From Alkalibacillus filiformis (lineage in GTDB: Bacteria > Bacillota > Bacilli > Bacillales > Alkalibacillaceae), in NCBI RefSeq assembly GCF_030814115.1, contig NZ_JAUSUP010000010.1:1-64000 (forward strand): 64,000 bases of DNA, read 5' to 3'. Positions 1-64,000 of the stretch are shown piece after piece. The translations under genes and the position numbers were made by a program. Each line of letters begins with the position of its first letter. Within the stretch, counting starts at the first letter, position 1. The notes beneath the pieces are model-generated. The model saw only the letters and a program-made list of their open reading frames with translations. It did no database searches and had not been told where the DNA came from.

Positions 1-109
1 GCTTTTTTTCTGGCATAATTACCCCTACCTTTTCTAGACTTAATTTCATGGAAACATTTTGCCTTAGAGTGTGTCCAATTTTGATACTAACCTTAATAGT
101 AGAAGTCTA

Positions 110-214
110 GATGCTCATAAAGTGGTTCAAGATGCTCAAAGTAGAAGTATAGATGCTCATAAAGCGGTTCAAGATGCTCAAAATAGAAGTCTAGGTGCTC
201 ACAAAACGGTTCAA
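110..214. repeat. 21-bp tandem repeat array, 5 units
   Basis: The core GATGCTCA (last copy GGTGCTCA) starts at 110, 131, 152, 173 and 194, an exact 21-bp period. Two spacer types alternate, so the higher-order unit is 42 bp. A short reading frame crosses the array but has no convincing ribosome binding site and ends inside a terminator, so I treat the DNA as non-coding. The array lies just beyond the terminator of the downstream peptide-binding lipoprotein gene. Positions 1-70 hold nothing I can name beyond a T-run at the very start that may be the tail of a terminator. Confidence 0.75.
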
Positions 215-255
215 AAAATCTCAAAGTTATCGTTGAAATTTCAAATAAGACAAAC

Positions 256-288
256 AAAAAAGGCTGGCGCAATGCCAGCCTTTTTATT
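256..288. terminator. bidirectional intrinsic terminator
   Basis: The inverted repeat AAAAAGGCTGGC / GCCAGCCTTTTT has a 5-base loop and is flanked by an A-run on one side and a T-run on the other, so it can act on both strands. It ends the leftward peptide-binding lipoprotein gene whose stop is at 301. Confidence 0.9.
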
Positions 289-300
289 ATGACTTAAAGA

Positions 301-2046
301 TTAATCGTTAATTGTTACATCTTTAAGCTGATAAATACCTAATGCGTCTACCCAGAAACCATCAACTTCTTCTCTTACACCAGTTAGGTAGTTCTGGTGG
401 TGAACGTAAAGCATAGGAGCGATTTCAGTTAATAGCTCTTGTACTTCAGTGTAGATCTCTTGACGTGCTTCAGGGTCACCTTCACGACGACCAGCATCTA
501 GAAGTTCATCTAGTTCTGGGTCATCAGTGAATGTACGGTTACCTGTTGCACCCATAGCGCTTGAATGGAATAGAGCGTATAGACCATAGTCAGCGTCAGC
601 TGTTACTGTAGACCAACCTAGTACGAACATGTCATGTTCACCGTTAGCTGTACGGTCTAGGTAAGCACCCCATTCTAGCTCTTCGATTTCAACATCGATT
701 CCGTAATCACCTAATACGTCTTGAACGTATAGAGCAGTTTCTACACGTTGCTCATTATCGTTAGTCCATAGTGTCGTTTCGAAACCATCACCGTAACCAG
801 CTTCCTCTAGAAGCTCTTGAGCACGGTCAGAATCATAACCTAAACCAGATACGTTATCGTCATAACCGAAAACGTCTGGAGCTAATGGACCAATAGCTGG
901 AATACCATTACCATCATAGATACCTTCAATGATTTCCTCTTGGTTTACAGCTAAGTTAATAGCTTGACGTACACGAGCATCATCAAAAGGTTCTTTTTCC
1001 ATGTTGAACCCAATGTAAGATAAGCTTACAGATTCTTGAGTGTTAACATATGCGTCTTCTAAAGCTTCTACGTTAGAAACGTCAGTTGGCTGAATTGGAT
1101 CAGCAATGTGAGAGTTGTAAGTTTCTAACTCTGCTAAACGAGCGCCAGGCTCAGGAATAACCTTGAACGTTACAGCACCTGGAAGTGCATTTTCACCCCA
1201 GTAATCTTCGAAACGCTCTAGAGTCGTTTCTTCACCAGAAGTACGCTCAAATAATTGGAAGTAGCCAGTACCGTGTGGGTTGCTTGCTACATAAGTACCA
1301 ACATATTCAGCGATGTCTCCTGATACTTCTTCAAATTCTTCGCCACCTTCAGCGCGAAGCTCATAGTATTCTTCTACTGACATATCATAACCAGCTTCTT
1401 CTAAAGCTTGCTCGTAGTCAGTTGTGATTGCTTCTTCACTAATCATACCACCAGCATCGTGAGCTAAGTGAGCTAATAGTGGAGCAAATGGATATTCAGT
1501 TGTAATGTGAACTTCATAGTCACCTTCAACTGATACTTCTTCAATCATCTGGTATAGGAAAGTACGTGGAGACGCCATTGCAGGGTCTAGTACACGCTCT
1601 AGGTTAGCTTTTACTGCAGATGCTGTAAACTCTGAACCATCATGGAATTGTACTCCTTCACGTAGAGTGAAAGCCCAAGTAGTATCGTCTACTTCTTCCC
1701 AATCAGTTGCAAGACCTTCAACGATTTCCATATCTTCGTCTTGCTTAACTAGTGTTTCATAAATGTTACTACGAACGTTACTAGAAGGAACGTCGTTGTC
1801 TCCGTGTGGATCTAATGAAACTAAGTCTGAAGATACTGCAAGGATTAGATGATCGCCATCAACGTCGATATCAGCATCCACATCATCACCAGCTTCTTCG
1901 TCATCTCCACCAGCTTCTTCGCCTGTATCTGGATCTTCGTCAGTACCTGGATCCTCGTCACCAGTACCATCACCAGCACAAGCTGCTAGAAATAGTGAGA
2001 AAACTAGCATTACGGCTAATAGCCAAAATGTTTTGTTTGACTTCAT
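301..2046 (-). CDS. Peptide ABC transporter substrate-binding lipoprotein (SBP_bac_5 family)
   Basis: This 581-residue exported lipoprotein captures peptides outside the membrane for the permease and ATPases encoded divergently to its right. The N-terminus is a lipoprotein signal with lipobox LAAC (Cys about 23). A very acidic Asp/Glu/Gly linker of about 40 residues follows, then a full-length family 5 binding domain. The start is supported by an AAGGGGG ribosome binding site. The acidic linker fits a salt-exposed surface protein. The gene has its own terminator. Substrate (di- or oligopeptide, or nickel) cannot be told from the sequence. Confidence 0.92.
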   Translation of the reverse strand: MKSNKTFWLLAVMLVFSLFLAACAGDGTGDEDPGTDEDPDTGEEAGGDDEEAGDDVDADIDVDGDHLILAVSSDLVSLDPHGDNDVPSSNVRSNIYETLVKQDEDMEIVEGLATDWEEVDDTTWAFTLREGVQFHDGSEFTASAVKANLERVLDPAMASPRTFLYQMIEEVSVEGDYEVHITTEYPFAPLLAHLAHDAGGMISEEAITTDYEQALEEAGYDMSVEEYYELRAEGGEEFEEVSGDIAEYVGTYVASNPHGTGYFQLFERTSGEETTLERFEDYWGENALPGAVTFKVIPEPGARLAELETYNSHIADPIQPTDVSNVEALEDAYVNTQESVSLSYIGFNMEKEPFDDARVRQAINLAVNQEEIIEGIYDGNGIPAIGPLAPDVFGYDDNVSGLGYDSDRAQELLEEAGYGDGFETTLWTNDNEQRVETALYVQDVLGDYGIDVEIEELEWGAYLDRTANGEHDMFVLGWSTVTADADYGLYALFHSSAMGATGNRTFTDDPELDELLDAGRREGDPEARQEIYTEVQELLTEIAPMLYVHHQNYLTGVREEVDGFWVDALGIYQLKDVTIND

Positions 2047-2116
2047 GCTTGTGTTACCCCCTTGGTAATTTATAAGTATTTGAGTAGCCTAAATTATTAG
2101 GCATGCCCTCAAACAT

Positions 2117-2145
2117 AATATAAATCATTTTCAAACTATTAGCAA
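2117..2145 (-). promoter_or_regulatory. candidate promoter for the divergent binding-protein gene
   Basis: Read on the minus strand, TTGCTA is followed after 17 bp by TATATT, an acceptable sigma-A promoter about 70-100 bp upstream of the lipoprotein start at 2046. The region is AT-rich, so a chance match is possible. The 400-bp divergent gap (2047-2448) contains no gene that I can support. Confidence 0.4.
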
Positions 2146-2351
2146 GGTTATATTTTGTCAAAATTAATTTGTAATTGTTAATATAAAGACTCTATATAAT
2201 GAAGAAACTATGTTTTTTTGATTATATTCAATATTATTAGCAAATTCTGAATAGACTTAATTTGGGGTAAATTATTGTATTATTCGAAATGTACGTTTAT
2301 GATAGTTGAGAAAGTAGACTCACTAAAATATTTTTACCAAGAAACGACATA

Positions 2352-2365
2352 AAAAAGCGCTTACA
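2352..2365 (+). promoter_or_regulatory. candidate CcpA cre site
   Basis: AAAAAGCGCTTACA contains a perfect AAGCGCTT core and matches 11 of 14 positions of TGAAAGCGCTTTCA. It lies about 85 bp upstream of the permease operon start and just upstream of a TAGAAT hexamer at 2373-2378. CcpA control of the transporter is inference. Confidence 0.4.
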
Positions 2366-2448
2366 TTTGTGGTAGAATATTTAAAGTGAGGGTTCACAAA
2401 AATTAAATATTCAAAATTTTCGATGGTTAAAAAAAGGGGGTATAAGCT

Positions 2449-3342
2449 GTGTCAAATCAACAGGTAGAAGAAGGCGTACAACAAAAAGTTGAAAATCCAA
2501 GAGTTAAATCAGTAAAGGATTTTTACAAACGCCTAGCAAAAAATAAAGCAGCCTTGATTGGTTTTTACACCATTTTATTTTTAATAGTTGTATCAATTAT
2601 AGGTCCTTTGCTAACGTCAAACCATCCGAATGATACGGATGTTATGAACAGATTCGAAGGCCCTTCAGCAGAGTTTTGGTTCGGCACGGACCATATGGGG
2701 CGTGACATATTTACGAGAATCATTCACGGTATGTCATTAACGTTAGGAATTGGTTTTGCCTCAGTAATTATGGGGGCGCTAATTGGTATCCCGATCGGTA
2801 TCATCTCGGGTTATTACGGTGGTCGCATTGATAACATTATTATGAGGTTTATTGATATTCTTTTAGCTTTCCCAGGTATTTTACTAGCTTTAGCAATTGT
2901 AAGTATTTTAGGTGGAAGCTTAATAAACGTAACGATTGCCGTAGCTATTTATGCTGTACCAGGTTTCGCCCGTATTATTCGTGGTTCAACATTGGCAGCG
3001 AAAAAGCTTGAGTATGTTGATGCGATCCGAGCTTTAGGTGCAGGTGATGGACGAATCATCTTTAAGCACATTTTACCAAACGTATTATCACCAGTTATTG
3101 TTAACGCGACACTTTATATTGCAACAGCAATCTTAACAGCAGCTGGTCTATCCTTCTTAGGTATGGGTGCACAGCCACCAACGCCAGAGTGGGGCGCGAT
3201 GTTAAATGATGGTAGAGGTTATATGAGAGATGCAGGGTATATCGCATTTTTCCCAGGTGCATTTATCGTTATTGTCGTATTAGCGTTTAACATCTTTGGT
3301 GATGGTTTACGTGATGCGTTAGATCCAAAAATGAAAAAGTAG
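2449..3342 (+). CDS. Peptide ABC transporter permease, DppC/OppC type
   Basis: This is one of the two inner-membrane permeases of a Dpp/Opp importer (297 residues). It has a short cytoplasmic N-terminus, an OppC_N-like first membrane segment, then a BPD_transp_1 domain with about six membrane segments. The EAA loop that docks the ATPase is near residues 190-215 (RALGAGDGRIIFKHILPN). A GTG start is preceded by AAAAAAGGGGG. It is the first gene of C-B-D-F, 18 bp before the next permease. The order, with C before B, differs from the usual dppBCDF arrangement. Confidence 0.93.
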   Translation: MSNQQVEEGVQQKVENPRVKSVKDFYKRLAKNKAALIGFYTILFLIVVSIIGPLLTSNHPNDTDVMNRFEGPSAEFWFGTDHMGRDIFTRIIHGMSLTLGIGFASVIMGALIGIPIGIISGYYGGRIDNIIMRFIDILLAFPGILLALAIVSILGGSLINVTIAVAIYAVPGFARIIRGSTLAAKKLEYVDAIRALGAGDGRIIFKHILPNVLSPVIVNATLYIATAILTAAGLSFLGMGAQPPTPEWGAMLNDGRGYMRDAGYIAFFPGAFIVIVVLAFNIFGDGLRDALDPKMKK

Positions 3343-3360
3343 AAAAGAGGTGCAAAATAG

Positions 3361-4284
3361 ATGACTGTATATATAATCCGTCGTATCCTGCAACTGATTC
3401 CGGTATTGTTAGGTGTTACGGTTTTAGTGTTCCTTTTAATGCACTTAACGCCTGGTAACCCGGCCCAGTTGATGGCAGGGGAGAATGCTCCACCTGAGAT
3501 GGTTGCGCAAATTGAAAACCGTTTAGGATTAAATGATCCATTGCCGGTGCAGTATTTTGATTATGTTGTAGGTGTTGTCCAAGGTGACCTTGGAACGTCC
3601 ATGCGTTACAACACACCAGTAATTGATGAGGTAGCTCCTCGTTTTTGGGTAACAATAGAGTTAGCATTATACGCTACGGTATTAAGTATTTTCTTAGGTT
3701 TAATTGCAGGTATTATCTCTGCGGTACGCCAGTATTCAGTAGCTGACGTATCGATTATGATTGTTGCACTATTCGGTTTATCCATGCCGAACTTCTGGTT
3801 AGGCTTAATGTTAATGCAGTGGTTCTCTATTAACTTGGGCTGGTTCCCGCCAACAGGTTGGGGTTCACCAGAGCAAATATTACTACCAGTTATAACCTTA
3901 GGTACAGCCGGTGCAGCTATTATTGCACGTATGACACGTTCAAGTATGCTTGAGGTTATTTCACAAGACTATATTCGTACAGCACGTGCTAAAGGTGTTA
4001 AAGAACGTATTATCATTTATAAGCACGCGCTTAAAAACGCACTAATCCCGGTTGTAACTGTTGTCGGTCTACAATTCGGTGCATTATTAGCCGGTGCAGT
4101 TTTAACTGAGGAAGTATTCGCAATTAACGGAATGGGTAGGTTATTAGTTGACTCTATTATGAACCGTGACTTCCCAGTTGTTCAGGCGTGTATTCTAATT
4201 ATTTCAGTCGTATTCGTTGTAGTTAACTTATTAGTCGATATTTCTTATAAATTCCTTAACAAGCGTATTGATCTTAACGATTAA
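3361..4284 (+). CDS. Peptide ABC transporter permease, DppB/OppB type
   Basis: This is the partner membrane permease (307 residues). The N-terminus IIRRILQLIPVLLGVTV is typical of DppB. The extracytoplasmic segment with HLTPGNPAQ and a GDLGTS-like motif follows, then the transport domain with the EAA loop near residues 215-235 (RTARAKGVKERIIIYKHALK). It forms a heterodimer with the upstream gene product. It is 25 bp from the ATPase gene and clearly in one operon. Confidence 0.93.
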   Translation: MTVYIIRRILQLIPVLLGVTVLVFLLMHLTPGNPAQLMAGENAPPEMVAQIENRLGLNDPLPVQYFDYVVGVVQGDLGTSMRYNTPVIDEVAPRFWVTIELALYATVLSIFLGLIAGIISAVRQYSVADVSIMIVALFGLSMPNFWLGLMLMQWFSINLGWFPPTGWGSPEQILLPVITLGTAGAAIIARMTRSSMLEVISQDYIRTARAKGVKERIIIYKHALKNALIPVVTVVGLQFGALLAGAVLTEEVFAINGMGRLLVDSIMNRDFPVVQACILIISVVFVVVNLLVDISYKFLNKRIDLND

Positions 4285-4309
4285 TTGATAGAAAGCGAGG
4301 TGTAGGATC

Positions 4310-5341
4310 ATGAGTGATGAGAAAATTTTAGAAGTTAAAGACTTAAGAACGTCTTTCTTCATAGAAGGAAATGAAATTAAAGCTGTTGACGGTGTTACTT
4401 TTGACGTTCCTAAAGGTAAAACGTTAGGAATTGTAGGTGAATCAGGTTCTGGTAAAAGTATTAGTGCATTATCAATCCTTCAATTAATCGATTCGCCAGG
4501 TGAAATCGTCGGTGGAGAAATAAACTTCAAGGGTCAAAACCTTTTAGATTATAGTGAAGCACAAATGCGTAAAGTGCGAGGTAACCAAATTTCAATGATC
4601 TTCCAGGAGCCAATGACGTCACTAAACCCTGTTTATACAATTGGTCAACAAATTCGTGAAGCATTGAAAATTCACCGCGGTCTTGATAAGAAAGACGGTA
4701 CAGAAAAATCGATTGAATTACTAGAGTTAGTAGGAATTCCGTCACCGAGAAAGCGTGTAACGCAGTATCCGTTCGAATTATCAGGTGGTATGCGCCAGCG
4801 TGTTATGATTGCAATGGCATTAGCATGTAATCCTGAATTATTAATTGCAGACGAGCCTACTACAGCGCTAGACGTTACGATTCAGGCACAAATTTTAGAG
4901 TTAATTAAAGAGTTACAGGACGAAATGGGCATGTCTGTTGTTATGATCACGCACGACTTAGGTGTTGTAGCAGAGACTTGTGATTATGTTGCCGTTATGT
5001 ACTGCGGAAAAGTTGTTGAATACGCAGACGTTAAGACGTTATTCAAAAATCCAAGGCACCCATATACAGTAGGTCTATTAAATTCACTACCACGTAGTGA
5101 TGTGGACCAAGAAGAATTAATTCCTATTGAAGGTACAGTTCCAGCGCCACATGAGATGCCTGATGGTTGTCGATTCGCGCCACGTTGCCCATTTGCAACT
5201 GATTTATGCCACAGCGAACTACCAAACCTAGATGACGTTGGTGAAGGTGAACAAGTTCGTTGCTGGATCTACACAGATGAATGGGATGGCGATCCGGAGG
5301 TGAAAGTGTATGAGCCAGAAAAAAGAACTTCTGAAGATTAA
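4310..5341 (+). CDS. Peptide ABC transporter ATPase, DppD/OppD type
   Basis: This cytoplasmic ATPase (343 residues) powers import. Walker A GESGSGKS is at residues 43-50, the signature LSGGMRQR follows, and Walker B with the switch reads [12 protein letters not shown]. The C-terminal extension carries the cysteine-rich oligopeptide-transporter motif (CRFAPRCPFATDLC). It overlaps the next ATPase gene by 32 bp, consistent with translational coupling. The two ATPases are expected to act as a heterodimer. Confidence 0.94.
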   Translation: MSDEKILEVKDLRTSFFIEGNEIKAVDGVTFDVPKGKTLGIVGESGSGKSISALSILQLIDSPGEIVGGEINFKGQNLLDYSEAQMRKVRGNQISMIFQEPMTSLNPVYTIGQQIREALKIHRGLDKKDGTEKSIELLELVGIPSPRKRVTQYPFELSGGMRQRVMIAMALACNPELLIADEPTTALDVTIQAQILELIKELQDEMGMSVVMITHDLGVVAETCDYVAVMYCGKVVEYADVKTLFKNPRHPYTVGLLNSLPRSDVDQEELIPIEGTVPAPHEMPDGCRFAPRCPFATDLCHSELPNLDDVGEGEQVRCWIYTDEWDGDPEVKVYEPEKRTSED

Positions 5342-6350
5342 TAATTTAAAACAATATTTCCCGATTAAAGGTGGAGTCTTAGGTCGTACGGTAAATAACG
5401 TAAAAGCTGTTGACGATGTTTCATTCACAATTTATGAAGGTGAAACAGTGAGTGTTGTTGGTGAGTCCGGTTGTGGTAAATCAACGACAGGACGTGCTAT
5501 TTTGCGATTAGATGACCCTACTGACGGGACAATCGAATTTGATGGTACTGATTTACTTTCTTTAAATAAGAAAGAAATGCGTAAAATGCGTAAAGACTTA
5601 CAAATTATTTTCCAAGACCCTTACGCATCTTTAAACCCACGTATGACAGTACGTCAAACGTTAAACGAAGCGATGGAAATCCAAAGCGCAGTGCCACGTG
5701 ATGAGCGTAATGACCGTATTGCAGAATTAATGGAAACAGTCGGTTTACAGCCACACCAAGCTGACCGTTTCCCACACGAATTCTCAGGTGGTCAGCGTCA
5801 ACGTATCGGTATTGCTCGTGCACTTTCAGTTAATCCGAAGTTAATTGTTTGTGACGAAGCAGTTTCTGCATTGGACGTATCGATTCAAGCACAGGTATTA
5901 AACCTGTTAAAGAAATTCCAAAATGAGTGGAATTTGACGTATTTATTTATCGCGCACGACTTAGGTGTTGTACGTCACATCTCAGATCGTATTATCGTTA
6001 TGTATTTAGGGAAAATTGTTGAGATTGGTGACACGAAATCAATTTTCGAAAACCCTCAACACCCTTATACAAAAGCTTTATTATCAGCAATTCCTGTACC
6101 GGATCCAGAAAAGAAAACAGAGCGTATTTTCTTACAAGGTGATGTCCCTTCACCAATCGATCCGCCAACGGGTTGTCGCTTCCACACAAGGTGTCCATTT
6201 GCGACAGATAAGTGTGCTGAAGAAGTACCAGAATTGCGTAATGAAGACTACATGACTGATGGTCACGCAGCAGCTTGTCACTATATTAAAGCTATTGAAT
6301 CTGGTGAACATCAGCCAACGAGAGAAACATCAAAAGTAAGAGATGTATAA
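5310..6350 (+). CDS. Peptide ABC transporter ATPase, DppF/OppF type
   Basis: This is the second ATPase of the importer (346 residues). It has Walker A GESGCGKS, signature FSGGQRQR and Walker B LIVCDEAVSALD, where the usual DEP is DEA. The C-terminal cysteine motif CRFHTRCPFATDKC is present. The start ATG at 5310 lies inside the preceding gene with a GGAGGTG ribosome binding site. It is the last gene of the operon and is followed directly by a terminator. Confidence 0.94.
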   Translation: MSQKKELLKINNLKQYFPIKGGVLGRTVNNVKAVDDVSFTIYEGETVSVVGESGCGKSTTGRAILRLDDPTDGTIEFDGTDLLSLNKKEMRKMRKDLQIIFQDPYASLNPRMTVRQTLNEAMEIQSAVPRDERNDRIAELMETVGLQPHQADRFPHEFSGGQRQRIGIARALSVNPKLIVCDEAVSALDVSIQAQVLNLLKKFQNEWNLTYLFIAHDLGVVRHISDRIIVMYLGKIVEIGDTKSIFENPQHPYTKALLSAIPVPDPEKKTERIFLQGDVPSPIDPPTGCRFHTRCPFATDKCAEEVPELRNEDYMTDGHAAACHYIKAIESGEHQPTRETSKVRDV

Positions 6351-6358
6351 GCTATGGT

Positions 6359-6390
6359 AACAGGGAGAGGTCATCTCCCTGTTTTCTTTT
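6359..6390 (+). terminator. intrinsic terminator of the first peptide transporter operon
   Basis: A perfect 10-bp stem AACAGGGAGA / TCTCCCTGTT with a 5-base loop is followed by TTCTTTT. Confidence 0.9.
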
Positions 6391-6512
6391 ATGCTTTAAA
6401 GTGTCTTATTGATAAGAAACTTATGTAACGTGGTTTCCCCATAACTGCTTAAATCATGTTATGATACATATTGGGAAAACTACATTATGACAACTTTTTA
6501 GGAGGTAATTTA

Positions 6513-7703
6513 ATGCCTAGTGAAACTTTAGATCGTTTTTTAAATGAAAATTTACAAGAGTTAAAAGATCAAGGACTTTACAATGAAATTGATCCTGTAG
6601 AAGGTGCGAATGGGCCTGAAATTACAATCAATGGTCAGAAATTAATAAACCTTTCCTCAAATAACTATCTTGGACTAGCAACTGACGAAAGACTTAAAGA
6701 AGTTGCTCAACAAGCAGTTGATTCTCACGGTGTAGGAGCAGGTGCAGTACGTACAATTAACGGTACACTTGATTTACACGTTAAGTTAGAGGAGAAAATT
6801 GCAGAGTTTAAAGGAACTGAGAGTGCAATTGCATACCAGTCTGGATTTAACTGCAATATGGCGGCGATCTCAGCCGTGATGGATAAAAATGATGCGATTC
6901 TATCTGATTCGTTAAACCACGCATCAATTATTGATGGTTGTCGTTTATCTAAAGCGAAAATTATTCCTTACGGTCACAATGACATGGAAGATCTTCGTCA
7001 AAAAGCGAAAGAAGCTACAGAGTCTGGCCAATACAACAAAGTAATGGTGATTACAGATGGTGTCTTCTCGATGGATGGCGACGTTGCAAAATTGCCTGAA
7101 ATTGTAGAGATTGCTGAAGAATTTGACTTAATTACTTACGTAGATGATGCTCACGGTTCAGGTGTTCTAGGTAAAGGTGCTGGAACAGTTAAGCATTTCG
7201 GACTTCAAGACAAAATTGATTTCCAAATGGGTACATTATCTAAAGCGATTGGAGTTGTTGGAGGATACGTTGCAGGTAAACAAGAATTAGTAGACTGGCT
7301 AAAAGTACGCTCAAGACCTTTCTTATTCTCAACATCTTTATCACCTGCAGATGTAACAGCATCGACAAAAGCAATCGACATACTAATGGAGTCAACTGAG
7401 CTATACGATAAGATGTGGGAAAATGGAAATTACTTAAAAGAGGGCTTAAAAGGATTAGGTTTTAATATTGGTGAAAGTGAAACGCCAATTACGCCTTGTG
7501 TAATTGGTGATGAGAAGACGACACAACAATTTAGTAAGCGCCTAAACGAAGAAGGTGTTTATGCTAAAGCCATCGTTTTCCCAACTGTTCCACGTGGTAC
7601 TGGACGTGTAAGAAATATGCCAACAGCAGCACATACAAAAGAGATGTTAGATAATGCCATTAAGATCTATGAAAAAGTCGGTAAAGAAATGGGCGTTATC
7701 TAA
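6513..7703 (+). CDS. kbl: Glycine C-acetyltransferase (2-amino-3-ketobutyrate CoA ligase)
   Basis: This PLP enzyme (396 residues) cleaves 2-amino-3-ketobutyrate with CoA to glycine and acetyl-CoA, the second step of threonine catabolism. Family motifs include NNYLGLA near the N-terminus, the Asp of [21 protein letters not shown], and the PLP lysine in [14 protein letters not shown] use ATG 6513 because it follows AGGAGGT at ideal spacing; an upstream TTG at 6471 in the same frame has none. It is co-transcribed with the threonine dehydrogenase gene 32 bp downstream, which makes its substrate. Confidence 0.95.
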
Positions 7704-7735
7704 AAGCTTACAAGGGGATAGGAGGAACTATTACG

Positions 7736-8692
7736 ATGAAGAAGATTTTAGTAACCGGCTCACTTGGCCAAATCGGTTCAGAGCTAACGATGGCTTTGCG
7801 TAATCAGTACGGTGCAGACAATGTTATTGCAACCGACATTCGTGAAGCTGATAGCCCAGTTGTGACGGAAGGCCCTTTTGAAACTTTGGATGTCATGCAA
7901 GGTAAAGAAATGCATGACATTGCAAACAAATACCAAGTTGATACAGTTATTCATTTAGCTGCTTTATTGTCAGCTAAAGCTGAAAGTAACCCACAATTGG
8001 CTTGGAATTTAAATATGAACGGTCTTATGAATGCATTAGAAGTGGCACGTGAACTTGATGCAAAGTTCTTTACACCAAGTTCGATCGGCGCGTTTGGTCC
8101 AACAACACCTAAAGACTTAACACCACAGCTTACAATCCAACGTCCAACAACGATGTATGGAGTGAATAAAGTAGCTGGTGAACTTTTATCTGATTATTAC
8201 TTCCAACGTTTCGGCGTTGATACACGTGGTGTACGTTTCCCAGGTTTGATTTCGTATGTGACAGAACCAGGTGGTGGGACTACGGACTATGCAGTTGAAG
8301 TCTATTACGAAGCGTTAAAGAATAAGCATTATACATCTTATATTGGTCAAGGAACTCATATGGATATGATGTACATGCCTGATGCTGTTAAAGCGATTAT
8401 CGATTTAATGGAAGCTGACCCATCTAAGCTTGTCAATCGTAATGCGTACAACGTTACAGCGATGAGCGCTGCACCTGAACATTTTGAACAGGCGATCCAA
8501 AAGCATATTCCTGAGTTCACACTAGATTATGAAGTAGACCCAGTAAGACAACAAATTGCCGACAGCTGGCCAAACTCAATTGATGCCTCTAAAGCAAAAG
8601 AAGAATGGGGCTTCTCAATCGATTACGATATCGACAGAATGAGTGAGGATATGTTAGAGAAATTAAAAACTAAATTAAATGTTTCTTTGTAA
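7736..8692 (+). CDS. tdh: L-threonine 3-dehydrogenase, short-chain (epimerase-like) type
   Basis: This NAD-dependent enzyme (318 residues) oxidises threonine to 2-amino-3-ketobutyrate. It is the extended short-chain dehydrogenase form, not the zinc medium-chain form. The Rossmann motif is GSLGQIGSE near residue 8 and the active site is YGVNK, with upstream Ser residues in [10 protein letters not shown]. Pairing with kbl gives the substrate assignment, because the fold alone would only suggest a nucleotide-sugar epimerase. GGAGGAA precedes the ATG. Confidence 0.9.
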
Positions 8693-8696
8693 ATAG

Positions 8697-9118
8697 AGGT
8701 TGGGACAAAAGATTTGCAGTGTAATGAAAACACGAGGAGTTAGCCAATCAGCTTAATTAAGCATAGAGCAGTCGCTTAGCGGAATCAAAATGCGTAGACT
8801 CCTGTGGGAGCAAAGGCCTGGGTGAGACCCCGTGGGATGCACCTGCGTCTTCTAGCTAATCTTTGAAGCATGCTTCCTCGGTGCAAAGCACAAGAGAAGA
8901 TGACTCGAAGTAGTAGCTTGGCTCACACCAGCCGCCCCTGCATAGAAAACACTGCGACAAGCGACCTTAGGAAGCTTGAGCAGATGTTGCCCTTGTGCCC
9001 TGTGGGTAAAAGCGAAGCATTTTGATGGAGCGATAATCAGAAAAAGTCAAACCCGAACGAATTCAGATTATGATTTCGTTCGGGTTTTGTGTATTAACAA
9101 TTAGTTCTGACTCAACCT
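8697..9118. repeat. 422-bp non-coding element with inverted ends
   Basis: The gap between tdh and the TPR gene is filled by an element with imperfect inverted ends, AGGTTGGGACA at 8697 and TGACTCAACCT at 9108. Nested inside are perfect inverted arms TCAAAATGC (8785-8793) and GCATTTTGA (9017-9025). The interior is more GC-rich than the flanks, with segments such as GACTCCTGTGGGAGC. No reading frame is credible. It resembles the long intergenic repeats starting GTTGGGAC that I recall from Bacillaceae; that link is from memory. A terminator lies near its right end. Confidence 0.6.
9049..9088. terminator. intrinsic terminator
   Basis: A 13-bp stem AAACCCGAACGAA / TTCGTTCGGGTTT lies inside the right end of the non-coding element. 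It can serve the convergent TPR gene or tdh. Confidence 0.75.
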
Positions 9119-9120
9119 AA

Positions 9121-9603
9121 TTAGTTAAACGTCTCATCTAAACAACTGGCATAAAACTCAATAAACTCTTGGTGCTTAACTAAATCTTCATCACGCGTTG
9201 TTTCTAACAGCTTTTGTGCCATAATCTCCATCGCCAAATCATAATCACCTAAATTGTACAACGTAAACGCAAAATAAACATACATCGGGTTATAACTTGG
9301 ATATTCACTCATACCAACCTCTAACGTTTCTTTCGCTTTATCATACAATCCAACAGCACGATAACTAATTCCAAGGCGAAGCAATGCTTCCTTTCTTTCT
9401 CCCTCATTTAAAGAAAGGTCTAATGCTTGTTGGTAAAAAGTGATCGCTTGGGGGAACATCTCAAGTTGCTCGTGTACATAGGCAGCAGCTAATAACGTTT
9501 CATGATCTTCAGGGTGGCTTTGAACGAGTTCTGCGAAAATAGGTTGTGCCTCAGAAAAATTTCCTTCTTCTTTCAACTTTAAAGCATTTTGTCGTTGTGT
9601 CAT
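9121..9603 (-). CDS. Tetratricopeptide-repeat protein, 160 aa
   Basis: This small cytoplasmic protein has no signal peptide and consists of about four TPR helical pairs. Recognisable units include ALKLKEEGNFSEAQPIFAELV, TLLAAAYVHEQLEMFPQAITFY, ALLRLGISYRAVGLYDKAKETL and YVYFAFTLYNLGDYDLAMEIM. TPR proteins mediate protein-protein contacts, and no partner is evident. AAGGAG precedes the start. It is monocistronic and convergent with tdh. Function unknown. Confidence 0.85.
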   Translation of the reverse strand: MTQRQNALKLKEEGNFSEAQPIFAELVQSHPEDHETLLAAAYVHEQLEMFPQAITFYQQALDLSLNEGERKEALLRLGISYRAVGLYDKAKETLEVGMSEYPSYNPMYVYFAFTLYNLGDYDLAMEIMAQKLLETTRDEDLVKHQEFIEFYASCLDETFN

Positions 9604-9815
9604 TTTGAGAATCTCCTTTTTCTATATCCTTCTATAGTTTTAGCAAAACTAATCCCTCATTTCAAATAAAGGACTTTTTTCAATACCAAGTATAATAATT
9701 TTTTAAAAGTAGCAAATAACATGATTAGAAGGTAAATAACTTTACCTATAACATGTCAGCATAAAATGGCTTTAAATTTCGCCAAATTTTAGCACTTTTT
9801 AAGTAAACAAAAATT

Positions 9816-9845
9816 TTGACGAAATATGTCTTTTTAAACTACAAT
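9816..9845 (+). promoter_or_regulatory. sigma-A promoter of the BCCT transporter gene
   Basis: TTGACG, an 18-bp spacer and TACAAT lie about 100 bp upstream of the start codon. The rest of the 338-bp gap (9604-9941) is AT-rich. A second GGAGG at about 9893 has no standard start codon behind it. Confidence 0.65.
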
Positions 9846-9941
9846 TTAAAACTAATTGTGCGAAAACCTTAATAGCGGAAAGGAGCTGGAGGTAAACATC
9901 ATTCGTACAGTTATATAAAAGCTTTTTACAGGAGGAAAAGG

Positions 9942-11507
9942 ATGAAGAAAAAGTATTATACCGATGAGTATTTAGGAACAGGCACACAATGGGGCCCGTT
10001 TGCGATCAGTGGAGGGTTCTTGCTTTTATTCTTATTATTAGCTTTCTTTACGCCAGATTTCGCATCTGAGGCTGTAAGTGCATCATTCGATTTTTCAGCT
10101 AGGTACTTCGGTTTATTTTGGCAATTATTAATGCTTGCAACATTGATTGTCAGTTTGATTTTAATGTTCTCACGTTATGGACGTGTCCGTTTAGGTAATA
10201 AAGAAGAGCCACAGTACGGTAACTTCCGTTGGGTGGCGATGATTTTAACGACGTTATTAGCAGCAGGTGGTGTTTTTTGGGCAGCAAGTGAGCCAATTCA
10301 ACACTATTTAGATACACCTCCTCTGTTTAATTCAGATGGAATGAGTGAATGGGAACGTGTTGTACCAGGTATGTCACAAGCCTTCTTCCACTGGGGATTC
10401 TCAGCTTGGGCTGTGTTAGGTACGGTAGCAACGATTGTGATTATGTATGCACACTATCATAAAGGTATGCCGTTAAAGCCAAGAACGATGCTTTACCCAT
10501 TATTAGGGGATAAAGTGTTCAAACGCTTTAATTTCTGGGGTGTATTAGCAGACGTTACATCAATTATTGCAGTAGCTGCTGGTACAATTGGTGCGATCGG
10601 ATTTTTAGGATTACAAGCAGCTTACGCATTTGAAGATATATTTGGTGTTCCAAGTACGTTATTTACACAAATATCATTTATCGTTATTTTAGTGACGATT
10701 GCGACGATTTCAGCGATTACTGGTGTCGATCGTGGTATTCAAATATTAAGTCGATTTAATGTTAGCTTTGCGGTTGTTTTAATGATTATCATTTTAATTG
10801 TTGGTCCAACGATGTTCATTTTAGATGCATTCGTTACCGCAGAAGCTTTCCAATTACAAAATTATTTAATGATGAGCTTAACACGAGGCGATGAAGTATG
10901 GTTAGCATGGTGGACCGTCTTCTTCTGGGGTTGGTTTATTGGCTTCGGACCGATGATGGCGATCTTTATTAGTCGTATTTCAAGAGGTCGTACAATTCGT
11001 GAGCTTGTCGTAGCGGTAGCTATTATGGCTCCGATTGTAAGTAACTTCTGGTTTGCAACGATTGGAGGTACAGGAGTTTGGTTTGAAATCCAAAACCCTG
11101 AGAGTATTTCTGTTCCGCTGGCCGAAGTCGGACAAGAGGCTGCGGTTGCATCGATTTTAGAGCAGTTACCGTTTGGAGGTTTATTGGCCTTTGGTTTCTT
11201 GATTGTAACGGTGATCTTCGTTGCTACAACAACAGACTCGATGTCCTATGCCTCAGCAGTAGCCGTGACAGGTAATGATGAACCGAGCACTTATGTTCGT
11301 GTATTCTGGGCTCTTCTATTTGGTGCCATTGCTATTGCGTTAATTACAATTGGTGAAGGTAGCGGTGATAGTATCGGTATGTTACAAAACTTTATCGTTG
11401 TAACCGCCGTACCAGTGTCACTCTTATTGCTCCCGCCAATTTGGGATTCAGTTAAAGTGGCCAAAAGGCTTGCTGAAGAACAAGGAATTAAAAAGAAAGA
11501 TGATTAA
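9942..11507 (+). CDS. BCCT-family osmolyte transporter (glycine betaine/choline/carnitine type)
   Basis: This membrane carrier of 521 residues and about 12 membrane segments imports a quaternary-ammonium osmolyte with sodium or protons. Family signatures include GVDRGIQILSRFN, the tryptophan-rich segment WLAWWTVFFWGWFIGFGP that forms the substrate box, and FISRISRGRTIRE. Length and short termini match OpuD/BetL-like carriers. ACAGGAGG precedes ATG. It is a single gene with its own promoter and terminator. The role in osmoprotection is family knowledge, and the exact substrate is not resolvable. Confidence 0.92.
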   Translation: MKKKYYTDEYLGTGTQWGPFAISGGFLLLFLLLAFFTPDFASEAVSASFDFSARYFGLFWQLLMLATLIVSLILMFSRYGRVRLGNKEEPQYGNFRWVAMILTTLLAAGGVFWAASEPIQHYLDTPPLFNSDGMSEWERVVPGMSQAFFHWGFSAWAVLGTVATIVIMYAHYHKGMPLKPRTMLYPLLGDKVFKRFNFWGVLADVTSIIAVAAGTIGAIGFLGLQAAYAFEDIFGVPSTLFTQISFIVILVTIATISAITGVDRGIQILSRFNVSFAVVLMIIILIVGPTMFILDAFVTAEAFQLQNYLMMSLTRGDEVWLAWWTVFFWGWFIGFGPMMAIFISRISRGRTIRELVVAVAIMAPIVSNFWFATIGGTGVWFEIQNPESISVPLAEVGQEAAVASILEQLPFGGLLAFGFLIVTVIFVATTTDSMSYASAVAVTGNDEPSTYVRVFWALLFGAIAIALITIGEGSGDSIGMLQNFIVVTAVPVSLLLLPPIWDSVKVAKRLAEEQGIKKKDD

Positions 11508-11513
11508 ATAATT

Positions 11514-11549
11514 AAGCTTACTGGTGAGAGCCAGTAAGCTTTTTCTTTG
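11514..11549 (+). terminator. intrinsic terminator after the BCCT gene
   Basis: The stem AAGCTTACTGG / CCAGTAAGCTT is followed by TTTCTTT. Confidence 0.9.
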
Positions 11550-11566
11550 AGTATTTCTTTATGTAT

Positions 11567-11589
11567 TCAACCGGTTGAGGTGGTATACT
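11567..11589 (+). promoter_or_regulatory. palindrome plus extended -10 upstream of the thioesterase gene
   Basis: The perfect 12-bp palindrome TCAACCGGTTGA (11567-11578) lies six bases upstream of an extended -10 element, TGG followed by TATACT (11581-11589). The position suggests an operator for a dimeric repressor. The regulator is unknown. Confidence 0.5.
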
Positions 11590-11665
11590 AAGCTCGTAAT
11601 GAACAAAGATTAATGTTAAGTAAATTGTCTTAACTTAATAAAGACTTAAAAGGTAGGGTGACACG

Positions 11666-12199
11666 ATGGAAGCAAAACCGTGTATTCATTCATTAACTGT
11701 AAAAAATTCACACGTATTACCTCCAGATACGAATAGTCATGGGACATTATTCGGTGGTAAATTAATGGCTTATATGGACGATGTAGCAGCGATCGCCTCA
11801 ACACGTCATGCAAGAACACCAGTTGTAACAGCTTCAACGGATTCGGTCGACTTTTTAGCACCAGTACAAGAAGGCAGTACAATTTGCTTAGAAGCGTTCG
11901 TCACATGGACGCACAATACTTCTATGGAAGTGTTCGTTAAAGCCATTACTGAAAACTTACTGACGGGTGAACGTCATGTTTGTACGACAGCTTTCTTAAC
12001 GATGGTTGCAATTGACGAAAACGGCAAACCAACTCAAGTGCCTTCAGTGTATCCTGAATCTGAGGAAGAAAAGTGGTTACATGAAGGGGCGAAAGAGCGC
12101 GCCGACTATCGTAAAAAGCGCCGTGAAGAATCGAAGACATTGGCAGAAAAGTTTGGTGCAGACTTTCCTTGGGACCCAACTTCAAATCGAAAGGCATAA
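11666..12199 (+). CDS. Acyl-CoA thioesterase, hotdog fold (YkhA/YciA type)
   Basis: This 177-residue protein should hydrolyse acyl-CoA to free acid and CoA. The hotdog domain carries the family segment LPPDTNSHGTLFGGKLMAYMDD (Asn/His/Gly/Gly region with the catalytic Asp helix) and the central TASTDSVDFLAPVQEG strand. A basic, charged C-terminal tail of about 30 residues follows the domain. AGGTAGGGTG precedes ATG. It is a single gene between the BCCT gene and the hut promoter. Chain-length preference is unknown. Confidence 0.88.
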   Translation: MEAKPCIHSLTVKNSHVLPPDTNSHGTLFGGKLMAYMDDVAAIASTRHARTPVVTASTDSVDFLAPVQEGSTICLEAFVTWTHNTSMEVFVKAITENLLTGERHVCTTAFLTMVAIDENGKPTQVPSVYPESEEEKWLHEGAKERADYRKKRREESKTLAEKFGADFPWDPTSNRKA

Positions 12200-12235
12200 C
12201 ATAACAGTAAGGGCATACATTCATAATGACCTATA

Positions 12236-12264
12236 TTGACACTTTTTCAAAATTGTTTTACAAT
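12236..12264 (+). promoter_or_regulatory. hut operon sigma-A promoter
   Basis: A consensus TTGACA (12236-12241), a 17-bp spacer and TACAAT (12259-12264) stand 32 bp before hutP and 37 bp after the thioesterase stop. The start of transcription should be near 12271. Confidence 0.85.
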
Positions 12265-12295
12265 TTTGATTAGTGAAGAGAATTGTGGTGTTAAT

Positions 12296-12745
12296 ATGGT
12301 TAGGCAACAAAGTATCGGAATCGGAAAATGTGCCCTTCAGTTAGTATTAGCCAGTAGTGATGAGATCGAAGGGTTAAAGTCCGAGATAAACGAGACAACT
12401 TTTCAGTATTGTTTAGGTAAAACTGGATCAATGGATTTACAAAAAGTTGTATCAGCCATTGAGACAGCAGCTAAGCGCAATCACATTATTGAAGAAGGTT
12501 TGTACCGAGAGATGCATGCGCTTTACCATGCCATTTTAGAAGCGGTGCAAGGTGTGACAAGAGGCCAAGTACAACTTGGAGACGTGATGCGTACAGTTGG
12601 ATTGAGATTTGCTGTCGTTCGAGGGAAACCTTATGAAAACGAACAAGAAGGAGAATGGATTGCTGTTGCGCTTTATGGAACAATTGGCGCACCAATTCGT
12701 GGACTCGAGCATGAGACAGCAGGTTTAGGAATTAATCACATATAA
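12296..12745 (+). CDS. hutP: HutP, histidine-dependent RNA-binding antiterminator of hut
   Basis: HutP (149 residues) binds histidine and Mg2+ as a hexamer and then binds the hut mRNA leader between hutP and hutH, preventing termination. The start ATG 12296 gives [16 protein letters not shown], the family N-terminus. The C-terminal segment with [35 protein letters not shown] carries the histidine/metal-binding and core strands. Earlier in-frame starts overlap the promoter and are rejected. It is followed by its own target site and an attenuator. Confidence 0.95.
12469..12483 (+). promoter_or_regulatory. candidate intragenic cre site in hutP
   Basis: AGCTAAGCGCAATCA fits most of the loose cre consensus WTGNAANCGNWNNCW but misses the TG. 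It lies about 200 bp downstream of the predicted transcription start. In B. subtilis the hut catabolite-repression site is also inside hutP, about +200. The match is weak alone; the position is the stronger point. Confidence 0.35.
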
Positions 12746-12757
12746 CGAAATGCCCAT

Positions 12758-12774
12758 GAGTAATGAGATATTAG
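12758..12774 (+). promoter_or_regulatory. HutP-binding NAG-triplet site in the hut leader RNA
   Basis: The RNA reads GAG-UAAU-GAG-AUAU-UAG, three NAG triplets separated by exactly four bases. That is the spacing known for HutP (UAG-N4-UAG-N4-UAG). The last triplet overlaps the foot of the following terminator hairpin, as expected for an antiterminator. Confidence 0.75.
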
Positions 12775-12817
12775 GGGGCTTATTCTTGAATGTAATCAAG
12801 GATAAGTCCCTTTTTTA
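12773..12817 (+). terminator. hut attenuator (HutP-controlled terminator)
   Basis: A long stem, GGGGCTTATTCTTGA pairing with TCAAGGATAAGTCCC, is followed by a six-T run. It lies between hutP and hutH. Without HutP-histidine it should stop transcription before hutH. Confidence 0.88.
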
Positions 12818-12837
12818 TGTTTAATGGAGGTGGTCGT

Positions 12838-14337
12838 GTGGAGATTAATGGACATTCGTTAACGTTAAATGAGATCAAGCGTGTTGTTTACCATTTTGAA
12901 ACCGTTACCATATCAGAAACTTCACTTCAAAATGTGATTGAAAGTCGAAAAATGATTGAAACAGCTGTTGAGCAACATGACGTCATTTACGGCATTAATA
13001 CAGGGTTTGGTAAGTTTAGTGATGTCGAAATCGATGAACAAGATTTAGATGAACTGCAGATGAATCTAATTTATTCACATGCTTGTGGAGTCGGGGAGCC
13101 ATTTTCTAAAGAAGTAAGTCGTGCGATGGTTTTACTTCGAGCCAACGCTCTATTAAAAGGTTACTCAGGAGTAAGGCCGATTGTCATTGAGAAGTTAGTT
13201 GAGATGCTAAATAAAGACATCACACCTGTGATCCCGTCGCAAGGGTCACTCGGGGCAAGTGGGGACTTAGCGCCACTTGCACACTTGGCTCTCGTATTAT
13301 TAGGTGACGGTGAAGTGCTTCATGACAGTGAAATTAAGCCAGCTCAAGAGGTTTTAGGAGAGAAAGGATTCACCCCGATTCAGTTAAAGGCAAAAGAAGG
13401 CTTAGCACTCATTAACGGAACACAGGCGATGACAGCTGTAGGTGCTTTAACTTATTTAGAAGCAGAAGAAACGTTAAAACAATCTGAACAAATTGCTGCA
13501 ATGACGATGGAAGGATTAGAAAGCATTATTTGTGCTTTTGACCCAAAAATTCACGACGTTCGAGGGCACAAAGAACAAATTGAAGTGGCTGAACGTGTGA
13601 GAGGTTTTTTGCATGATAGCCAACTTGTGACAAAGCAAGGTGAAAAACGTGTGCAAGATGCCTATTCCATACGGTGCATACCACAAGTGTTAGGTGCATC
13701 ATGGCAAACGTTAAATTACGTTAAAGAAAAGCTGGAAGTTGAGATCAATGCTGCAACAGACAACCCGTTAATTTTTACAGATGAGGGAGAAGTACTTTCT
13801 GGCGGAAATTTTCACGGACAACCGATCGCTATTGCAATGGACTTACTTAAAATTGGTATGGCAGAAGTGGCCAATATGTCAGAGCGACGGATTGAACGAC
13901 TCGTTAACCCACAATTAAATGATTTGCCACCATTTTTAAGTCCAAAACCTGGCTTGCAATCTGGTGCGATGATTATGCAATATACAGCCGCATCACTCGT
14001 ATCAGAAAACAAGACGTTAGCACACCCAGCGAGTGTTGACTCTATACCATCTTCAGCTAACCAAGAAGACCACGTCAGCATGGGTACAATTGGAGCAAGG
14101 CATGCCAATCAAATCGTTCAAAACGCTCATCGCGTAATTGCAATCGAACTCATTTGCGCGATGCAAGCAGTTGAAGTTAGAGGAGTTGAAAAATTGGCTC
14201 AAGCAACACGTGAACTTTACACGAAGGCGCGTGACGTCGTTCCGAGCATTAAACATGATCGAGCATTTTCAAAAGACATCGAAGCGTTAACGGAGTGGTT
14301 GCGGGAGCAAGATGTAAAGCCTGTATCACAAAGCTAA
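12838..14337 (+). CDS. hutH: Histidine ammonia-lyase
   Basis: This enzyme deaminates L-histidine to urocanate, the first step of hut. The MIO prosthetic group forms from Ala-Ser-Gly, seen in [15 protein letters not shown] at about residues 140-142. Active-site segments [10 protein letters not shown] near residue 51 and NFHGQPIA are present. The start is GTG 12838 because GGAGGTGG lies just upstream; this gives 499 residues, near the usual 505-510. The longer frame from 12817 would begin within the attenuator. Confidence 0.95.
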
Positions 14338-14399
14338 CGAAACAAACATGAAGGTCCTATGGATGAGCATATAGTCATTATAAAAAGGAGGAACTCATA

Positions 14400-16058
14400 A
14401 TGGTAGAAGGAATTAAAAAGATCCGTGCACCACGAGGGAGTGAACTGAATACGAAAGGGTGGGTCCAAGAAGCGGCATTGCGTATGCTGATGAACAACTT
14501 GGACCCTGAAGTAGCCGAAAATCCAGACGAGCTAGTCGTCTACGGTGGGATTGGCAAAGCCGCTCGTAATTGGGAAAGTTATGAAGCAATCATTAAAACG
14601 TTAAAAGATTTAGAAGAGGACGAGACGTTACTCGTTCAATCGGGTAAGCCGGTAGCGGTATTTAAGTCGCATAAAGACGCCCCGCGTGTTTTGCTCGCTA
14701 ACTCCAATTTAGTTTCAGCTTGGGCGAATTGGGATCATTTCCGTGAGTTAGAGAAGAAAGGTCTCATGATGTATGGCCAAATGACAGCAGGAAGTTGGAT
14801 CTATATTGGAACACAAGGGATTTTGCAAGGAACGTATGAAACGTTTGCTGAAGCAGCTCGCCAACATTTTAACGGTTCACTCAAAGGAACGCTCACTGTA
14901 ACAGCTGGATTAGGCGGGATGGGTGGTGCGCAACCGTTAGCCGTCACGATGAACGAAGGAGTTGTCATCGCCATTGAGGTAGACGAAGAAAGAATAAAAC
15001 GCCGAATTGAGCACCGTTATTTACACAAAATGACGAACTCACTTGATGAAGCATTAGACATGGCGCGTGAAGCTCAAGCAAAAGATAAACCGTTATCAAT
15101 TGGGCTTTTAGGAAATGCAGCTGAATTGTTGCCCGAGTTAGTGAAGCGCGGCGTAACGCCAGACTTAGTGACCGACCAAACCTCTGCACATGACCCGTTA
15201 AACGGTTACTTACCTACGGGTTACTCACTAGATGAAGGGTCTGTCTTGCGTGATTCGAACCCAGATGAGTATTTGTCTTTATCGCGCAAATCAATTAAAA
15301 AGCACGTCCAAGCGATGCTCGACTTACAAAAGGCAGGTTCTGTCACGTTTGATTACGGGAACAACATTCGTCAGGAAGCTTATGATGAAGGGTTAAAAGG
15401 TGCGTTTGATTTTCCAGGCTTTGTGCCAGCCTTTATTCGTCCGCAATTTTGTGAAGGAAAAGGCCCTTTCCGTTGGGCGGCGTTATCAGGAGACCCTGAA
15501 GATATTTATAAAATTGATGAAGTATTATTACGTGAGTTTTCGTATAACGAGCATTTATGTAAATGGATTCGTATGGCGCGTGAACAAGTCGCTTTTCAAG
15601 GCTTGCCATCACGTATTTGCTGGCTAGGTTATGGCGAGCGTGCTCGTTTTGGGAAAATCATTAACGACATGATTGCTTCAGGTGAACTTTCCGCACCGAT
15701 TGTCATCGGGCGTGATCATCTTGATGCTGGTTCAGTAGCTTCACCAAATCGTGAGACAGAATCGATGAAAGACGGAAGTGACGCTGTTGCCGACTGGCCG
15801 ATTTTAAATGCGTTAATTAATAGCGTAAACGGAGCTAGCTGGGTATCAGTTCACCACGGTGGAGGCGTTGGTATGGGGTATTCTTTACATGCTGGCATGG
15901 TTATCGTCGCTGATGGGACGGAAGATGCGAATGAGCGTCTCGATCGCGTCTTAACATCTGACCCTGGCATGGGAGTCGCGCGCCACGTCGATGCGGGCTA
16001 TGAACTAGCTGAAGAAACCGCTCGGGAAAAAGGCGTCGATATTCCTCTGCTAGATTAG
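14400..16058 (+). CDS. hutU: Urocanate hydratase
   Basis: This cytoplasmic enzyme (552 residues) converts urocanate to imidazolone propionate using tightly bound NAD as an electrophile. The NAD-binding segment [17 protein letters not shown] and the C-terminal [17 protein letters not shown] motif are intact, and the length is normal. AAAAGGAGG precedes ATG. It sits between hutH and hutI. Confidence 0.96.
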
Positions 16059-16063
16059 TATAG

Positions 16064-16150
16064 TTCGCCTGAGAATTAGGGCGAATTTGAGATTTTTCGG
16101 GCGAAATTCTATTTTTTCAGGCGAACGCCTAATTAATTAAGGGTTCGCCT
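16064..16150. repeat. short array of GGCGAA repeats, 20-bp period, inside the hut operon
   Basis: Between hutU and hutI, GGCGAA cores (the first two as GGGCGAA) begin at 16079, 16099 and 16119, a 20-bp period. TTCGCC, the reverse complement, occurs at 16064 and 16144. AT-rich spacers fill the gaps. The inverted copies can pair into hairpins. No reading frame is supported. Confidence 0.6.
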
Positions 16151-16163
16151 AATCCCAACGTGA

Positions 16164-18381
<2,218 letters not shown>

Positions 18382-18468
18382 AAGGATATCTTGCTAGATG
18401 TATAGAATTTAAATAATAACCGTATAATAGAGAAAAAGATTATTAGTCTAAAATTCGAGGTGTCAAAA

Positions 18469-18993
18469 GTGAATAAATTAAGGTGGCTATTGCTAACAAC
18501 TTTTTTGATTGGATCAGGAACAGCAGGCTATTTCGCAGTTGAAGCGAATAGTGAAAGTGGAGAGTTTCTCGACATCTCCCACACAGGCGCTCATGCGAGT
18601 CTGTTTGAGGAGTACCACGATGTTTATATTGGTAAGCAGTTAAGGTGGACTGGTGAGCAAATGCCAACCATTCAAGACGTTAACATTATAAAAGATGACG
18701 GCACGGTACTAAGTAATGGTGACGAATCGATTCACATTGAACTCTTTTTTGATCCTCATAATGAAACGGAGTTGTTTTACGGCTTTAGCCCAGAAATGCG
18801 AGAAGTAGTAGGGGAATACGAGCGCCCTAGCGACTTCACACTATCAGAACGCACGACCACGATTGTGTTTAAAGTGACATTGCATGAAACGAATTATCAG
18901 TTTGACTTAGACTATATACAAATCGAATATGAAGTCAATGATCAAGAATACGCTCAGGAAATTCCACTGAGAAGTTTCGTTTTTCACCATTAA
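18469..18993 (+). CDS. Membrane-anchored or secreted protein of unknown function, 174 aa
   Basis: I do not recognise this protein. The N-terminus LRWLLLTTFLIGSGTAGYFAVEA is a single hydrophobic segment, either an uncleaved anchor or a signal peptide. The rest is an acidic beta-rich extracellular domain without cysteines. GTG 18469 follows GAGGTG at good spacing, and an in-frame GTG at 18460 lies within that site. A TATAAT hexamer is at 18423-18428 without a clear -35. It is a single gene with its own terminator between hut and the surface operon. Confidence 0.75.
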   Translation: MNKLRWLLLTTFLIGSGTAGYFAVEANSESGEFLDISHTGAHASLFEEYHDVYIGKQLRWTGEQMPTIQDVNIIKDDGTVLSNGDESIHIELFFDPHNETELFYGFSPEMREVVGEYERPSDFTLSERTTTIVFKVTLHETNYQFDLDYIQIEYEVNDQEYAQEIPLRSFVFHH

Positions 18994-19023
18994 AAGACTA
19001 GGAAGCTATTTCCTAGTCTTTAT
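18991..19023 (+). terminator. intrinsic terminator
   Basis: The stem AAAGACTAGGAA / TTCCTAGTCTTT is followed by a short T-rich stretch. Confidence 0.85.
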
Positions 19024-19112
19024 CATTTTCGTGACATTTGAATCTCATGAATTGCAAGAAAACTCTTATAAGGTTTACAATGAACTTGATCCTTTTAAAT
19101 GGAGTGATTTAA

Positions 19113-19292
19113 ATGACAAAAGAAGAAATCCAAACACAAATTGATCAGTTAAAGATGGATTATATTCGAATTCAAGGTGATCTAGATAAATTAGAAGCAA
19201 ACGGTGGCAACGTGGCGATGTTAGAAAAATCGCTAAACCGCATCGAGGACGAGCTGGCTTCATTAAGAAAGCAAATGAATCGTGTAGATTAA
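19113..19292 (+). CDS. Small coiled-coil protein, 59 aa
   Basis: The frame encodes 59 residues starting MTKEEIQTQIDQLK and ending LRKQMNRVD. Heptad-like Leu/Ile spacing and a high Lys/Glu/Gln content predict a two-helix coiled coil broken by NGGN near residue 32. GGAGTG lies six bases before ATG, and an intrinsic terminator follows immediately. These signals support a real gene. I do not recognise the family. Confidence 0.75.
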   Translation: MTKEEIQTQIDQLKMDYIRIQGDLDKLEANGGNVAMLEKSLNRIEDELASLRKQMNRVD

Positions 19293-19300
19293 AGTTAAAT

Positions 19301-19336
19301 AAAAGCTGGGGTTAGTCAATTGACCCCAGTTTTATT
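19301..19336 (+). terminator. intrinsic terminator of the small coiled-coil gene
   Basis: CTGGGGT pairs with ACCCCAG around a TCAATTGA-containing loop, followed by TTTTATTTT. Confidence 0.85.
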
Positions 19337-19420
19337 TTGGTCTTTTTGTTCGTTATCAAGAATAAAACCGAGCGAAATATTAAGATAAATGGAGTATTCA
19401 GCACATAAACAGTTAATTTG

Positions 19421-19436
19421 GTTCTTTAAAAAGAAT
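19421..19436. promoter_or_regulatory. candidate distal SinR operator
   Basis: GTTCTTT at 19421-19427 exactly matches the B. subtilis SinR 7-bp consensus GTTCTYT and faces an AAGAAT half-site at 19431-19436. It lies 21 bp upstream of the sipW -35. Confidence 0.55.
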
Positions 19437-19456
19437 ATTTGGAGGTATTTAACATT

Positions 19457-19484
19457 TTGAATAATCTGTAAAGTGAACTATAAT
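19457..19484 (+). promoter_or_regulatory. sigma-A promoter of the sipW surface operon
   Basis: TTGAAT, a 16-bp spacer and TATAAT lie about 60 bp before the sipW start. Candidate SinR sites sit on both sides. Confidence 0.65.
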
Positions 19485-19491
19485 TACAAAT

Positions 19492-19516
19492 GGTTGTTCG
19501 TAATAAAGAACAAACC
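19492..19516. promoter_or_regulatory. candidate proximal SinR operator
   Basis: The inverted repeat GGTTGTTC / GAACAAACC includes AAAGAAC at 19505-19511, the reverse complement of the SinR consensus GTTCTTT. It begins eight bases after the -10, over the expected transcription start, an ideal repressor position. Confidence 0.6.
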
Positions 19517-19542
19517 TCTATAAACATTTGAGGGTGTTGGTC

Positions 19543-20085
19543 TTGGCTAAAAAAGTCTGGAAATGGTCTTTAAATATAGTTCTTAGTTTATTAGCTGTCT
19601 TATTGTTACTTACTGTTTACACAAGCTTCCAAGCGAATAATAATCCAGGAAATGTACCGACTTTTTTTGGCATAACACCATTAACGATCTTGTCGGATAG
19701 TATGGACCCAGAATTCATTTCTGGTGATCTAGTATTTATTAAGAATACCGAAGCTACAAAGATTAGTTCAGGAGACATTATCACCTATCAACTAGGAGAT
19801 ATGTTAGTGACTCATAGAGTAATAGACAGAGTAGAGCAAGATGGGGTAATTGAATATGAAACAAAAGGTGACAACGTAGAATTACCAGACCAAAGTCTCG
19901 TGTCAGAGCAAAACCTAGTAGGAGAATATGTGTTCAAAATCCCGAAAGCTGGTCATCTTATGCAGTTTGCCTCAACGCCTATGGGGACATTGGTACTCTT
20001 TGGAATACCGTTTGTTTTGTATGTAGCTGTAGAAATTTATGATCGTGTCAAACGAAGAAACGATCGTGAACAAGAAGCAGCTTGA
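19543..20085 (+). CDS. sipW: SipW-type (ER-type) signal peptidase I
   Basis: This membrane protease (180 residues) removes the special signal peptides of TasA/CalY-type proteins. The N-terminal anchor is at about residues 8-28, the catalytic Ser lies in ILSDSMDPEF and the His in VTHRVID. His in place of Lys marks the ER/SipW class. TKGDN supplies the later conserved region, and a second membrane segment is near the C-terminus. The TTG start at 19543 has GAGGGTG six bases upstream. It leads an operon whose next two products carry SipW-type signals. Confidence 0.92.
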   Translation: MAKKVWKWSLNIVLSLLAVLLLLTVYTSFQANNNPGNVPTFFGITPLTILSDSMDPEFISGDLVFIKNTEATKISSGDIITYQLGDMLVTHRVIDRVEQDGVIEYETKGDNVELPDQSLVSEQNLVGEYVFKIPKAGHLMQFASTPMGTLVLFGIPFVLYVAVEIYDRVKRRNDREQEAA

Positions 20086-20137
20086 TGAACTTAGTAACAA
20101 TTAATTTTTTTATAAATCTGTTGGGAGGAGAATGATT

Positions 20138-20704
20138 ATGAAAAACACGAAGAAGGTTTTGGGTACGCTAGCATTAACAGGTGCCATTTTAGCAGGGGGA
20201 GCATTTGGGACGTATTCGTATTTCTCGGATGAAGATAGTACAACGGGGAGTGTAGAAGCTGGTACATTGGGGATTTCAGTAGGTGAACTATTTAGTGAAG
20301 AGAATTTTGCGCCAGGTAAAACAGCTAGTGCAACTCCTGAAGTAACCAATGAAGGTTCTTTACCAATGTTTGTCGGATATAACTTTGATATTGAAGTTAG
20401 TGATGGGCATGGAGAAAAATATTATTTGGAGATCAAATTGCCTGGTGAGGAAGAAGGAACTAAAAAAACAGTAGATGGTTGGAATGCATACTTTGCTGAA
20501 GAAGATTGGAACTACCTTGATGAAGCGCTGCTTGATGGTGAAGCTTTAGAGTTAGAAGTAATAGCTTCTCTAGATGAAAGTGCTGGAAATGATTATCAAG
20601 AGTCTGAAATAAATGTAACACTTAATGTAATGGGTGTTCAGCAGTTCGATTTTGATTATTCAGCAGACGCTTTTGAAGCTTGGAATGAAGAACACGGTAA
20701 CTAG
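20138..20704 (+). CDS. TasA/CalY (camelysin)-like matrix protein with SipW-type signal peptide
   Basis: This 188-residue exported protein starts with KKVLGTLALTGAILAGGAFGT, followed by YSYFSDEDSTTGSVEAGTL, the hallmark of SipW-processed TasA/CalY proteins. The mature part is an acidic beta-sandwich with NFAPGKTASATPEVTNEG near its start. Family members form extracellular matrix fibres (TasA) or surface proteases/fibres (camelysin). Strong GGGAGGAG precedes ATG 20138. An 11-bp hairpin after the gene may make it more abundant than the genes behind it. TasA versus CalY cannot be resolved here. Confidence 0.88.
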   Translation: MKNTKKVLGTLALTGAILAGGAFGTYSYFSDEDSTTGSVEAGTLGISVGELFSEENFAPGKTASATPEVTNEGSLPMFVGYNFDIEVSDGHGEKYYLEIKLPGEEEGTKKTVDGWNAYFAEEDWNYLDEALLDGEALELEVIASLDESAGNDYQESEINVTLNVMGVQQFDFDYSADAFEAWNEEHGN

Positions 20705-20720
20705 TAGTAAGTAGAGTTTA

Positions 20721-20750
20721 ATAAAGTGACCTGTTTCAAGGTCACTTTAT
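20721..20750 (+). terminator. intercistronic hairpin after the TasA-like gene
   Basis: A perfect 11-bp stem ATAAAGTGACC / GGTCACTTTAT with a short loop has only a weak T-rich tail. It may be a partial terminator or a 3'-end stabiliser setting expression of the first subunit above the rest. Confidence 0.65.
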
Positions 20751-20775
20751 CCTTATTCATAATGAGGTGCTATTC

Positions 20776-21306
20776 ATGAAAAAATATTTATTTTTTAGTT
20801 TAATAACGGCAAGCATCTTAATCCTAGCTATTAGTTCTATTGGTGGGCAAACATGGGCATACTTTTCTGCCGTTGATAGTGCTAGCGGGTCTGTTACTGC
20901 AGGGGAGTGGTATGAGTTTAGCCCTGATGGTTGTTATATTGTTGTCGAAGCTGAGAACACAACAGATTATGATATTAATGATTTTGTTATGACGTATGAC
21001 GGTTTACAACAAGGGTCTACAGAAATTAAACCAGAAGAAAAGTTTGGTCAAGAAATGGAAATTTTATCTAATAGTTCAGAGGTTTTCACATTTGAAATAC
21101 ACCATCACCAACATGAAGGTAAATGTCAGCAATTCACTAACCACGCCCAAGTGGATATGTTCTTTAACTTAACCGCTAACAACAATGAACTGGGTGGGGA
21201 GGCTAACATTAAGTTTGATATCCCTGAAGTTTATTATGTTGATGTCACAATAACTGAAGAAGAGATTTTAATAGATACTTATTCACAAGTGGTTGAAAGT
21301 AATTAA
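20776..21306 (+). CDS. Second SipW-type-signal surface protein, 176 aa
   Basis: The N-terminus has a hydrophobic segment then QTWAYFSAVDSASGSVTAGEW, a clear SipW-dependent signal motif. The mature domain is acidic, with DINDFVMTYDG and two cysteines (in DGCYIVV and EGKCQQF) that could form a disulphide. It also carries a histidine cluster, EIHHHQHEGKC, which could bind metal. I place it as a minor fibre subunit or accessory protein, in the role of a TapA or second CalY, by position only. GAGGTG precedes ATG 20776. Confidence 0.82.
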   Translation: MKKYLFFSLITASILILAISSIGGQTWAYFSAVDSASGSVTAGEWYEFSPDGCYIVVEAENTTDYDINDFVMTYDGLQQGSTEIKPEEKFGQEMEILSNSSEVFTFEIHHHQHEGKCQQFTNHAQVDMFFNLTANNNELGGEANIKFDIPEVYYVDVTITEEEILIDTYSQVVESN

Positions 21307-21380
21307 ATAGAATTAATTATGTACGTTTAAGTTCACGCTGTTTTAACGACTAAAGGCTCTTACGCCTTAAATCGTTACAA

Positions 21381-21407
21381 ACCTCAAGTTTATTAACCTT
21401 GTGAGGT
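21381..21407 (+). promoter_or_regulatory. hairpin that would hide the ribosome binding site of the LPQTG gene
   Basis: ACCTCAAG (21381-21388) can pair with CTTGTGAGGT (21398-21407), which contains the Shine-Dalgarno GTGAGGT of the next gene. A second hairpin lies just upstream around AACGACTAAAGGC. This suggests translational control of the wall-anchored subunit. Confidence 0.45.
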
Positions 21408-21414
21408 GGAAAAG

Positions 21415-22011
21415 ATGAGCAAAATGATAAAGATCTCTATTTCCACTCTAATAGTTATAGCATTGTTTTTATTCCTATCAGTTCAGACGGTGGCTGATGA
21501 AGGCCAAAGCTTGATTGAATTTGACGATGAAGGTTTCTTTCAAGTGACGAACTTTGCGCCAGGTCAGACTGAGGAGTCGACGATTAGTGTGCAAAATGTT
21601 GCTGACTCGTCCATTGAGTATGCTGTGACGTTAGATTATGACGGAGATGAAAACTTCTACGAACAATTATTAGTTAACATGTACGTAGAAGAACAGTTAG
21701 TATATGAAGGTTCGTTCTCGGGATTAGAAGAGGTTGCGGCTGGTGAGTTAGCTGAAGGTGAAGAAGTCCCTTTAACTCTATCAGTGCACTTCCCGAAAGA
21801 AAGTGGTAATGAATATCAAGGTAATAATATGAATTTCGTCTTAACGGCTCATGCAGAAGAGGTAGCTGAAGAAGAAGTTGCTTCAGGCGTCTTACCACAA
21901 ACTGGTGAAGGCATTCCTTACTTATATTACATTGGTGGAGCGCTATTGTTGTTAATAGGTGTAGCACTTCTCTTATCTAAAAAACGACCCAAGACGATTG
22001 TTGAGGGCTAA
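21415..22011 (+). CDS. LPXTG cell-wall-anchored surface protein (TasA-like core)
   Basis: This 198-residue protein has an ordinary Sec signal (about residues 1-28, ending SVQTVADEG). An acidic beta-rich domain contains NFAPGQTEESTISVQN, the same NFAPGxT motif as the TasA-like protein two genes upstream. The C-terminus has a complete sortase signal: LPQTGEG, about 20 hydrophobic residues, then KKRPK. It should be covalently linked to peptidoglycan by the sortase encoded directly after it. It has no SipW-type YFSD motif. A fibre-anchoring role is inference. Confidence 0.88.
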   Translation: MSKMIKISISTLIVIALFLFLSVQTVADEGQSLIEFDDEGFFQVTNFAPGQTEESTISVQNVADSSIEYAVTLDYDGDENFYEQLLVNMYVEEQLVYEGSFSGLEEVAAGELAEGEEVPLTLSVHFPKESGNEYQGNNMNFVLTAHAEEVAEEEVASGVLPQTGEGIPYLYYIGGALLLLIGVALLLSKKRPKTIVEG

Positions 22012-22014
22012 GCT

Positions 22015-22623
22015 GTGAGAAAAGTTATAGCAGTTTTGTTTGTACTCGCAGGAATTGCAGTCATAGCTTACCCTTCTTTTCAAAATCAGTACTATTCAGC
22101 ACAAGAACAAGGGCTCGTCGAAGAGTTCCAACAACTAAACACGCTTTTTGAACTACATTCGAGTCATAAGGAATTGCCTGCGAGGGAAGAAGGGGATGAC
22201 AATTCGGCTAATAATCCCTCTGATGAGTTAACTACAGATGCAATTGGATTAATCCATATTGAAAAAATTGATTTAACCTTGCCGATGTTATTAGGTGCTA
22301 CGGATGAAAACTTGGACGTTGGAGCAGGAGTTTTAGGGAAAGACGCAACATTTGGAGAATCAGGTAATACTGGGATTGCAGCTCATAGAAGTCGTACATC
22401 AGGAAGATTATTTAATCGACTGGACGAAGTGGAAAAAGGCGATCGAATTGTCATTGAAACTCATGGTGGTGAGTATGAGTATGAAGTTTATAATTTACTC
22501 ATCGTTGAACCTGAAGATGTATCTGTTTTAGAAGAGCAAGGCGATGATTCGATTGTGACGTTAATCACTTGCACAATTGACCCGACACACCGAATTATTG
22601 TTCAAGCAAAAGAAGTTCAATAA
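22015..22623 (+). CDS. Sortase (class D-like)
   Basis: This membrane-tethered transpeptidase (202 residues) cleaves LPXTG-type signals and joins the protein to the wall or to another subunit. The N-terminal anchor is at about residues 3-20. Catalytic residues are visible: His in GIAAHRSRT, Cys in TLITCT and Arg in THRIIV. A low-complexity linker (REEGDDNSANNPSDE) separates anchor and core. The GTG start lies three bases after the LPQTG gene, so enzyme and substrate are coupled. The class is judged from the N-terminal style and TLITC context. Confidence 0.9.
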   Translation: MRKVIAVLFVLAGIAVIAYPSFQNQYYSAQEQGLVEEFQQLNTLFELHSSHKELPAREEGDDNSANNPSDELTTDAIGLIHIEKIDLTLPMLLGATDENLDVGAGVLGKDATFGESGNTGIAAHRSRTSGRLFNRLDEVEKGDRIVIETHGGEYEYEVYNLLIVEPEDVSVLEEQGDDSIVTLITCTIDPTHRIIVQAKEVQ

Positions 22624-22665
22624 AAAAGCTGGTCGTAAGCATTCATACTTACAACCAGCTTTTTT
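22622..22665. terminator. bidirectional terminator between the sortase gene and sinR
   Basis: AAAAAAGCTGGT and GTAAG pair with CTTAC and ACCAGCTTTTTT, giving A- and T-runs on opposite sides. It serves both convergent genes. Confidence 0.88.
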
Positions 22666-22993
22666 AGTGCCCTTGATTCTTTTTCCATTTATTAAATTCA
22701 AGAAATTCACGGAACTCATCTTTAGATACGCCAGAGTCCATTGCATCTTTTACGAGCTTTTCCCACTCGCGGTCTAATGGTTCATCGCTCATTTCTTTAG
22801 GATCTTTAATTAAATGGTCAACATCAAGGTTTAATACATTGGCGACCTTTTCAAGAAATTGAATAGAAGGGTTTTGTTGAATGTTTCGTTCTATGGCACT
22901 TAAATATGACTTGGCAATTCCAGCTTCTTCAGCCAACTGCGTTAGGGTCATCCCAGCCTCTTTACGATAATTTTTTACACGCTCACCGATCAT
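22664..22993 (-). CDS. sinR: SinR, biofilm master repressor homologue
   Basis: This 109-residue regulator aligns by eye along its whole length with B. subtilis SinR. The N-terminal XRE helix-turn-helix is MIGERVKNYRKEAGMTLTQLAEEAG followed by KSYLSAIERNIQQNPSIQFLEK. The C-terminal SinI/SinR dimerisation hairpin is EWEKLVKDAMDSGVSKDEFREFLEF. In B. subtilis SinR represses tapA-sipW-tasA and eps. Here the gene converges on a sipW/tasA-like operon that has candidate SinR sites at its promoter. No sinI antirepressor gene lies beside it. AAGGAG precedes ATG. Confidence 0.93.
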   Translation of the reverse strand: MIGERVKNYRKEAGMTLTQLAEEAGIAKSYLSAIERNIQQNPSIQFLEKVANVLNLDVDHLIKDPKEMSDEPLDREWEKLVKDAMDSGVSKDEFREFLEFNKWKKNQGH

Positions 22994-23091
22994 TGTGAAA
23001 ACTCCTTAGTCTACTCATTCATTTGAGCAAATTCGTGTTATTTCTACAAATAATATAGCATATTTCTTAAACTATTTCTTCAATTTTAAGC

Positions 23092-23106
23092 AATTTGCTG
23101 AAAATT
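23092..23106. promoter_or_regulatory. candidate CodY box upstream of sinR
   Basis: AATTTGCTGAAAATT matches 14 of 15 bases of the CodY consensus AATTTTCWGAAAATT. It lies about 100 bp upstream of sinR and 75 bp upstream of the lipM promoter, in the divergent gap 22994-23310, which contains no gene. Confidence 0.55.
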
Positions 23107-23179
23107 GCAATGATTTTCGTACAAATGTCTTAGTTCGTATATTAAAAGTCCTATTTGTTAACGTTATAGATGTCACCAA

Positions 23180-23208
23180 TTTACAGCCTTTGAGATTATT
23201 GATATGAT
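23180..23208 (+). promoter_or_regulatory. sigma-A promoter of lipM-lipA
   Basis: TTTACA, a 17-bp spacer and TATGAT lie about 100 bp before lipM. Confidence 0.6.
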
Positions 23209-23310
23209 GTAGATGTTTGGAAAAGGTAAAAAATTCTAAGCTTTGTTATATTATTAACACTTGAATTTTAAATTTTCAAACAGAATAGTCTAGAAAGTGT
23301 GACTCTTATA

Positions 23311-24129
23311 ATGAGTGAAACGTGGTATTTTATTAATTCAAAAGTAAATTCAGCTGCTTACAATATGGCTTTAGACGAATGTCTATTGAAGTGGCATAGC
23401 GAAGGCGAGATTCCACCGACATTACGTTTTTACACGTGGGAGCCAGCTGGTTTGTCTTTAGGTTACTTTCAAAAAGTAGAAGGCAAAATACATATTGATA
23501 ATGTAAAAAAATATGGCTTTGATCTCGTTCGACGTCTTACAGGTGGTCGGGCTGTTTTGCATGATGATGAATTAACTTATAGCATCATTATTTCAGAAGA
23601 TCATCCAAGCATGCCAAAAACAGTGACTGAAGCGTACAAAGTCATTTCACAAGGTTTGTTAGAAGGCTATCGATTACTTGGGTTAGAAGCAGAATTTTCG
23701 ATTCCAGAAGGTAAGCTAAACCAGTCAGGGTCAGCGGTCTGTTTTGATGAACCGTCATGGTATGAACTCGTACTTCATGGAAAGAAAGCAGCGGGGAGTG
23801 CGCAAACGAGACAGCGTGGTGTTATTTTGCAACATGGTTCTGTGCCGATCAGCATGAATTTCGATGAGCTGTTTGACATGTTCGTCTATCCTGATGAATC
23901 GAAGAAAGAAAGAGCGAAACAAATACTTAAGAACAAAGCAACTTCAATGGAAGTAGAAATGGGGCGGAAACCTTCTATTAGAGAAGTGGAGAAAGCGTTT
24001 TTCCACGGTTTTGAAAAAGGGTTAGGTGTCCATTTTGAACCATATATGCTAACTGATGAACAAGAAGAAGAAGTTCAACAGTTGATGAAAGAACAATATG
24101 AGACTGATGAGTGGAATTACTCAAGATAA
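23311..24129 (+). CDS. lipM: Octanoyl-[GcvH]:protein N-octanoyltransferase
   Basis: This enzyme (272 residues) transfers octanoyl from acyl carrier protein to GcvH, starting lipoate synthesis in Firmicutes. The lipoate-ligase fold is shown by [18 protein letters not shown] and [21 protein letters not shown]. The catalytic Cys is at about residue 144 in [13 protein letters not shown], which distinguishes LipM from LplA and LipB. ATG 23311 fits the family N-terminus [10 protein letters not shown]; the GTG at 23299 is an alternative, and the ribosome binding site is weak for both. It is upstream of lipA in one operon. Confidence 0.92.
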
Positions 24130-24152
24130 TCTTCCGTAAAGGGGTGGCACAT

Positions 24153-25082
24153 GTGAGTAAAAAAGAAGAATACGTAAGAAAACCTGAATGGCTTAAAATT
24201 AAGCTCAACACGAACAAAAACTATATCGGACTTAAAAAGATGATGCGCGAGAAAAACTTAAACACGGTTTGTGAAGAAGCGCGTTGTCCGAATATCCATG
24301 AATGTTGGGCTGTTCGTAAGACGGCGACGTTTATGATTTTAGGAAAAACATGTACGCGCGGTTGTCGATTCTGTGCAGTTAATACAGGGCTTCCAACTGA
24401 GTTAGATTGGGGCGAGCCTGAACGTGTTGCTGAATCTGTAGAAATTATGGACTTACGCCATGCAGTTGTCACAGCTGTAGCACGTGACGATTTAAAAGAT
24501 GGTGGTGCAGCGATTTTCGCTGAAACAGTTAAAGCAATTCGCGAGCGTAACCCAGGTACAACGGTTGAAGTATTACCTTCTGATATGAAAGGTGATTACG
24601 AGAATATTAAAATGTTAATGGATGCAGGACCAGACATTTTCAACCATAACGTTGAAACTGTCCGTCGCTTAACACCAACTGTCCGTTCCCGTGCAACGTA
24701 TGATCGTTCATTAACATTGTTAAAACGTGTTAAAGAAATCGCACCTGATACACCGACTAAATCAAGCATTATGGTTGGTTTAGGTGAAACGAAAGAAGAG
24801 ATTGTCGAGACGATGGATGACTTATTAGCACACGATGTTGATATTTTAACAATCGGTCAATACTTACAGCCAACACGTAATCATTTGAAAGTAGAACGTT
24901 ACTATGAGCCGAGAGAATTTGCTGAACTTCGCAAAATCGCATTCCAAAAAGGCTTCCAGCATTGCCAAGCAGGACCACTAGTCCGTTCTTCTTACCACGC
25001 AGATGAGCAAGTAAGTGAAGCATCAAAACGTCGCCGCGAACAATATGAAGAACAATATATTAAAAACCAACCTGTATCATAA
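24153..25082 (+). CDS. lipA: Lipoyl synthase (radical SAM)
   Basis: LipA (309 residues) inserts two sulphurs into protein-bound octanoyl groups. The auxiliary cluster ligands are in [16 protein letters not shown], and the radical SAM motif CTRGCRFC follows. The C-terminal RSSYHADE motif carries the serine that binds the auxiliary cluster. GTG 24153 gives the conserved N-terminus; AAAGGGGTGG lies upstream. The frame extends further 5' into lipM, but no earlier start has a better site. Confidence 0.95.
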
Positions 25083-25095
25083 TTGAGTTGAACTC

Positions 25096-25130
25096 CCGCT
25101 ATTCTCGGATTAGAGAATAGCGGTTTTTTT
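25096..25130 (+). terminator. intrinsic terminator of lipM-lipA
   Basis: The perfect stem CCGCTATTCTC / GAGAATAGCGG is followed by seven T residues. Confidence 0.93.
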
Positions 25131-25146
25131 GATTGGACATCACAAT

Positions 25147-25379
25147 GAACGCTGACAAATTTTTATGAGCGCTGATAAAATTGAATGAACGCTGATAAAC
25201 AGACTGCGAACGCCGATAAACTGGGACCGAGCGCTGATAAAAAAGGTTGAGCGCCGATAAAAAATCTTGAACGCTGATAAAAGTTGGTGTGTGCTAATAG
25301 GTGACGAGTGCCGATCAATATGAACGAACGCCAAAAAGTGTATGCAAGCGCCAAAATAGTGTGACCAAGCGCCAAATAA
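25147..25379. repeat. 12-unit degenerate repeat array, ~20-bp period
   Basis: The core GARCGCYGATAAA recurs at 25147, 25167, 25187, 25208, 25229, 25249, 25269, 25289, 25306, 25326, 25346 and 25367. The period is 20-21 bp with one 17-bp step. The first seven copies are close to the consensus, two in the middle are degraded, and the last three end in CCAAA instead of GATAAA. Spacers are AT-rich and variable. Two minus-strand frames cross it only because the repeats lack stops. It begins just after the lipA terminator. The remaining 230 bp before the next gene hold no other clear signal. Confidence 0.8.
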
Positions 25380-25610
25380 TCCAAACCTAACAACCACAAA
25401 TGAAACCTCCCTAACAATCAACTCTCCAAACCACTTCTAACCCCCGCCAAACACCAGCAAAACAGCAATTGAAAATTTATGATTGACGGGCTATTTTTCC
25501 AAAATTATAATGGCATGGTGTCTTGTGTGAAAAATAGAATTTACCTTATTGAATTAACTAATAAACGTATTCAATATGTGTAAATTAATATAGAAGCGTT
25601 AGGAGGAACA

Positions 25611-27404
25611 GTGTTGGAAAACTTATTAATGATTATGATGATCATCGGTGCTTTAGGGGTGCTGTCACAGTGGGTTGCATGGCGTACTCGTTTACCAGCA
25701 ATTGTAGTCATGGCGATTGTTGGCTTACTAGCTGGTCCTGTATTCGGTGTTATCAATCCTGAAGCAGACTTAGGCGACCTTTATGGCCCGTTAATCTCGA
25801 TTGCTGTTGGTATCATATTATTCGAAGGTAGTTTGAATTTAGATTTCCGTGAAATTAAAGGAATGCGCAAGCCAGTCTTTCGTATTGTAACAATTGGTGC
25901 CTTTTTAGCATGGATTTTGGGTTCATTAGCGGCGCATTACGTAGCTGGCTTATCATGGGCTGTTGCGTTCGTTATTGGTGGTATTTTCATTGTAACGGGA
26001 CCAACTGTAATCTTGCCTCTTTTAAGACAGGCGAAGTTAAAGCCTAGAGCAGCAGCTATTCTAAAATGGGAAGGCATTGTCGTAGACCCATTTGGCGCAT
26101 TATTAGCTGTGTTCTCTTTTGAGTTTATCAAATTCTTAACGATCGAATCCGTAACATTTGATGCAGTTATTATGTTCTTATTAGCATCTATCTTAGCTGG
26201 TATCATTGGTGCAGCCTTCGGTTACGGAATTGGCTGGTCGTTTGAAAGAGGTCTAGTGCCTGAATTCTTAAAGTCACCAGTCGTTTTAGTGACAGTCATT
26301 ATGGCCTTTGCCCTAAGTGACTTTATCATGCACGAGACGGGACTACTTGCAGTAACCGTTATGGGTATGACCATTGCGAATATGCACATTTCAGCTATTA
26401 GTGATATGCGTCACTTTAAAGAGAATATTTCGATATTACTCATTTCAGTCATTTTCATTATGTTAACAGCATCATTAGATCGCGAAACACTATTATCAAT
26501 TTTTGATCTAAATATTATGCTATTTATCTTAATGATGTTATTTATTATTCGTCCGTTAACAATCTTCTTATCAACGATTGGAACGAACCTAGAATTCCGT
26601 GAAAAACTCCTCGTTGGTTGGATTGCGCCAAGAGGTATTGTTGCATTAACGGTATCAGCTTACTTTGCTAACGTTTTAATTGATGCTGGATTCCAAGATG
26701 CTGAAATCTTAACGTCACTAACATTCGGTTTAGTATTCGGTACAGTGTTAGCTCACGGCTTTTCAATTGGATGGCTATCTCGCAAGTTAGGCTTATCAAC
26801 TGATACTAAAGATGGAGTCTTGTTTGTTGGCTCTAACAAGTTCTCAGCTAACTTTGCGAAGGCACTGCAAGACCTAGGGGTGCCAGTCATTATTACTGAT
26901 GCATCCTCAAGTCGATTAACACACGCGTCAAAAGCAGATGTACCTTATGAACATGAAGAGATTTTATCTGAACAAATGGAGTATCAATTAGATATGACAC
27001 CGTATGATTACATGTTGAGTGTGACCGAGTTTGACTCCTATAACACACTTGTAAGTGCAACATTCAAACCTGAATACGGTAAAGAACACTTATTCCAGTT
27101 ACCATTGCAAACAAATGAAGGTGACCATTTAAGTGAAGTAAGTCATCATATAAGTGGTACAGTTCTATTTGATGGTAAAATAACGTGGACTTCTCTTAAC
27201 GAAAAAATCAATGATGGTTTCATTTTTGAGAAAACACCGATTACAGTGTCAAACACTTACGATGACTTCCTAAATGATCTCGGCGAAGAAGACGTCCCAC
27301 TGGCGATTGTGAGACAATCCGGTTCGATTAGTTTCTTTAGACCAGAAAATAACTTAAACGCCGAAGTAGGAGATCAAATTATAAGTTTAGCTAAACCAGA
27401 ATAA
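25611..27404 (+). CDS. CPA1-family Na+(K+)/H+ antiporter with C-terminal regulatory domain
   Basis: This 597-residue membrane antiporter exchanges cytoplasmic Na+ or K+ for protons. The first ~390 residues are a sodium/proton exchanger domain of 12-13 membrane segments, with FIVTGPTVILPLL and the ion-site region WEGIVVDPFGALLAV. The last ~200 residues form a soluble domain beginning DGVLFVGSNKFSANFAKAL, which resembles a TrkA-N/RCK nucleotide-binding fold with a degenerate glycine motif. AGGAGG precedes the GTG start; TTG 25614 is an alternative. It is single with its own terminator. Confidence 0.88.
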   Translation: MLENLLMIMMIIGALGVLSQWVAWRTRLPAIVVMAIVGLLAGPVFGVINPEADLGDLYGPLISIAVGIILFEGSLNLDFREIKGMRKPVFRIVTIGAFLAWILGSLAAHYVAGLSWAVAFVIGGIFIVTGPTVILPLLRQAKLKPRAAAILKWEGIVVDPFGALLAVFSFEFIKFLTIESVTFDAVIMFLLASILAGIIGAAFGYGIGWSFERGLVPEFLKSPVVLVTVIMAFALSDFIMHETGLLAVTVMGMTIANMHISAISDMRHFKENISILLISVIFIMLTASLDRETLLSIFDLNIMLFILMMLFIIRPLTIFLSTIGTNLEFREKLLVGWIAPRGIVALTVSAYFANVLIDAGFQDAEILTSLTFGLVFGTVLAHGFSIGWLSRKLGLSTDTKDGVLFVGSNKFSANFAKALQDLGVPVIITDASSSRLTHASKADVPYEHEEILSEQMEYQLDMTPYDYMLSVTEFDSYNTLVSATFKPEYGKEHLFQLPLQTNEGDHLSEVSHHISGTVLFDGKITWTSLNEKINDGFIFEKTPITVSNTYDDFLNDLGEEDVPLAIVRQSGSISFFRPENNLNAEVGDQIISLAKPE

Positions 27405-27410
27405 ATCATG

Positions 27411-27450
27411 TCCCTCCTTACTATTTATTAAGTAAGGAGGGATTTTTTTA
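27411..27450 (+). terminator. intrinsic terminator of the antiporter gene
   Basis: The perfect stem TCCCTCCTTACT / AGTAAGGAGGGA is followed by seven T residues. Confidence 0.93.
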
Positions 27451-27836
27451 TGGATTAAAATTTAATTAATAAGTATGTTACCCCAATTTGTTTTGATTGA
27501 GTTTAATAAAAATCCTGTTCTATATAAGAAATTTATCTGGAAGTCAAATTACAAATTTAAAGGAAGAGCGAACAATAGAAAGAATATTGAATTATAAAAA
27601 AGAATAGACAGCCATAGATACAAACTACAATACTATGACAAGAATAATCAGGATATTTCTGAAAATTCGGCGTTTGTGACGAACCTTTTTTGTTCGATAC
27701 CATTTAAGTTAGTAATATAGTTTTACATATATAATTCAATATAAGAAAATTTTAGAAATATAAGTTTCGGAATGATTTATTTGGGGTAATAGAGTATTAG
27801 GCACTCTATGTCATTAGTAGACAGAGGAGGAACAAC
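27451..27836. other. AT-rich gap upstream of the TRAP operon
   Basis: This 386-bp gap has no credible gene. It contains a candidate CodY box (27653-27667) and a small hairpin, AGAGTATTAGGCACTCT, at about 27790. The promoter of the TRAP operon must lie here but I could not pick one hexamer pair with confidence. Confidence 0.5.
27653..27667. promoter_or_regulatory. candidate CodY box upstream of the TRAP operon
   Basis: ATATTTCTGAAAATT matches 13 of 15 bases of AATTTTCWGAAAATT. It lies about 170 bp upstream of the first TRAP gene. Confidence 0.4.
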
Positions 27837-28442
27837 GTGAAAGATCATTCGTTTTGGAAGAGCCCATTTTTTAGACGGATTGGAAAAGCTCTTCGCATCA
27901 TAGATCAAGGCTTCTTAAAGTTAGAAGAAATTATTTTAAGTGGGGCTGTCATCGTGATTGCTGTTATGATTGCTGGTAATGTTCTTAGTCGTGAGTTGTT
28001 TGGGCCGAGTATTTGGTTCCACTCAGAAGTGTCTTTGTTTGCAGTTGTCATTGCAACGTTTATGGGGATTAGTTACGCAGCGAGAAAAGGACGTCATATT
28101 AGTATGTCAGCCATATATGATACTGTTCCTTGGAAAGTAAGAAAAACAATGGCGATCTTTATTCCAGCTGTCACAGCTATAACTTTATTCTATTTATCAT
28201 ATGTTTCGTTTAACTATACATTAACTGTATTTGATTCAGGGAGAACAACAACTGCTCTAGAAGTTCAACAAGGGTTTCTTTATATGTTTATCCCGATCGG
28301 CTTCTTTACAGGGGCGGTTCAATTTACGCGTAACACCATTGTAAACCTTGTAAATAAAGAGGTTTATATCGGAACTGATGCAAAGGATTATAACGATTTA
28401 GAACCAGAAAAGCGTGAATTAGATGATAACTTGCAAGTCTAA
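27837..28442 (+). CDS. TRAP transporter small permease (DctQ type)
   Basis: This 201-residue protein has four membrane segments and is the small membrane subunit of a tripartite ATP-independent periplasmic-type transporter. Such transporters import organic acids using an ion gradient. Typical features are the cytoplasmic amphipathic N-terminus, LSRELFGPSIWFHSEVSLFAVV and YAARKGRHISMSAIYD. GAGGAGG precedes a GTG start. It is first in the operon Q-M-P. Confidence 0.9.
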   Translation: MKDHSFWKSPFFRRIGKALRIIDQGFLKLEEIILSGAVIVIAVMIAGNVLSRELFGPSIWFHSEVSLFAVVIATFMGISYAARKGRHISMSAIYDTVPWKVRKTMAIFIPAVTAITLFYLSYVSFNYTLTVFDSGRTTTALEVQQGFLYMFIPIGFFTGAVQFTRNTIVNLVNKEVYIGTDAKDYNDLEPEKRELDDNLQV

Positions 28443-28467
28443 AAAAGGGTAAAGTGAGGAGCAAACC

Positions 28468-29733
28468 ATGTTAACAGCGTTATTAGGTATTATGTTTGTT
28501 CTCCTGATGCTAAACTTTCCAATGATGATTCCGCTCATTATCGCACCTTTTATCGTAGCGGTCTTTTTCTCACCATTATTGGATACGTCAATGATGGTTC
28601 CACAATTAATTACGGGGATCAGTACTTATGAGTTATTGTGTGTACCGTTATTTATTTTCGCAGCCGATATTATGACATCAGGGAGAACTTCAGAACGTTT
28701 ACTTGATTTTATTGGATCGTTCGTTCGTCACATTCGTGGTGGTTATGCTGTAACAACAGCTGCTGCATGTACGATGTTTGGTTCGATTTCAGGTTCGACT
28801 CAGGCAACAGTTGTTGCAATTGGTCGACCGATGCGTGAGCGTATGCTTCGTGCAGGATATAAAGATTCAAGCACAATGGCGTTAATTATTAATGCAAGTG
28901 ATGTTGCATTACTAGTGCCGCCAAGTATTGGACTAATTATTTATGGACTAGCTGCAAGGCAGTCCATTGGTGACTTATTTATTGCTGGTATTTTACCTGG
29001 TGTAATGGTGTTTTTAGTTTTTGCTACATACAGCATTATTTACGCCAAGATGAAAAATATACCTTTAGCAACTAAAGCTGATTGGAAAGAACGTTTTCAA
29101 GCTTTCCGTAAAGCGATTTTACCGTTAGGGTTTCCGATCTTAGTAATCGGTGGTATCTATTCAGGTTATTTTACAGCAACAGAAGCAGCAGGTGTTTCGG
29201 TATTATATGCTTTAATTCTTGAAGTTTTAGTTTACAGGTCAATCCATATTAAAAGGATTCCAAGCATTGCATTATCTACTGGTTTAGTAACATCAGTAGT
29301 ATTCATATTAGTAGCAGGTGGTCAAGTCTTTACATTCTTAATTAACTTAGAAAATATTCCAAGAATGTTAACTGAAACAGTTTTAGGTACTGACCCGACA
29401 GCGCTTTACGTATTAATTATTGTAAGTGTTTTCTTCTTTATTGGTTGTATGTTTGTCGACCCGATTGTCGTTATATTAGTTTTAACGCCAATTTTCTTAC
29501 CGGCTGCAGAAGCTGCAGGTGTCGACCCAATTCATTTAGGAATTATAATTACGTTCCAGGCGGCGTTAGGTTCAGCGACACCACCGTTTGGAGTCGACAT
29601 ATTTACCGCGAGTGCGGTCTTTAACCGGCCATATATGGAGGTTATTAAAGGAACACCGCCATTCATTATTATGATGGTGCTTATGTCGATTATATTAATC
29701 CTGTTTCCACAGATTTCTCTTGCATTATTGTAA
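28468..29733 (+). CDS. TRAP transporter large permease (DctM type)
   Basis: This large permease (421 residues, about 12 membrane segments) carries the substrate. Family motifs include MFGSISGSTQATVVAIGRPM, DVALLVPPSIGLIIYG and the C-terminal GSATPPFGVDIF. It works with the small permease 25 bp upstream and the binding lipoprotein downstream. GTGAGGAG precedes ATG. Confidence 0.93.
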   Translation: MLTALLGIMFVLLMLNFPMMIPLIIAPFIVAVFFSPLLDTSMMVPQLITGISTYELLCVPLFIFAADIMTSGRTSERLLDFIGSFVRHIRGGYAVTTAAACTMFGSISGSTQATVVAIGRPMRERMLRAGYKDSSTMALIINASDVALLVPPSIGLIIYGLAARQSIGDLFIAGILPGVMVFLVFATYSIIYAKMKNIPLATKADWKERFQAFRKAILPLGFPILVIGGIYSGYFTATEAAGVSVLYALILEVLVYRSIHIKRIPSIALSTGLVTSVVFILVAGGQVFTFLINLENIPRMLTETVLGTDPTALYVLIIVSVFFFIGCMFVDPIVVILVLTPIFLPAAEAAGVDPIHLGIIITFQAALGSATPPFGVDIFTASAVFNRPYMEVIKGTPPFIIMMVLMSIILILFPQISLALL

Positions 29734-29769
29734 GAGAAACTATAAAACACTATATATTTTTAGGGGGTA

Positions 29770-30813
29770 ATGATTATTTTTAACTTAAAGAATGTTGGTT
29801 TAGCTTTAGCTATGGTTCTAACATTAGGATTTTTAGCAGCTTGTGGAGGAGATGGAGATGAATCTCAAAACTGGCGCTTCGTAACTGAGGAAGTAGAAGG
29901 GCAAGTACAGTATGTATATGCACAAGAATTTGCTGATCGCATGTACGATAAGACAGATGGTGAAGTACAAATTGATGTATATGAGTTCGGTGGCCTTGGT
30001 GAAGAAACAGACCAAGTTGACCAGTTAATGCAAGGTGCTGTAGAAATGGCAGTCATGTCACCAGGTTTCACAGGTGATATGGTATCTGAAGGTCAATTAT
30101 TTGCATTACATTTCTTATTCCCAGATGATGTAGCAACAACTCAAGACATTTTAACGAACAGTGAAGCTTTAAATACAGATCTACGTGAGCGTTATGAAGA
30201 GCATAACATTTCACCGCTAGCGTACTGGACTGAAGGTGCAATGCAGTGGACTTCAAATGATCACCCACTAACATCACCTGAAGACTTTGAGAATTTCCAA
30301 ATGCGTATTCAAATGTCTCCGTTAATTCGAGCGTCATATGAAGCATACGGTGCAGACCCACAGGATATGAGTTGGGGTGAACTATACACTGCATTAGATC
30401 GTGGAACAGTTCAAGGACAAGAAAACCCAATCTTCTTTATTGGTGATGCATCATTCCACGAAGTACAAGATTACATGACAATGTCTAACCATAACAACTA
30501 TGTGGCTATGACAACAGTAAATACTGAGTGGTATAACGAATTAGATGATGACATTCGTGCTCTAGTTGATGAGACAACTCAAGAGATGCAAAGCTGGATT
30601 TTTGAAGAGCAACAGCGACAAAACGAAGAGTTCATCACAATTATTGAAGAAGATACAGATAACCCAACAGAAATTGTTGAGTTAACTGAAGAAGAGCGTC
30701 AAGTATTTAGAGATATCGCTACAGATGTTCGTGAATTCTACCGTTCTGAAGTATCAGGAGTTGGTGGCGAGATCCTAGATAAGCTTGAAGAAGAAATTGC
30801 AGAACACGAATAA
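29770..30813 (+). CDS. TRAP transporter substrate-binding lipoprotein (DctP type)
   Basis: This 347-residue lipoprotein captures the substrate outside the membrane. The signal ends in LGFLAACGG, so Cys is the lipidated residue. The DctP domain shows VDQLMQGAVEMAVMSPGF, SPLIRASYEAYGADPQDMSWGELYTALDRGTVQGQENP and FHEVQDYMT. The start is odd: ATG 29770 follows GGGGGT by only one base, and no better in-frame ATG exists. A non-standard ATT a few codons on would have better spacing. Substrate is not predictable. Confidence 0.9.
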   Translation: MIIFNLKNVGLALAMVLTLGFLAACGGDGDESQNWRFVTEEVEGQVQYVYAQEFADRMYDKTDGEVQIDVYEFGGLGEETDQVDQLMQGAVEMAVMSPGFTGDMVSEGQLFALHFLFPDDVATTQDILTNSEALNTDLRERYEEHNISPLAYWTEGAMQWTSNDHPLTSPEDFENFQMRIQMSPLIRASYEAYGADPQDMSWGELYTALDRGTVQGQENPIFFIGDASFHEVQDYMTMSNHNNYVAMTTVNTEWYNELDDDIRALVDETTQEMQSWIFEEQQRQNEEFITIIEEDTDNPTEIVELTEEERQVFRDIATDVREFYRSEVSGVGGEILDKLEEEIAEHE

Positions 30814-30824
30814 TAATCTGTGGA

Positions 30825-30861
30825 AAGAAAGAGCAGTGCCGAATAGGTGCTGCTCTTTTCA
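30825..30861 (+). terminator. intrinsic terminator of the TRAP operon
   Basis: AAAGAGCAG and GCC pair with GGTGCTGCTCTTT around a GAATA loop, with two mismatches, followed by TTTTC. Confidence 0.8.
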
Positions 30862-30942
30862 TGTTTTAATGTCAAACGTACTCAAAACAAACCAACCATT
30901 TATTACCTTCATTAGGAAAACAGCATTGTGGAGATAATAATA

Positions 30943-30972
30943 TCAGCATTTTGCTTCCTATATATATGCTGA
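30943..30972 (+). promoter_or_regulatory. hairpin overlapping the terC ribosome binding site region
   Basis: TCAGCAT (30943-30949) can pair with ATGCTGA (30966-30972), directly at the GAGGAG of the next gene. I looked for a yybP-ykoY manganese riboswitch here, as some TerC genes have one, and did not recognise it. Confidence 0.35.
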
Positions 30973-30984
30973 GGAGAGTAAAAC

Positions 30985-31791
30985 ATGGATTGGTCTTTGT
31001 TATTAGAATATAGTTGGGTCTTACTTATTTTAATTGTATTGGAAGGAATACTAGCGGCGGATAACGCTATGGTACTTGCAATTATGGTTAAGCACCTCCC
31101 AGAAAAAGAACGTAAAAAAGCGCTATTTTACGGTTTGTTAGGTGCATTTATTTTTCGTGTCGGTTCACTGTTTATCATTTCATTTTTAGTAGATGTATGG
31201 CAAATTCAAGCGATCGGTGCATTATACTTATTATTTATAGCAGGTAATCATGTTGTTCGGAAGTTTGTTTTGAATCAATACAGTAAAGAAGCAAAGCTTG
31301 AAAAGGCAAAAAAGAAAAAGGAATCAGGCTTTTGGACGACGGTACTAAAAGTTGAACTAGCGGATATCGCCTTTGCTGTAGACTCAATATTAGCAGCAGT
31401 CGCCATAGCAATGGTTTTACCTGAAACACCATTACCTGCAATAGGTGGAATGGACGGTGGCCAGTTTCTCGTCATATTATTTGGTGGTTTAATTGGTGTA
31501 ATCATTATGCGTTTTGCAGCCACCTACTTCGTAAAATTGATCAAGAAAAGACCAGGCCTCGAGACGGCTGCTTTCTTAATTGTTGGTTGGGTAGGTGTGA
31601 AATTAGTTGTTTTCACACTTGCTCATGAAGATGTTGGGATTTTACCGTATGACTTTGCGCATTCAACACTTTGGAAGGTTATATTTTACGGCGTTTTAGT
31701 ATTAATTGGTGTGATCGGTTGGTTCTCTTCAAGTAAAAAACCGATAGAAGAAGATGAAACAAACGAATTAATTCATGAAATGAAAAAGTAG
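30985..31791 (+). CDS. TerC-family integral membrane protein
   Basis: This 268-residue protein has seven or more membrane segments. The paired acidic motifs of the family are EGILAADNAMVLAIM near residue 20 and ELADIAFAVDSILAAV near residue 125. TerC-type proteins such as YkoY are linked to metal (manganese) efflux and loading of exported enzymes; that is family knowledge. CTGAGGAG precedes ATG. It is followed by an imperfect hairpin at 31804-31829 without a T-run. Confidence 0.88.
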   Translation: MDWSLLLEYSWVLLILIVLEGILAADNAMVLAIMVKHLPEKERKKALFYGLLGAFIFRVGSLFIISFLVDVWQIQAIGALYLLFIAGNHVVRKFVLNQYSKEAKLEKAKKKKESGFWTTVLKVELADIAFAVDSILAAVAIAMVLPETPLPAIGGMDGGQFLVILFGGLIGVIIMRFAATYFVKLIKKRPGLETAAFLIVGWVGVKLVVFTLAHEDVGILPYDFAHSTLWKVIFYGVLVLIGVIGWFSSSKKPIEEDETNELIHEMKK

Positions 31792-31872
31792 ACCTTGTTA
31801 GGTAGCTTGGCAATGTTCTTTTCCAAGCTCCCTGTTCATATAGTATGTTACAGGAGTTTAAGGAGGGAGCTT

Positions 31873-32952
31873 ATGGTTCACTACAGGTACTTCATGGGAG
31901 GCACAACAGCAAAAGGGTATGTGAACTTTTACGAGAATTTAATCGAGCAGTTGGATCGAGTTGTTTATATCGAAGGCGGTTTTACATCAATTGTTAGTCC
32001 TATACTTCAGCGCATAGCAAACAGATACTCAGACGACTATGATATAGAATACATTCACAATCATTTAATGCCAGATCAACTAGAAGGGATTGTCATTCCT
32101 TCGCTAAGCATCGGTGTATTTGATCGTACGAAAATGAATCAAAAACGACTCGTTTACCCATCTTTATATGAAAAGCTAATTTATTTAGGTGACGGATATG
32201 ATACGGATTATTTAAAAGAACATGAGTATGAACTAGTACAGTATCAGGAAGAAGTGAAACGCTTGTATGCAGAGTCGATTAACCATTTCCAAACCGCCTT
32301 AGAGCACCACCACCGTGTTGAAAAAATTTATATTGATTACTTAAATGTTAGGAAGGCAAATAAGGAAACTGAAGATCTTTTAAAAGACCTATTAGCTGAT
32401 CACCGCTTGAATAAACCTGGAGCTGTTAAACACCGCTATTTAGGAGCAGCCACCCCTCAAGGTCCAATCGATTACGTTATGGAATTAACCGAACAGTTAA
32501 ATAGACGAATTTTTGTTAAAGGTCGATCAGGAACAGGAAAGTCAACGATGCTTCGCAAATTAGCTCATGAAGCAAAAGACCGTGGATTTGATGTCGAGAT
32601 TTACCATTGTGGGTTTGACCCAGGCAGTTTAGATATGCTGATTTTGCGAGAGCTTAGTGTAGCTATCTTTGACGCAACAGCTCCGCATGAGCATGATCCA
32701 GTGAAAGCTACAGATGAAGTTCTAGACGTATATAAGTTGTTCGTTGATGGTAACCCTGACGTTGTTCATCAAGACCGTTTGAAAAGATATAAAGGGGCAT
32801 ATAAAGATGAAATGATAAGTGCAAGGGATGTTTTAAAAGAGATTAAGGAACACCAAGTGAAGTTTGAGAAAATCTATAAAGAAGCGTGCGCTCCTGAGTT
32901 TATTCAAGAAGTAGAAGAGGATTTGTTAGAATGGATTAAAAGTGTTGAGTAA
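31873..32952 (+). CDS. Duplicated P-loop ATPase with a degenerate N-terminal half
   Basis: This 359-residue cytoplasmic protein consists of two homologous halves. HYRYFMGGTTAKG, LIEQLDRVVYIEGG and IPSLSIGVFDRT in the first align with KHRYLGAATPQG, LTEQLNRRIFVKGR and LRELSVAIFDAT in the second. Only the second has an intact Walker A (GRSGTGKST); the first reads EGGFTSIVS. I recall a conserved Bacillaceae family of this design but no function. AAGGAGGGAG precedes ATG 31873, so the longer frame from 31795 is rejected. Confidence 0.82.
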   Translation: MVHYRYFMGGTTAKGYVNFYENLIEQLDRVVYIEGGFTSIVSPILQRIANRYSDDYDIEYIHNHLMPDQLEGIVIPSLSIGVFDRTKMNQKRLVYPSLYEKLIYLGDGYDTDYLKEHEYELVQYQEEVKRLYAESINHFQTALEHHHRVEKIYIDYLNVRKANKETEDLLKDLLADHRLNKPGAVKHRYLGAATPQGPIDYVMELTEQLNRRIFVKGRSGTGKSTMLRKLAHEAKDRGFDVEIYHCGFDPGSLDMLILRELSVAIFDATAPHEHDPVKATDEVLDVYKLFVDGNPDVVHQDRLKRYKGAYKDEMISARDVLKEIKEHQVKFEKIYKEACAPEFIQEVEEDLLEWIKSVE

Positions 32953-32962
32953 AAGGTCCCAG

Positions 32963-32996
32963 ACAGCTGTGATTGATTAATCATAGCTGTTTTTGT
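32963..32996 (+). terminator. intrinsic terminator
   Basis: ACAGCTGTGATT pairs with AATCATAGCTGT around GATT, followed by five T residues. Confidence 0.88.
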
Positions 32997-33070
32997 ATTC
33001 AAAACTTTTTTAATTGGGCATAGTATGAAATAATGAAGTAAATGCATTCAATAAGGAGTGGCAAGTCAAA

Positions 33071-34312
33071 ATGGTACCAACAAAAGAGCAATTATCGAAG
33101 TATGCTCATTTAACAATTAAAATGGGTGTAAACGTACAAAAAGGACAAGCATTATTAATTAATGCTCCAATTGAAGCAAGACAATTTGTTCATCATCTTG
33201 TAGAAGAAGCTTATGAGGCAGGTTCAGAAGATGTTCAAGTAAATTGGATTGACGAAGTGTTAACGAAAAAACGTTATGACCATGAACCATTAAGTGTACT
33301 TGAGCATGTTCCTAATTGGGTTGTAGAACGACAAATGACTCATGCAAAAAATGGTGGTGCAGTGCTTAACATTCACGCGCCAAACCCAGATTTACTTGAA
33401 GACGTTGATGCAGAACGCGTTGCTAAAGCGAGTAAAGCACGTAGTGAAGCATTGAAAGATTTTAAAAAGTATATTATTAATGATAAGATCCAGTGGTCAA
33501 TCGTCTCTGTTCCAACAGAAGCTTGGGCTAAGAAAATTTTCGATACAGATGACGCTGACAAAGCAGTCGAAGATTTATGGAAGCGGATTTTCCAAATTAT
33601 CCGTGTTGATCAAGACGATCCAATTCAAGCTTGGAAAGATCATAATGAGACGTTATTCCACATTCGTGATTACTTAAATGATAAGCAGTACGATGCATTA
33701 GAGTATAGCTCTGAATACGTTGATTTAACAGTTAAACTTCCAGAAAACCATGTTTGGGCAGGTGGCGGAGCCGTTGCGGAAACGGGAGCATCATTTAATC
33801 CGAATATGCCAACAGAAGAAGTATTTACAGCACCAGACTTCAGAGGTGTTAACGGCACAGTTCAAAATACGAAACCATTAAACTACAATGGTAATTTAAT
33901 CGATGACTTTAAGTTAACATTTAAAGATGGTGAAGTCGTTGAATTTGAAGCAGGTAAAGGTGAAGAAACGTTAAAGCACTTACTCGATTCAGATGAAGGA
34001 TCGAAGTATTTAGGTGAAATTGCACTAGTTCCTCATTCATCACCTATTTCTCAATCGGAATTAGTCTTCTTTAACACATTGTACGATGAGAACGCTTCAT
34101 GTCACTTAGCGTTAGGTTCTGCTTATCCGACGAACGTTGAAGGTGGCGAAAAGTTAGAAGATGAAGAGTTAAAGGAAAAAGGTATTAATACGAGCCTTAT
34201 TCACGAAGACTTTATGGTAGGTTCAGCAGATCTAAACGTCTATGGCGTAACGAAAGATGGCGATCAAGAACCAATCATTAAAGATGGTGAATGGGCAATT
34301 AAAGGTGCATAA
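33071..34312 (+). CDS. ampS: M29-family metallo-aminopeptidase (AmpS/aminopeptidase T type)
   Basis: This cytoplasmic peptidase (413 residues) removes N-terminal residues from peptides. The co-catalytic metal ligands expected for the family are visible in MPTEEVFTAPD, EIALVPHSSPI, ASCHLALGSAYP and LIHEDFMVGSADLNVYG. Length matches AmpS. It lies 15 bp before a peptide-sensor-type regulator gene, and the window also encodes two peptide importers. GGAGTGG precedes ATG. Confidence 0.93.
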   Translation: MVPTKEQLSKYAHLTIKMGVNVQKGQALLINAPIEARQFVHHLVEEAYEAGSEDVQVNWIDEVLTKKRYDHEPLSVLEHVPNWVVERQMTHAKNGGAVLNIHAPNPDLLEDVDAERVAKASKARSEALKDFKKYIINDKIQWSIVSVPTEAWAKKIFDTDDADKAVEDLWKRIFQIIRVDQDDPIQAWKDHNETLFHIRDYLNDKQYDALEYSSEYVDLTVKLPENHVWAGGGAVAETGASFNPNMPTEEVFTAPDFRGVNGTVQNTKPLNYNGNLIDDFKLTFKDGEVVEFEAGKGEETLKHLLDSDEGSKYLGEIALVPHSSPISQSELVFFNTLYDENASCHLALGSAYPTNVEGGEKLEDEELKEKGINTSLIHEDFMVGSADLNVYGVTKDGDQEPIIKDGEWAIKGA

Positions 34313-34327
34313 CTAAGGTGATTAACT

Positions 34328-35563
34328 ATGTCATTAATAGGTAAAGCAATTAAGTGGTATCGGACAGAGCAGGACCTCACCCAAGAACAGTTGGCAGATG
34401 GCATCTGCTCTGTCACTTACATAAGTAAATTAGAAAATGGTCAAATGGATCTTAAAGAGGAGCTCGTCCTTCAACTGACTGACAGACTTCAAATTGATCA
34501 GTATCAATTGATCGGTCAGCCAAATGAAGAGTTTAGAGAAGTTCTTAAAAAGTGGCTTTACGACATTCATATCTATCATATACCAGAAGCTCAAAAGTTA
34601 AAAAAGCAAGTTGAAGAAATGGTTAATGATTGTCTGTATATTGAGGATCAGTATACGTATTTTTTGGCGGAGTTAGGCTATTGTTTATTATCTGATCGGT
34701 TAAAAGACGCGGATGCACTGATTGAGTTTATTGAGAAGCGAAGAATTATTTTTGAGGCTTGTGAACCATTCAGTTTTTATAAATTTGTCGGAATATATTA
34801 TCGTAGAAAAGGTCTTTATAACAATGCCATAATTCACTTGGAGAAAGCGGAAGACATTTTAGGTGATCGTGAAGACCCAGAACTCCACTTGGTGATGGCA
34901 ACCATTTATAGTCGTTTAAATAACATATTAGTATCTAATAAACACGCACAAAAAGCGTATTCGATCTTCCAAGAGAAACTATTCTATGTACGAATGATTG
35001 ATTGCCAAGTGGTATTAGGAGTTAACTATTGTTTAGTGGGCGATTTCTACTCAGCTGAGGCTTATTTTAACAAGCTAAAAGAAGTAGATGGTGAACATCT
35101 ATTAGATCGGACAAGAGCGAATATTTACCACCATATTGCTTATATCCATTTTCATAAAAAAGAATTCGACGTAGCAGAGAGTTATTTTAAGCGCGTATTG
35201 CAGTTTAATGTTAATGAAAGTGACTTTTTAAATTCAAGGTACTTGTTAACTTATATATACTTTTCATCGAATCGATATAAGCTTGCTAAAGAATACGTCC
35301 AAAAAGGGTTGATTTTAGCATATGAGCATAATCATCAACGTTATCAAGTTAAATTTAAAGTGTTAAACATGAGACTAGAGAATGATGATGAAGGTTTATT
35401 GCAATATTTAAAAGAGAAAGTCATCCCATTTTTCGAAGGTAATGGTGAAAATATTGAATTAAAGCATTACTATTATTTATACGGTAAACTATTGTATCAT
35501 TTTAATAGATACAAAAAAGCTTCCGAATATTTCATGTTAGCACGTGATGACTTTATGGTATAA
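34328..35563 (+). CDS. RRNPP-type transcription regulator (XRE HTH plus TPR sensor domain)
   Basis: This protein (411 residues) has an N-terminal helix-turn-helix (about 5-60: WYRTEQDLTQEQLADGIC, SVTYISKLENG). About nine TPR-like helical pairs fill the rest, for example FYKFVGIYYRRKGLYNNAIIHL and HHIAYIHFHKKEFDVAESYF. This is the architecture of PlcR/NprR/Rap-family peptide-responsive regulators. No small peptide-pheromone gene follows; a terminator starts right after the stop. AAGGTG precedes ATG. Co-transcription with ampS is likely. Targets are unknown. Confidence 0.85.
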   Translation: MSLIGKAIKWYRTEQDLTQEQLADGICSVTYISKLENGQMDLKEELVLQLTDRLQIDQYQLIGQPNEEFREVLKKWLYDIHIYHIPEAQKLKKQVEEMVNDCLYIEDQYTYFLAELGYCLLSDRLKDADALIEFIEKRRIIFEACEPFSFYKFVGIYYRRKGLYNNAIIHLEKAEDILGDREDPELHLVMATIYSRLNNILVSNKHAQKAYSIFQEKLFYVRMIDCQVVLGVNYCLVGDFYSAEAYFNKLKEVDGEHLLDRTRANIYHHIAYIHFHKKEFDVAESYFKRVLQFNVNESDFLNSRYLLTYIYFSSNRYKLAKEYVQKGLILAYEHNHQRYQVKFKVLNMRLENDDEGLLQYLKEKVIPFFEGNGENIELKHYYYLYGKLLYHFNRYKKASEYFMLARDDFMV

Positions 35564-35564
35564 C

Positions 35565-35606
35565 AAGATCCCCAACAAGTGAATTTCACTCGTTGGGGAT
35601 CTTTAT
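35565..35606. terminator. intrinsic terminator, long near-perfect hairpin
   Basis: AAGATCCCCAAC pairs with GTTGGGGATCTT, and AGTGAA/TTCACT extends the stem inside. It ends the regulator gene and can serve the convergent gene. Confidence 0.92.
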
Positions 35607-35623
35607 ATTGAATTTAAATTATA

Positions 35624-36982
35624 TTAGAAAATTAAGTGAGCCATTAATATGATGACAGGTAGTGTAATTGCAGTACGTAGTAGGAAGATTGCAACTAATC
35701 TTCTAAAGTTAATTGGAATATTAGATGCTAATAAAACACCACCGACTTCTGATAAATAAATTAACTGAACAACACTTAAAGCAGCCACGATGAATCGTGT
35801 CATTTCATTACCGACTGACTCAATCATTAAAGCAGGTAAGAACATGTCTGTAAAACCGATTAGAATCGTTTCAGCAGCAGCCTGTGCTTCAGGTACTTGC
35901 ATCAATTCTAAAATCGGTACAAATGGTGTACCAATCCATGTGAAGAATGGTGTCATTTCAGCAACAATTAAACCGAGTGTACCAACAGCCATAACGATTG
36001 GTAACACACCAACCCACATGTCTAAAATATTTTTAGATGCAGCTTTCATGTAACCTGTAATACCTGGTGACTTTTCAGCACGCGTAACAGCCTGCCTATA
36101 ACCCCATGTAAAAGTATTGTAATCACTAGGAATTGACTCGTCTAATTGGTTCTTCTCACCTGAATACGTATCGTCTGGAATACGAGATAATGGTGGAATG
36201 CGTGGCATGATTAATGCCGCGACTAAACCAGCTACGAAAATCGTTCCATAAAGTGGTAAGAACATATGCATTAAATCAACTTCTTGGATGATTGTGATCG
36301 TAAACGTAATAGAAACAACTGAGAATGTCGTACCGATGACCGCAGCCTCACGTTTCGTATAGTATCCTTGTTCATATTGTTGGTTCGTTAATAGAACCCC
36401 TACTGTACCATCACCAAACCATGAAGTTAAGTTATCAACCGTTGAACGACCTGGTAGTTTAAAGACTGGACGCATAATTTTGGCAAATAACGCACCGATC
36501 AATTCTAATAAACCAAAGCTTAATAGTAACGGTAATAATAGACCAGCAAATAAGAATACGGTTAATAAGAAAGTGAGTAGACCATCTAATAGTAATCCGC
36601 CAGTATAGTCAGAATAGATGCCTTCCCAACCAATCTGAAAATACGTCAAAATAGCGAAGATCATACCAAGTAGGCGGATGGTCATCCAAACAGGTCCTAC
36701 ATTGAATAAAGTGCCAGCTAACGTATCCTTTGAAAACTTACTCGAATCATTGTTATGGACTAAGTGTGCTATAACTGAAAGAATCGCAGATATAGATATG
36801 ATCAGAACTATTAGTATAACAGCAAAATCACCGAGAAATGCTAGTAATTCATTGGCTAATACAGCAACAGGAATGCTTGTCTCCCCACCGTACGTAATTG
36901 GCGTCATGAAGAAGAAAATACCTAATGCCGACAGAATGAGAAACTTTAAATGATATTTTAATGAAATAGATTTTTGTTCCAT
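35624..36982 (-). CDS. yjiH: YjiH-like membrane protein with nucleoside-recognition (Gate) domains
   Basis: This integral membrane protein (452 residues, about 10-11 segments) has Gate-like repeats such as LTSWFGDGTVGVLLTNQQYEQGYYT and ETILIGFTDMFLPALMIESVG. It matches my memory of the YjiH group, a putative transporter of unknown substrate. The start ATG 36982 follows GGGGGTC; the longer frame to 37036 lacks a site. It is convergent with the RRNPP regulator. Confidence 0.78.
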   Translation of the reverse strand: MEQKSISLKYHLKFLILSALGIFFFMTPITYGGETSIPVAVLANELLAFLGDFAVILIVLIISISAILSVIAHLVHNNDSSKFSKDTLAGTLFNVGPVWMTIRLLGMIFAILTYFQIGWEGIYSDYTGGLLLDGLLTFLLTVFLFAGLLLPLLLSFGLLELIGALFAKIMRPVFKLPGRSTVDNLTSWFGDGTVGVLLTNQQYEQGYYTKREAAVIGTTFSVVSITFTITIIQEVDLMHMFLPLYGTIFVAGLVAALIMPRIPPLSRIPDDTYSGEKNQLDESIPSDYNTFTWGYRQAVTRAEKSPGITGYMKAASKNILDMWVGVLPIVMAVGTLGLIVAEMTPFFTWIGTPFVPILELMQVPEAQAAAETILIGFTDMFLPALMIESVGNEMTRFIVAALSVVQLIYLSEVGGVLLASNIPINFRRLVAIFLLRTAITLPVIILMAHLIF

Positions 36983-37142
36983 CAATAGACCCCCTTTATC
37001 TTGTAATATTATGACACATTCATGTTTATGCAACAAGATGTAAAATCATAACTAAAAGTCTGTTAGTTTAGTGAAGAAGAATAGTTAGCTTGACTAAAAG
37101 TTCTTATTTCGAACTAATTGTTTTTTGAATATAACAATTTTA

Positions 37143-37157
37143 AATTTTCTGAAAAAG
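37143..37157. promoter_or_regulatory. candidate CodY box
   Basis: AATTTTCTGAAAAAG matches 13 of 15 bases of the CodY consensus. It abuts the -35 of a rightward promoter and lies 160 bp upstream of the yjiH-like start. Confidence 0.42.
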
Positions 37158-37160
37158 AAC

Positions 37161-37189
37161 TTTACAACTTATTATAATACAATTATAAT
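37161..37189 (+). promoter_or_regulatory. sigma-A promoter of the 45-aa ORF
   Basis: TTTACA, a 17-bp spacer and TATAAT (37184-37189) lie about 95 bp before the small gene. Another TATAAT is at 37173. Confidence 0.65.
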
Positions 37190-37284
37190 AGAAGTTGAAG
37201 GATTAATTTGCCCCGTTTTGAAACATGTAATAGAAAGAGAAAGAGGTAGCGTAAATAGTTTTGCATGATCGGGAGGTTACATAG

Positions 37285-37422
37285 GTGAAAAAAACTTGTG
37301 AAAAACTAGTGGATGAGTTTAAATCAGAACTAGGGAGAGATTTATGTTCGAAAGAAAAAGACTTTATCTGTTGGTTGTATCGCGAACATAAAAAAGAGGC
37401 AAGTCAACAAATAAAACTATAG
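37285..37422 (+). CDS. Small protein of unknown function, 45 aa
   Basis: The frame encodes MKKTCEKLVDEFKSELGRD and continues through LCSKEKDFICWLYREHKKE to a TAG stop at 37420. GGGAGG precedes the GTG start, a consensus promoter lies upstream and an intrinsic terminator follows, so this looks like a real stand-alone gene. It is a charged helical protein with three cysteines (about residues 5, 21, 29). I compared it by eye with SinI, Sda and CmpA from memory and saw no match. Confidence 0.7.
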   Translation: MKKTCEKLVDEFKSELGRDLCSKEKDFICWLYREHKKEASQQIKL

Positions 37423-37433
37423 ATTAAACACAG

Positions 37434-37468
37434 AACACTGCCTTTAGCAGTGTCTTATTTTTATTTAA
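37434..37468 (+). terminator. intrinsic terminator of the 45-aa gene
   Basis: ACACTGC / GCAGTGT with a CTTTA loop is followed by a T-rich run. Confidence 0.82.
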
Positions 37469-37490
37469 TATATTTTATTAGTTTAAAGCA

Positions 37491-37521
37491 TTGACACTAA
37501 AAAGGGGTTAGGTGTTAAAAT
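37491..37521 (+). promoter_or_regulatory. candidate promoter of the NSS transporter gene
   Basis: TTGACA (37491-37496) is followed after 19 bp by TAAAAT (37516-37521), preceded by TGT as an extended -10. It lies about 80 bp before the gene. Confidence 0.5.
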
Positions 37522-37598
37522 TTAATAGAATTAAAGGTTCAAATATAGTTCCACATGTGTTAAATTAAGTCATTATAAATTAAAAAGGAGTGAACATC

Positions 37599-38948
37599 AT
37601 GAGTGGGTCAGGAATAGGCCACGATCAGTGGAAAACAAGATTTGGTTTCATGTTAGCGGCCATGGGGTCAGCAGTTGGGTTAGGAAACATTTGGCGTTTC
37701 TCTTACGTTGCAGGTGAAAGTGGAGGAGCGACATTTCTTTTAATATATTTATTCTTTGTTCTTATTATTGGTATTCCGTTACTTTTAACGGAATTTAGTA
37801 TAGGAAAAGCGGGACAAATGGACGCAGTTGGTTCATTTAAACGTTTAGCACCGAATACAAAATGGCACCTTACGGGTTTAATGGGTGTAATCGGCGGTAT
37901 TTTAATTTTAAGTTTCTATAGTGTCGTTTCTGGTTGGACTTTATTTTATTTATATCAATATGTAACAGGAGCTTATTGGACTGAGCCAGATGGTGGTTTC
38001 GGAGCTGCGTTTGAAGCATGGACGAGCAACCCTGTAGCACCATTGTTTTGGCAAGCACTATTTTTAGGACTAACGATTTTAATCGTTATGAGAGGTATTA
38101 AAAAAGGTATTGAGAAAGCTAACAACCTTCTCATGCCCGCTTTAGCTATATTACTAATATTTATGGCCGTTTACGGTTTAACGTTAGATGGAGCAAGTGA
38201 AGGTTTAGCATTCTTATTTACACCTGATTGGTCAATGTTAACAGAGCCATCTGTATACTTCATGGCATTAGGACAAGCCTTCTTCTCACTAAGTATCGGT
38301 ATTTGTGGTATGTTGACATACAGCAGTTACTTAAAGGCTAAAGATCGTTTGCCAGCAGCAACAGTTGGAATCGGCTTAATGGACACTGTTTTTGCGTTAA
38401 TTGCTGGTGTTATGATCTTTACAGCTGTATTTAGTTATGGAGTTGAACCTGATTCAGGTCCGCCTCTTGTATTTATCATTTTACCGAGTATCTTTGAAGG
38501 TATGCCAGCAGGTCACATTGTCGGAATTGTGTTCTTCGTACTATTAACAATGGCGGCATTCTCATCAGCGTTATCATTATTAGAGTTACCAGTGGCTTAC
38601 GTTCACCGTACTTTAGGTTTAACTCGTAAAGCGGCGACACTAATTATGGGGTCAATCATTTTCGTGTTAGGAATCGCGGCTTCATTAGGTTTCGGTGTAT
38701 GGAGTCATATCCAAATCAATGGTAATAACATTTTAGATATGATGGACAATATCACAGCAAACGTCATCTTACCGTTAGGTGGTTTACTAATGGCGATCTT
38801 CGTTGGTTGGTATTTAAATCGCAACCAAGCTATTAATAACAGTGAAATTGAGTCACCTATATTACAAAAGGTTTGGTACAACATTGTTCGTTTCTTAGTA
38901 CCAGTCGTAATGATTGTCATCTTATTCATCTCGTTATTCGACATTTAA
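37599..38948 (+). CDS. Neurotransmitter:sodium symporter (NSS/SNF family)
   Basis: This sodium-coupled transporter (449 residues, about 11-12 membrane segments) likely imports an amino acid. The unwound TM1 motif is AAMGSAVGLGNIWRFSYVAGESGGATF, and TM6 shows ALGQAFFSLSIGICGMLTYSSYL, both typical of the LeuT fold. Substrate cannot be deduced. AAAAAGGAG precedes ATG 37599. Confidence 0.92.
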   Translation: MSGSGIGHDQWKTRFGFMLAAMGSAVGLGNIWRFSYVAGESGGATFLLIYLFFVLIIGIPLLLTEFSIGKAGQMDAVGSFKRLAPNTKWHLTGLMGVIGGILILSFYSVVSGWTLFYLYQYVTGAYWTEPDGGFGAAFEAWTSNPVAPLFWQALFLGLTILIVMRGIKKGIEKANNLLMPALAILLIFMAVYGLTLDGASEGLAFLFTPDWSMLTEPSVYFMALGQAFFSLSIGICGMLTYSSYLKAKDRLPAATVGIGLMDTVFALIAGVMIFTAVFSYGVEPDSGPPLVFIILPSIFEGMPAGHIVGIVFFVLLTMAAFSSALSLLELPVAYVHRTLGLTRKAATLIMGSIIFVLGIAASLGFGVWSHIQINGNNILDMMDNITANVILPLGGLLMAIFVGWYLNRNQAINNSEIESPILQKVWYNIVRFLVPVVMIVILFISLFDI

Positions 38949-38954
38949 AAATTG

Positions 38955-38963
38955 TGTTATAAT
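38955..38963 (+). promoter_or_regulatory. extended -10 promoter of ywdI-ywdK
   Basis: TGTTATAAT is an extended -10 (TG-N-TATAAT) just after the NSS stop and 33 bp before ywdI. Confidence 0.45.
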
Positions 38964-38996
38964 CCACTTAGAAACTTAGTAGATTAGGTGGTTTAA

Positions 38997-39329
38997 ATGA
39001 CAATTTCTTATGAAGCGATCGTCGAAAAGATGAAAAATGAATTACAATCGATTGACCCAACTTCATCTCAATCAGACATCCATGCTAAAATGTATGCAAT
39101 CCGTTCGTTAGCTGATGTCGTATTAGCATCAGAAGGTGAAAGTCATAGTACACAAACGAAATCGGATTCGGTTGTGACATCGCAGTTTGTGACACAAAAG
39201 AAAGATGATCCAGAAATCTCGGACATTGAAGCTAAAATGATGGGAATAGAGAAAAACAAACCAAGTCTCAATGAAGGAAAGAGATTGAAAGAACACGATG
39301 CAAACGGCGATTCATTATTCGATTTTTAA
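38997..39329 (+). CDS. ywdI: YwdI-like protein
   Basis: This small soluble protein (110 residues) of unknown function has an N-terminal helical region (YEAIVEKMKNELQSIDPT, HAKMYAIRSLADVVLAS) and an acidic, disordered C-terminus ending NGDSLFDF. Pairing with the DUF423 gene matches the ywdI/ywdK neighbourhood of B. subtilis. TTAGGTGG precedes ATG. Confidence 0.78.
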   Translation: MTISYEAIVEKMKNELQSIDPTSSQSDIHAKMYAIRSLADVVLASEGESHSTQTKSDSVVTSQFVTQKKDDPEISDIEAKMMGIEKNKPSLNEGKRLKEHDANGDSLFDF

Positions 39330-39356
39330 ATTAAACGAACAAGAGGAGCGGTAAAG

Positions 39357-39728
39357 ATGAAGATCTTGTTAATGATTGGGGCAATTAGTGGCTTTATTAC
39401 AGTTGCATTAGGGGCGTTTGGTGCACACGGGTTAGAAAATCGAGTGAGCGAAAAAATGTTACAAACTTGGGAAAAAGCCGTACAATACCAAATGTTTCAC
39501 ACGATTGCTATTTTTATAGCATCGATTCTAATGCTCAAAACTGAACTAGCCGTCTTTCAAACATCAGGTTGGGTATTCTTAGTTGGAATTCTCATCTTTT
39601 CAGGTAGTTTATATATTTATTCAGTAACAGGTATGAAATTCTTTGCTATGATTACACCAATAGGAGGCCTAGCCTTCCTAATCGGTTGGATTGTCTTAGC
39701 ATACGGAATCTCTAAAATGGTTGTTTAA
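39357..39728 (+). CDS. ywdK: DUF423 membrane protein YwdK
   Basis: This 123-residue protein has four membrane segments. The family signature GAFGAHGLENRVSEKMLQTWEKAVQYQMFHTIAI is clear, with the C-terminal MITPIGGLAFLIGW. Function is unknown. AGAGGAG precedes ATG. It is 27 bp after ywdI, in the same operon, and is followed by a hairpin terminator. Confidence 0.88.
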   Translation: MKILLMIGAISGFITVALGAFGAHGLENRVSEKMLQTWEKAVQYQMFHTIAIFIASILMLKTELAVFQTSGWVFLVGILIFSGSLYIYSVTGMKFFAMITPIGGLAFLIGWIVLAYGISKMVV

Positions 39729-39754
39729 TAATAACCAACCAAAGCCTACTCTAT

Positions 39755-39803
39755 ACCCCAGTTAGTGGACTTAAGAAAAAAAGTCTTCTAGCTGGGGTTT
39801 ATT
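39755..39803 (+). terminator. intrinsic terminator of ywdI-ywdK
   Basis: ACCCCAG, TAG and GACTT segments pair with AAGTC, CTA and CTGGGGT in an 18-bp imperfect stem, followed by TTATT. Confidence 0.75.
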
Positions 39804-40362
39804 ATGTTATTTGTTGTCTTGCTCCTTGTTATAATAGGCATAATAATAAAAAGGTCAAAGTAACGCTTAATCATACCGCAGTGGAAATACACTTCGCTTT
39901 CCATGGGCACGGCCTCAACTTCCCAAAACTCACTGCCGTGTCGTTTTGGGTGATTTTCGGCTCGCGCTGTTCCCATTGGAGTCTTCGTGTATTTCCACTG
40001 CTGGGCTAAATCTTCTCTCTGGTGGATGTGTCGTAATGATTAAACGCATTATTAATGCCAAGCAGATAGAACAACTTGAACAGAATAAAATTGTTGATAA
40101 GCATCTGACCGTTTAATTAGTTACAGCTCTGACTAGCCCGCACACTGTGATGCTCAAGACATTGGGTTGAAAATATCTTTCTAGTTAAAAATAAAAAAGT
40201 AGGAAAAAAGCTATTAAAGCACACACGGTCATAAATAGGTGTAAGTTATACACGGCCACATTTGAAATTGAAGATTTTTAAAACATTTGAGCAAAATCAT
40301 TTAATGAGTCAAGCCATTGTTTTAATATAAAACTATATAAAAACGATAAGGGGTTATAATTA
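39804..40362. other. 559-bp gap holding a palindromic element and no credible gene
   Basis: Apart from the 124-bp element at 39878-40001, I see only tiny frames (a 19-residue hydrophobic one at 39804 and a 26-residue one at about 40037) with weak ribosome sites. They may be remnants interrupted by the element, but I cannot support them as genes. Confidence 0.5.
39878..40001 (+). repeat. 124-bp imperfect palindromic element, copy 1
   Basis: Perfect 15-bp terminal inverted repeats, GCAGTGGAAATACAC and GTGTATTTCCACTGC, enclose nested arms TCCATGGG/CCCATTGGA and CCCAAAAC/GTTTTGGG. The element could fold into one long hairpin. Copy 2 at 45946-46069 is its reverse complement with 3 differences in 124. 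Flanking similarity (CTTAA on one side, GCTAAA on the other) suggests the true ends lie about 10 bp further out. No transposase or coding potential. Confidence 0.85.
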
Positions 40363-40785
40363 ATGAAATTAATAAGTAAAGGATTAATACTAAGTATGGC
40401 CTTAATTATGTTACTACCTATTCTAGTTAGTGCTGATGAAGAGACTCAAGAAGATCAATATCGTCTTTCAATCGAAAATGAGTGGTACCCAGTACAAGAC
40501 GATTTTGAACATCTTGAACTACCATATATTTCATACATATTAGATGCCTTTTTTACAGATGATGAATCAGAGCGTGAGCAATTGAACAGACAAATAGACA
40601 ATCGAATTGCTAATGAGTTATATGAATTTTTCTCAAGTGATCGCGTTGTTGGGCTTACGTATTCAGAGGATTTGCTTGACTATTTAGACACAAACTTCGA
40701 GATCGATGAAGGTGGCGGTTTCTTTAGTACGATTGGCAATTTCTTTAGTGGCATAGCTAATTTCTTTGGTAGTTTGTTTTCATAG
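40363..40785 (+). CDS. Secreted acidic protein with amphipathic C-terminal helix, 140 aa
   Basis: I do not recognise this protein. The signal peptide is about residues 1-24 (LILSMALIMLLPILVSADEE). The mature part is strongly acidic and helical. After a GGG hinge the last ~22 residues read FFSTIGN-FFSGIAN-FFGSLFS, three heptads with Phe pairs on one face, like a membrane-active helix. No cysteines, no wall anchor. AAGGGG precedes ATG. It stands alone between a palindromic element and ywhD. Confidence 0.78.
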   Translation: MKLISKGLILSMALIMLLPILVSADEETQEDQYRLSIENEWYPVQDDFEHLELPYISYILDAFFTDDESEREQLNRQIDNRIANELYEFFSSDRVVGLTYSEDLLDYLDTNFEIDEGGGFFSTIGNFFSGIANFFGSLFS

Positions 40786-40854
40786 TCATTACTTTTAATG
40801 AAAACGGTAATATGGCACAATAATAATGAAGGATGACTGAAGGAGGCGTGAATA

Positions 40855-41376
40855 ATGGCTGATGAAAACAATCAAGAGAAGAAAAGCAGTAACAAATTTA
40901 CGATTATGAAAGACGATCCAATAGATGGTCACCCAGGCTATAGTGGTGGTGGCGCTTTTAGTTTAGAAAACATGTCCCCTCTGATCGTTGATCCAAACGA
41001 AGACCGCGTATGGGTTGATATGGGAGCCATGCACGCACGTAGTGAAGTAGAAAAACGCATTAAGTTCGTAACAGATCAAGAAGAAGTTCCAAATGGTAAA
41101 CCATATTGGATTGTTTGGGTAACTGTTGAACGTGGCGAACATGGGCCTTATTACTATGGAGTTGCAGCTTGTTATTTAGAAGTTGATCGTGAAGCGCGCC
41201 GTGGTTATAAACTTTTAGCTGAACACGTTAATCGTATGGATAAATCGTTAAAAGGAAAAATTATATTAGAACATATGGATGATCATTCCAAAGCATTATT
41301 GAGGGATTTCTTAAAAGACTTTAATGAGCAATATTGGAAGTTATCAACAGATGAGTTAAAAGACGTTCTGAAATAA
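40855..41376 (+). CDS. ywhD: YwhD family protein
   Basis: This soluble protein (173 residues) of unknown function shows the family segments FTIMKDDPIDGHPGYSGGGAFSLENMSPLIVD and PYWIVWVTVERGEHGPYYYGVAAC. In B. subtilis ywhD lies beside pbpG, as here (convergent, sharing a terminator). GAAGGAGGCG precedes ATG. Confidence 0.85.
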   Translation: MADENNQEKKSSNKFTIMKDDPIDGHPGYSGGGAFSLENMSPLIVDPNEDRVWVDMGAMHARSEVEKRIKFVTDQEEVPNGKPYWIVWVTVERGEHGPYYYGVAACYLEVDREARRGYKLLAEHVNRMDKSLKGKIILEHMDDHSKALLRDFLKDFNEQYWKLSTDELKDVLK

Positions 41377-41477
41377 TTTATGTCTGAATTGTGAACAGTT
41401 TAACTTATGATTGTACTTTTTGCTATTTCTTTGTAAAATAAAAACTAAACATGGGTTAAACATCATGTTTATTAGGA

Positions 41478-41519
41478 CAAAAAACAGGGTTAGCGAACAT
41501 CGCTAACCCTGTTTTTTTA
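41478..41519. terminator. bidirectional terminator between ywhD and pbpG
   Basis: AAAAACAGGGTTAGCG / CGCTAACCCTGTTTTT is a perfect 16-bp stem with an AACAT loop and runs on both sides. Confidence 0.95.
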
Positions 41520-41523
41520 TGTT

Positions 41524-43482
41524 TTATTCCACTTCGATCTCTTCACAAGCTTCTGTCGGTTCCGTTCCTCTAATGTAATAAGTCAACCTGGACCTGTCTT
41601 CACAAGCTGGTCCGTTTAAAGAACCTGTCATAGGGTCCATATAGACACCAGTAACACCTGATGGGACTTTAAATGTCTCAACAGTAAGTCCTTCGTGGAG
41701 TTCACTCATATAATCACCCCAAATTTGTTTAGCTGCTTGTTTTTCTTGTGTTGTTTCAAGGCGCCTATGGTCATCAAACCCTGTCCATACAGCAGTAGTA
41801 TAGTTAGGGCTAAACCCAACCATCCAAGCATCATTTTCAGTAGTTCCGGATTTACCAGCATACTCATGTTCAAGTGCGTGACTAATCGAAGCACCTGTGA
41901 CGCGTAGATAGTCACTTAAGCGGTCATCAAACATACCAGTCATCATATGTTTTAATACAAATGAGTAATTTTCATCTAAAACGCGTTCAGGTGTTTTAGC
42001 TTGATGTTGGTAGACTGTGTCTCCGTTGCGATCTATAATCTTTTCAACGATATAAGGATCAATTTTCCAACCACTATTGGCTATTAGAGAATAAGCTTTT
42101 GTCATGTCAAAAGGAGAGATAGAGGTTGTTCCTAAAGCTAAAGGTAGCCTAGGTTTAAGATCACCTTCGATCCCGAATAATTCTGCAGATTCTACTAAAT
42201 TTTCTGGCCCCATAAACATGTTTGTTTTGACAGCATAAACGTTATCAGAAACGGCTAATGCTTGTGCTAACGTAACAGGTCGTTCTGCATAACGGTCATT
42301 GTAATTCGATGGATCATAGATCGAGCCATCTTCTAAAGTGAATTGAGTAAACGTGCTCTCTAACGTTGTCGAAGGTGTGTATCCATAGACGAGTGCCGCA
42401 TAGTATAAAAAAGGTTTAAAAGCCGAACCAGTCATTCGTTCAGCTCGAACAGCTCTATTAAATGGTGTCGTATGAAAGTTGCGTCCTCCGTGTAAAGCGA
42501 CAATTTTACCTGTTTGGTGATCGAGTGTTACAGCTCCAACTTGATATTCTTCATCTTCAGGTAATCGTTCCATAGACTTCTCTTCTAATATAGCTTGAGC
42601 TCTAGGGTCGATCGTTGTATGAATTTGATAGCCACCAGCCTCAAGCTCTTCACGCGTTACATCTAAAATGTTAGTAGCTTCATTCATCGCATAATCTAAA
42701 AAGTAATCTCCAATATCTTGTTGAGCTTCCACCGTTGTAACGATTGCTAAAGACTCCTCTAAAGCTCTTCGATATTCACTGTTTACAATTTTACCGGTGT
42801 CTCTCATTCTGCTTAAAATCCATTGCTGCCTCTCAACAGCACGTTCATAATTGTTTATTGGTGAATATAAAGACGGACCACGTGGCACAGATGCTAACAA
42901 GGCAGACTCTGCAATGCTTAATTCTGAAGCAGTTTTATCGAAATAAAACTGACTAGCAGCTTCAATCCCATATTGTCCATGCCCGAAATAGATCGTATTT
43001 AAATAACCTTCTAATATTTCATCTTTTGACTGAAAAACTTCTAGTCGTAAAGCAATTAATGCTTCTTGAATTTTTCGTTCCCACGTTCTGTTATGTGTAA
43101 GAAAAACGTTTCTAGCGTATTGTTGTGTAATCGTACTAGCCCCTTGGCTGCGCCGTTGAGTCATAATGTTGTGATAGGCTGCGCCGACGATTCGTTTAAA
43201 ATCAAAACCATAGTGGTCATAAAAGTGTTGGTCTTCAGCTGCTATAAAAGCATCAATAACATGAGGGGAAATGTCTTCAAGGGAGACTGAATAACGACTT
43301 TCAACCCCGTGATTAACAGAAACCACTTCATCATACTGGTCATATACGACGGTATTTTCAGCGATTTCGAATTCAGGGGGACCTTCGAATAAAATATATG
43401 TAAAAATGACAATTATAGTTGATAATAAGAAGACGACAGAAAAGAAGCTTACAATCATTAACCGTTTCAATAGTTTCTTCAT
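41524..43482 (-). CDS. pbpG: Class A penicillin-binding protein (PBP2d/PbpG type)
   Basis: This bifunctional peptidoglycan synthase (652 residues) is anchored by one N-terminal membrane segment (about 9-32). The glycosyltransferase domain has catalytic Glu 83 in AAEDQHFYDH and the GASTITQQYARN motif. The transpeptidase domain has Ser 353 in TGSAFKPF, SDN at 413-415 and KSGT at 545-548. In B. subtilis PbpG acts during sporulation. The cysteine-containing tail (GPACEDRS, EACEEIEVE) could form a disulphide. GGGAGA precedes ATG. Confidence 0.92.
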   Translation of the reverse strand: MKKLLKRLMIVSFFSVVFLLSTIIVIFTYILFEGPPEFEIAENTVVYDQYDEVVSVNHGVESRYSVSLEDISPHVIDAFIAAEDQHFYDHYGFDFKRIVGAAYHNIMTQRRSQGASTITQQYARNVFLTHNRTWERKIQEALIALRLEVFQSKDEILEGYLNTIYFGHGQYGIEAASQFYFDKTASELSIAESALLASVPRGPSLYSPINNYERAVERQQWILSRMRDTGKIVNSEYRRALEESLAIVTTVEAQQDIGDYFLDYAMNEATNILDVTREELEAGGYQIHTTIDPRAQAILEEKSMERLPEDEEYQVGAVTLDHQTGKIVALHGGRNFHTTPFNRAVRAERMTGSAFKPFLYYAALVYGYTPSTTLESTFTQFTLEDGSIYDPSNYNDRYAERPVTLAQALAVSDNVYAVKTNMFMGPENLVESAELFGIEGDLKPRLPLALGTTSISPFDMTKAYSLIANSGWKIDPYIVEKIIDRNGDTVYQHQAKTPERVLDENYSFVLKHMMTGMFDDRLSDYLRVTGASISHALEHEYAGKSGTTENDAWMVGFSPNYTTAVWTGFDDHRRLETTQEKQAAKQIWGDYMSELHEGLTVETFKVPSGVTGVYMDPMTGSLNGPACEDRSRLTYYIRGTEPTEACEEIEVE

Positions 43483-43679
43483 GTTTGGTGTCTCCCGTCT
43501 TTTGCAGTCTTAACAGTTAGTATGGAATAACTAGGAAGAAATTAAACATATAACCACTTGCAAAAGAACAGCTGTGAAATATTTGTGCTTTTCCGTGTTC
43601 TTCTCTTTTATTTTTCATTCCGTTATAATACAATTTGTTATACGTAATGTTTCGGAAATGAAAGTGAGGCAGATTTGAA

Positions 43680-44120
43680 TTGTCTAACCAAGTGTTAAAT
43701 GTTGATATATCAGTTGATACAGAAATTAAAGACCCTAATGGAACAGAGGAAGTTATTAGCCGACAAGAAAAGGGTTCTTATATTCAAAGAGGAAGTTTAC
43801 ATCTAATTAAATATAAAGAGGAAATGGAAGAAGTCGGAGTCGTTCATACGACAGTCATCATCACTGGTGAAAAAATTACACTTAAACGTGAAGGTCCAGT
43901 GAAAATGCACCAAGTATTCCGCATTGGAGCGAATACGGAAAGTATTTACCAACACCCGTACGGTCAGTTCCGCATGGAAACACGTACGAATAGAATGGAA
44001 TATTACAAAGGTGAAGGAAACCGATCGGGTAAGATTTTTATACAATATGAAGTCGTTCTTAACGAAGACGAACCGAGAGAACATACGTTAGAAATGAAAT
44101 TTAAAGAGGAGGATGCTTGA
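43680..44120 (+). CDS. ywiB: YwiB, DUF1934 beta-barrel protein
   Basis: This small cytoplasmic lipocalin-like beta-barrel protein (146 residues) has the family segments [41 protein letters not shown] and MKFKEEDA. The TTG start at 43680 follows GTGAGG. It is directly upstream of argS with one base between stop and start, as in related genomes, so coupled translation is expected. Function unknown. Confidence 0.85.
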
Positions 44121-44121
44121 C

Positions 44122-45792
44122 GTGAACGTTGTTGAACAAGTTGAAAGTCAATTGAAAGAAGCGATCAAACAAGCTGTATTAAAAGCAGAGCTAGCAAGTC
44201 AAGAGGAGATGCCACAAGTCGTATTAGAAACACCTAAAGATAAAAGTCATGGTGATTATGCGACGAATATGGCAATGCAATTAGCTCGAGTCGCTAAGAA
44301 AAATCCTCGTCAAATTGCTGAAGAGATCGTAGAGCAAATCGACCAACAAAAAGCTTCTGTAAAATCGATTGATATAGCGGGTCCTGGATTTATTAATTTC
44401 TTTATGGACACGTCTTACTTAACAGATGTCGTCAATACAATTTTTGACCAAGGTGAAGATTATGGACAGTCTAACGTTGGGCAAGATGAGCGTGTACAAA
44501 TTGAGTTCGTGTCAGCGAACCCTACTGGTACATTACACTTAGGTCACGCACGTGGTGCAGCGTACGGTGATACGTTGGCTAATGTAATGGAGAAGGCTGG
44601 CTATAGTGTTGAAAGAGAATATTACATCAATGATGCTGGTAACCAAATTGATAACCTGGCCAAATCAATCGAAGTCCGTTACTTTGAAGCGATTGGTGAA
44701 GAGAAAGATATGCCTGAAGACGGTTATCGCGGCCAAGATATTATTGATTTAGCGAAAGGCTTAGTTGATTCACACGGCAGACAGTTTTTTGAAATGGATG
44801 AAACTGAACGTCTACAAAAGTTTAGAGAGCATGGCTTAAAGCATTTACTACATCAAATTAAACAAGATTTAGAAGCGTTTCGAGTGCCTTTTAATTCATG
44901 GTTCTCTGAAATGTCGTTATATGAAGAAGGTAAAGTAGAAGAAGCGGTCACATCACTACGTGAGAAGGGTTATGTGTATGAAGAAGACGGTGCTGTTTGG
45001 TTCCGTTCAACTGAATTCGGCGATGACAAAGACCGTGTTTTAATTAAACAAGACGGAACTTATACGTATTTAACGCCTGATATTGCCTATCACCAAAACA
45101 AAATTAATCGTGGCTTCACACATTTAATTAACATATGGGGTGCGGACCACCATGGTTATGTCACGCGAATGAAAGCAGCTATTCAAGCATTAGGTAATTC
45201 CAAGGACTTACTTGATATTAAAATTACTCAAATGGTTAACCTATTCGAAAACGGCGAAAAAGTAAAAATGAGTAAACGTACAGGTAAAGCCATAACAATG
45301 AAAGAATTAATTGAAGAAGTCGGTCTTGATGCTACGCGCTATTTCTTTATTATGCGCTCTAACGATTCTCATTTAGACTTCGATATGGACTTAGCGCGTT
45401 CAGAATCTAATGATAACCCTGTTTATTATGTTCAGTATGCACACGCACGTATTTGTAGCATGCTAAAACAAGCTGAAGAAAAAGGTGTAGACGTTGAGGC
45501 AACAGCTGACTTGTCATTGTTAGTCGCTGAGAAAGAGATTGACTTATTAAAACGTTTAGGTGATTATCCGCAAGTGATCTCTGAAGCGGCAACGAAGAAG
45601 ATGCCACACCGCATTCCGCAGTATGTATTTGATTTAGCATCTGATCTTCATAGTTTTTACAACGCAGAAAAAGTAATCGACTTAGAGCAAGTTGAACTAA
45701 CAAAAGCTCGTATTGCATTAATGAAAGCAACGAGAACAGTTCTAAAAGATGCCCTACAAATCATTGGTGTTCACGCACCTGAACAAATGTAA
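44122..45792 (+). CDS. argS: Arginyl-tRNA synthetase
   Basis: This class I synthetase (556 residues) charges tRNA-Arg. The N-terminal Add-1 domain is followed by the HIGH-like HLGHARGA in [22 protein letters not shown], and KMSKRTG is intact. The C-terminal DALR anticodon-binding domain includes [20 protein letters not shown] 44122 fits GAGGAGGATG spacing better than ATG 44113. No T-box leader was seen; the gene follows ywiB. Confidence 0.96.
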
Positions 45793-45851
45793 TGATAGAC
45801 CATAGCTACTGCATGGAGAGTATTTGATGGATTGTACAGTAGTTAAAAGCT

Positions 45852-45892
45852 AAAAGATGCCCCTAATACTCGTTTGGGAGCATCTTTTTTAA
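45852..45892 (+). terminator. intrinsic terminator of argS
   Basis: AAAAGATGC and CC pair with GG and GCATCTTTT, followed by T residues. Confidence 0.88.
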
Positions 45893-45945
45893 TTTAAAAT
45901 AAGTTGTCTAAAGTCACGGGGTTAAAAGAGAGAAAGTTTAGCTGA

Positions 45946-46069
45946 GCAGTGGAAATACACGGAGACTCCAATGGGAACAGCGCGAGCCGAAAATCACCCA
46001 AAACGAAACGGCAGTGAGTTTTGGGAAGTTGAGGCCGTGCCCATGGAAAGCGAAGTGTGTTTCCACTGC
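45946..46069 (-). repeat. 124-bp imperfect palindromic element, copy 2
   Basis: This is the reverse complement of the element at 39878-40001, same length, 121 of 124 identical. One of the three changes (T to C) breaks a base pair in one terminal arm. It lies in the gap between argS and the cardiolipin-synthase-like gene. Together the two copies form a 6.2-kb-spaced inverted pair. Confidence 0.85.
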
Positions 46070-46104
46070 GGAGGTTTAAGTTTTTACTAGAGATTTGATG
46101 GTCT

Positions 46105-47274
46105 TTAAAGCAAAGGTCTAAAAATATAAGCGATCGCTTTATTAATTGCCATAACAAACCGATTAGGCTGCTCAAGCCACTCTTTATATAGACCAACGGA
46201 ATCTTTTACATCTTGCTCATAATAACTATTAATCCTCTTAATCACTTCTTCGTCATAAATTAATACGTTAACTTCATCATTAAGGTAAATGCTTCTACGG
46301 TCAAAATTAGCCGTCCCGATATCAATAACGTAATCATCAATTAATAATAATTTGGCATGATAGAAACCGTTATTAAATAAGTGAACATTCGCCCCAGCCT
46401 GTTCCATTCTTTTTAAGTAAGGAATCGAAGCTTCTTTAACAAAAGGATGATCTGATTCATGCGGGTATAAAACATCGATCTGTACACCTTGCTTAGCTTT
46501 CTCTTCTAATAAAGTAATTAAGGCTTCATTAGGAATGAAGTAAGGTGACCCTATTTTTATTTGTGATTGAGCCCTGTTAATCAAGTCATAAAAGCTACCT
46601 TCTAAAGAACCGTGAGAAGTAGGTCGTAATTGGGTTTTGCTTGCCCCTTTTATGTTTGATTGTGTTGATACTGGAAGTAGAACCCCATTATTTCGTACCC
46701 AATCTCGTTTGAATAGGTCTAAAACATCTTTTACAATCCCTCCAGTCAACCTCAAATGGTAATCCCGCCATAAAGAGAACTTAGAACTTCCATTGACGTA
46801 TTGGTTACCGACGTTAAAACCACCAACATATGCAGCAGTTCCATCAATAACCGTTATTTTACGGTGGTTACGGTGATTGACAGAGTGAAAGAAGTTCTTA
46901 AAAGAGATTTTATTACTAAACGAAAAATGAACACCTGATACTTTTAAATTTTTTCTAATTTCTTTAGAAAGAGCTCTTGAGCCAATCCGGTCAACAATTA
47001 AATAAACAGCCACGCCTTCATCTGCTTTTTCTTTCATTAATTGTATAAACTCTTGTCCAAACTGGTCTTTTTTTACAATGAAGAAATTAATACATATGAA
47101 CTGTTTAGCATTACGTATATCTTCGAAGTATTGATTGAATAGATCGCGCCCATTCCAAAAAAACGTAATATCAGCATGTCTTATCGGATAGTTAGGTAGA
47201 TCTTCTTCTTGTTCTTTACGGTTAGTAATTAAAAATATAATGATAATAACTGCAATGGCAATTAAGACCCACAT
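46105..47274 (-). CDS. Phospholipase D-type cardiolipin synthase-like protein
   Basis: This membrane-anchored enzyme (389 residues) has one N-terminal membrane segment (WVLIAIAVIIIIFLI). Two phospholipase D motifs are present: NHRKITVIDGTAAYVGGFN and YHAKLLLIDDYVIDIGTANFDRRS. Both catalytic HxKxxxxD sets are intact. It likely condenses phosphatidylglycerol to cardiolipin. Position next to fadF matches ywjE of B. subtilis. The start ATG 47274 follows AAGGAGG, so the longer frame to 47328 is rejected. Confidence 0.88.
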   Translation of the reverse strand: MWVLIAIAVIIIIFLITNRKEQEEDLPNYPIRHADITFFWNGRDLFNQYFEDIRNAKQFICINFFIVKKDQFGQEFIQLMKEKADEGVAVYLIVDRIGSRALSKEIRKNLKVSGVHFSFSNKISFKNFFHSVNHRNHRKITVIDGTAAYVGGFNVGNQYVNGSSKFSLWRDYHLRLTGGIVKDVLDLFKRDWVRNNGVLLPVSTQSNIKGASKTQLRPTSHGSLEGSFYDLINRAQSQIKIGSPYFIPNEALITLLEEKAKQGVQIDVLYPHESDHPFVKEASIPYLKRMEQAGANVHLFNNGFYHAKLLLIDDYVIDIGTANFDRRSIYLNDEVNVLIYDEEVIKRINSYYEQDVKDSVGLYKEWLEQPNRFVMAINKAIAYIFRPLL

Positions 47275-47335
47275 GGTGCGCGTCCTCCTTCTTTGGTAGT
47301 ATGTTTTTATTCTAATTAATGTATACAAAAAATGA

Positions 47336-47363
47336 TTGACTGAATGTTCATTCAGTGTATAAT
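47336..47363 (+). promoter_or_regulatory. fadF promoter with an embedded FadR-type operator
   Basis: TTGACT, a 16-bp spacer and TATAAT form a sigma-A promoter. The spacer is filled by a perfect 18-bp palindrome ACTGAATG-TT-CATTCAGT (47339-47356). B. subtilis FadR sites have TGAATG and CATTCA half-sites, though with a longer centre. A bound repressor here would block polymerase. Confidence 0.75.
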
Positions 47364-47454
47364 GAAATTATACGAAAACTTCATCAATTCTGACGCATTT
47401 CGTGTTAGAATGTGATTAATTGTTCGAAATATAAACAATCATGGGGGGAGACAG

Positions 47455-49572
47455 ATGGAAGCGCTATTATGGGTGAATTGGATTGCTTTTTTAGCAATTA
47501 CAATCTATGCAGTACTCTTGTTTGTGAAAGTTGTGCGAACTAGAATTGCTTACATTAAATTAGGGCGTAAATCTGAATATGATCAAGACGTTAAACAGCG
47601 TCTTAAAGATATTTGGGTATACGTATTTGGTCAGAAGAAGCTGTTAAAAGACATGAAATCCGGAATCATACACGTGATGATGTTCTACGGATTTTTACTT
47701 GTGCAGTTTGGTGCGATTGATTACATTTGGAAGGGGTTAAATCCTGAATCACATCTTCCATTTGGAATTTTCTATCCAGGTTTTGTGTTTTTCCAAGAGA
47801 TTGTTACATTAACAATTTTAGTGGCGGTTGTATGGGCTTTTTATCGCCGTTATATTGAGAAGCTTGTTCGTCTTAAACGTGGGTTTAAGGCTGGATTAGT
47901 ATTAATCTTTATCGGAACATTAATGGTAACAGTGTTAGCAGGTAACGGTTTTGAACTTATTTGGCATGAACATAGCTTAACATGGTCCGAACCAGTTGCG
48001 TCAGCTATTGCAGCTGCTTTCATGTGGATGAGTCCTACTGTAGCAGCCGTTATGTTTTATATTATGTGGTGGATTCACTTAGTTGCGTTACTAGCGTTCT
48101 TAGTTTACGTACCACAATCTAAGCACGCTCACTTAATTGCAGGTCCTGCGAACGTTTACTTTAACCAAGACAAAAAGCACGGCAAGCTTCAGCCAATAAA
48201 CTTTGACATGGACGAAATGGAAGAGTCAGATGAAGAACCGTCATTTGGTGTTGGTAAAGTAGAAGACTTAAGCGAATTGCAGTTACTTGATTTATACGCT
48301 TGTGTTGAGTGTGGACGTTGTACTGATGTCTGCCCGGCATCAGGCTCTGGCAAAATGCTATCACCAATGGATGTGCTCGTTAAAATTCGAGATCACTTAA
48401 CTGAAAAAGGTGCTGCGGTAACTGGTAAATCAGCATGGGTACCGTCATATGCTTTTGCGGATTCAGCAGGGAATCAAGCAGTAGATCCAAACAATTCATT
48501 AGCTGAACAGGTCATGAACCAACAGTTAATTGGTGATGTTGTAACTGAAGAAGAGTTATGGGCTTGTACGACTTGTCGTAACTGTGAAGATGCATGTCCA
48601 GTTATGAACCAACACGTTGATACAATTATTGACCTTCGTCGTTATTTAGTTATGACTGAAGGTAAAATGGATCCTGATGCACAGCGTGCTATGATGAACA
48701 TTGAGCGTCAAGGTAATCCTTGGGGTCTATCTAAGAAAGACCGTGAAAACTGGAGAGAAATGGATGAAACACTAAACATCCCTACAGTTAAAGAAATGAG
48801 TAAAGAAGGAGAAGAGTTCGAATACCTTTTCTGGGTAAGCTCAATGGGTGCATATGACAACCGCAGTCAGAAGATTGCTGTAGCTTTTGCACGCTTAATG
48901 AATAAAGCAGGCGTTAAGTTTGCTATCTTAGGTAATAAAGAGCGTAACTCAGGTGACACACCACGTCGTTTAGGTAATGAATTCTTATTCCAAGAGCTAG
49001 CAGAGAAAAACATTAAAGAATTTGAGAAAAATGATGTGAAAAAGATCGTAACAATCGATCCACACGCTTATAATATCTTTAAAAATGAATATCCAGACTT
49101 TGGCTTTGAAGGTGAAGTTTATCACCACACTGAGCTATTAGCAGAGTTAATTAATGAAGGACGTCTTGAGCCGCACGAGGCCGTGAATGAGAAAATTACG
49201 TTCCACGATTCTTGTTACCTTGGACGTTATAATGAGGTTTATAACCCACCGCGTGATATTTTACAATCGATTCCTGGCGTTGAATACGTTGAGATCGAAC
49301 GTAACCGTGAAAACGGTATGTGCTGTGGAGCGGGGGGCGGTATGATGTGGATGGAAGAAACAACTGGTAACCGCGTCAACGTCGCTCGTACTGAACAAGC
49401 ACTAGAAGTATCACCGAATACGATCTCAAGTGGATGTCCTTACTGTTTAACGATGTTAACAGATGGAACGAAAGCTAAAGAAGTAGATGAAGAAGTAACA
49501 ACGCAAGACGTTGCAGAAGTGTTAGAACGTTCAATCTTTGGCGAGCCAGCTAAAGTGGAACAAACAGCATAA
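47455..49572 (+). CDS. fadF: FadF, membrane iron-sulphur electron-transfer protein of fatty-acid oxidation
   Basis: This 705-residue protein likely passes electrons from acyl-CoA dehydrogenases/ETF to the quinone pool. The N-terminal ~230 residues have about five to six membrane segments (NarI-like). Two 4Fe-4S motifs follow, CVECGRCTDVCP near 283 and CTTCRNCEDACP near 371. Two CCG-type cysteine domains follow, CYLGRYNE near 585, CCGAGGG near 623 and SSGCPYC. The family resembles heterodisulphide reductase subunits. GGGGGGAG precedes ATG. A FadR-type operator controls its promoter. Confidence 0.88.
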   Translation: MEALLWVNWIAFLAITIYAVLLFVKVVRTRIAYIKLGRKSEYDQDVKQRLKDIWVYVFGQKKLLKDMKSGIIHVMMFYGFLLVQFGAIDYIWKGLNPESHLPFGIFYPGFVFFQEIVTLTILVAVVWAFYRRYIEKLVRLKRGFKAGLVLIFIGTLMVTVLAGNGFELIWHEHSLTWSEPVASAIAAAFMWMSPTVAAVMFYIMWWIHLVALLAFLVYVPQSKHAHLIAGPANVYFNQDKKHGKLQPINFDMDEMEESDEEPSFGVGKVEDLSELQLLDLYACVECGRCTDVCPASGSGKMLSPMDVLVKIRDHLTEKGAAVTGKSAWVPSYAFADSAGNQAVDPNNSLAEQVMNQQLIGDVVTEEELWACTTCRNCEDACPVMNQHVDTIIDLRRYLVMTEGKMDPDAQRAMMNIERQGNPWGLSKKDRENWREMDETLNIPTVKEMSKEGEEFEYLFWVSSMGAYDNRSQKIAVAFARLMNKAGVKFAILGNKERNSGDTPRRLGNEFLFQELAEKNIKEFEKNDVKKIVTIDPHAYNIFKNEYPDFGFEGEVYHHTELLAELINEGRLEPHEAVNEKITFHDSCYLGRYNEVYNPPRDILQSIPGVEYVEIERNRENGMCCGAGGGMMWMEETTGNRVNVARTEQALEVSPNTISSGCPYCLTMLTDGTKAKEVDEEVTTQDVAEVLERSIFGEPAKVEQTA

Positions 49573-49581
49573 TTAAACAGG

Positions 49582-49621
49582 ATCCCTATAAGGTTTGATC
49601 CAAAACCTTATAGGGATTTTT
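49582..49621 (+). terminator. intrinsic terminator of fadF
   Basis: The perfect 15-bp stem ATCCCTATAAGGTTT / AAACCTTATAGGGAT is followed by TTTTTAGT. Confidence 0.93.
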
Positions 49622-49954
49622 AGTATAAACTTGACTTGTTTGAAATAGGTTAATATTGCTAATAGACAAAATATACAAATATACTTGAATATTTAGAATT
49701 CAATGATAGAATGTTTAATAACTAGCTGAAGTGGGAATAGTTAAAAATTTAATATATTTTCGAAAATTACAGAAATAAGGTTGCATTTTACAGAATTGTT
49801 ACTTAAAATTATAGATATTGAAATATTTAAAAAATTTAATTGTCAAAATTCTTGCTTATGTCTACTATTTTTCAAAGTTAATTTTCGGAATATACAAATA
49901 AAGAGAAAAACCTATAGAGGTCAGCAAGAAAAATATAAGTGTAGGGTGATAGGG
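49622..49954. other. AT-rich upstream region of the second peptide transporter
   Basis: The 333 bp contain no gene that I can support; the frame crossing it lacks a start signal. A 12-bp palindrome ATTTTCGAAAAT lies at 49756-49767. The promoter of the following operon should lie here but none stands out. Confidence 0.45.
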
Positions 49955-50977
49955 TTGAGCAAAACTTTATTGGAGATTAAGAACTTAACAACATCCTTCC
50001 GCATAGGGGAAGAGTATTACGCAGCAGTTGATGACGTTTCGTTAAACCTTCAAGAAAATGAAGTGTTAGCGATCGTAGGGGAATCGGGTTCAGGTAAGAG
50101 TGCAACAGCTTTCTCGCTTATGGGGTTACACAACAGAGCGAAAATCGAAGGTGAAATTTTATTTAAAGGGCGAGATATTGCTAATTTGTCAACGTCAAAA
50201 ATGAATAAAATTCGTGGTAATGAAATCTCAATGATCTTCCAAGATCCATTAACAGCTTTAAATCCATTAATGGAAGTCGGAAAGCAAATTGGTGAAGTTT
50301 TATTATTACACAAAAAAGATATGTCAAAACAAGAACGTCGCGATTATTCAATCGAACTTCTTGAAAGAGTAGGGTTACCGCGACCAGAACGTGTAGTGGA
50401 CCAGTTTCCGCACGAATTATCTGGTGGTATGAGACAACGTGTAATTATTGCGATTGCAATAGCTAACAAGCCTGAATTGTTAATTGCAGACGAACCAACG
50501 ACTGCATTGGATGTAACAATTCAAGCTCAAATATTAGATCTAATGAGAGAGTTAAAGGATGACTTGAACTCAGGAGTAATCTTAATCACTCACGATTTAG
50601 GTGTTGTTGCTGAAATGGCCGATCGAGTAGCCGTTATGTATGCTGGAGAAATTGTCGAAATAGCAGATGTTGAATCATTATTTGTTAATCCTCAGCATCC
50701 ATATACACGTTCTTTACTAAGTTCAGTTCCAGCAACAGACTTTGCACAAGACCGTTTGCACGTTATTCAAGGAATTGTACCTTCTTTGAAAAACTTACCT
50801 CGTGAAGGTTGCCGTTTCAAAGAACGTATACCGTGGATTGAAGATGCCGCTCATGAAGATGATCCACAATTACATGAAATAAGTGAAAACCATTATGTAC
50901 GCTGTACATGTTACCAGCATTTCTACTTCCCAGAAGAGAGCAAGGAGGAGCAGACTAATGGCGTTACTGAAAGTTGA
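49955..50977 (+). CDS. Peptide ABC transporter ATPase, DppD/OppD type (second system)
   Basis: This ATPase (340 residues) has Walker A GESGSGKS, signature LSGGMRQR and Walker [13 protein letters not shown]. The C-terminal region keeps [10 protein letters not shown] but lacks the CPxxxxxC part seen in the first system, with two other cysteines (RCTCYQH) further on. The TTG start at 49955 follows AGGGTGA; the long N-terminal extension from 49781 is not homologous and is rejected. It overlaps the next ATPase gene by 20 bp. The operon order is D-F-B-C-A. Confidence 0.9.
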
Positions 50978-51890
50978 TGACTTGAAAATCCACTTTCCGA
51001 TACGAGGTGGAATTTTAAATAGAAAAATTGATGAAGTAAGAGCGGTAGACGGTGTTTCCTTTGAAGTTAAAGAGGGGCAAACTTACGGATTAGTTGGAGA
51101 GTCAGGGTCAGGTAAGACAACGACTGGCAAAGCAGTTATGGGCCTTAACAATATTACGGAAGGCGATATGTATTTTGAAGATGCTCATCTTAATGCTAAA
51201 AAGGGGAAGAAAGTTGACGTTAGAAAAGACGTCCAAATGATTTTCCAAGACCCATACTCCAGTTTAAATCCTAGAAAACGAGTGTTAGATATTGTTGCTG
51301 AACCGTTTAGAAACTATGAGAAGATGTCTAAAGCTGATGAAAAAGAGAAAGTTAAAGAGTTACTAGAGCGTGTAGGAATTAGTAAGGATAGTATTTTTAA
51401 ATATCCACACGAATTCTCGGGTGGACAGAGACAAAGAATTGGGGTAGCAAGAGCAATTGCTCTAAATCCAAAATTAATTATTGCAGACGAACCAGTTTCT
51501 GCATTAGACGTTTCGGTGCAAGCACAAGTATTAAACTTTTTACAAGATATTCAAAAAGATATGAACCTTACTCTATTATTCATTGCCCATGATCTAGGGG
51601 TCATTAAACATATGTGTGACCGTATTGGGATCATGTATCAAGGAAGATTAGTAGAAGAAGGTTTGAAAGAGGATATTTTCAATAACCCTCAACACATTTA
51701 TACGAAAAGGTTAGTTGCGGCAATTCCAGATGTTGACCCTAGAAGACGCGAAGAGCACCAAAGGTTTCGTGCGCAAGTTAAAGAGGAGTATCAGCAATCA
51801 TTTTATGATTACTTTGATGAAAACGGCATGGCGTACGACCTTAGAAGTATATCAGACACACACAAAGTTGCGTTACCAGAAAGAGGTTGA
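50958..51890 (+). CDS. Peptide ABC transporter ATPase, DppF/OppF type (second system)
   Basis: This second ATPase (310 residues) has Walker A GESGSGKT, signature FSGGQRQR and Walker B LIIADEPVSALD. It ends with a charged helix (RRREEHQRFRAQVKEEY) and has none of the usual C-terminal cysteines. ATG 50958 has AAGGAGGAG upstream, so the 25-residue longer frame is rejected. It should pair with the DppD-type ATPase it overlaps. Confidence 0.92.
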   Translation: MALLKVDDLKIHFPIRGGILNRKIDEVRAVDGVSFEVKEGQTYGLVGESGSGKTTTGKAVMGLNNITEGDMYFEDAHLNAKKGKKVDVRKDVQMIFQDPYSSLNPRKRVLDIVAEPFRNYEKMSKADEKEKVKELLERVGISKDSIFKYPHEFSGGQRQRIGVARAIALNPKLIIADEPVSALDVSVQAQVLNFLQDIQKDMNLTLLFIAHDLGVIKHMCDRIGIMYQGRLVEEGLKEDIFNNPQHIYTKRLVAAIPDVDPRRREEHQRFRAQVKEEYQQSFYDYFDENGMAYDLRSISDTHKVALPERG

Positions 51891-51897
51891 TTAGATT

Positions 51898-52860
51898 ATG
51901 TGGAAATTTATAGTTAGAAGATTAATCATAACAATGCCGCAGTTAATCTTATTAAGTTTAATTGTTTTTATACTTGCATCTATGATGCCTGGTGATGCAT
52001 TGACTGGACAAATTGATCCAAACATTTCATCAGAGGCAATTGAAGAGCAACGTGAAAAGTTAGGTTGGAATAATCCGTGGTACGTCCAATATTCTGATTG
52101 GGTTGTTGGAGTCGCACAAGGAGATTTCGGACAATCGTACCGTTTTAAAATGCCGGTTACTGATTTAATTTGGGACCGCATGATTAATACATTTTGGTTA
52201 TCGTTAATCTCTGTATTCTTTATTTATGCATTAGGTATTCCGATGGGAATCATTAGTGGTCGTTGGAATGACAAACTAGTTGATCAAATTATCACAGGTT
52301 ACACTTATTTAGGATTTGCAACACCGATTTTTATCTTTGCATTAGTAACATTATGGGTGTTCGGATTCCATCTCGGTTGGTTCCCAACAGGTGGTTCAGT
52401 TGCACCAGGTTTAGAATCGGGGTCAATGGAGTATATTCTGAGTAAAATTCACCACTTACTATTGCCGGGGCTTTCAATAGCATTAATTGGTTTAGTGGGT
52501 ACAGTACAGTATTTAAGAAGTGAAATTGTCGATACGAAACAGAAGGACTTTATTATTACGGCACGAGCAAAAGGTGCTCCAGAACAACGTGTTTATAATA
52601 GACACATTTTCCGTAACTCGGTTTTACCGATAGCTGCTTTCTTCGGTTATGAAATTACAATGTTAATTAGTGGATCGATCTTCGTAGAGCAAATCTATAG
52701 TTATCCAGGAATGGGTGCTCTATTCCTAGAATCGATTGTACTTAGAGATTACTCTGTAGTAACAGCCTTAGTATTATTATTCGGTTTGGCTGCCATTTTA
52801 GGTGCATTACTATCAGATATTATACTAAGTATTGTTGATCCACGAATTCGAATTAAGTAG
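51898..52860 (+). CDS. Peptide ABC transporter permease, DppB/OppB type (second system)
   Basis: This inner-membrane permease (320 residues) starts WKFIVRRLIITMPQLILLSLIVFILASMMPGD, typical of DppB/AppB. The EAA loop is near residue 218 (ITARAKGAPEQRVYNRHIFRNS). It starts seven bases after the ATPase stop. The unusual ATTTLIS-free N-terminus and a WFPTGG segment follow the AppB pattern. It forms a channel with the next gene product. Confidence 0.92.
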   Translation: MWKFIVRRLIITMPQLILLSLIVFILASMMPGDALTGQIDPNISSEAIEEQREKLGWNNPWYVQYSDWVVGVAQGDFGQSYRFKMPVTDLIWDRMINTFWLSLISVFFIYALGIPMGIISGRWNDKLVDQIITGYTYLGFATPIFIFALVTLWVFGFHLGWFPTGGSVAPGLESGSMEYILSKIHHLLLPGLSIALIGLVGTVQYLRSEIVDTKQKDFIITARAKGAPEQRVYNRHIFRNSVLPIAAFFGYEITMLISGSIFVEQIYSYPGMGALFLESIVLRDYSVVTALVLLFGLAAILGALLSDIILSIVDPRIRIK

Positions 52861-52886
52861 AGAAGCTATCTTAGGGGGTGAAACGA

Positions 52887-53807
52887 GTGAGTAATAAACA
52901 AACAGAACAAGAGTTAGAACACAAGGTTGATGAAGTAGAAGTTGAAAAAAGTCCTTCGGGATTAACTATATTTTGGAAAGAAATATTAAAGGATAAACTA
53001 GCTTTTATATCGTTGATGTTTTTAGTCTTAACATCATTAGGGGTATTCGGTATATCTTTAATTTTAGATCAAGAGGAAATAATTAGAGTAGATTTGTTTG
53101 CCCTGCACGAACCGCCGTCGATTGAGTTTTGGCTAGGTACTGACTATGGTGGACGTGACATTTTCGGGCAGTTGATTATAGGAACGAGGAACTCTCTAGC
53201 AATTGGCTTTCTTGTAACCTTATTATCAGGTTTTATTGGTATTGTGTTTGGTGTTGTATCAGGTTACTTTGGAGGTCACGTTGATAACGTAATGATGCGT
53301 ATCCTTGATTTCTTCATGGTATTACCGAACATCATGATTATCATTGTATTCGTAACAATCGTTCCATCGTATAATGTTTGGTCATTTTCACTAGTTATGA
53401 CTGCATTCTTATGGATGGGGATTGCAAGGTTAATTCGTTCAAGGGCATTACAAGAGAAAGAACTTGACTACGTTCAAGCGTCGAGAACGTTAGGTTCATC
53501 CCACATGAAAATCATATTCACACAAGTACTACCAAATATAACATCGTTAATTGTTGTAACAATGACATTGAATTTAGCAGCAAATATAGGAATCGAATCA
53601 GGACTATCATTCTTAGGATTCGGTTTTCCAGAAAGTACACCTAGTTTAGGTACTCTATTAAGTTATGCAACGAACCCAACGACATTAGAGCATCGTTGGT
53701 GGATTTGGGTACCTGCCGCAGTGCTAATTTTAATTCTCATGTTAGCAGTACGTAACGTTGGTGAAGCGTTAAAACGAGCTGCTGATGCTCGACAAAGAAG
53801 AGCATAA
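52887..53807 (+). CDS. Peptide ABC transporter permease, DppC/OppC type (second system)
   Basis: This permease (306 residues) has a charged cytoplasmic N-terminus of about 35 residues, then six membrane segments. The EAA loop is ASRTLGSSHMKIIFTQVLPNI, and the C-terminus ends in charged residues (EALKRAADARQRRA). GTG 52887 is six bases after GGGGGTG; GTG 52878 lies inside that site. Confidence 0.91.
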   Translation: MSNKQTEQELEHKVDEVEVEKSPSGLTIFWKEILKDKLAFISLMFLVLTSLGVFGISLILDQEEIIRVDLFALHEPPSIEFWLGTDYGGRDIFGQLIIGTRNSLAIGFLVTLLSGFIGIVFGVVSGYFGGHVDNVMMRILDFFMVLPNIMIIIVFVTIVPSYNVWSFSLVMTAFLWMGIARLIRSRALQEKELDYVQASRTLGSSHMKIIFTQVLPNITSLIVVTMTLNLAANIGIESGLSFLGFGFPESTPSLGTLLSYATNPTTLEHRWWIWVPAAVLILILMLAVRNVGEALKRAADARQRRA

Positions 53808-53913
53808 TGAATTTGGTACAATCGTTAGCCTCATATAAATGGGGCTACGATTAGTATAAATATAGTCAGAATACTCTGACTTAAAATATTGAGGAAAAAG
53901 GGGAGGTATTTCA

Positions 53914-55788
53914 ATGAGCAAATCATTGATGGGCAAGTATTTATTTGTCCTAATGCTCGCTCTGTTCCTTGTCCTTGCTGCTTGTGGCGGTGATGACGAA
54001 GGTGCTGAAGATCCAAGTGATGACGGTTCAGAAGGCACTGAGGAAACAGAAGAGCAAAAAGAAGAAGAAGAGGAAGAAGCTGTCGATCCAGAAGATCAAA
54101 TCTATGATATCGACGACTTCAGTACAGCAGTATCAAATGATGGTGACCCAATCGATGGCGGTTCACTAAACTATGGTTTAGTATCAGACACTGTATTTGA
54201 AGGTACATTAAATTTCAACTTTTATGGAGGTACTCCTGATTTTGAAATTTTACAGTGGATCGATGAGGCATTATTGTCAATGGATGAAAACTACACATAT
54301 ACTCAAGATGGTGCAGCGACATTTGAAGCTGACCAAGAAAATAACTCAATCACATTTACTATTCGTGACGATGTTCAATGGCACGATGGTGAAGAACTAA
54401 CAGCTGAAGACTGGGTATTTTCATATGAAGTAATTGCAGATCCAGAGTATACAGGTGTTCGTTACGGTACAGCAGGTTTCACTTTAATTGAAGGTATCGA
54501 ACAATACCGTGAAGGTGAAACTGACTCAATTCCTGGTATTGAGATTCATGACGAAAAGTCTTTCACTATTAATTACGAGCGTTTAACGCCTTCACTACTA
54601 ACTGGTGGTGTATGGACTTACGCTTTACCTAAGCACATTTTCGGAGATATTCCAGTAGCTGAAATGGAAGAAAGTGATGCTGTACGCCAAGAGCCAATTG
54701 GTATTGGTCCATTCATGGTAGATTCAATCGTTCCTGGTGAGTCTGTATCACTAGTGAAAAACGAAAACTACTGGCGTGGAGAGCCTAACCTAGATGAGGT
54801 TACGGTTCGCGTTATTAACCCAAGCGTTGTAGTTCAAGAATTAGAAACTGGTGGAGTTGACTTAGTATCGTCATTCCCAGTTGATCAGTATCCTGAAAAT
54901 TCTCAAATGGAAAACGTAGAGTTCTTAGGTCAGATTGACATGGCTTACACTTACATTGGCTTCAAACTAGGTGACTGGGATGAAGAAGCTAGTAAAGTAA
55001 ATTATATGCCAGATGAAATGAAGATGGGTGACGTTGAACTACGTCGTGCTATGTGGTATGCAGTAGATAACGACACTGTTGGTGAACGTTTCTATAACGG
55101 TTTACGTTGGGCTGGTACAACGCTAATCGCACCTTCTCACCCAGATTATCACGATGATTCAATTGAAGTTCCAACTTTTGAACCAGAAGAAGCTGAACGT
55201 ATTCTAGACGAAGCTGGTTATGAAGATGTGACTGGTGACGGTTTCCGTGAAACTCCAGATGGTGAAGAGTTAGTAATTAACTTTGCTTCAATGTCTGGTG
55301 GCGATGTAGCTGAGCCAATCGCTAACTACTACGTTCAATCTTGGCAAAATGTTGGATTAAATGTTCAATTACTAGATGGTCGTCTACATGAGTTCAACTC
55401 ATTCTATGACCGTGTAGGTAATGGAGGAAATGATGACCCAGATGTTGACATCTATATGGGTGCTTGGAGCGTAGGCTCTGACGTTGACCCTTCAGGTCTA
55501 TATGGTAGTAACGCAATGTTTAACTTCCCTCGTTATGAGAGTGAAGAAAACGACCGTCTATTAGAAGAGGGTATTTCTGAAGAAGCATTCGATGTTGAAT
55601 ATCGTCAGGAAGTATATAGTGAGTGGCAAGAATTTATGGTGGAGGAAATCCCTGTATTCCCAACACTATACCGCTCTGAGTTACGCCCAGCTAACCTACG
55701 TGTAACTAACTACAATATTGAACAAGGTTCAGGCGTATACCTACATGAATTAGGTGTTACTCAAGAAGAACCAGTAGTAGCTGAATAA
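53914..55788 (+). CDS. Peptide-binding lipoprotein of the second ABC system (SBP_bac_5 family)
   Basis: This exported lipoprotein (624 residues) has signal GKYLFVLMLALFLVLAAC with the lipidated Cys in LAAC. An extremely acidic linker of about 45 residues (EETEEQKEEEEEEAVDPED) is followed by a family 5 binding domain with YTYIGFKLGDW and DPSGLYGSNAMFN. It is last in its operon, with its own ribosome site (GGGGAGG) and a terminator. It is longer than usual, closer to OppA/AppA than DppA. Substrate unknown. Confidence 0.92.
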   Translation: MSKSLMGKYLFVLMLALFLVLAACGGDDEGAEDPSDDGSEGTEETEEQKEEEEEEAVDPEDQIYDIDDFSTAVSNDGDPIDGGSLNYGLVSDTVFEGTLNFNFYGGTPDFEILQWIDEALLSMDENYTYTQDGAATFEADQENNSITFTIRDDVQWHDGEELTAEDWVFSYEVIADPEYTGVRYGTAGFTLIEGIEQYREGETDSIPGIEIHDEKSFTINYERLTPSLLTGGVWTYALPKHIFGDIPVAEMEESDAVRQEPIGIGPFMVDSIVPGESVSLVKNENYWRGEPNLDEVTVRVINPSVVVQELETGGVDLVSSFPVDQYPENSQMENVEFLGQIDMAYTYIGFKLGDWDEEASKVNYMPDEMKMGDVELRRAMWYAVDNDTVGERFYNGLRWAGTTLIAPSHPDYHDDSIEVPTFEPEEAERILDEAGYEDVTGDGFRETPDGEELVINFASMSGGDVAEPIANYYVQSWQNVGLNVQLLDGRLHEFNSFYDRVGNGGNDDPDVDIYMGAWSVGSDVDPSGLYGSNAMFNFPRYESEENDRLLEEGISEEAFDVEYRQEVYSEWQEFMVEEIPVFPTLYRSELRPANLRVTNYNIEQGSGVYLHELGVTQEEPVVAE

Positions 55789-55798
55789 TAATTTCTAA

Positions 55799-55834
55799 TA
55801 ACGCATAGAGGTGATCCTCTATGCGTTATTTTTA
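55799..55834 (+). terminator. intrinsic terminator of the second peptide transporter operon
   Basis: The perfect stem AACGCATAGAGG / CCTCTATGCGTT with TGAT loop is followed by ATTTTTAT. Confidence 0.92.
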
Positions 55835-55976
55835 TGCCTAAATTAGTATTAACGTAAAGGCTATAAGAATTGACAATAGTATTAGTTTAAACAATCACCT
55901 ATGTTCCGATGAAAGGCTAATAGATCATTAGTCTTTTCTTAAATAAGCACAAAAATTTTCAAAAATTCATATTTAT

Positions 55977-56026
55977 TGAACGAACGCTCAGTCGAATGTA
56001 TGTTATAATTAATGGTAGCGGTTACA
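55977..56026 (+). promoter_or_regulatory. mmg-like operon promoter with FadR-type operator and cre-like site
   Basis: An extended -10, TG-T-TATAAT, lies at 56001-56009. Upstream at 55977-55990 is TGAACG-AA-CGCTCA, a 6-2-6 imperfect palindrome of the same design as the fadF operator. Downstream at 56013-56026, TGGTAGCGGTTACA matches 13 of 14 bases of TGNAANCGNWNNCW and covers the expected transcription start. Repression by fatty-acid and carbon status is inferred. Confidence 0.65.
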
Positions 56027-56050
56027 AAGAAGTGAAGGGAGAGTTGCATA

Positions 56051-57238
56051 ATGACAAAAACAGTTATTGTATCAGGAGCAAGAACGCCTTTTGGCAAGTT
56101 TGGAGGGGCTTTAGCACCTCTGACATCTGCTCAACTAGGTGGTATTGCGATTAAGGAAACGTTAGAAAGAGCAAGTGTTTCTGGTGAACAGATCGGTGAA
56201 GTCATCATGGGCACTGTTTTACAAGGTGGTCAAGGGCAATTACCTTCAAGACAGGCGATGCGATATGCGGAAATTCCATGGGAGACAAAAACAGAAACAA
56301 TTAACAAAGTTTGCGCTTCAGGTATGAGAAGTGTTGCCTTAGGTGATATGTTAATCCGATTAGGTGAAGAGGACGCAATCGTAGCTGGTGGTATGGAAAG
56401 TATGAGTAATGCTCCATACTTTATGCCGAACGCAAGGTGGGGCTTTAGAATGGGCGATCAAAAAGCTGTCGACATGATGGTCCATGACGGCTTAACTTGT
56501 TCGTTTGAAAATGTTCATATGGGTACTTACGGAAATAGAACGGCTAATAATTTCAATTTAACTCGTGAACAACAAGACGAATGGGCAGCACAAAGCCATG
56601 AACGTGCGCTTAATGCGATAAAAGAAGGTAAATTCGACGATGAAATTACAACAGTAGAAGTACCACAACGTAAAAAAGATCCAATTAAAGTAGAGCAAGA
56701 TGAAGCGCCTCGTGAAGGTACAACGGCTGAAGGACTAGGAAGGCTTCGTCCAGCATTTGATAAGGACGGTACTATAACAGCAGGTAACGCGCCAGGTGTT
56801 AATGATGGTGCTGCAGCGATGTTATTAATGTCAGAAGAAAAAGCTAATCAAAATGGTCATGATCCTTTAGCGACAATTGTTGCCCATGAGGAAGTGGCAG
56901 TAGAAGCTGAACGCTTTCCTGAAACACCAGGAATCGTTATTAATAAGTTGCTAGAAAAGACAGGTCACAAGATTGAAGATATCGACCTGTTTGAAGTGAA
57001 TGAAGCTTTTGCGGCTGTCTCATTAGCTAGTAGTGACATTGCAGGATTAGATCCGGAAAAAGTAAATGTAAACGGTGGTGCTGTCGCGTTAGGTCACCCA
57101 ATTGGTGCAAGTGGTGCGCGCATCATTTTAACACTTGCATATGAATTGAAACGTCGTGGTGGCGGTTTAGGTATTGCATCGATCTGCTCAGGCGGTGGTC
57201 AAGGCGATGCACTACTAATCGAAGTTCCAAAACAGTAA
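56051..57238 (+). CDS. mmgA: Acetyl-CoA C-acetyltransferase (thiolase)
   Basis: This thiolase (395 residues) cleaves or forms acetoacetyl-CoA. The acyl-enzyme Cys is in INKVCASGMRS, the His in GGAVALGHPIGASGARI and the second Cys in ICSGGGQGD. The full-length protein follows B. subtilis MmgA closely as I recall it. It is first in an operon with mmgB and two acyl-CoA dehydrogenase genes. GAAGGGAGAG precedes ATG. The upstream operator suggests fatty-acid control. Confidence 0.92.
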   Translation: MTKTVIVSGARTPFGKFGGALAPLTSAQLGGIAIKETLERASVSGEQIGEVIMGTVLQGGQGQLPSRQAMRYAEIPWETKTETINKVCASGMRSVALGDMLIRLGEEDAIVAGGMESMSNAPYFMPNARWGFRMGDQKAVDMMVHDGLTCSFENVHMGTYGNRTANNFNLTREQQDEWAAQSHERALNAIKEGKFDDEITTVEVPQRKKDPIKVEQDEAPREGTTAEGLGRLRPAFDKDGTITAGNAPGVNDGAAAMLLMSEEKANQNGHDPLATIVAHEEVAVEAERFPETPGIVINKLLEKTGHKIEDIDLFEVNEAFAAVSLASSDIAGLDPEKVNVNGGAVALGHPIGASGARIILTLAYELKRRGGGLGIASICSGGGQGDALLIEVPKQ

Positions 57239-57268
57239 CTTTTCAGATCCATAGAGGAGGAACGAACT

Positions 57269-58120
57269 ATGTCAGTAAACAAAGTGATGGTAATCGGTGC
57301 TGGGCAAATGGGCTCTGGAATAGCTCAAGTTTTTGCACAGGCTGGTTTTGAAGTGAAGTTAAACGATATTGCGGATGAGTCACTAAATAAAGGCTATGCA
57401 AGAATTGAAAAATTACTTTCGCGTAATGTTGAAAAAGAAAGAATGACAGAGCAAGAGAAAGAAAGCGCCCTTAAACAGATCAGCACGACTACAAAACTAG
57501 AGGATGCTAGTGATTGCGATCTTGTCATTGAAGCAGTCGTTGAGAATATGGATGTTAAAACAAAAGTGTTTAAACAGCTAGATGACATTACACCAAAACA
57601 TGCCATTTTAGCAACGAACACTTCATCTCTACCAATTACAGATATCGCTGCTGTAACAAACAGACCAAGCCAAGTGATTGGAATGCACTTTATGAACCCA
57701 GTACCAGTTATGAAGCTCGTTGAAATCATTCGTGCAATCCAAACTTCAGATGAAACGTACCAGTTAATCGAAGAAACGACGAAGAAATTAAACAAAAACC
57801 CAGTTGAAGTAAACGATTATCCTGGATTCGTTTCAAACCGTGTTTTAATGCCGATGATTAACGAGGCGATTTACACAGTTTACGAAGGTGTAGCTGAACC
57901 AGAAGCTGTTGATGAAGTAATGAAGTTAGGTATGAATCACCCAATGGGGCCACTTCAGTTAGCAGACTTTATCGGTTTAGATACATGCTTATATATTATG
58001 GAAATTTTACATGAAGGATTCGGTGATAGTAAGTACCGTCCATGCCCATTGCTACGTAAATACGTTAGCGCAGGTTGGTTAGGTAAGAAATCAGGCCGAG
58101 GCTTCTACGTCTATGAATAA
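57269..58120 (+). CDS. mmgB: 3-hydroxybutyryl-CoA dehydrogenase
   Basis: This NAD-dependent enzyme (283 residues) interconverts 3-hydroxybutyryl-CoA and acetoacetyl-CoA. The Rossmann motif [11 protein letters not shown] starts near residue 10. The catalytic His is in [15 protein letters not shown], and the C-terminal domain has [16 protein letters not shown] and [18 protein letters not shown] precedes ATG, 30 bp after the thiolase gene. Confidence 0.94.
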
Positions 58121-58153
58121 GGCATATGAGAAGGTCATTGGGGGAGAACATTC

Positions 58154-59293
58154 ATGAACTTACAATTAACAGAAGAACAAGAAATGATGCGCAAAATGGT
58201 GCGCGACTTTGCCCAGAATGAAGTCGCACCAGAAGTCGAGCGTATGGAAAAGGAAGACCGTTTTCCAGAAGAATTGATCCAAAAGATGAGTGAACTCGGA
58301 TTATTCGGTATTCCTATTGATGAAAAACTTGGCGGTGCCGGTATGGACTATATGTCTTATATCATTGCCATTCATGAGTTATCAAAAGTGAGTGCAACGT
58401 TAGGCGTCATTTTATCGGTTCATACATCAGTTGGTACCTTTCCAATTTTGAAGTTTGGTACAGAAGAACAAATTAACCACTACGTACCAAAGCTTGCGAC
58501 AGGAGAATATTTAGGTGCTTTTGCTATAACAGAGCCAAGTGCTGGTAGTGATGCCGGTAACTTAAAGACGAAAGCGGTTAAAGACGGTGATCACTACATT
58601 ATTAATGGCTCAAAAGTGTTTATCACAAATGGGGGTTACGCGGATACGTATATCGTATTTGCCAACACGAACCCTGAACTTGGCAGTAAAGGGGTTTCTG
58701 CTTTTATCGTAGAAAAAGACACACCAGGATTTGAAATTGGCATTGCCGAGAAAAAGATGGGGCTACACGGCTCAAGTACGGTAGCTTTAACGTTTGACCA
58801 ATGTAAAGTACCAGCTTCTCAACGGTTAGGTGATGAAGGTGAAGGGTTTAAAATCGCCTTAGCTAACTTAAATATTGGTCGAATTGGAATTGCGGCTCAA
58901 GCACTAGGAATTGCTGAAGCAGCATTTGAAGCAGCGACTGATTATGCCAAAGAACGTGAACAGTTCGGTCGTCCAATTGCGAAGCACCAAGGTGTTTCGT
59001 TCAAGTTAGCCGATATGGCAACAGCTGTAGAATCTTCAAAACTACTAGTCTATAACGCTGCATCACTGTATCAAGCAGGTATGGACAGTAGTAAACAAGC
59101 ATCAATGGCGAAAAAATTCGCTTCAAAAACAGCAGTCGATACATCAATTGAGGCTGTTCAAGTGTTTGGAGGCTATGGCTATACAGAAGACTATCCAGTT
59201 GAACGATACTTCCGTGATGCTAAGATCACTCAAATTTATGAAGGTACAACTGAAGTGCAAAACGTTGTCATTAGCAGACAACTGTTGAAATAG
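58154..59293 (+). CDS. Acyl-CoA dehydrogenase (first of two)
   Basis: This FAD enzyme (379 residues) introduces the first double bond in acyl-CoA and passes electrons to ETF. FAD/substrate motifs [15 protein letters not shown] and [15 protein letters not shown] are present. The catalytic base is the Glu in [10 protein letters not shown] near residue 365. It matches short/branched-chain types such as MmgC/AcdA. GGGGGAG precedes ATG. It has a tandem paralogue downstream, from which it is about half diverged by eye. Confidence 0.94.
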
Positions 59294-59312
59294 AAAAGGG
59301 GAGGCAAACATT

Positions 59313-60452
59313 ATGAATTTTCAACTAACAGAAGAACAACAAATGTTACGCAAAATGGTTCGTGATTTTGCGGTAAATGAAGTAGAACCAACAGCGGCAG
59401 AGCGTGATGAAGAGGAGCGTTTTGATCGTGAAATTTTCGATAAAATGGCAGAACTAGGCTTAACAGGGATCCCTTGGCCAGAAGAATACGGCGGAATCGG
59501 ATCAGATTTTGTGAGCTACGTCATTGCTGTTGAAGAACTTTCACGCGTATGTGCATCAACAGGTGTAACGCTATCAGCTCACATTTCATTAGCTAGCTGG
59601 CCAATTTACATGTACGGAAATGAAGAGCAAAAACAAAACTTCCTACAACGTCTAGCAACAGGTGAAGCGCTTGGTGCTTACGCATTATCAGAACCAGGTG
59701 CAGGAAGTGACGTATCATCAATGAAAACGACGGCGAAATTAGATGGCGATGAGTATGTCCTAAACGGTTCAAAAGTTTGGATTACAAACGGTGGCGTTGG
59801 CGACATTTACGTCGTATTCGCAAAAACAGACATGGATGCAAAACATAAAGGAATCTCTGCTTTCATTGTAGAGAAAGGAACAGAAGGATTCACTTTCGGT
59901 AAAAAAGAAGAAAAGCTAGGAATTCGTTCATCTCCTACAACTGAACTAATCTTTGAAAATTGCCGTATTCCTAAAGAAAATATGCTAGGCGAAGAAGGCG
60001 AAGGGTTTAAAATCGCGATGACGACACTAGATGGTGGTCGTAACGGAATTGCAGCACAAGCCGTCGGAATCGCACAAGGTGCCCTAGACAAATCAACTGA
60101 ATACGCAAAAGAACGTGAACAATTCGGCAAGCCAATCGCAAAAAACCAGGGCATCTCTTTCAAACTAGCAGACATGGCAACCGAAATCGAAGCTTCAAGG
60201 CTATTAACTTATCAAGCAGCGTACAACGAGTCAGAAGGGATCCCTTACCAGAAGGAATCAGCGATGGCTAAACTTTTTGCTGGTGATACTGCCATGAAAG
60301 TAACAGTCGAAGCAGTGCAAGTATACGGTGGCTATGGCTACACGAAAGACTATCCAGTCGAGCGCTATATGCGTGATGCCAAGATCACCCAAATTTACGA
60401 AGGCACACAAGAAATCCAACGCTTAGTCGTCGGCCGTATGGTAACGAAGTAA
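59313..60452 (+). CDS. Acyl-CoA dehydrogenase (second of two)
   Basis: This is the tandem paralogue of the same length (379 residues). It shows [30 protein letters not shown] and the catalytic Glu in [10 protein letters not shown]. Different acyl chain preference from the first copy is likely; pairing with icmF downstream suggests that one handles isobutyryl/butyryl-CoA. GGGGAGG precedes ATG, 20 bp after the first copy. Confidence 0.94.
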
Positions 60453-60470
60453 GTTTTATTGAAAATAAAA

Positions 60471-60496
60471 GCCTGAATGGCTAAGGCCATTCAGGC
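60471..60496 (+). terminator. intercistronic hairpin without a T-run
   Basis: The perfect 11-bp stem GCCTGAATGGC / GCCATTCAGGC with TAAG loop is followed by GAGCC, so it is not a classical terminator. It may stabilise the upstream mRNA or lower expression of the genes behind it. Confidence 0.6.
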
Positions 60497-60546
60497 GAGC
60501 CAATAATTGCCGAATAGCAGCCAATCAAAGAAAGGACTGAACGCCA

Positions 60547-61509
60547 ATGGATCAACTCGCTGAAAGAATCGATAACCAAGATCAACGCGCATTAGCACGA
60601 GCGATTACGATGATTGAAAATGATCATCCTAATAAATTATCGCTACTAAGTGACCTTAATCAGCGTAAAAAAGGAGCGCATTACATTGGTATTACTGGTT
60701 CGCCAGGCGCTGGTAAAAGCTCACTCGTTGATCACTTCATCACGCTTTTACGTGAACAAAACAAAAAAGTTGCCGTCATTGCAGTTGATCCGACCAGTCC
60801 TTTTAGTGGTGGTGCCTTGCTTGGTGACCGTGTTCGCATGCATAAACATTTTACCGATGAAAATGTCTTCATTCGCAGTATGGCAACGCGCGGTAGTTTA
60901 GGTGGCTTAGCTCGAGCGACAAAGGATGCGATTAGAGCATGTGATGCATATGGCTTTGACTACATCATCGTTGAGACAGTCGGTGTCGGTCAGTCAGAGC
61001 TCGACATTATGAAAGTGGCGGACACGACGGCTGTTATACTGACGCCGAATTCCGGTGATATTTTACAAGTCTTCAAAGCTGGCATTATGGAAATTGCGGA
61101 CCTTTTCATTTTAAACAAAGCCGATCTACCAGGTGTTCGTAAGTTAAAAAATCAGCTAAAAGATTTAATCCATATTTCAGGCCATCACGGCCACGAACCA
61201 CAAATCGTAGAAACAACCTCTGCTGCAAAACCGACTGGATTTGATGAGCTTCACGAGGCATTCAAACACCATTGGCAATACCTTCAGCAGTCTGAAGCCG
61301 GTATGCAAAAGAGAAAAGAACAACTACGGCATGAAGTCTATGAACTGATGCAAGAAGCTTTATATAAAGATCTACACAAAACAATCGAAAACACTCCTCA
61401 AATGAAAGAGAAGATAGATCAAGTAGAAGACCCTTACCAATTAGCTCAAACATGGCTTAGCGAATGGCGAGGGTTGAGTAAGGGGGAGTCAAATGGTAAA
61501 AGAAATTAG
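60547..61509 (+). CDS. meaB: MeaB-type GTPase, chaperone of a B12-dependent acyl-CoA mutase
   Basis: This G3E-family GTPase (320 residues) loads and protects adenosylcobalamin mutases. The P-loop is GSPGAGKSS at residues 51-59, the switch region is VDPTSPFSGGALLGDR, and Walker B is VETVGVGQSE. The guanine specificity motif is NKAD. It overlaps the regulator gene by 17 bp. The downstream mutase icmF has its own fused GTPase domain, so this free copy may serve another mutase. Confidence 0.9.
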   Translation: MDQLAERIDNQDQRALARAITMIENDHPNKLSLLSDLNQRKKGAHYIGITGSPGAGKSSLVDHFITLLREQNKKVAVIAVDPTSPFSGGALLGDRVRMHKHFTDENVFIRSMATRGSLGGLARATKDAIRACDAYGFDYIIVETVGVGQSELDIMKVADTTAVILTPNSGDILQVFKAGIMEIADLFILNKADLPGVRKLKNQLKDLIHISGHHGHEPQIVETTSAAKPTGFDELHEAFKHHWQYLQQSEAGMQKRKEQLRHEVYELMQEALYKDLHKTIENTPQMKEKIDQVEDPYQLAQTWLSEWRGLSKGESNGKRN

Positions 61510-62134
61510 TTCATCGATTAAAGATGAATCACTAATAGTCAAACGACGCGCCCAACTACATAAAGGCGCTGTCACCCTTTTTAAACAGAAAGGCTTTCAC
61601 CGAGCGACGACTCGTGAAATTGCTAAAGCTGCAGGATTCAGCATTGGCACCCTTTATGAGTACATTCGTAAAAAAGAAGACGTCCTCTTTCTCGTCTGTG
61701 ATGCGATTTATGATGAAGTAAAAGCGCGGATGAAAGCGGTTATTGATACAGACACAACATCTGAAAGTTCTTTATTTCAGGCGGTTGAATCTTACTTTCA
61801 ACTGATGGATGAATTACAAGATGAAGTGCTCGTTCTTTACCAAGAGTTAAAAGCACTTCCGAAAGATGCGCAAGAATACGTGTTAAATAAAGAAAAAGAA
61901 ATGCTTAGGCTGTTTGAAACCATTCTGGAAAACAGCTACAAAGACGTCTTGAGCCAAAATGAAATAACGTTAATCTCTAACAATATTTTTATTCAAGGGC
62001 AAATGTGGGGCTTTCGCCGTTGGGTGTTGCAAAAAGAATTTTCATTAGAACAATATACACAACACCAATTTAATTTATTAAAAAGCCAATTGGCGCACCT
62101 CACACAAATAAAACAACAAGGAGGCGTGAAATGA
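61493..62134 (+). CDS. TetR-family transcription regulator
   Basis: This 213-residue repressor has the N-terminal HTH at about residues 22-68 (HRATTREIAKAAGFSIGTLYEYIRKKEDVLF) and a helical ligand domain. It is embedded between meaB and icmF, overlapping both. It is the best local candidate to bind the TGARYG-NN-CRYTCA sites upstream of mmgA and fadF, in the way FadR does with acyl-CoA as inducer; that is inference. AAGGGGGAG precedes ATG. Confidence 0.88.
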   Translation: MVKEISSSIKDESLIVKRRAQLHKGAVTLFKQKGFHRATTREIAKAAGFSIGTLYEYIRKKEDVLFLVCDAIYDEVKARMKAVIDTDTTSESSLFQAVESYFQLMDELQDEVLVLYQELKALPKDAQEYVLNKEKEMLRLFETILENSYKDVLSQNEITLISNNIFIQGQMWGFRRWVLQKEFSLEQYTQHQFNLLKSQLAHLTQIKQQGGVK

Positions 62135-64000
62135 TGCAACAGCAAGTAGCTTATGAAGTGAAACACCCTGTTAGATTCGTGACGGCATCGAGTTTATTTG
62201 ACGGACACGATGCTTCAATCAACATTATGAGACGAATTCTTCAAGCAAGTGGTTCTGAAGTCATCCACTTAGGGCATAACCGCTCTGTTGAAGCAGTTGT
62301 GAACGCTGCGATCCAAGAAGATGCACAAGGTATTGCCATTTCTTCTTATCAAGGTGGACACGTAGAATATTTTAAATATATGGTCGATTTATTAAACGAA
62401 AAAGGTGCAGGCCACATTCGCGTTTACGGCGGTGGTGGCGGTGTTATTTTACCGCGTGAAATAAAAGAATTACACGATTACGGTGTCGCACGTATTTTCT
62501 CACCTGAAGACGGTCGCGAAACAGGTCTACAAGGCATGATCAATACAATGTTAGAAGAGTGCGATCATCCAACACCAATCGAATTAGAAGCGGATGCAAA
62601 AGCGGCAAAAGAAGGTGACAATCAAGCGGTCGCTCGACTGATCACACACGTTGAAAACGGTTCTGTATCTAGTGAAAAGCTAGATGAATTGTTAAAAATC
62701 GACGGTTCTTCAGTGCCTGTATTAGGTATTACAGGTACAGGTGGTGCAGGTAAAAGTTCATTAACAGACGAACTGATTCGCCGATTCGTTAACGAAGTCT
62801 CTGATAAAAAAGTTGCGATTATTTCAGTAGACCCAACGAAAAAGAAAACAGGCGGTGCTTTATTAGGTGACCGTATTCGTATGAATGCCATTTTTAACCC
62901 TCGTGTTTACATGCGTTCACTTGCAACACGTGATTCGAAAAGTGAGCTTTCAAAAGCGATTACGGATGCGATTAACGTCGTAAAAGCAGCGAATTTTGAT
63001 TTTGTCATCGTAGAAACGAGCGGAATTGGTCAAGGTGATGCTGAAATTACTGAGATTACAGATTTATCAATGTACGTGATGACAGCTGAATTCGGTGCAC
63101 CATCGCAGTTAGAAAAAATCGACATGATCGATTATGCTGATTTCGTTGTGATTAACAAATTCGAACAAAAAGGGTCTGAAGATGCATTACGCCAAGTACG
63201 TAAACAATATGAGCGTAGCCATATGCTATTCCATGAAGACCATGAAACTTTCCCAGTGTTCGGGACGATCGCGAGTCAGTTTAACGATGCTGGTACGAAC
63301 ACCCTTTTTGCATCACTACTTGAAACGTTAAATGACCGCTACAACTGGGATGTTGAAGTACCATTTGAAACGAACATTAAAGTAGCAGAAAAACAAAATC
63401 TAATCATCCCACCTGAACGTCGTCAATACTTACGCGATATCGTCCAGGCTGTCCAAGGGTATAAAGATAAAGCTAGAAGACAAAGTGAAATTGCAAGCAA
63501 GCTTTATAAGCTAGAAGGTACAAAAGAAGAGTTAGCTGAAAAAGAGCTTGAAGCGATTCAAAACTTAATTGAAAGCTATGAAAAACAGTTAGAAGAAGAA
63601 AGTGTGGAACAGCTTGAGAAGTATGATGAGCTTCAAGAGAGCTACACAAAAGATGAAATGTCTTATGAAGTTCGCGGAAAAGAATTTAAAGTCGAGTTGA
63701 ACACGGAAAGTTTATCCGGTATAAAAATTCCTAAAGTCGCCCTTCCGAAATATAAAGACTGGGGCGATCAACTAAAGTTCATGCTTCTAGAAAATGTACC
63801 AGGATACTTCCCTTATACAGCAGGCGTGTTCCCGTTCAAACGTCGAGGTGAAGACCCGACACGCCAGTTCGCAGGTGAAGGAACACCAGAACGTACCAAT
63901 CGTCGTTTCCACTATTTATCGAAAGACGAAGATGCGAAACGTTTAAGTACAGCTTTTGACTCTGTAACACTTTACGGTGAGGACCCTGATGAGCGTCCTG
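62131..64000 (+). CDS. icmF: Fused isobutyryl-CoA mutase IcmF (5' part, runs off the window)
   Basis: This B12-dependent enzyme interconverts isobutyryl- and n-butyryl-CoA. The 623 residues visible include an N-terminal cobalamin domain (DGHDASIN at 24-31), a MeaI-type GTPase domain with P-loop GTGGAGKSS near 202-210 and SVDPTKKKTGGALLGDR, a coiled linker, and the start of the mutase barrel (FPYTAGVFPFKRRGEDPTRQFAGEG). No stop occurs before the end. The start ATG 62131 overlaps the regulator stop (ATGA) with GGAGG upstream; ATG 62134 is an alternative. Confidence 0.92.
   Translation, partial: MMQQQVAYEVKHPVRFVTASSLFDGHDASINIMRRILQASGSEVIHLGHNRSVEAVVNAAIQEDAQGIAISSYQGGHVEYFKYMVDLLNEKGAGHIRVYGGGGGVILPREIKELHDYGVARIFSPEDGRETGLQGMINTMLEECDHPTPIELEADAKAAKEGDNQAVARLITHVENGSVSSEKLDELLKIDGSSVPVLGITGTGGAGKSSLTDELIRRFVNEVSDKKVAIISVDPTKKKTGGALLGDRIRMNAIFNPRVYMRSLATRDSKSELSKAITDAINVVKAANFDFVIVETSGIGQGDAEITEITDLSMYVMTAEFGAPSQLEKIDMIDYADFVVINKFEQKGSEDALRQVRKQYERSHMLFHEDHETFPVFGTIASQFNDAGTNTLFASLLETLNDRYNWDVEVPFETNIKVAEKQNLIIPPERRQYLRDIVQAVQGYKDKARRQSEIASKLYKLEGTKEELAEKELEAIQNLIESYEKQLEEESVEQLEKYDELQESYTKDEMSYEVRGKEFKVELNTESLSGIKIPKVALPKYKDWGDQLKFMLLENVPGYFPYTAGVFPFKRRGEDPTRQFAGEGTPERTNRRFHYLSKDEDAKRLSTAFDSVTLYGEDPDERP

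Follow-up and report, generated by a model that had tools for sequence, protein, structure and literature searches.

What keeps TasA-type matrix fibres attached to the cell is an unsettled matter. In Bacillus subtilis, whose tapA-sipW-tasA operon works with SinR/SinI, TapA is described as 'thought to be involved' in anchoring, and the donor-strand exchange of TasA provides a mechanistic precedent for the assembly considered below (PMC9674648). The sipW-tasA-capP(bc1280)-calY system of B. cereus includes CapP, a DUF4047 protein with repeats, and is described as sortase-independent (PMC13082335). In Clostridium perfringens, where srtB lies beside sipW-bsaABCRSD, deletion of the sortase gene is reported to have left pellicles and BsaA polymers unchanged, and BsaA is described as having no LPXTG motif (PMC7395162). 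Our search of open-access titles and abstract openings, in which an absence weighs little, returned neither a TasA-fold LPXTG protein nor a TasA locus that depends on a sortase.

A six-gene fibre and sortase locus

The locus analyzed here belongs to Alkalibacillus filiformis, a salt-loving relative of Bacillus, and occupies positions 19543-22993 of the window, by which we mean the whole 64-kb stretch of DNA under analysis. All six genes claimed in the initial annotation were found in it, namely those for a SipW-type signal peptidase, a TasA-like protein, a further SipW-signal protein (P3), an LPQTG protein (LPX), a sortase and, tail-to-tail with the others, a convergent SinR; the sipW-to-sortase genes presumably form a single operon. 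Like the B. subtilis system, it combines a SipW-type peptidase, a SipW-signal TasA-fold subunit, a SinR homologue and SinR-type boxes, with SinI-like genes elsewhere in the genome; unlike that system, the operon adds an LPQTG protein of TasA fold and a sortase, and no clear TapA over the family cut-off was found in the window's genome. With the B. cereus system it shares a further protein beside the TasA-type subunits and a SinR-linked region, whereas the LPX family shows no match at E<=0.001 to the DUF4047 domain of CapP, and LPX is accompanied by a sortase. The likeness to C. perfringens lies in a sortase gene adjoining sipW and a matrix protein, the difference in the LPQTG motif that LPX carries and BsaA lacks.

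The peptidase (19543..20085, + strand, 180 aa, TTG start) belongs to the wider family TIGR02228 (113 bits, cut-off 51.85) and scores below the cut-off of the SipW equivalog NF046067 (115 versus 190 bits); its gene occurs in 18 of the 22 genomes of the family, the window's own genome counted. We take the TasA/CalY-like protein (20138..20704, + strand, 188 aa) to be a fibre subunit, as it matches PF12389 (32.6 bits, cut-off 22.5), carries a SipW-type signal (TIGR04088) and a donor-strand motif, and finds its best structural match in the TasA fibre 8aur (Z 9.3; AF2 model, pLDDT 73.0). P3 (20776..21306, + strand, 176 aa) is an orphan with a SipW-type signal (TIGR04088, E 1.8e-7) and no match in the family's other 21 genomes. 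It reaches the TapA model TIGR04087 at E 0.00097 with 18.8 bits, under the cut-off of 80, and is possibly a reduced TapA; because its alignment with the TapA profile is confined to the signal region, we do not claim it as TapA.

TasA-like fold of the LPQTG protein

LPX (21415..22011, + strand, 198 aa) is the sole protein in the window's genome with a match over the cut-off to the sorting-signal family PF00746 (23.3 bits, cut-off 20), and its AF2 model (pLDDT 85.9) shows a C-terminal helix. The initial annotation had noted an NFAPGxT motif common to LPX and the TasA-like protein, and had raised the possibility of a TasA fold on that account. The motif is indeed present in both proteins, as NFAPGQT in LPX and NFAPGKT in the TasA-like protein, and NFAPG is the window's form of an N-x-KPGD signature found in the consensus of the TasA and LPX families. 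The fold itself, put to the structure prediction that had been called for, was borne out both by sequence and by predicted structure. Among the 81 LPX family members, 77 match PF12389 (TasA/CalY) at E<=0.001; the window's own copy, which is divergent, has no such match at that threshold and aligns to the TasA profile at prob 95.0, while the family profile compared with the TasA profile gives prob 99.3 and E 1.8e-20. TasA also supplies the best sequence matches of LPX in the PDB (8aur, 6.7e-6; 5of1, 5.3e-5) and the top structural matches of its model under VIA-align, led by 5of2 (Z 10.1, 118 residues aligned at 2.9 A) and followed by 5of1 (Z 9.7) and 8aur (Z 9.4). Archaeal CanA (Z 9.2) ties with TasA in this comparison, and the remaining matches score 7.9 or lower. 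Foldseek alone returned a single match at E<=0.001, which was not TasA, and listed no TasA among its top 50 matches. A TasA fold for LPX is thus well supported by profile, sequence and model comparisons taken together.

Two other identities were considered for LPX and set aside. Profile comparison showed no relation to TapA (15 columns, prob 35.7), and homology to CapP found no support, DUF4047 being absent from the Pfam matches (E<=0.001) of the 81 members. Relatives of LPX on plasmids were sought and none were found.

Conserved linkage and two sortase/signal versions

The initial annotation had staked its proposal on the conservation of the LPX and sortase genes beside sipW, and in relatives the linkage holds: sipW lies within 2.5 kb upstream of the LPX gene in 83 of 88 LPX loci and tasA within 3.2 kb upstream in 84 of 88 (neighbors called with gene profiles seeded with the family's own genes; 8 further loci left out as duplicates). 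The arrangement is common in Bacillaceae, spans many genera and is no peculiarity of this genome, and conserved linkage of sipW, tasA and LPX is well supported by these gene neighborhoods. Seen from the sortase side, 397 evenly sampled genomes contained 58 window-type sortases, of which 30 had an LPX match on their own strand no more than 8 kb upstream (30 of 41 among sortases of at least 185 bits); for 26 of those 30 the match lay within 1 kb. LPX matches in this sample were counted down to ~2e-15, which covers 116 genomes (113 with a match <1e-20) and omits some secondary pieces. That the genes are chance neighbors with separate functions would recall C. perfringens, where the adjoining sortase proved dispensable (PMC7395162); given linkage kept in 83-84 of 88 loci and the downstream position of window-type sortases in the 397-genome sample, we regard such coincidence as extremely improbable.

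The sortase of the window (22015..22623, + strand, 202 aa) has an N-terminal hydrophobic segment, a TLITC motif and a clear PF04203 match (105 bits, cut-off 26.6), and passes the general sortase cut-off TIGR01076, but exceeds none of the NCBIfam class cut-offs listed. It falls short of class D under both models (NF033746, 73.3 versus 165 bits; NF058671, 85 versus 140 bits), whereas the genome's other two PF04203 sortases pass the SrtD cut-off and each adjoin candidate substrates of their own. Its best class score is that of class C (116.7 bits), which raises the prospect of a sortase that builds a covalent pilus by polymerizing LPX or TasA. Class C is marked by a DP[WFY] lid motif together with a C-terminal membrane segment. 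Neither occurs in any of the 27 window-type sortases, the class C cut-off of 160 (NF033745) is missed, and within the window's operon only LPX matches the sorting-signal model; we therefore think a class C polymerizing role very unlikely. LPX would instead be a substrate of this sortase, covalently linked to the wall, as its sorting signal and modeled C terminus suggest.

Across the 88 loci, two of which encode proteins without a readable motif, two versions of the locus recur: an LPxTGE signal with an adjacent unclassed sortase, as in the window, and an LPxT[A/G/S]-TN-like signal. When signals were classed by the residues after the motif, a division drawn with the sortases already known, the 27 LPxTGE-type loci had a window-type sortase adjacent in 25 cases, within 6 kb in 1 and not at all in 1, so that the sortase accompanies 26 of 27 LPX genes of this type; the 59 TN-type loci had no window-type sortase, with another sortase within 5.5 kb in 26 and none seen in 33. 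The lone LPxTGE-type locus without a window-type sortase (L103) lies ~400 bases from a contig edge, and among the 25 adjacent sortases, that of L072 has its catalytic end missing from the reading frame. Grouped by the last motif letter, 36 LPxTG proteins had a window-type sortase adjacent in 25, farther away in 1, another sortase near in 3 and none in 7, leaving 10 of 36 with no window-type sortase nearby, and 50 LPxT[A/S] proteins had a window-type sortase in none, another in 23 and no sortase in 27. The majority of the 88 loci carry a signal of another type and have no window-type sortase, though how often each version occurs is a biased figure, the loci having been searched with LPxTGE-type proteins as query and the best 80 of 133 taken. 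The second version resembles the pairing of SrtD with LPxTATN substrates (NF058671, NF058670), since LPX relatives there carry this signal, with all four tested over the cut-off; the window instead has LPQTGE and a sortase that passes none of the class cut-offs. On the tree, the pairing of signal and sortase reflects few independent events (fewest changes, 3), too few to test it statistically; of two independent pairs on starred branches, one ran in the same direction and one showed no difference. The window's LPX sits on a very long branch of unsure placement.

A proposed fibre end and its control by SinR

The initial annotation had suggested that LPX might be a TasA-fold subunit turned into a wall anchor, and the fold stood up to analysis. 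A strict donor motif, written from the TasA consensus and detecting just 10 of 69 TapA proteins, was found in 94 of 107 TasA proteins and in none of 88 LPX proteins. The distance from the predicted mature start to PG, with signal cleavage guessed by rule, was 16-33 residues (median 23) in the 87 of 88 LPX proteins for which a value was obtained, compared with 32-40 in 97 TasA proteins; the window's TasA-like protein, outside those 97, has 30 residues before PG as read by eye. The window's LPX also has no match to the SipW-type signal model TIGR04088. Without that signal and the donor motif, LPX therefore has the TasA fold yet is not a standard TasA subunit, and since the N-terminal donor strand of TasA seems to be absent from it, we propose that LPX serves as an acceptor-only end or anchor subunit.

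Under this proposal, TasA-type subunits would be exported through SipW and polymerized by donor-strand exchange, LPX would take up the donor strand offered by the last TasA subunit so that the fibre ends there, and the neighboring dedicated sortase would couple LPX to peptidoglycan. Repression of the operon probably comes from SinR acting at the boxes that precede sipW, with SinI relieving it. We infer the incorporation of LPX into the fibre, the polarity of that fibre, the covalent wall link and SinR repression. The model as a whole, a donor-strand TasA fibre with an LPX acceptor end, sortase-linked and SinR-repressed, is in our judgment reasonably probable, and points to a chemical attachment of the fibres to the cell wall. 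Its main competitor casts LPX as an adhesin or assembly helper, of TasA fold and anchored to the wall, that acts beside the fibre and is not a subunit of it. Helper proteins such as TapA and CapP do occur in such loci (PMC10151520; PMC13082335), and the apparent lack of a donor strand makes an internal TasA-like role for LPX unlikely; against this, the LPX domain aligns with TasA over the stretch that an acceptor requires, beginning near TasA residue 43 and running to where the sandwich ends, and the CapP domain is not among the family's Pfam matches at E<=0.001. We consider the helper role unlikely and favor LPX as the acceptor end. Only tentatively do we extend the proposal to a widespread fibre plan, no description of which came up in our literature search, in which a non-covalent donor-strand TasA fibre would have an acceptor-only, sortase-coupled end served by two sortase/signal pairs according to lineage.

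Base or terminator end subunits fix the fibre in both sortase pili and chaperone-usher pili. LPX is like them in its proposed role only, that of a fibre-fixing end subunit, and the proposed system differs from both families in joining donor-strand polymerization with a sortase link; if true, a single structure would unite the principle behind chaperone-usher pili with the one behind sortase pili. The presence of LPX beside sipW and tasA, often with its own sortase, offers a directly testable answer on fibre anchoring, with two natural versions of the signal available for comparison.

The sinR gene (22664..22993, - strand, 109 aa), claimed as full length from the outset, encodes a helix-turn-helix domain (PF01381) and a SinI-type dimerization domain (PF08671), and among solved structures its residues 1-107 best match SinR of B. 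subtilis (1b0n/3zkc, E 6.7e-40). Upstream of sipW lies a palindrome, GTTCTTT-AA-AAAGAAT (19421..19436, no strand assigned), composed of one exact and one single-mismatch half of GTTCTYT, which from the B. subtilis literature we take to be the SinR box. Its halves are offset by 9 bases, the spacing that inverted boxes ahead of related operons show most often (15 cases), and position 19421, where the initial annotation had begun the locus, coincides exactly with it. A second half-box, the exact 7-mer AAAGAAC, follows at 19505..19511 (no strand assigned), and exact boxes number 36 in the whole window. Across loci, 158 SinR-type boxes were found upstream in 86 of the 88 (the other 2 having too little upstream sequence) compared with 18.8 in shuffles, and with the window left out, 157 in 85 loci compared with a mean of 36.5 and a maximum of 53 in AT-matched windows; SinR thus probably represses the operon through these boxes.

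The region holds other candidate signals. A promoter-like TTGAAT-16-TATAAT (19457..19484, + strand) matches at 10 of 12 positions, such sites being at chance level in the region (14 found, 13.6 expected). Terminator-like sites also occur at the chance number (2 found, 2.4 expected); one is intra-operon, a stem-loop in the gap between the TasA-like gene and P3 (20721..20750, + strand; fold z -4.4) that lacks a clean T run and may act as a partial terminator. The gap between the sortase gene and sinR holds a hairpin that is a candidate shared terminator (22621..22666, no strand assigned; z -6.7), the stretch 22615-22690 having a minimum free energy of -22.6 kcal/mol.

Fold and predicted fibre position of the LPQTG protein

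All six genes that the initial annotation had recognized are present at 19543-22993 in the window, encoding a SipW-type peptidase, a TasA-like protein (20138-20701, +), an orphan SipW-signal protein, P3 (20776-21303, +), the 198-aa LPQTG protein (21415-22008, +; LPX, a name also used for its family in relatives), a sortase (22015-22620, +) and a convergent SinR. The window sits in a contig (C10) of 65,651 bases from a 2.7-Mb draft genome, where the TasA/CalY model matched the TasA-like protein and P3 (the latter below cut-off) and no others, the LPXTG anchor model found nothing besides LPX over cut-off, and no TapA exceeded the family cut-off. Two SinI-like small genes both lie away from the locus.

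As judged from sequence profiles and a predicted structure, LPX is a TasA-fold protein, in agreement with the relationship to TasA proposed for it in that annotation. Among aligned family members, 77 of 81 matched PF12389, the Pfam TasA/CalY model (named there Peptidase_M73, camelysin), at E<=0.001, and the LPX profile aligned to a TasA profile built from 59 proteins (58 from related loci plus that of the window) with a probability of 99.3 and an E value of 1.8e-20. Fibre and monomer chains of Bacillus subtilis TasA were the best solved chains by sequence. For the window's LPX, an AlphaFold model was obtained with a mean pLDDT of 85.9, and TasA entries supplied its top three structural matches (Z 10.1, 9.7 and 9.4), with which archaeal CanA (Z 9.2) ties; the other rows reached Z <=7.9, this value being a second CanA entry. 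Pointing the other way, TasA was absent among the top 50 of a plain Foldseek search with the LPX model, and the window's own LPX, being too divergent, gave no match to PF12389 at E<=0.001. The window's TasA-like protein is likewise predicted to be TasA-fold (model pLDDT 73.0, Z 9.3 to the TasA fibre).

According to PMC9674648, the N-terminal strand of each TasA fibre subunit (residues 28-38) completes the next subunit, and the first strand is proposed there and in PMC10151520 to come from TapA. Between the predicted mature N-terminus and the conserved PG, TasA proteins (n=97) have 32-40 residues and LPX proteins (n=87) 16-33, median 23. A strict donor motif occurred in 94/107 TasA, 10/69 TapA and 0/88 LPX proteins, and a looser one in 98/107, 26/69 and 3/88, respectively, though the motif was derived from TasA sequences and, given its low TapA count, is not a general donor detector. 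Structural alignment of LPX with TasA begins at TasA residue 43-45. Together, the short N-terminal stretch, the absent motif and the start of the alignment suggest that LPX would accept a donor strand but could not donate one, which would place it at the fibre end opposite TapA.

Conservation and putative regulation of the locus

Of 22 genomes in the same family, the window's own among them, 16 had an LPX match and 18 a SipW; one congeneric genome lacked both. Across 15 neighbourhoods mapped in relatives, a TapA-family gene was detected in all 15 by a custom profile seeded with most of them (both genes tested, from 2 of the 15, passed the TIGR04087 cut-off), a SinR-like gene in 14, several convergent as in the window, and a sortase like the window's (window-type) adjoined LPX in 9. 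In a set of 88 loci comprising the best 80 of 133, the window and 7 further loci, tasA lay <=3.2 kb upstream of LPX in 84 and tapA <=4.5 kb upstream in 67; 65 had a SinR-like gene <=5 kb away, this last figure carrying no chance control. LPX is conserved beside sipW, which lay <=2.5 kb upstream in 83/88. The arrangement is widespread in Bacillaceae, with the window's locus a divergent example, and we found no description of it in the titles and abstract openings listed by searches of open-access literature. The proposal of a SinR-controlled TasA-type fibre attached to peptidoglycan by its own sortase survives its own tests, and the underlying observation is confirmed.

Exact GTTCTYT boxes or their complement numbered 158 in 86 upstream stretches versus 18.8 in shuffles, and 157 in 85 stretches versus a mean of 36.5 (at most 53) in AT-matched stretches taken from these loci. 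The commonest inverted geometry was a 9-base offset (15 cases), the arrangement seen with one mismatch at 19421-19436 in the window, which also has a half-box at 19505; by their sequence, these upstream boxes are candidate SinR sites. A strong stem-loop (20721-20750) separates the TasA-like gene from P3, and as a partial terminator it could favour a high TasA-to-anchor ratio, by analogy with the terminator reported behind Clostridium perfringens bsaA in PMC7395162.

Just 5' of the operon is a gene for a 59-residue SE1832-family protein (19113-19289), followed by a terminator-like hairpin (19302-19333). Downstream of the hut genes, 18460-18993 encodes a 177-aa protein with a signal-like N-terminus and no family over cut-off, and similar proteins occupy the same place in several relatives.

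Sorting signals and their sortases

Signal classes were refined after the first signal/sortase table had been seen, and in the 88-locus set (including the best 80 of 133 loci) 27 LPX proteins end in LPxTGE-type signals and 59 in TN-type signals (LPxT[A/G/S] followed by TN or similar). A window-type sortase is directly adjacent to 25 of the 27 LPxTGE-type genes and within 6 kb of one more, so that the association of sortase and LPxTGE-type gene held in 26/27 such loci; the remaining locus, L103, lies ~400 bases from a contig edge and has no window-type sortase. The DNA examined around TN-type LPX held a window-type sortase in 0/59 cases, with another sortase <=5.5 kb away in 26 and none seen in 33. 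All four tested of those 26 sortases (L086, L122, L107 and L134) passed the cut-off for SrtD, which is LPxTATN-specific, and all four TN-type LPX proteins tested passed the cut-off of the LPxTATN signal. Most of the pairing traces to a single deep split on the LPX tree (a minimum of 3 changes), so it is consistent but has few independent occurrences behind it. Two large TapA-domain proteins with signals matched to sortase type point the same way: the one from Aquisalibacillus (L073:10316-12007, = L028:6909-8600) ends in LPQTG and adjoins a second window-type sortase, and the one from Bacillus sp. Marseille-Q3570 (L071:12444-14225) ends in LPNTA and adjoins a SrtD.

Tandem sorting motifs within one LPX C-terminus (LPSTG...LPQTG, LPFTG...LPQTG) were seen in L068, L069, L024 and L035. 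In nine of the 88 loci (L031, L036, L084, L086, L092, L094, L099, L102 and L136), a gene for a VTT-domain (TVP38-type) membrane protein, assigned by PF09335 in L031 and L036 and by a custom profile in the other seven, begins <=70 bases directly downstream of LPX; none of these nine has a window-type sortase near LPX.

The window's sortase exceeded no class cut-off. TLITC is present in 26/27 window-type sortases, followed in most by PTHR. A polymerising class C role was considered and is unlikely, because a DP[WFY] lid motif or C-terminal membrane segment occurred in 0/27. One window-type frame from Piscibacillus salipiscarius (L072:9606-10157, = L027:6163-6714) lacks the TLITC catalytic end and may be broken or misassembled. 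The window's genome has two further sortases over the PF04203 cut-off, both of which pass the SrtD cut-off and adjoin proteins with LPxTATN-like tails below the signal cut-off, and a fourth PF04203 match below cut-off. Even sampling of 397 genomes across the order gave 58 window-type sortases, of which 30 had an LPX match <=8 kb upstream; two of the other 28 were examined, and both were in different contexts, one beside a different LPQTGES protein of 473 aa (L214:21-2181) and one flanked by two SinR-like genes (L203:995-2983).
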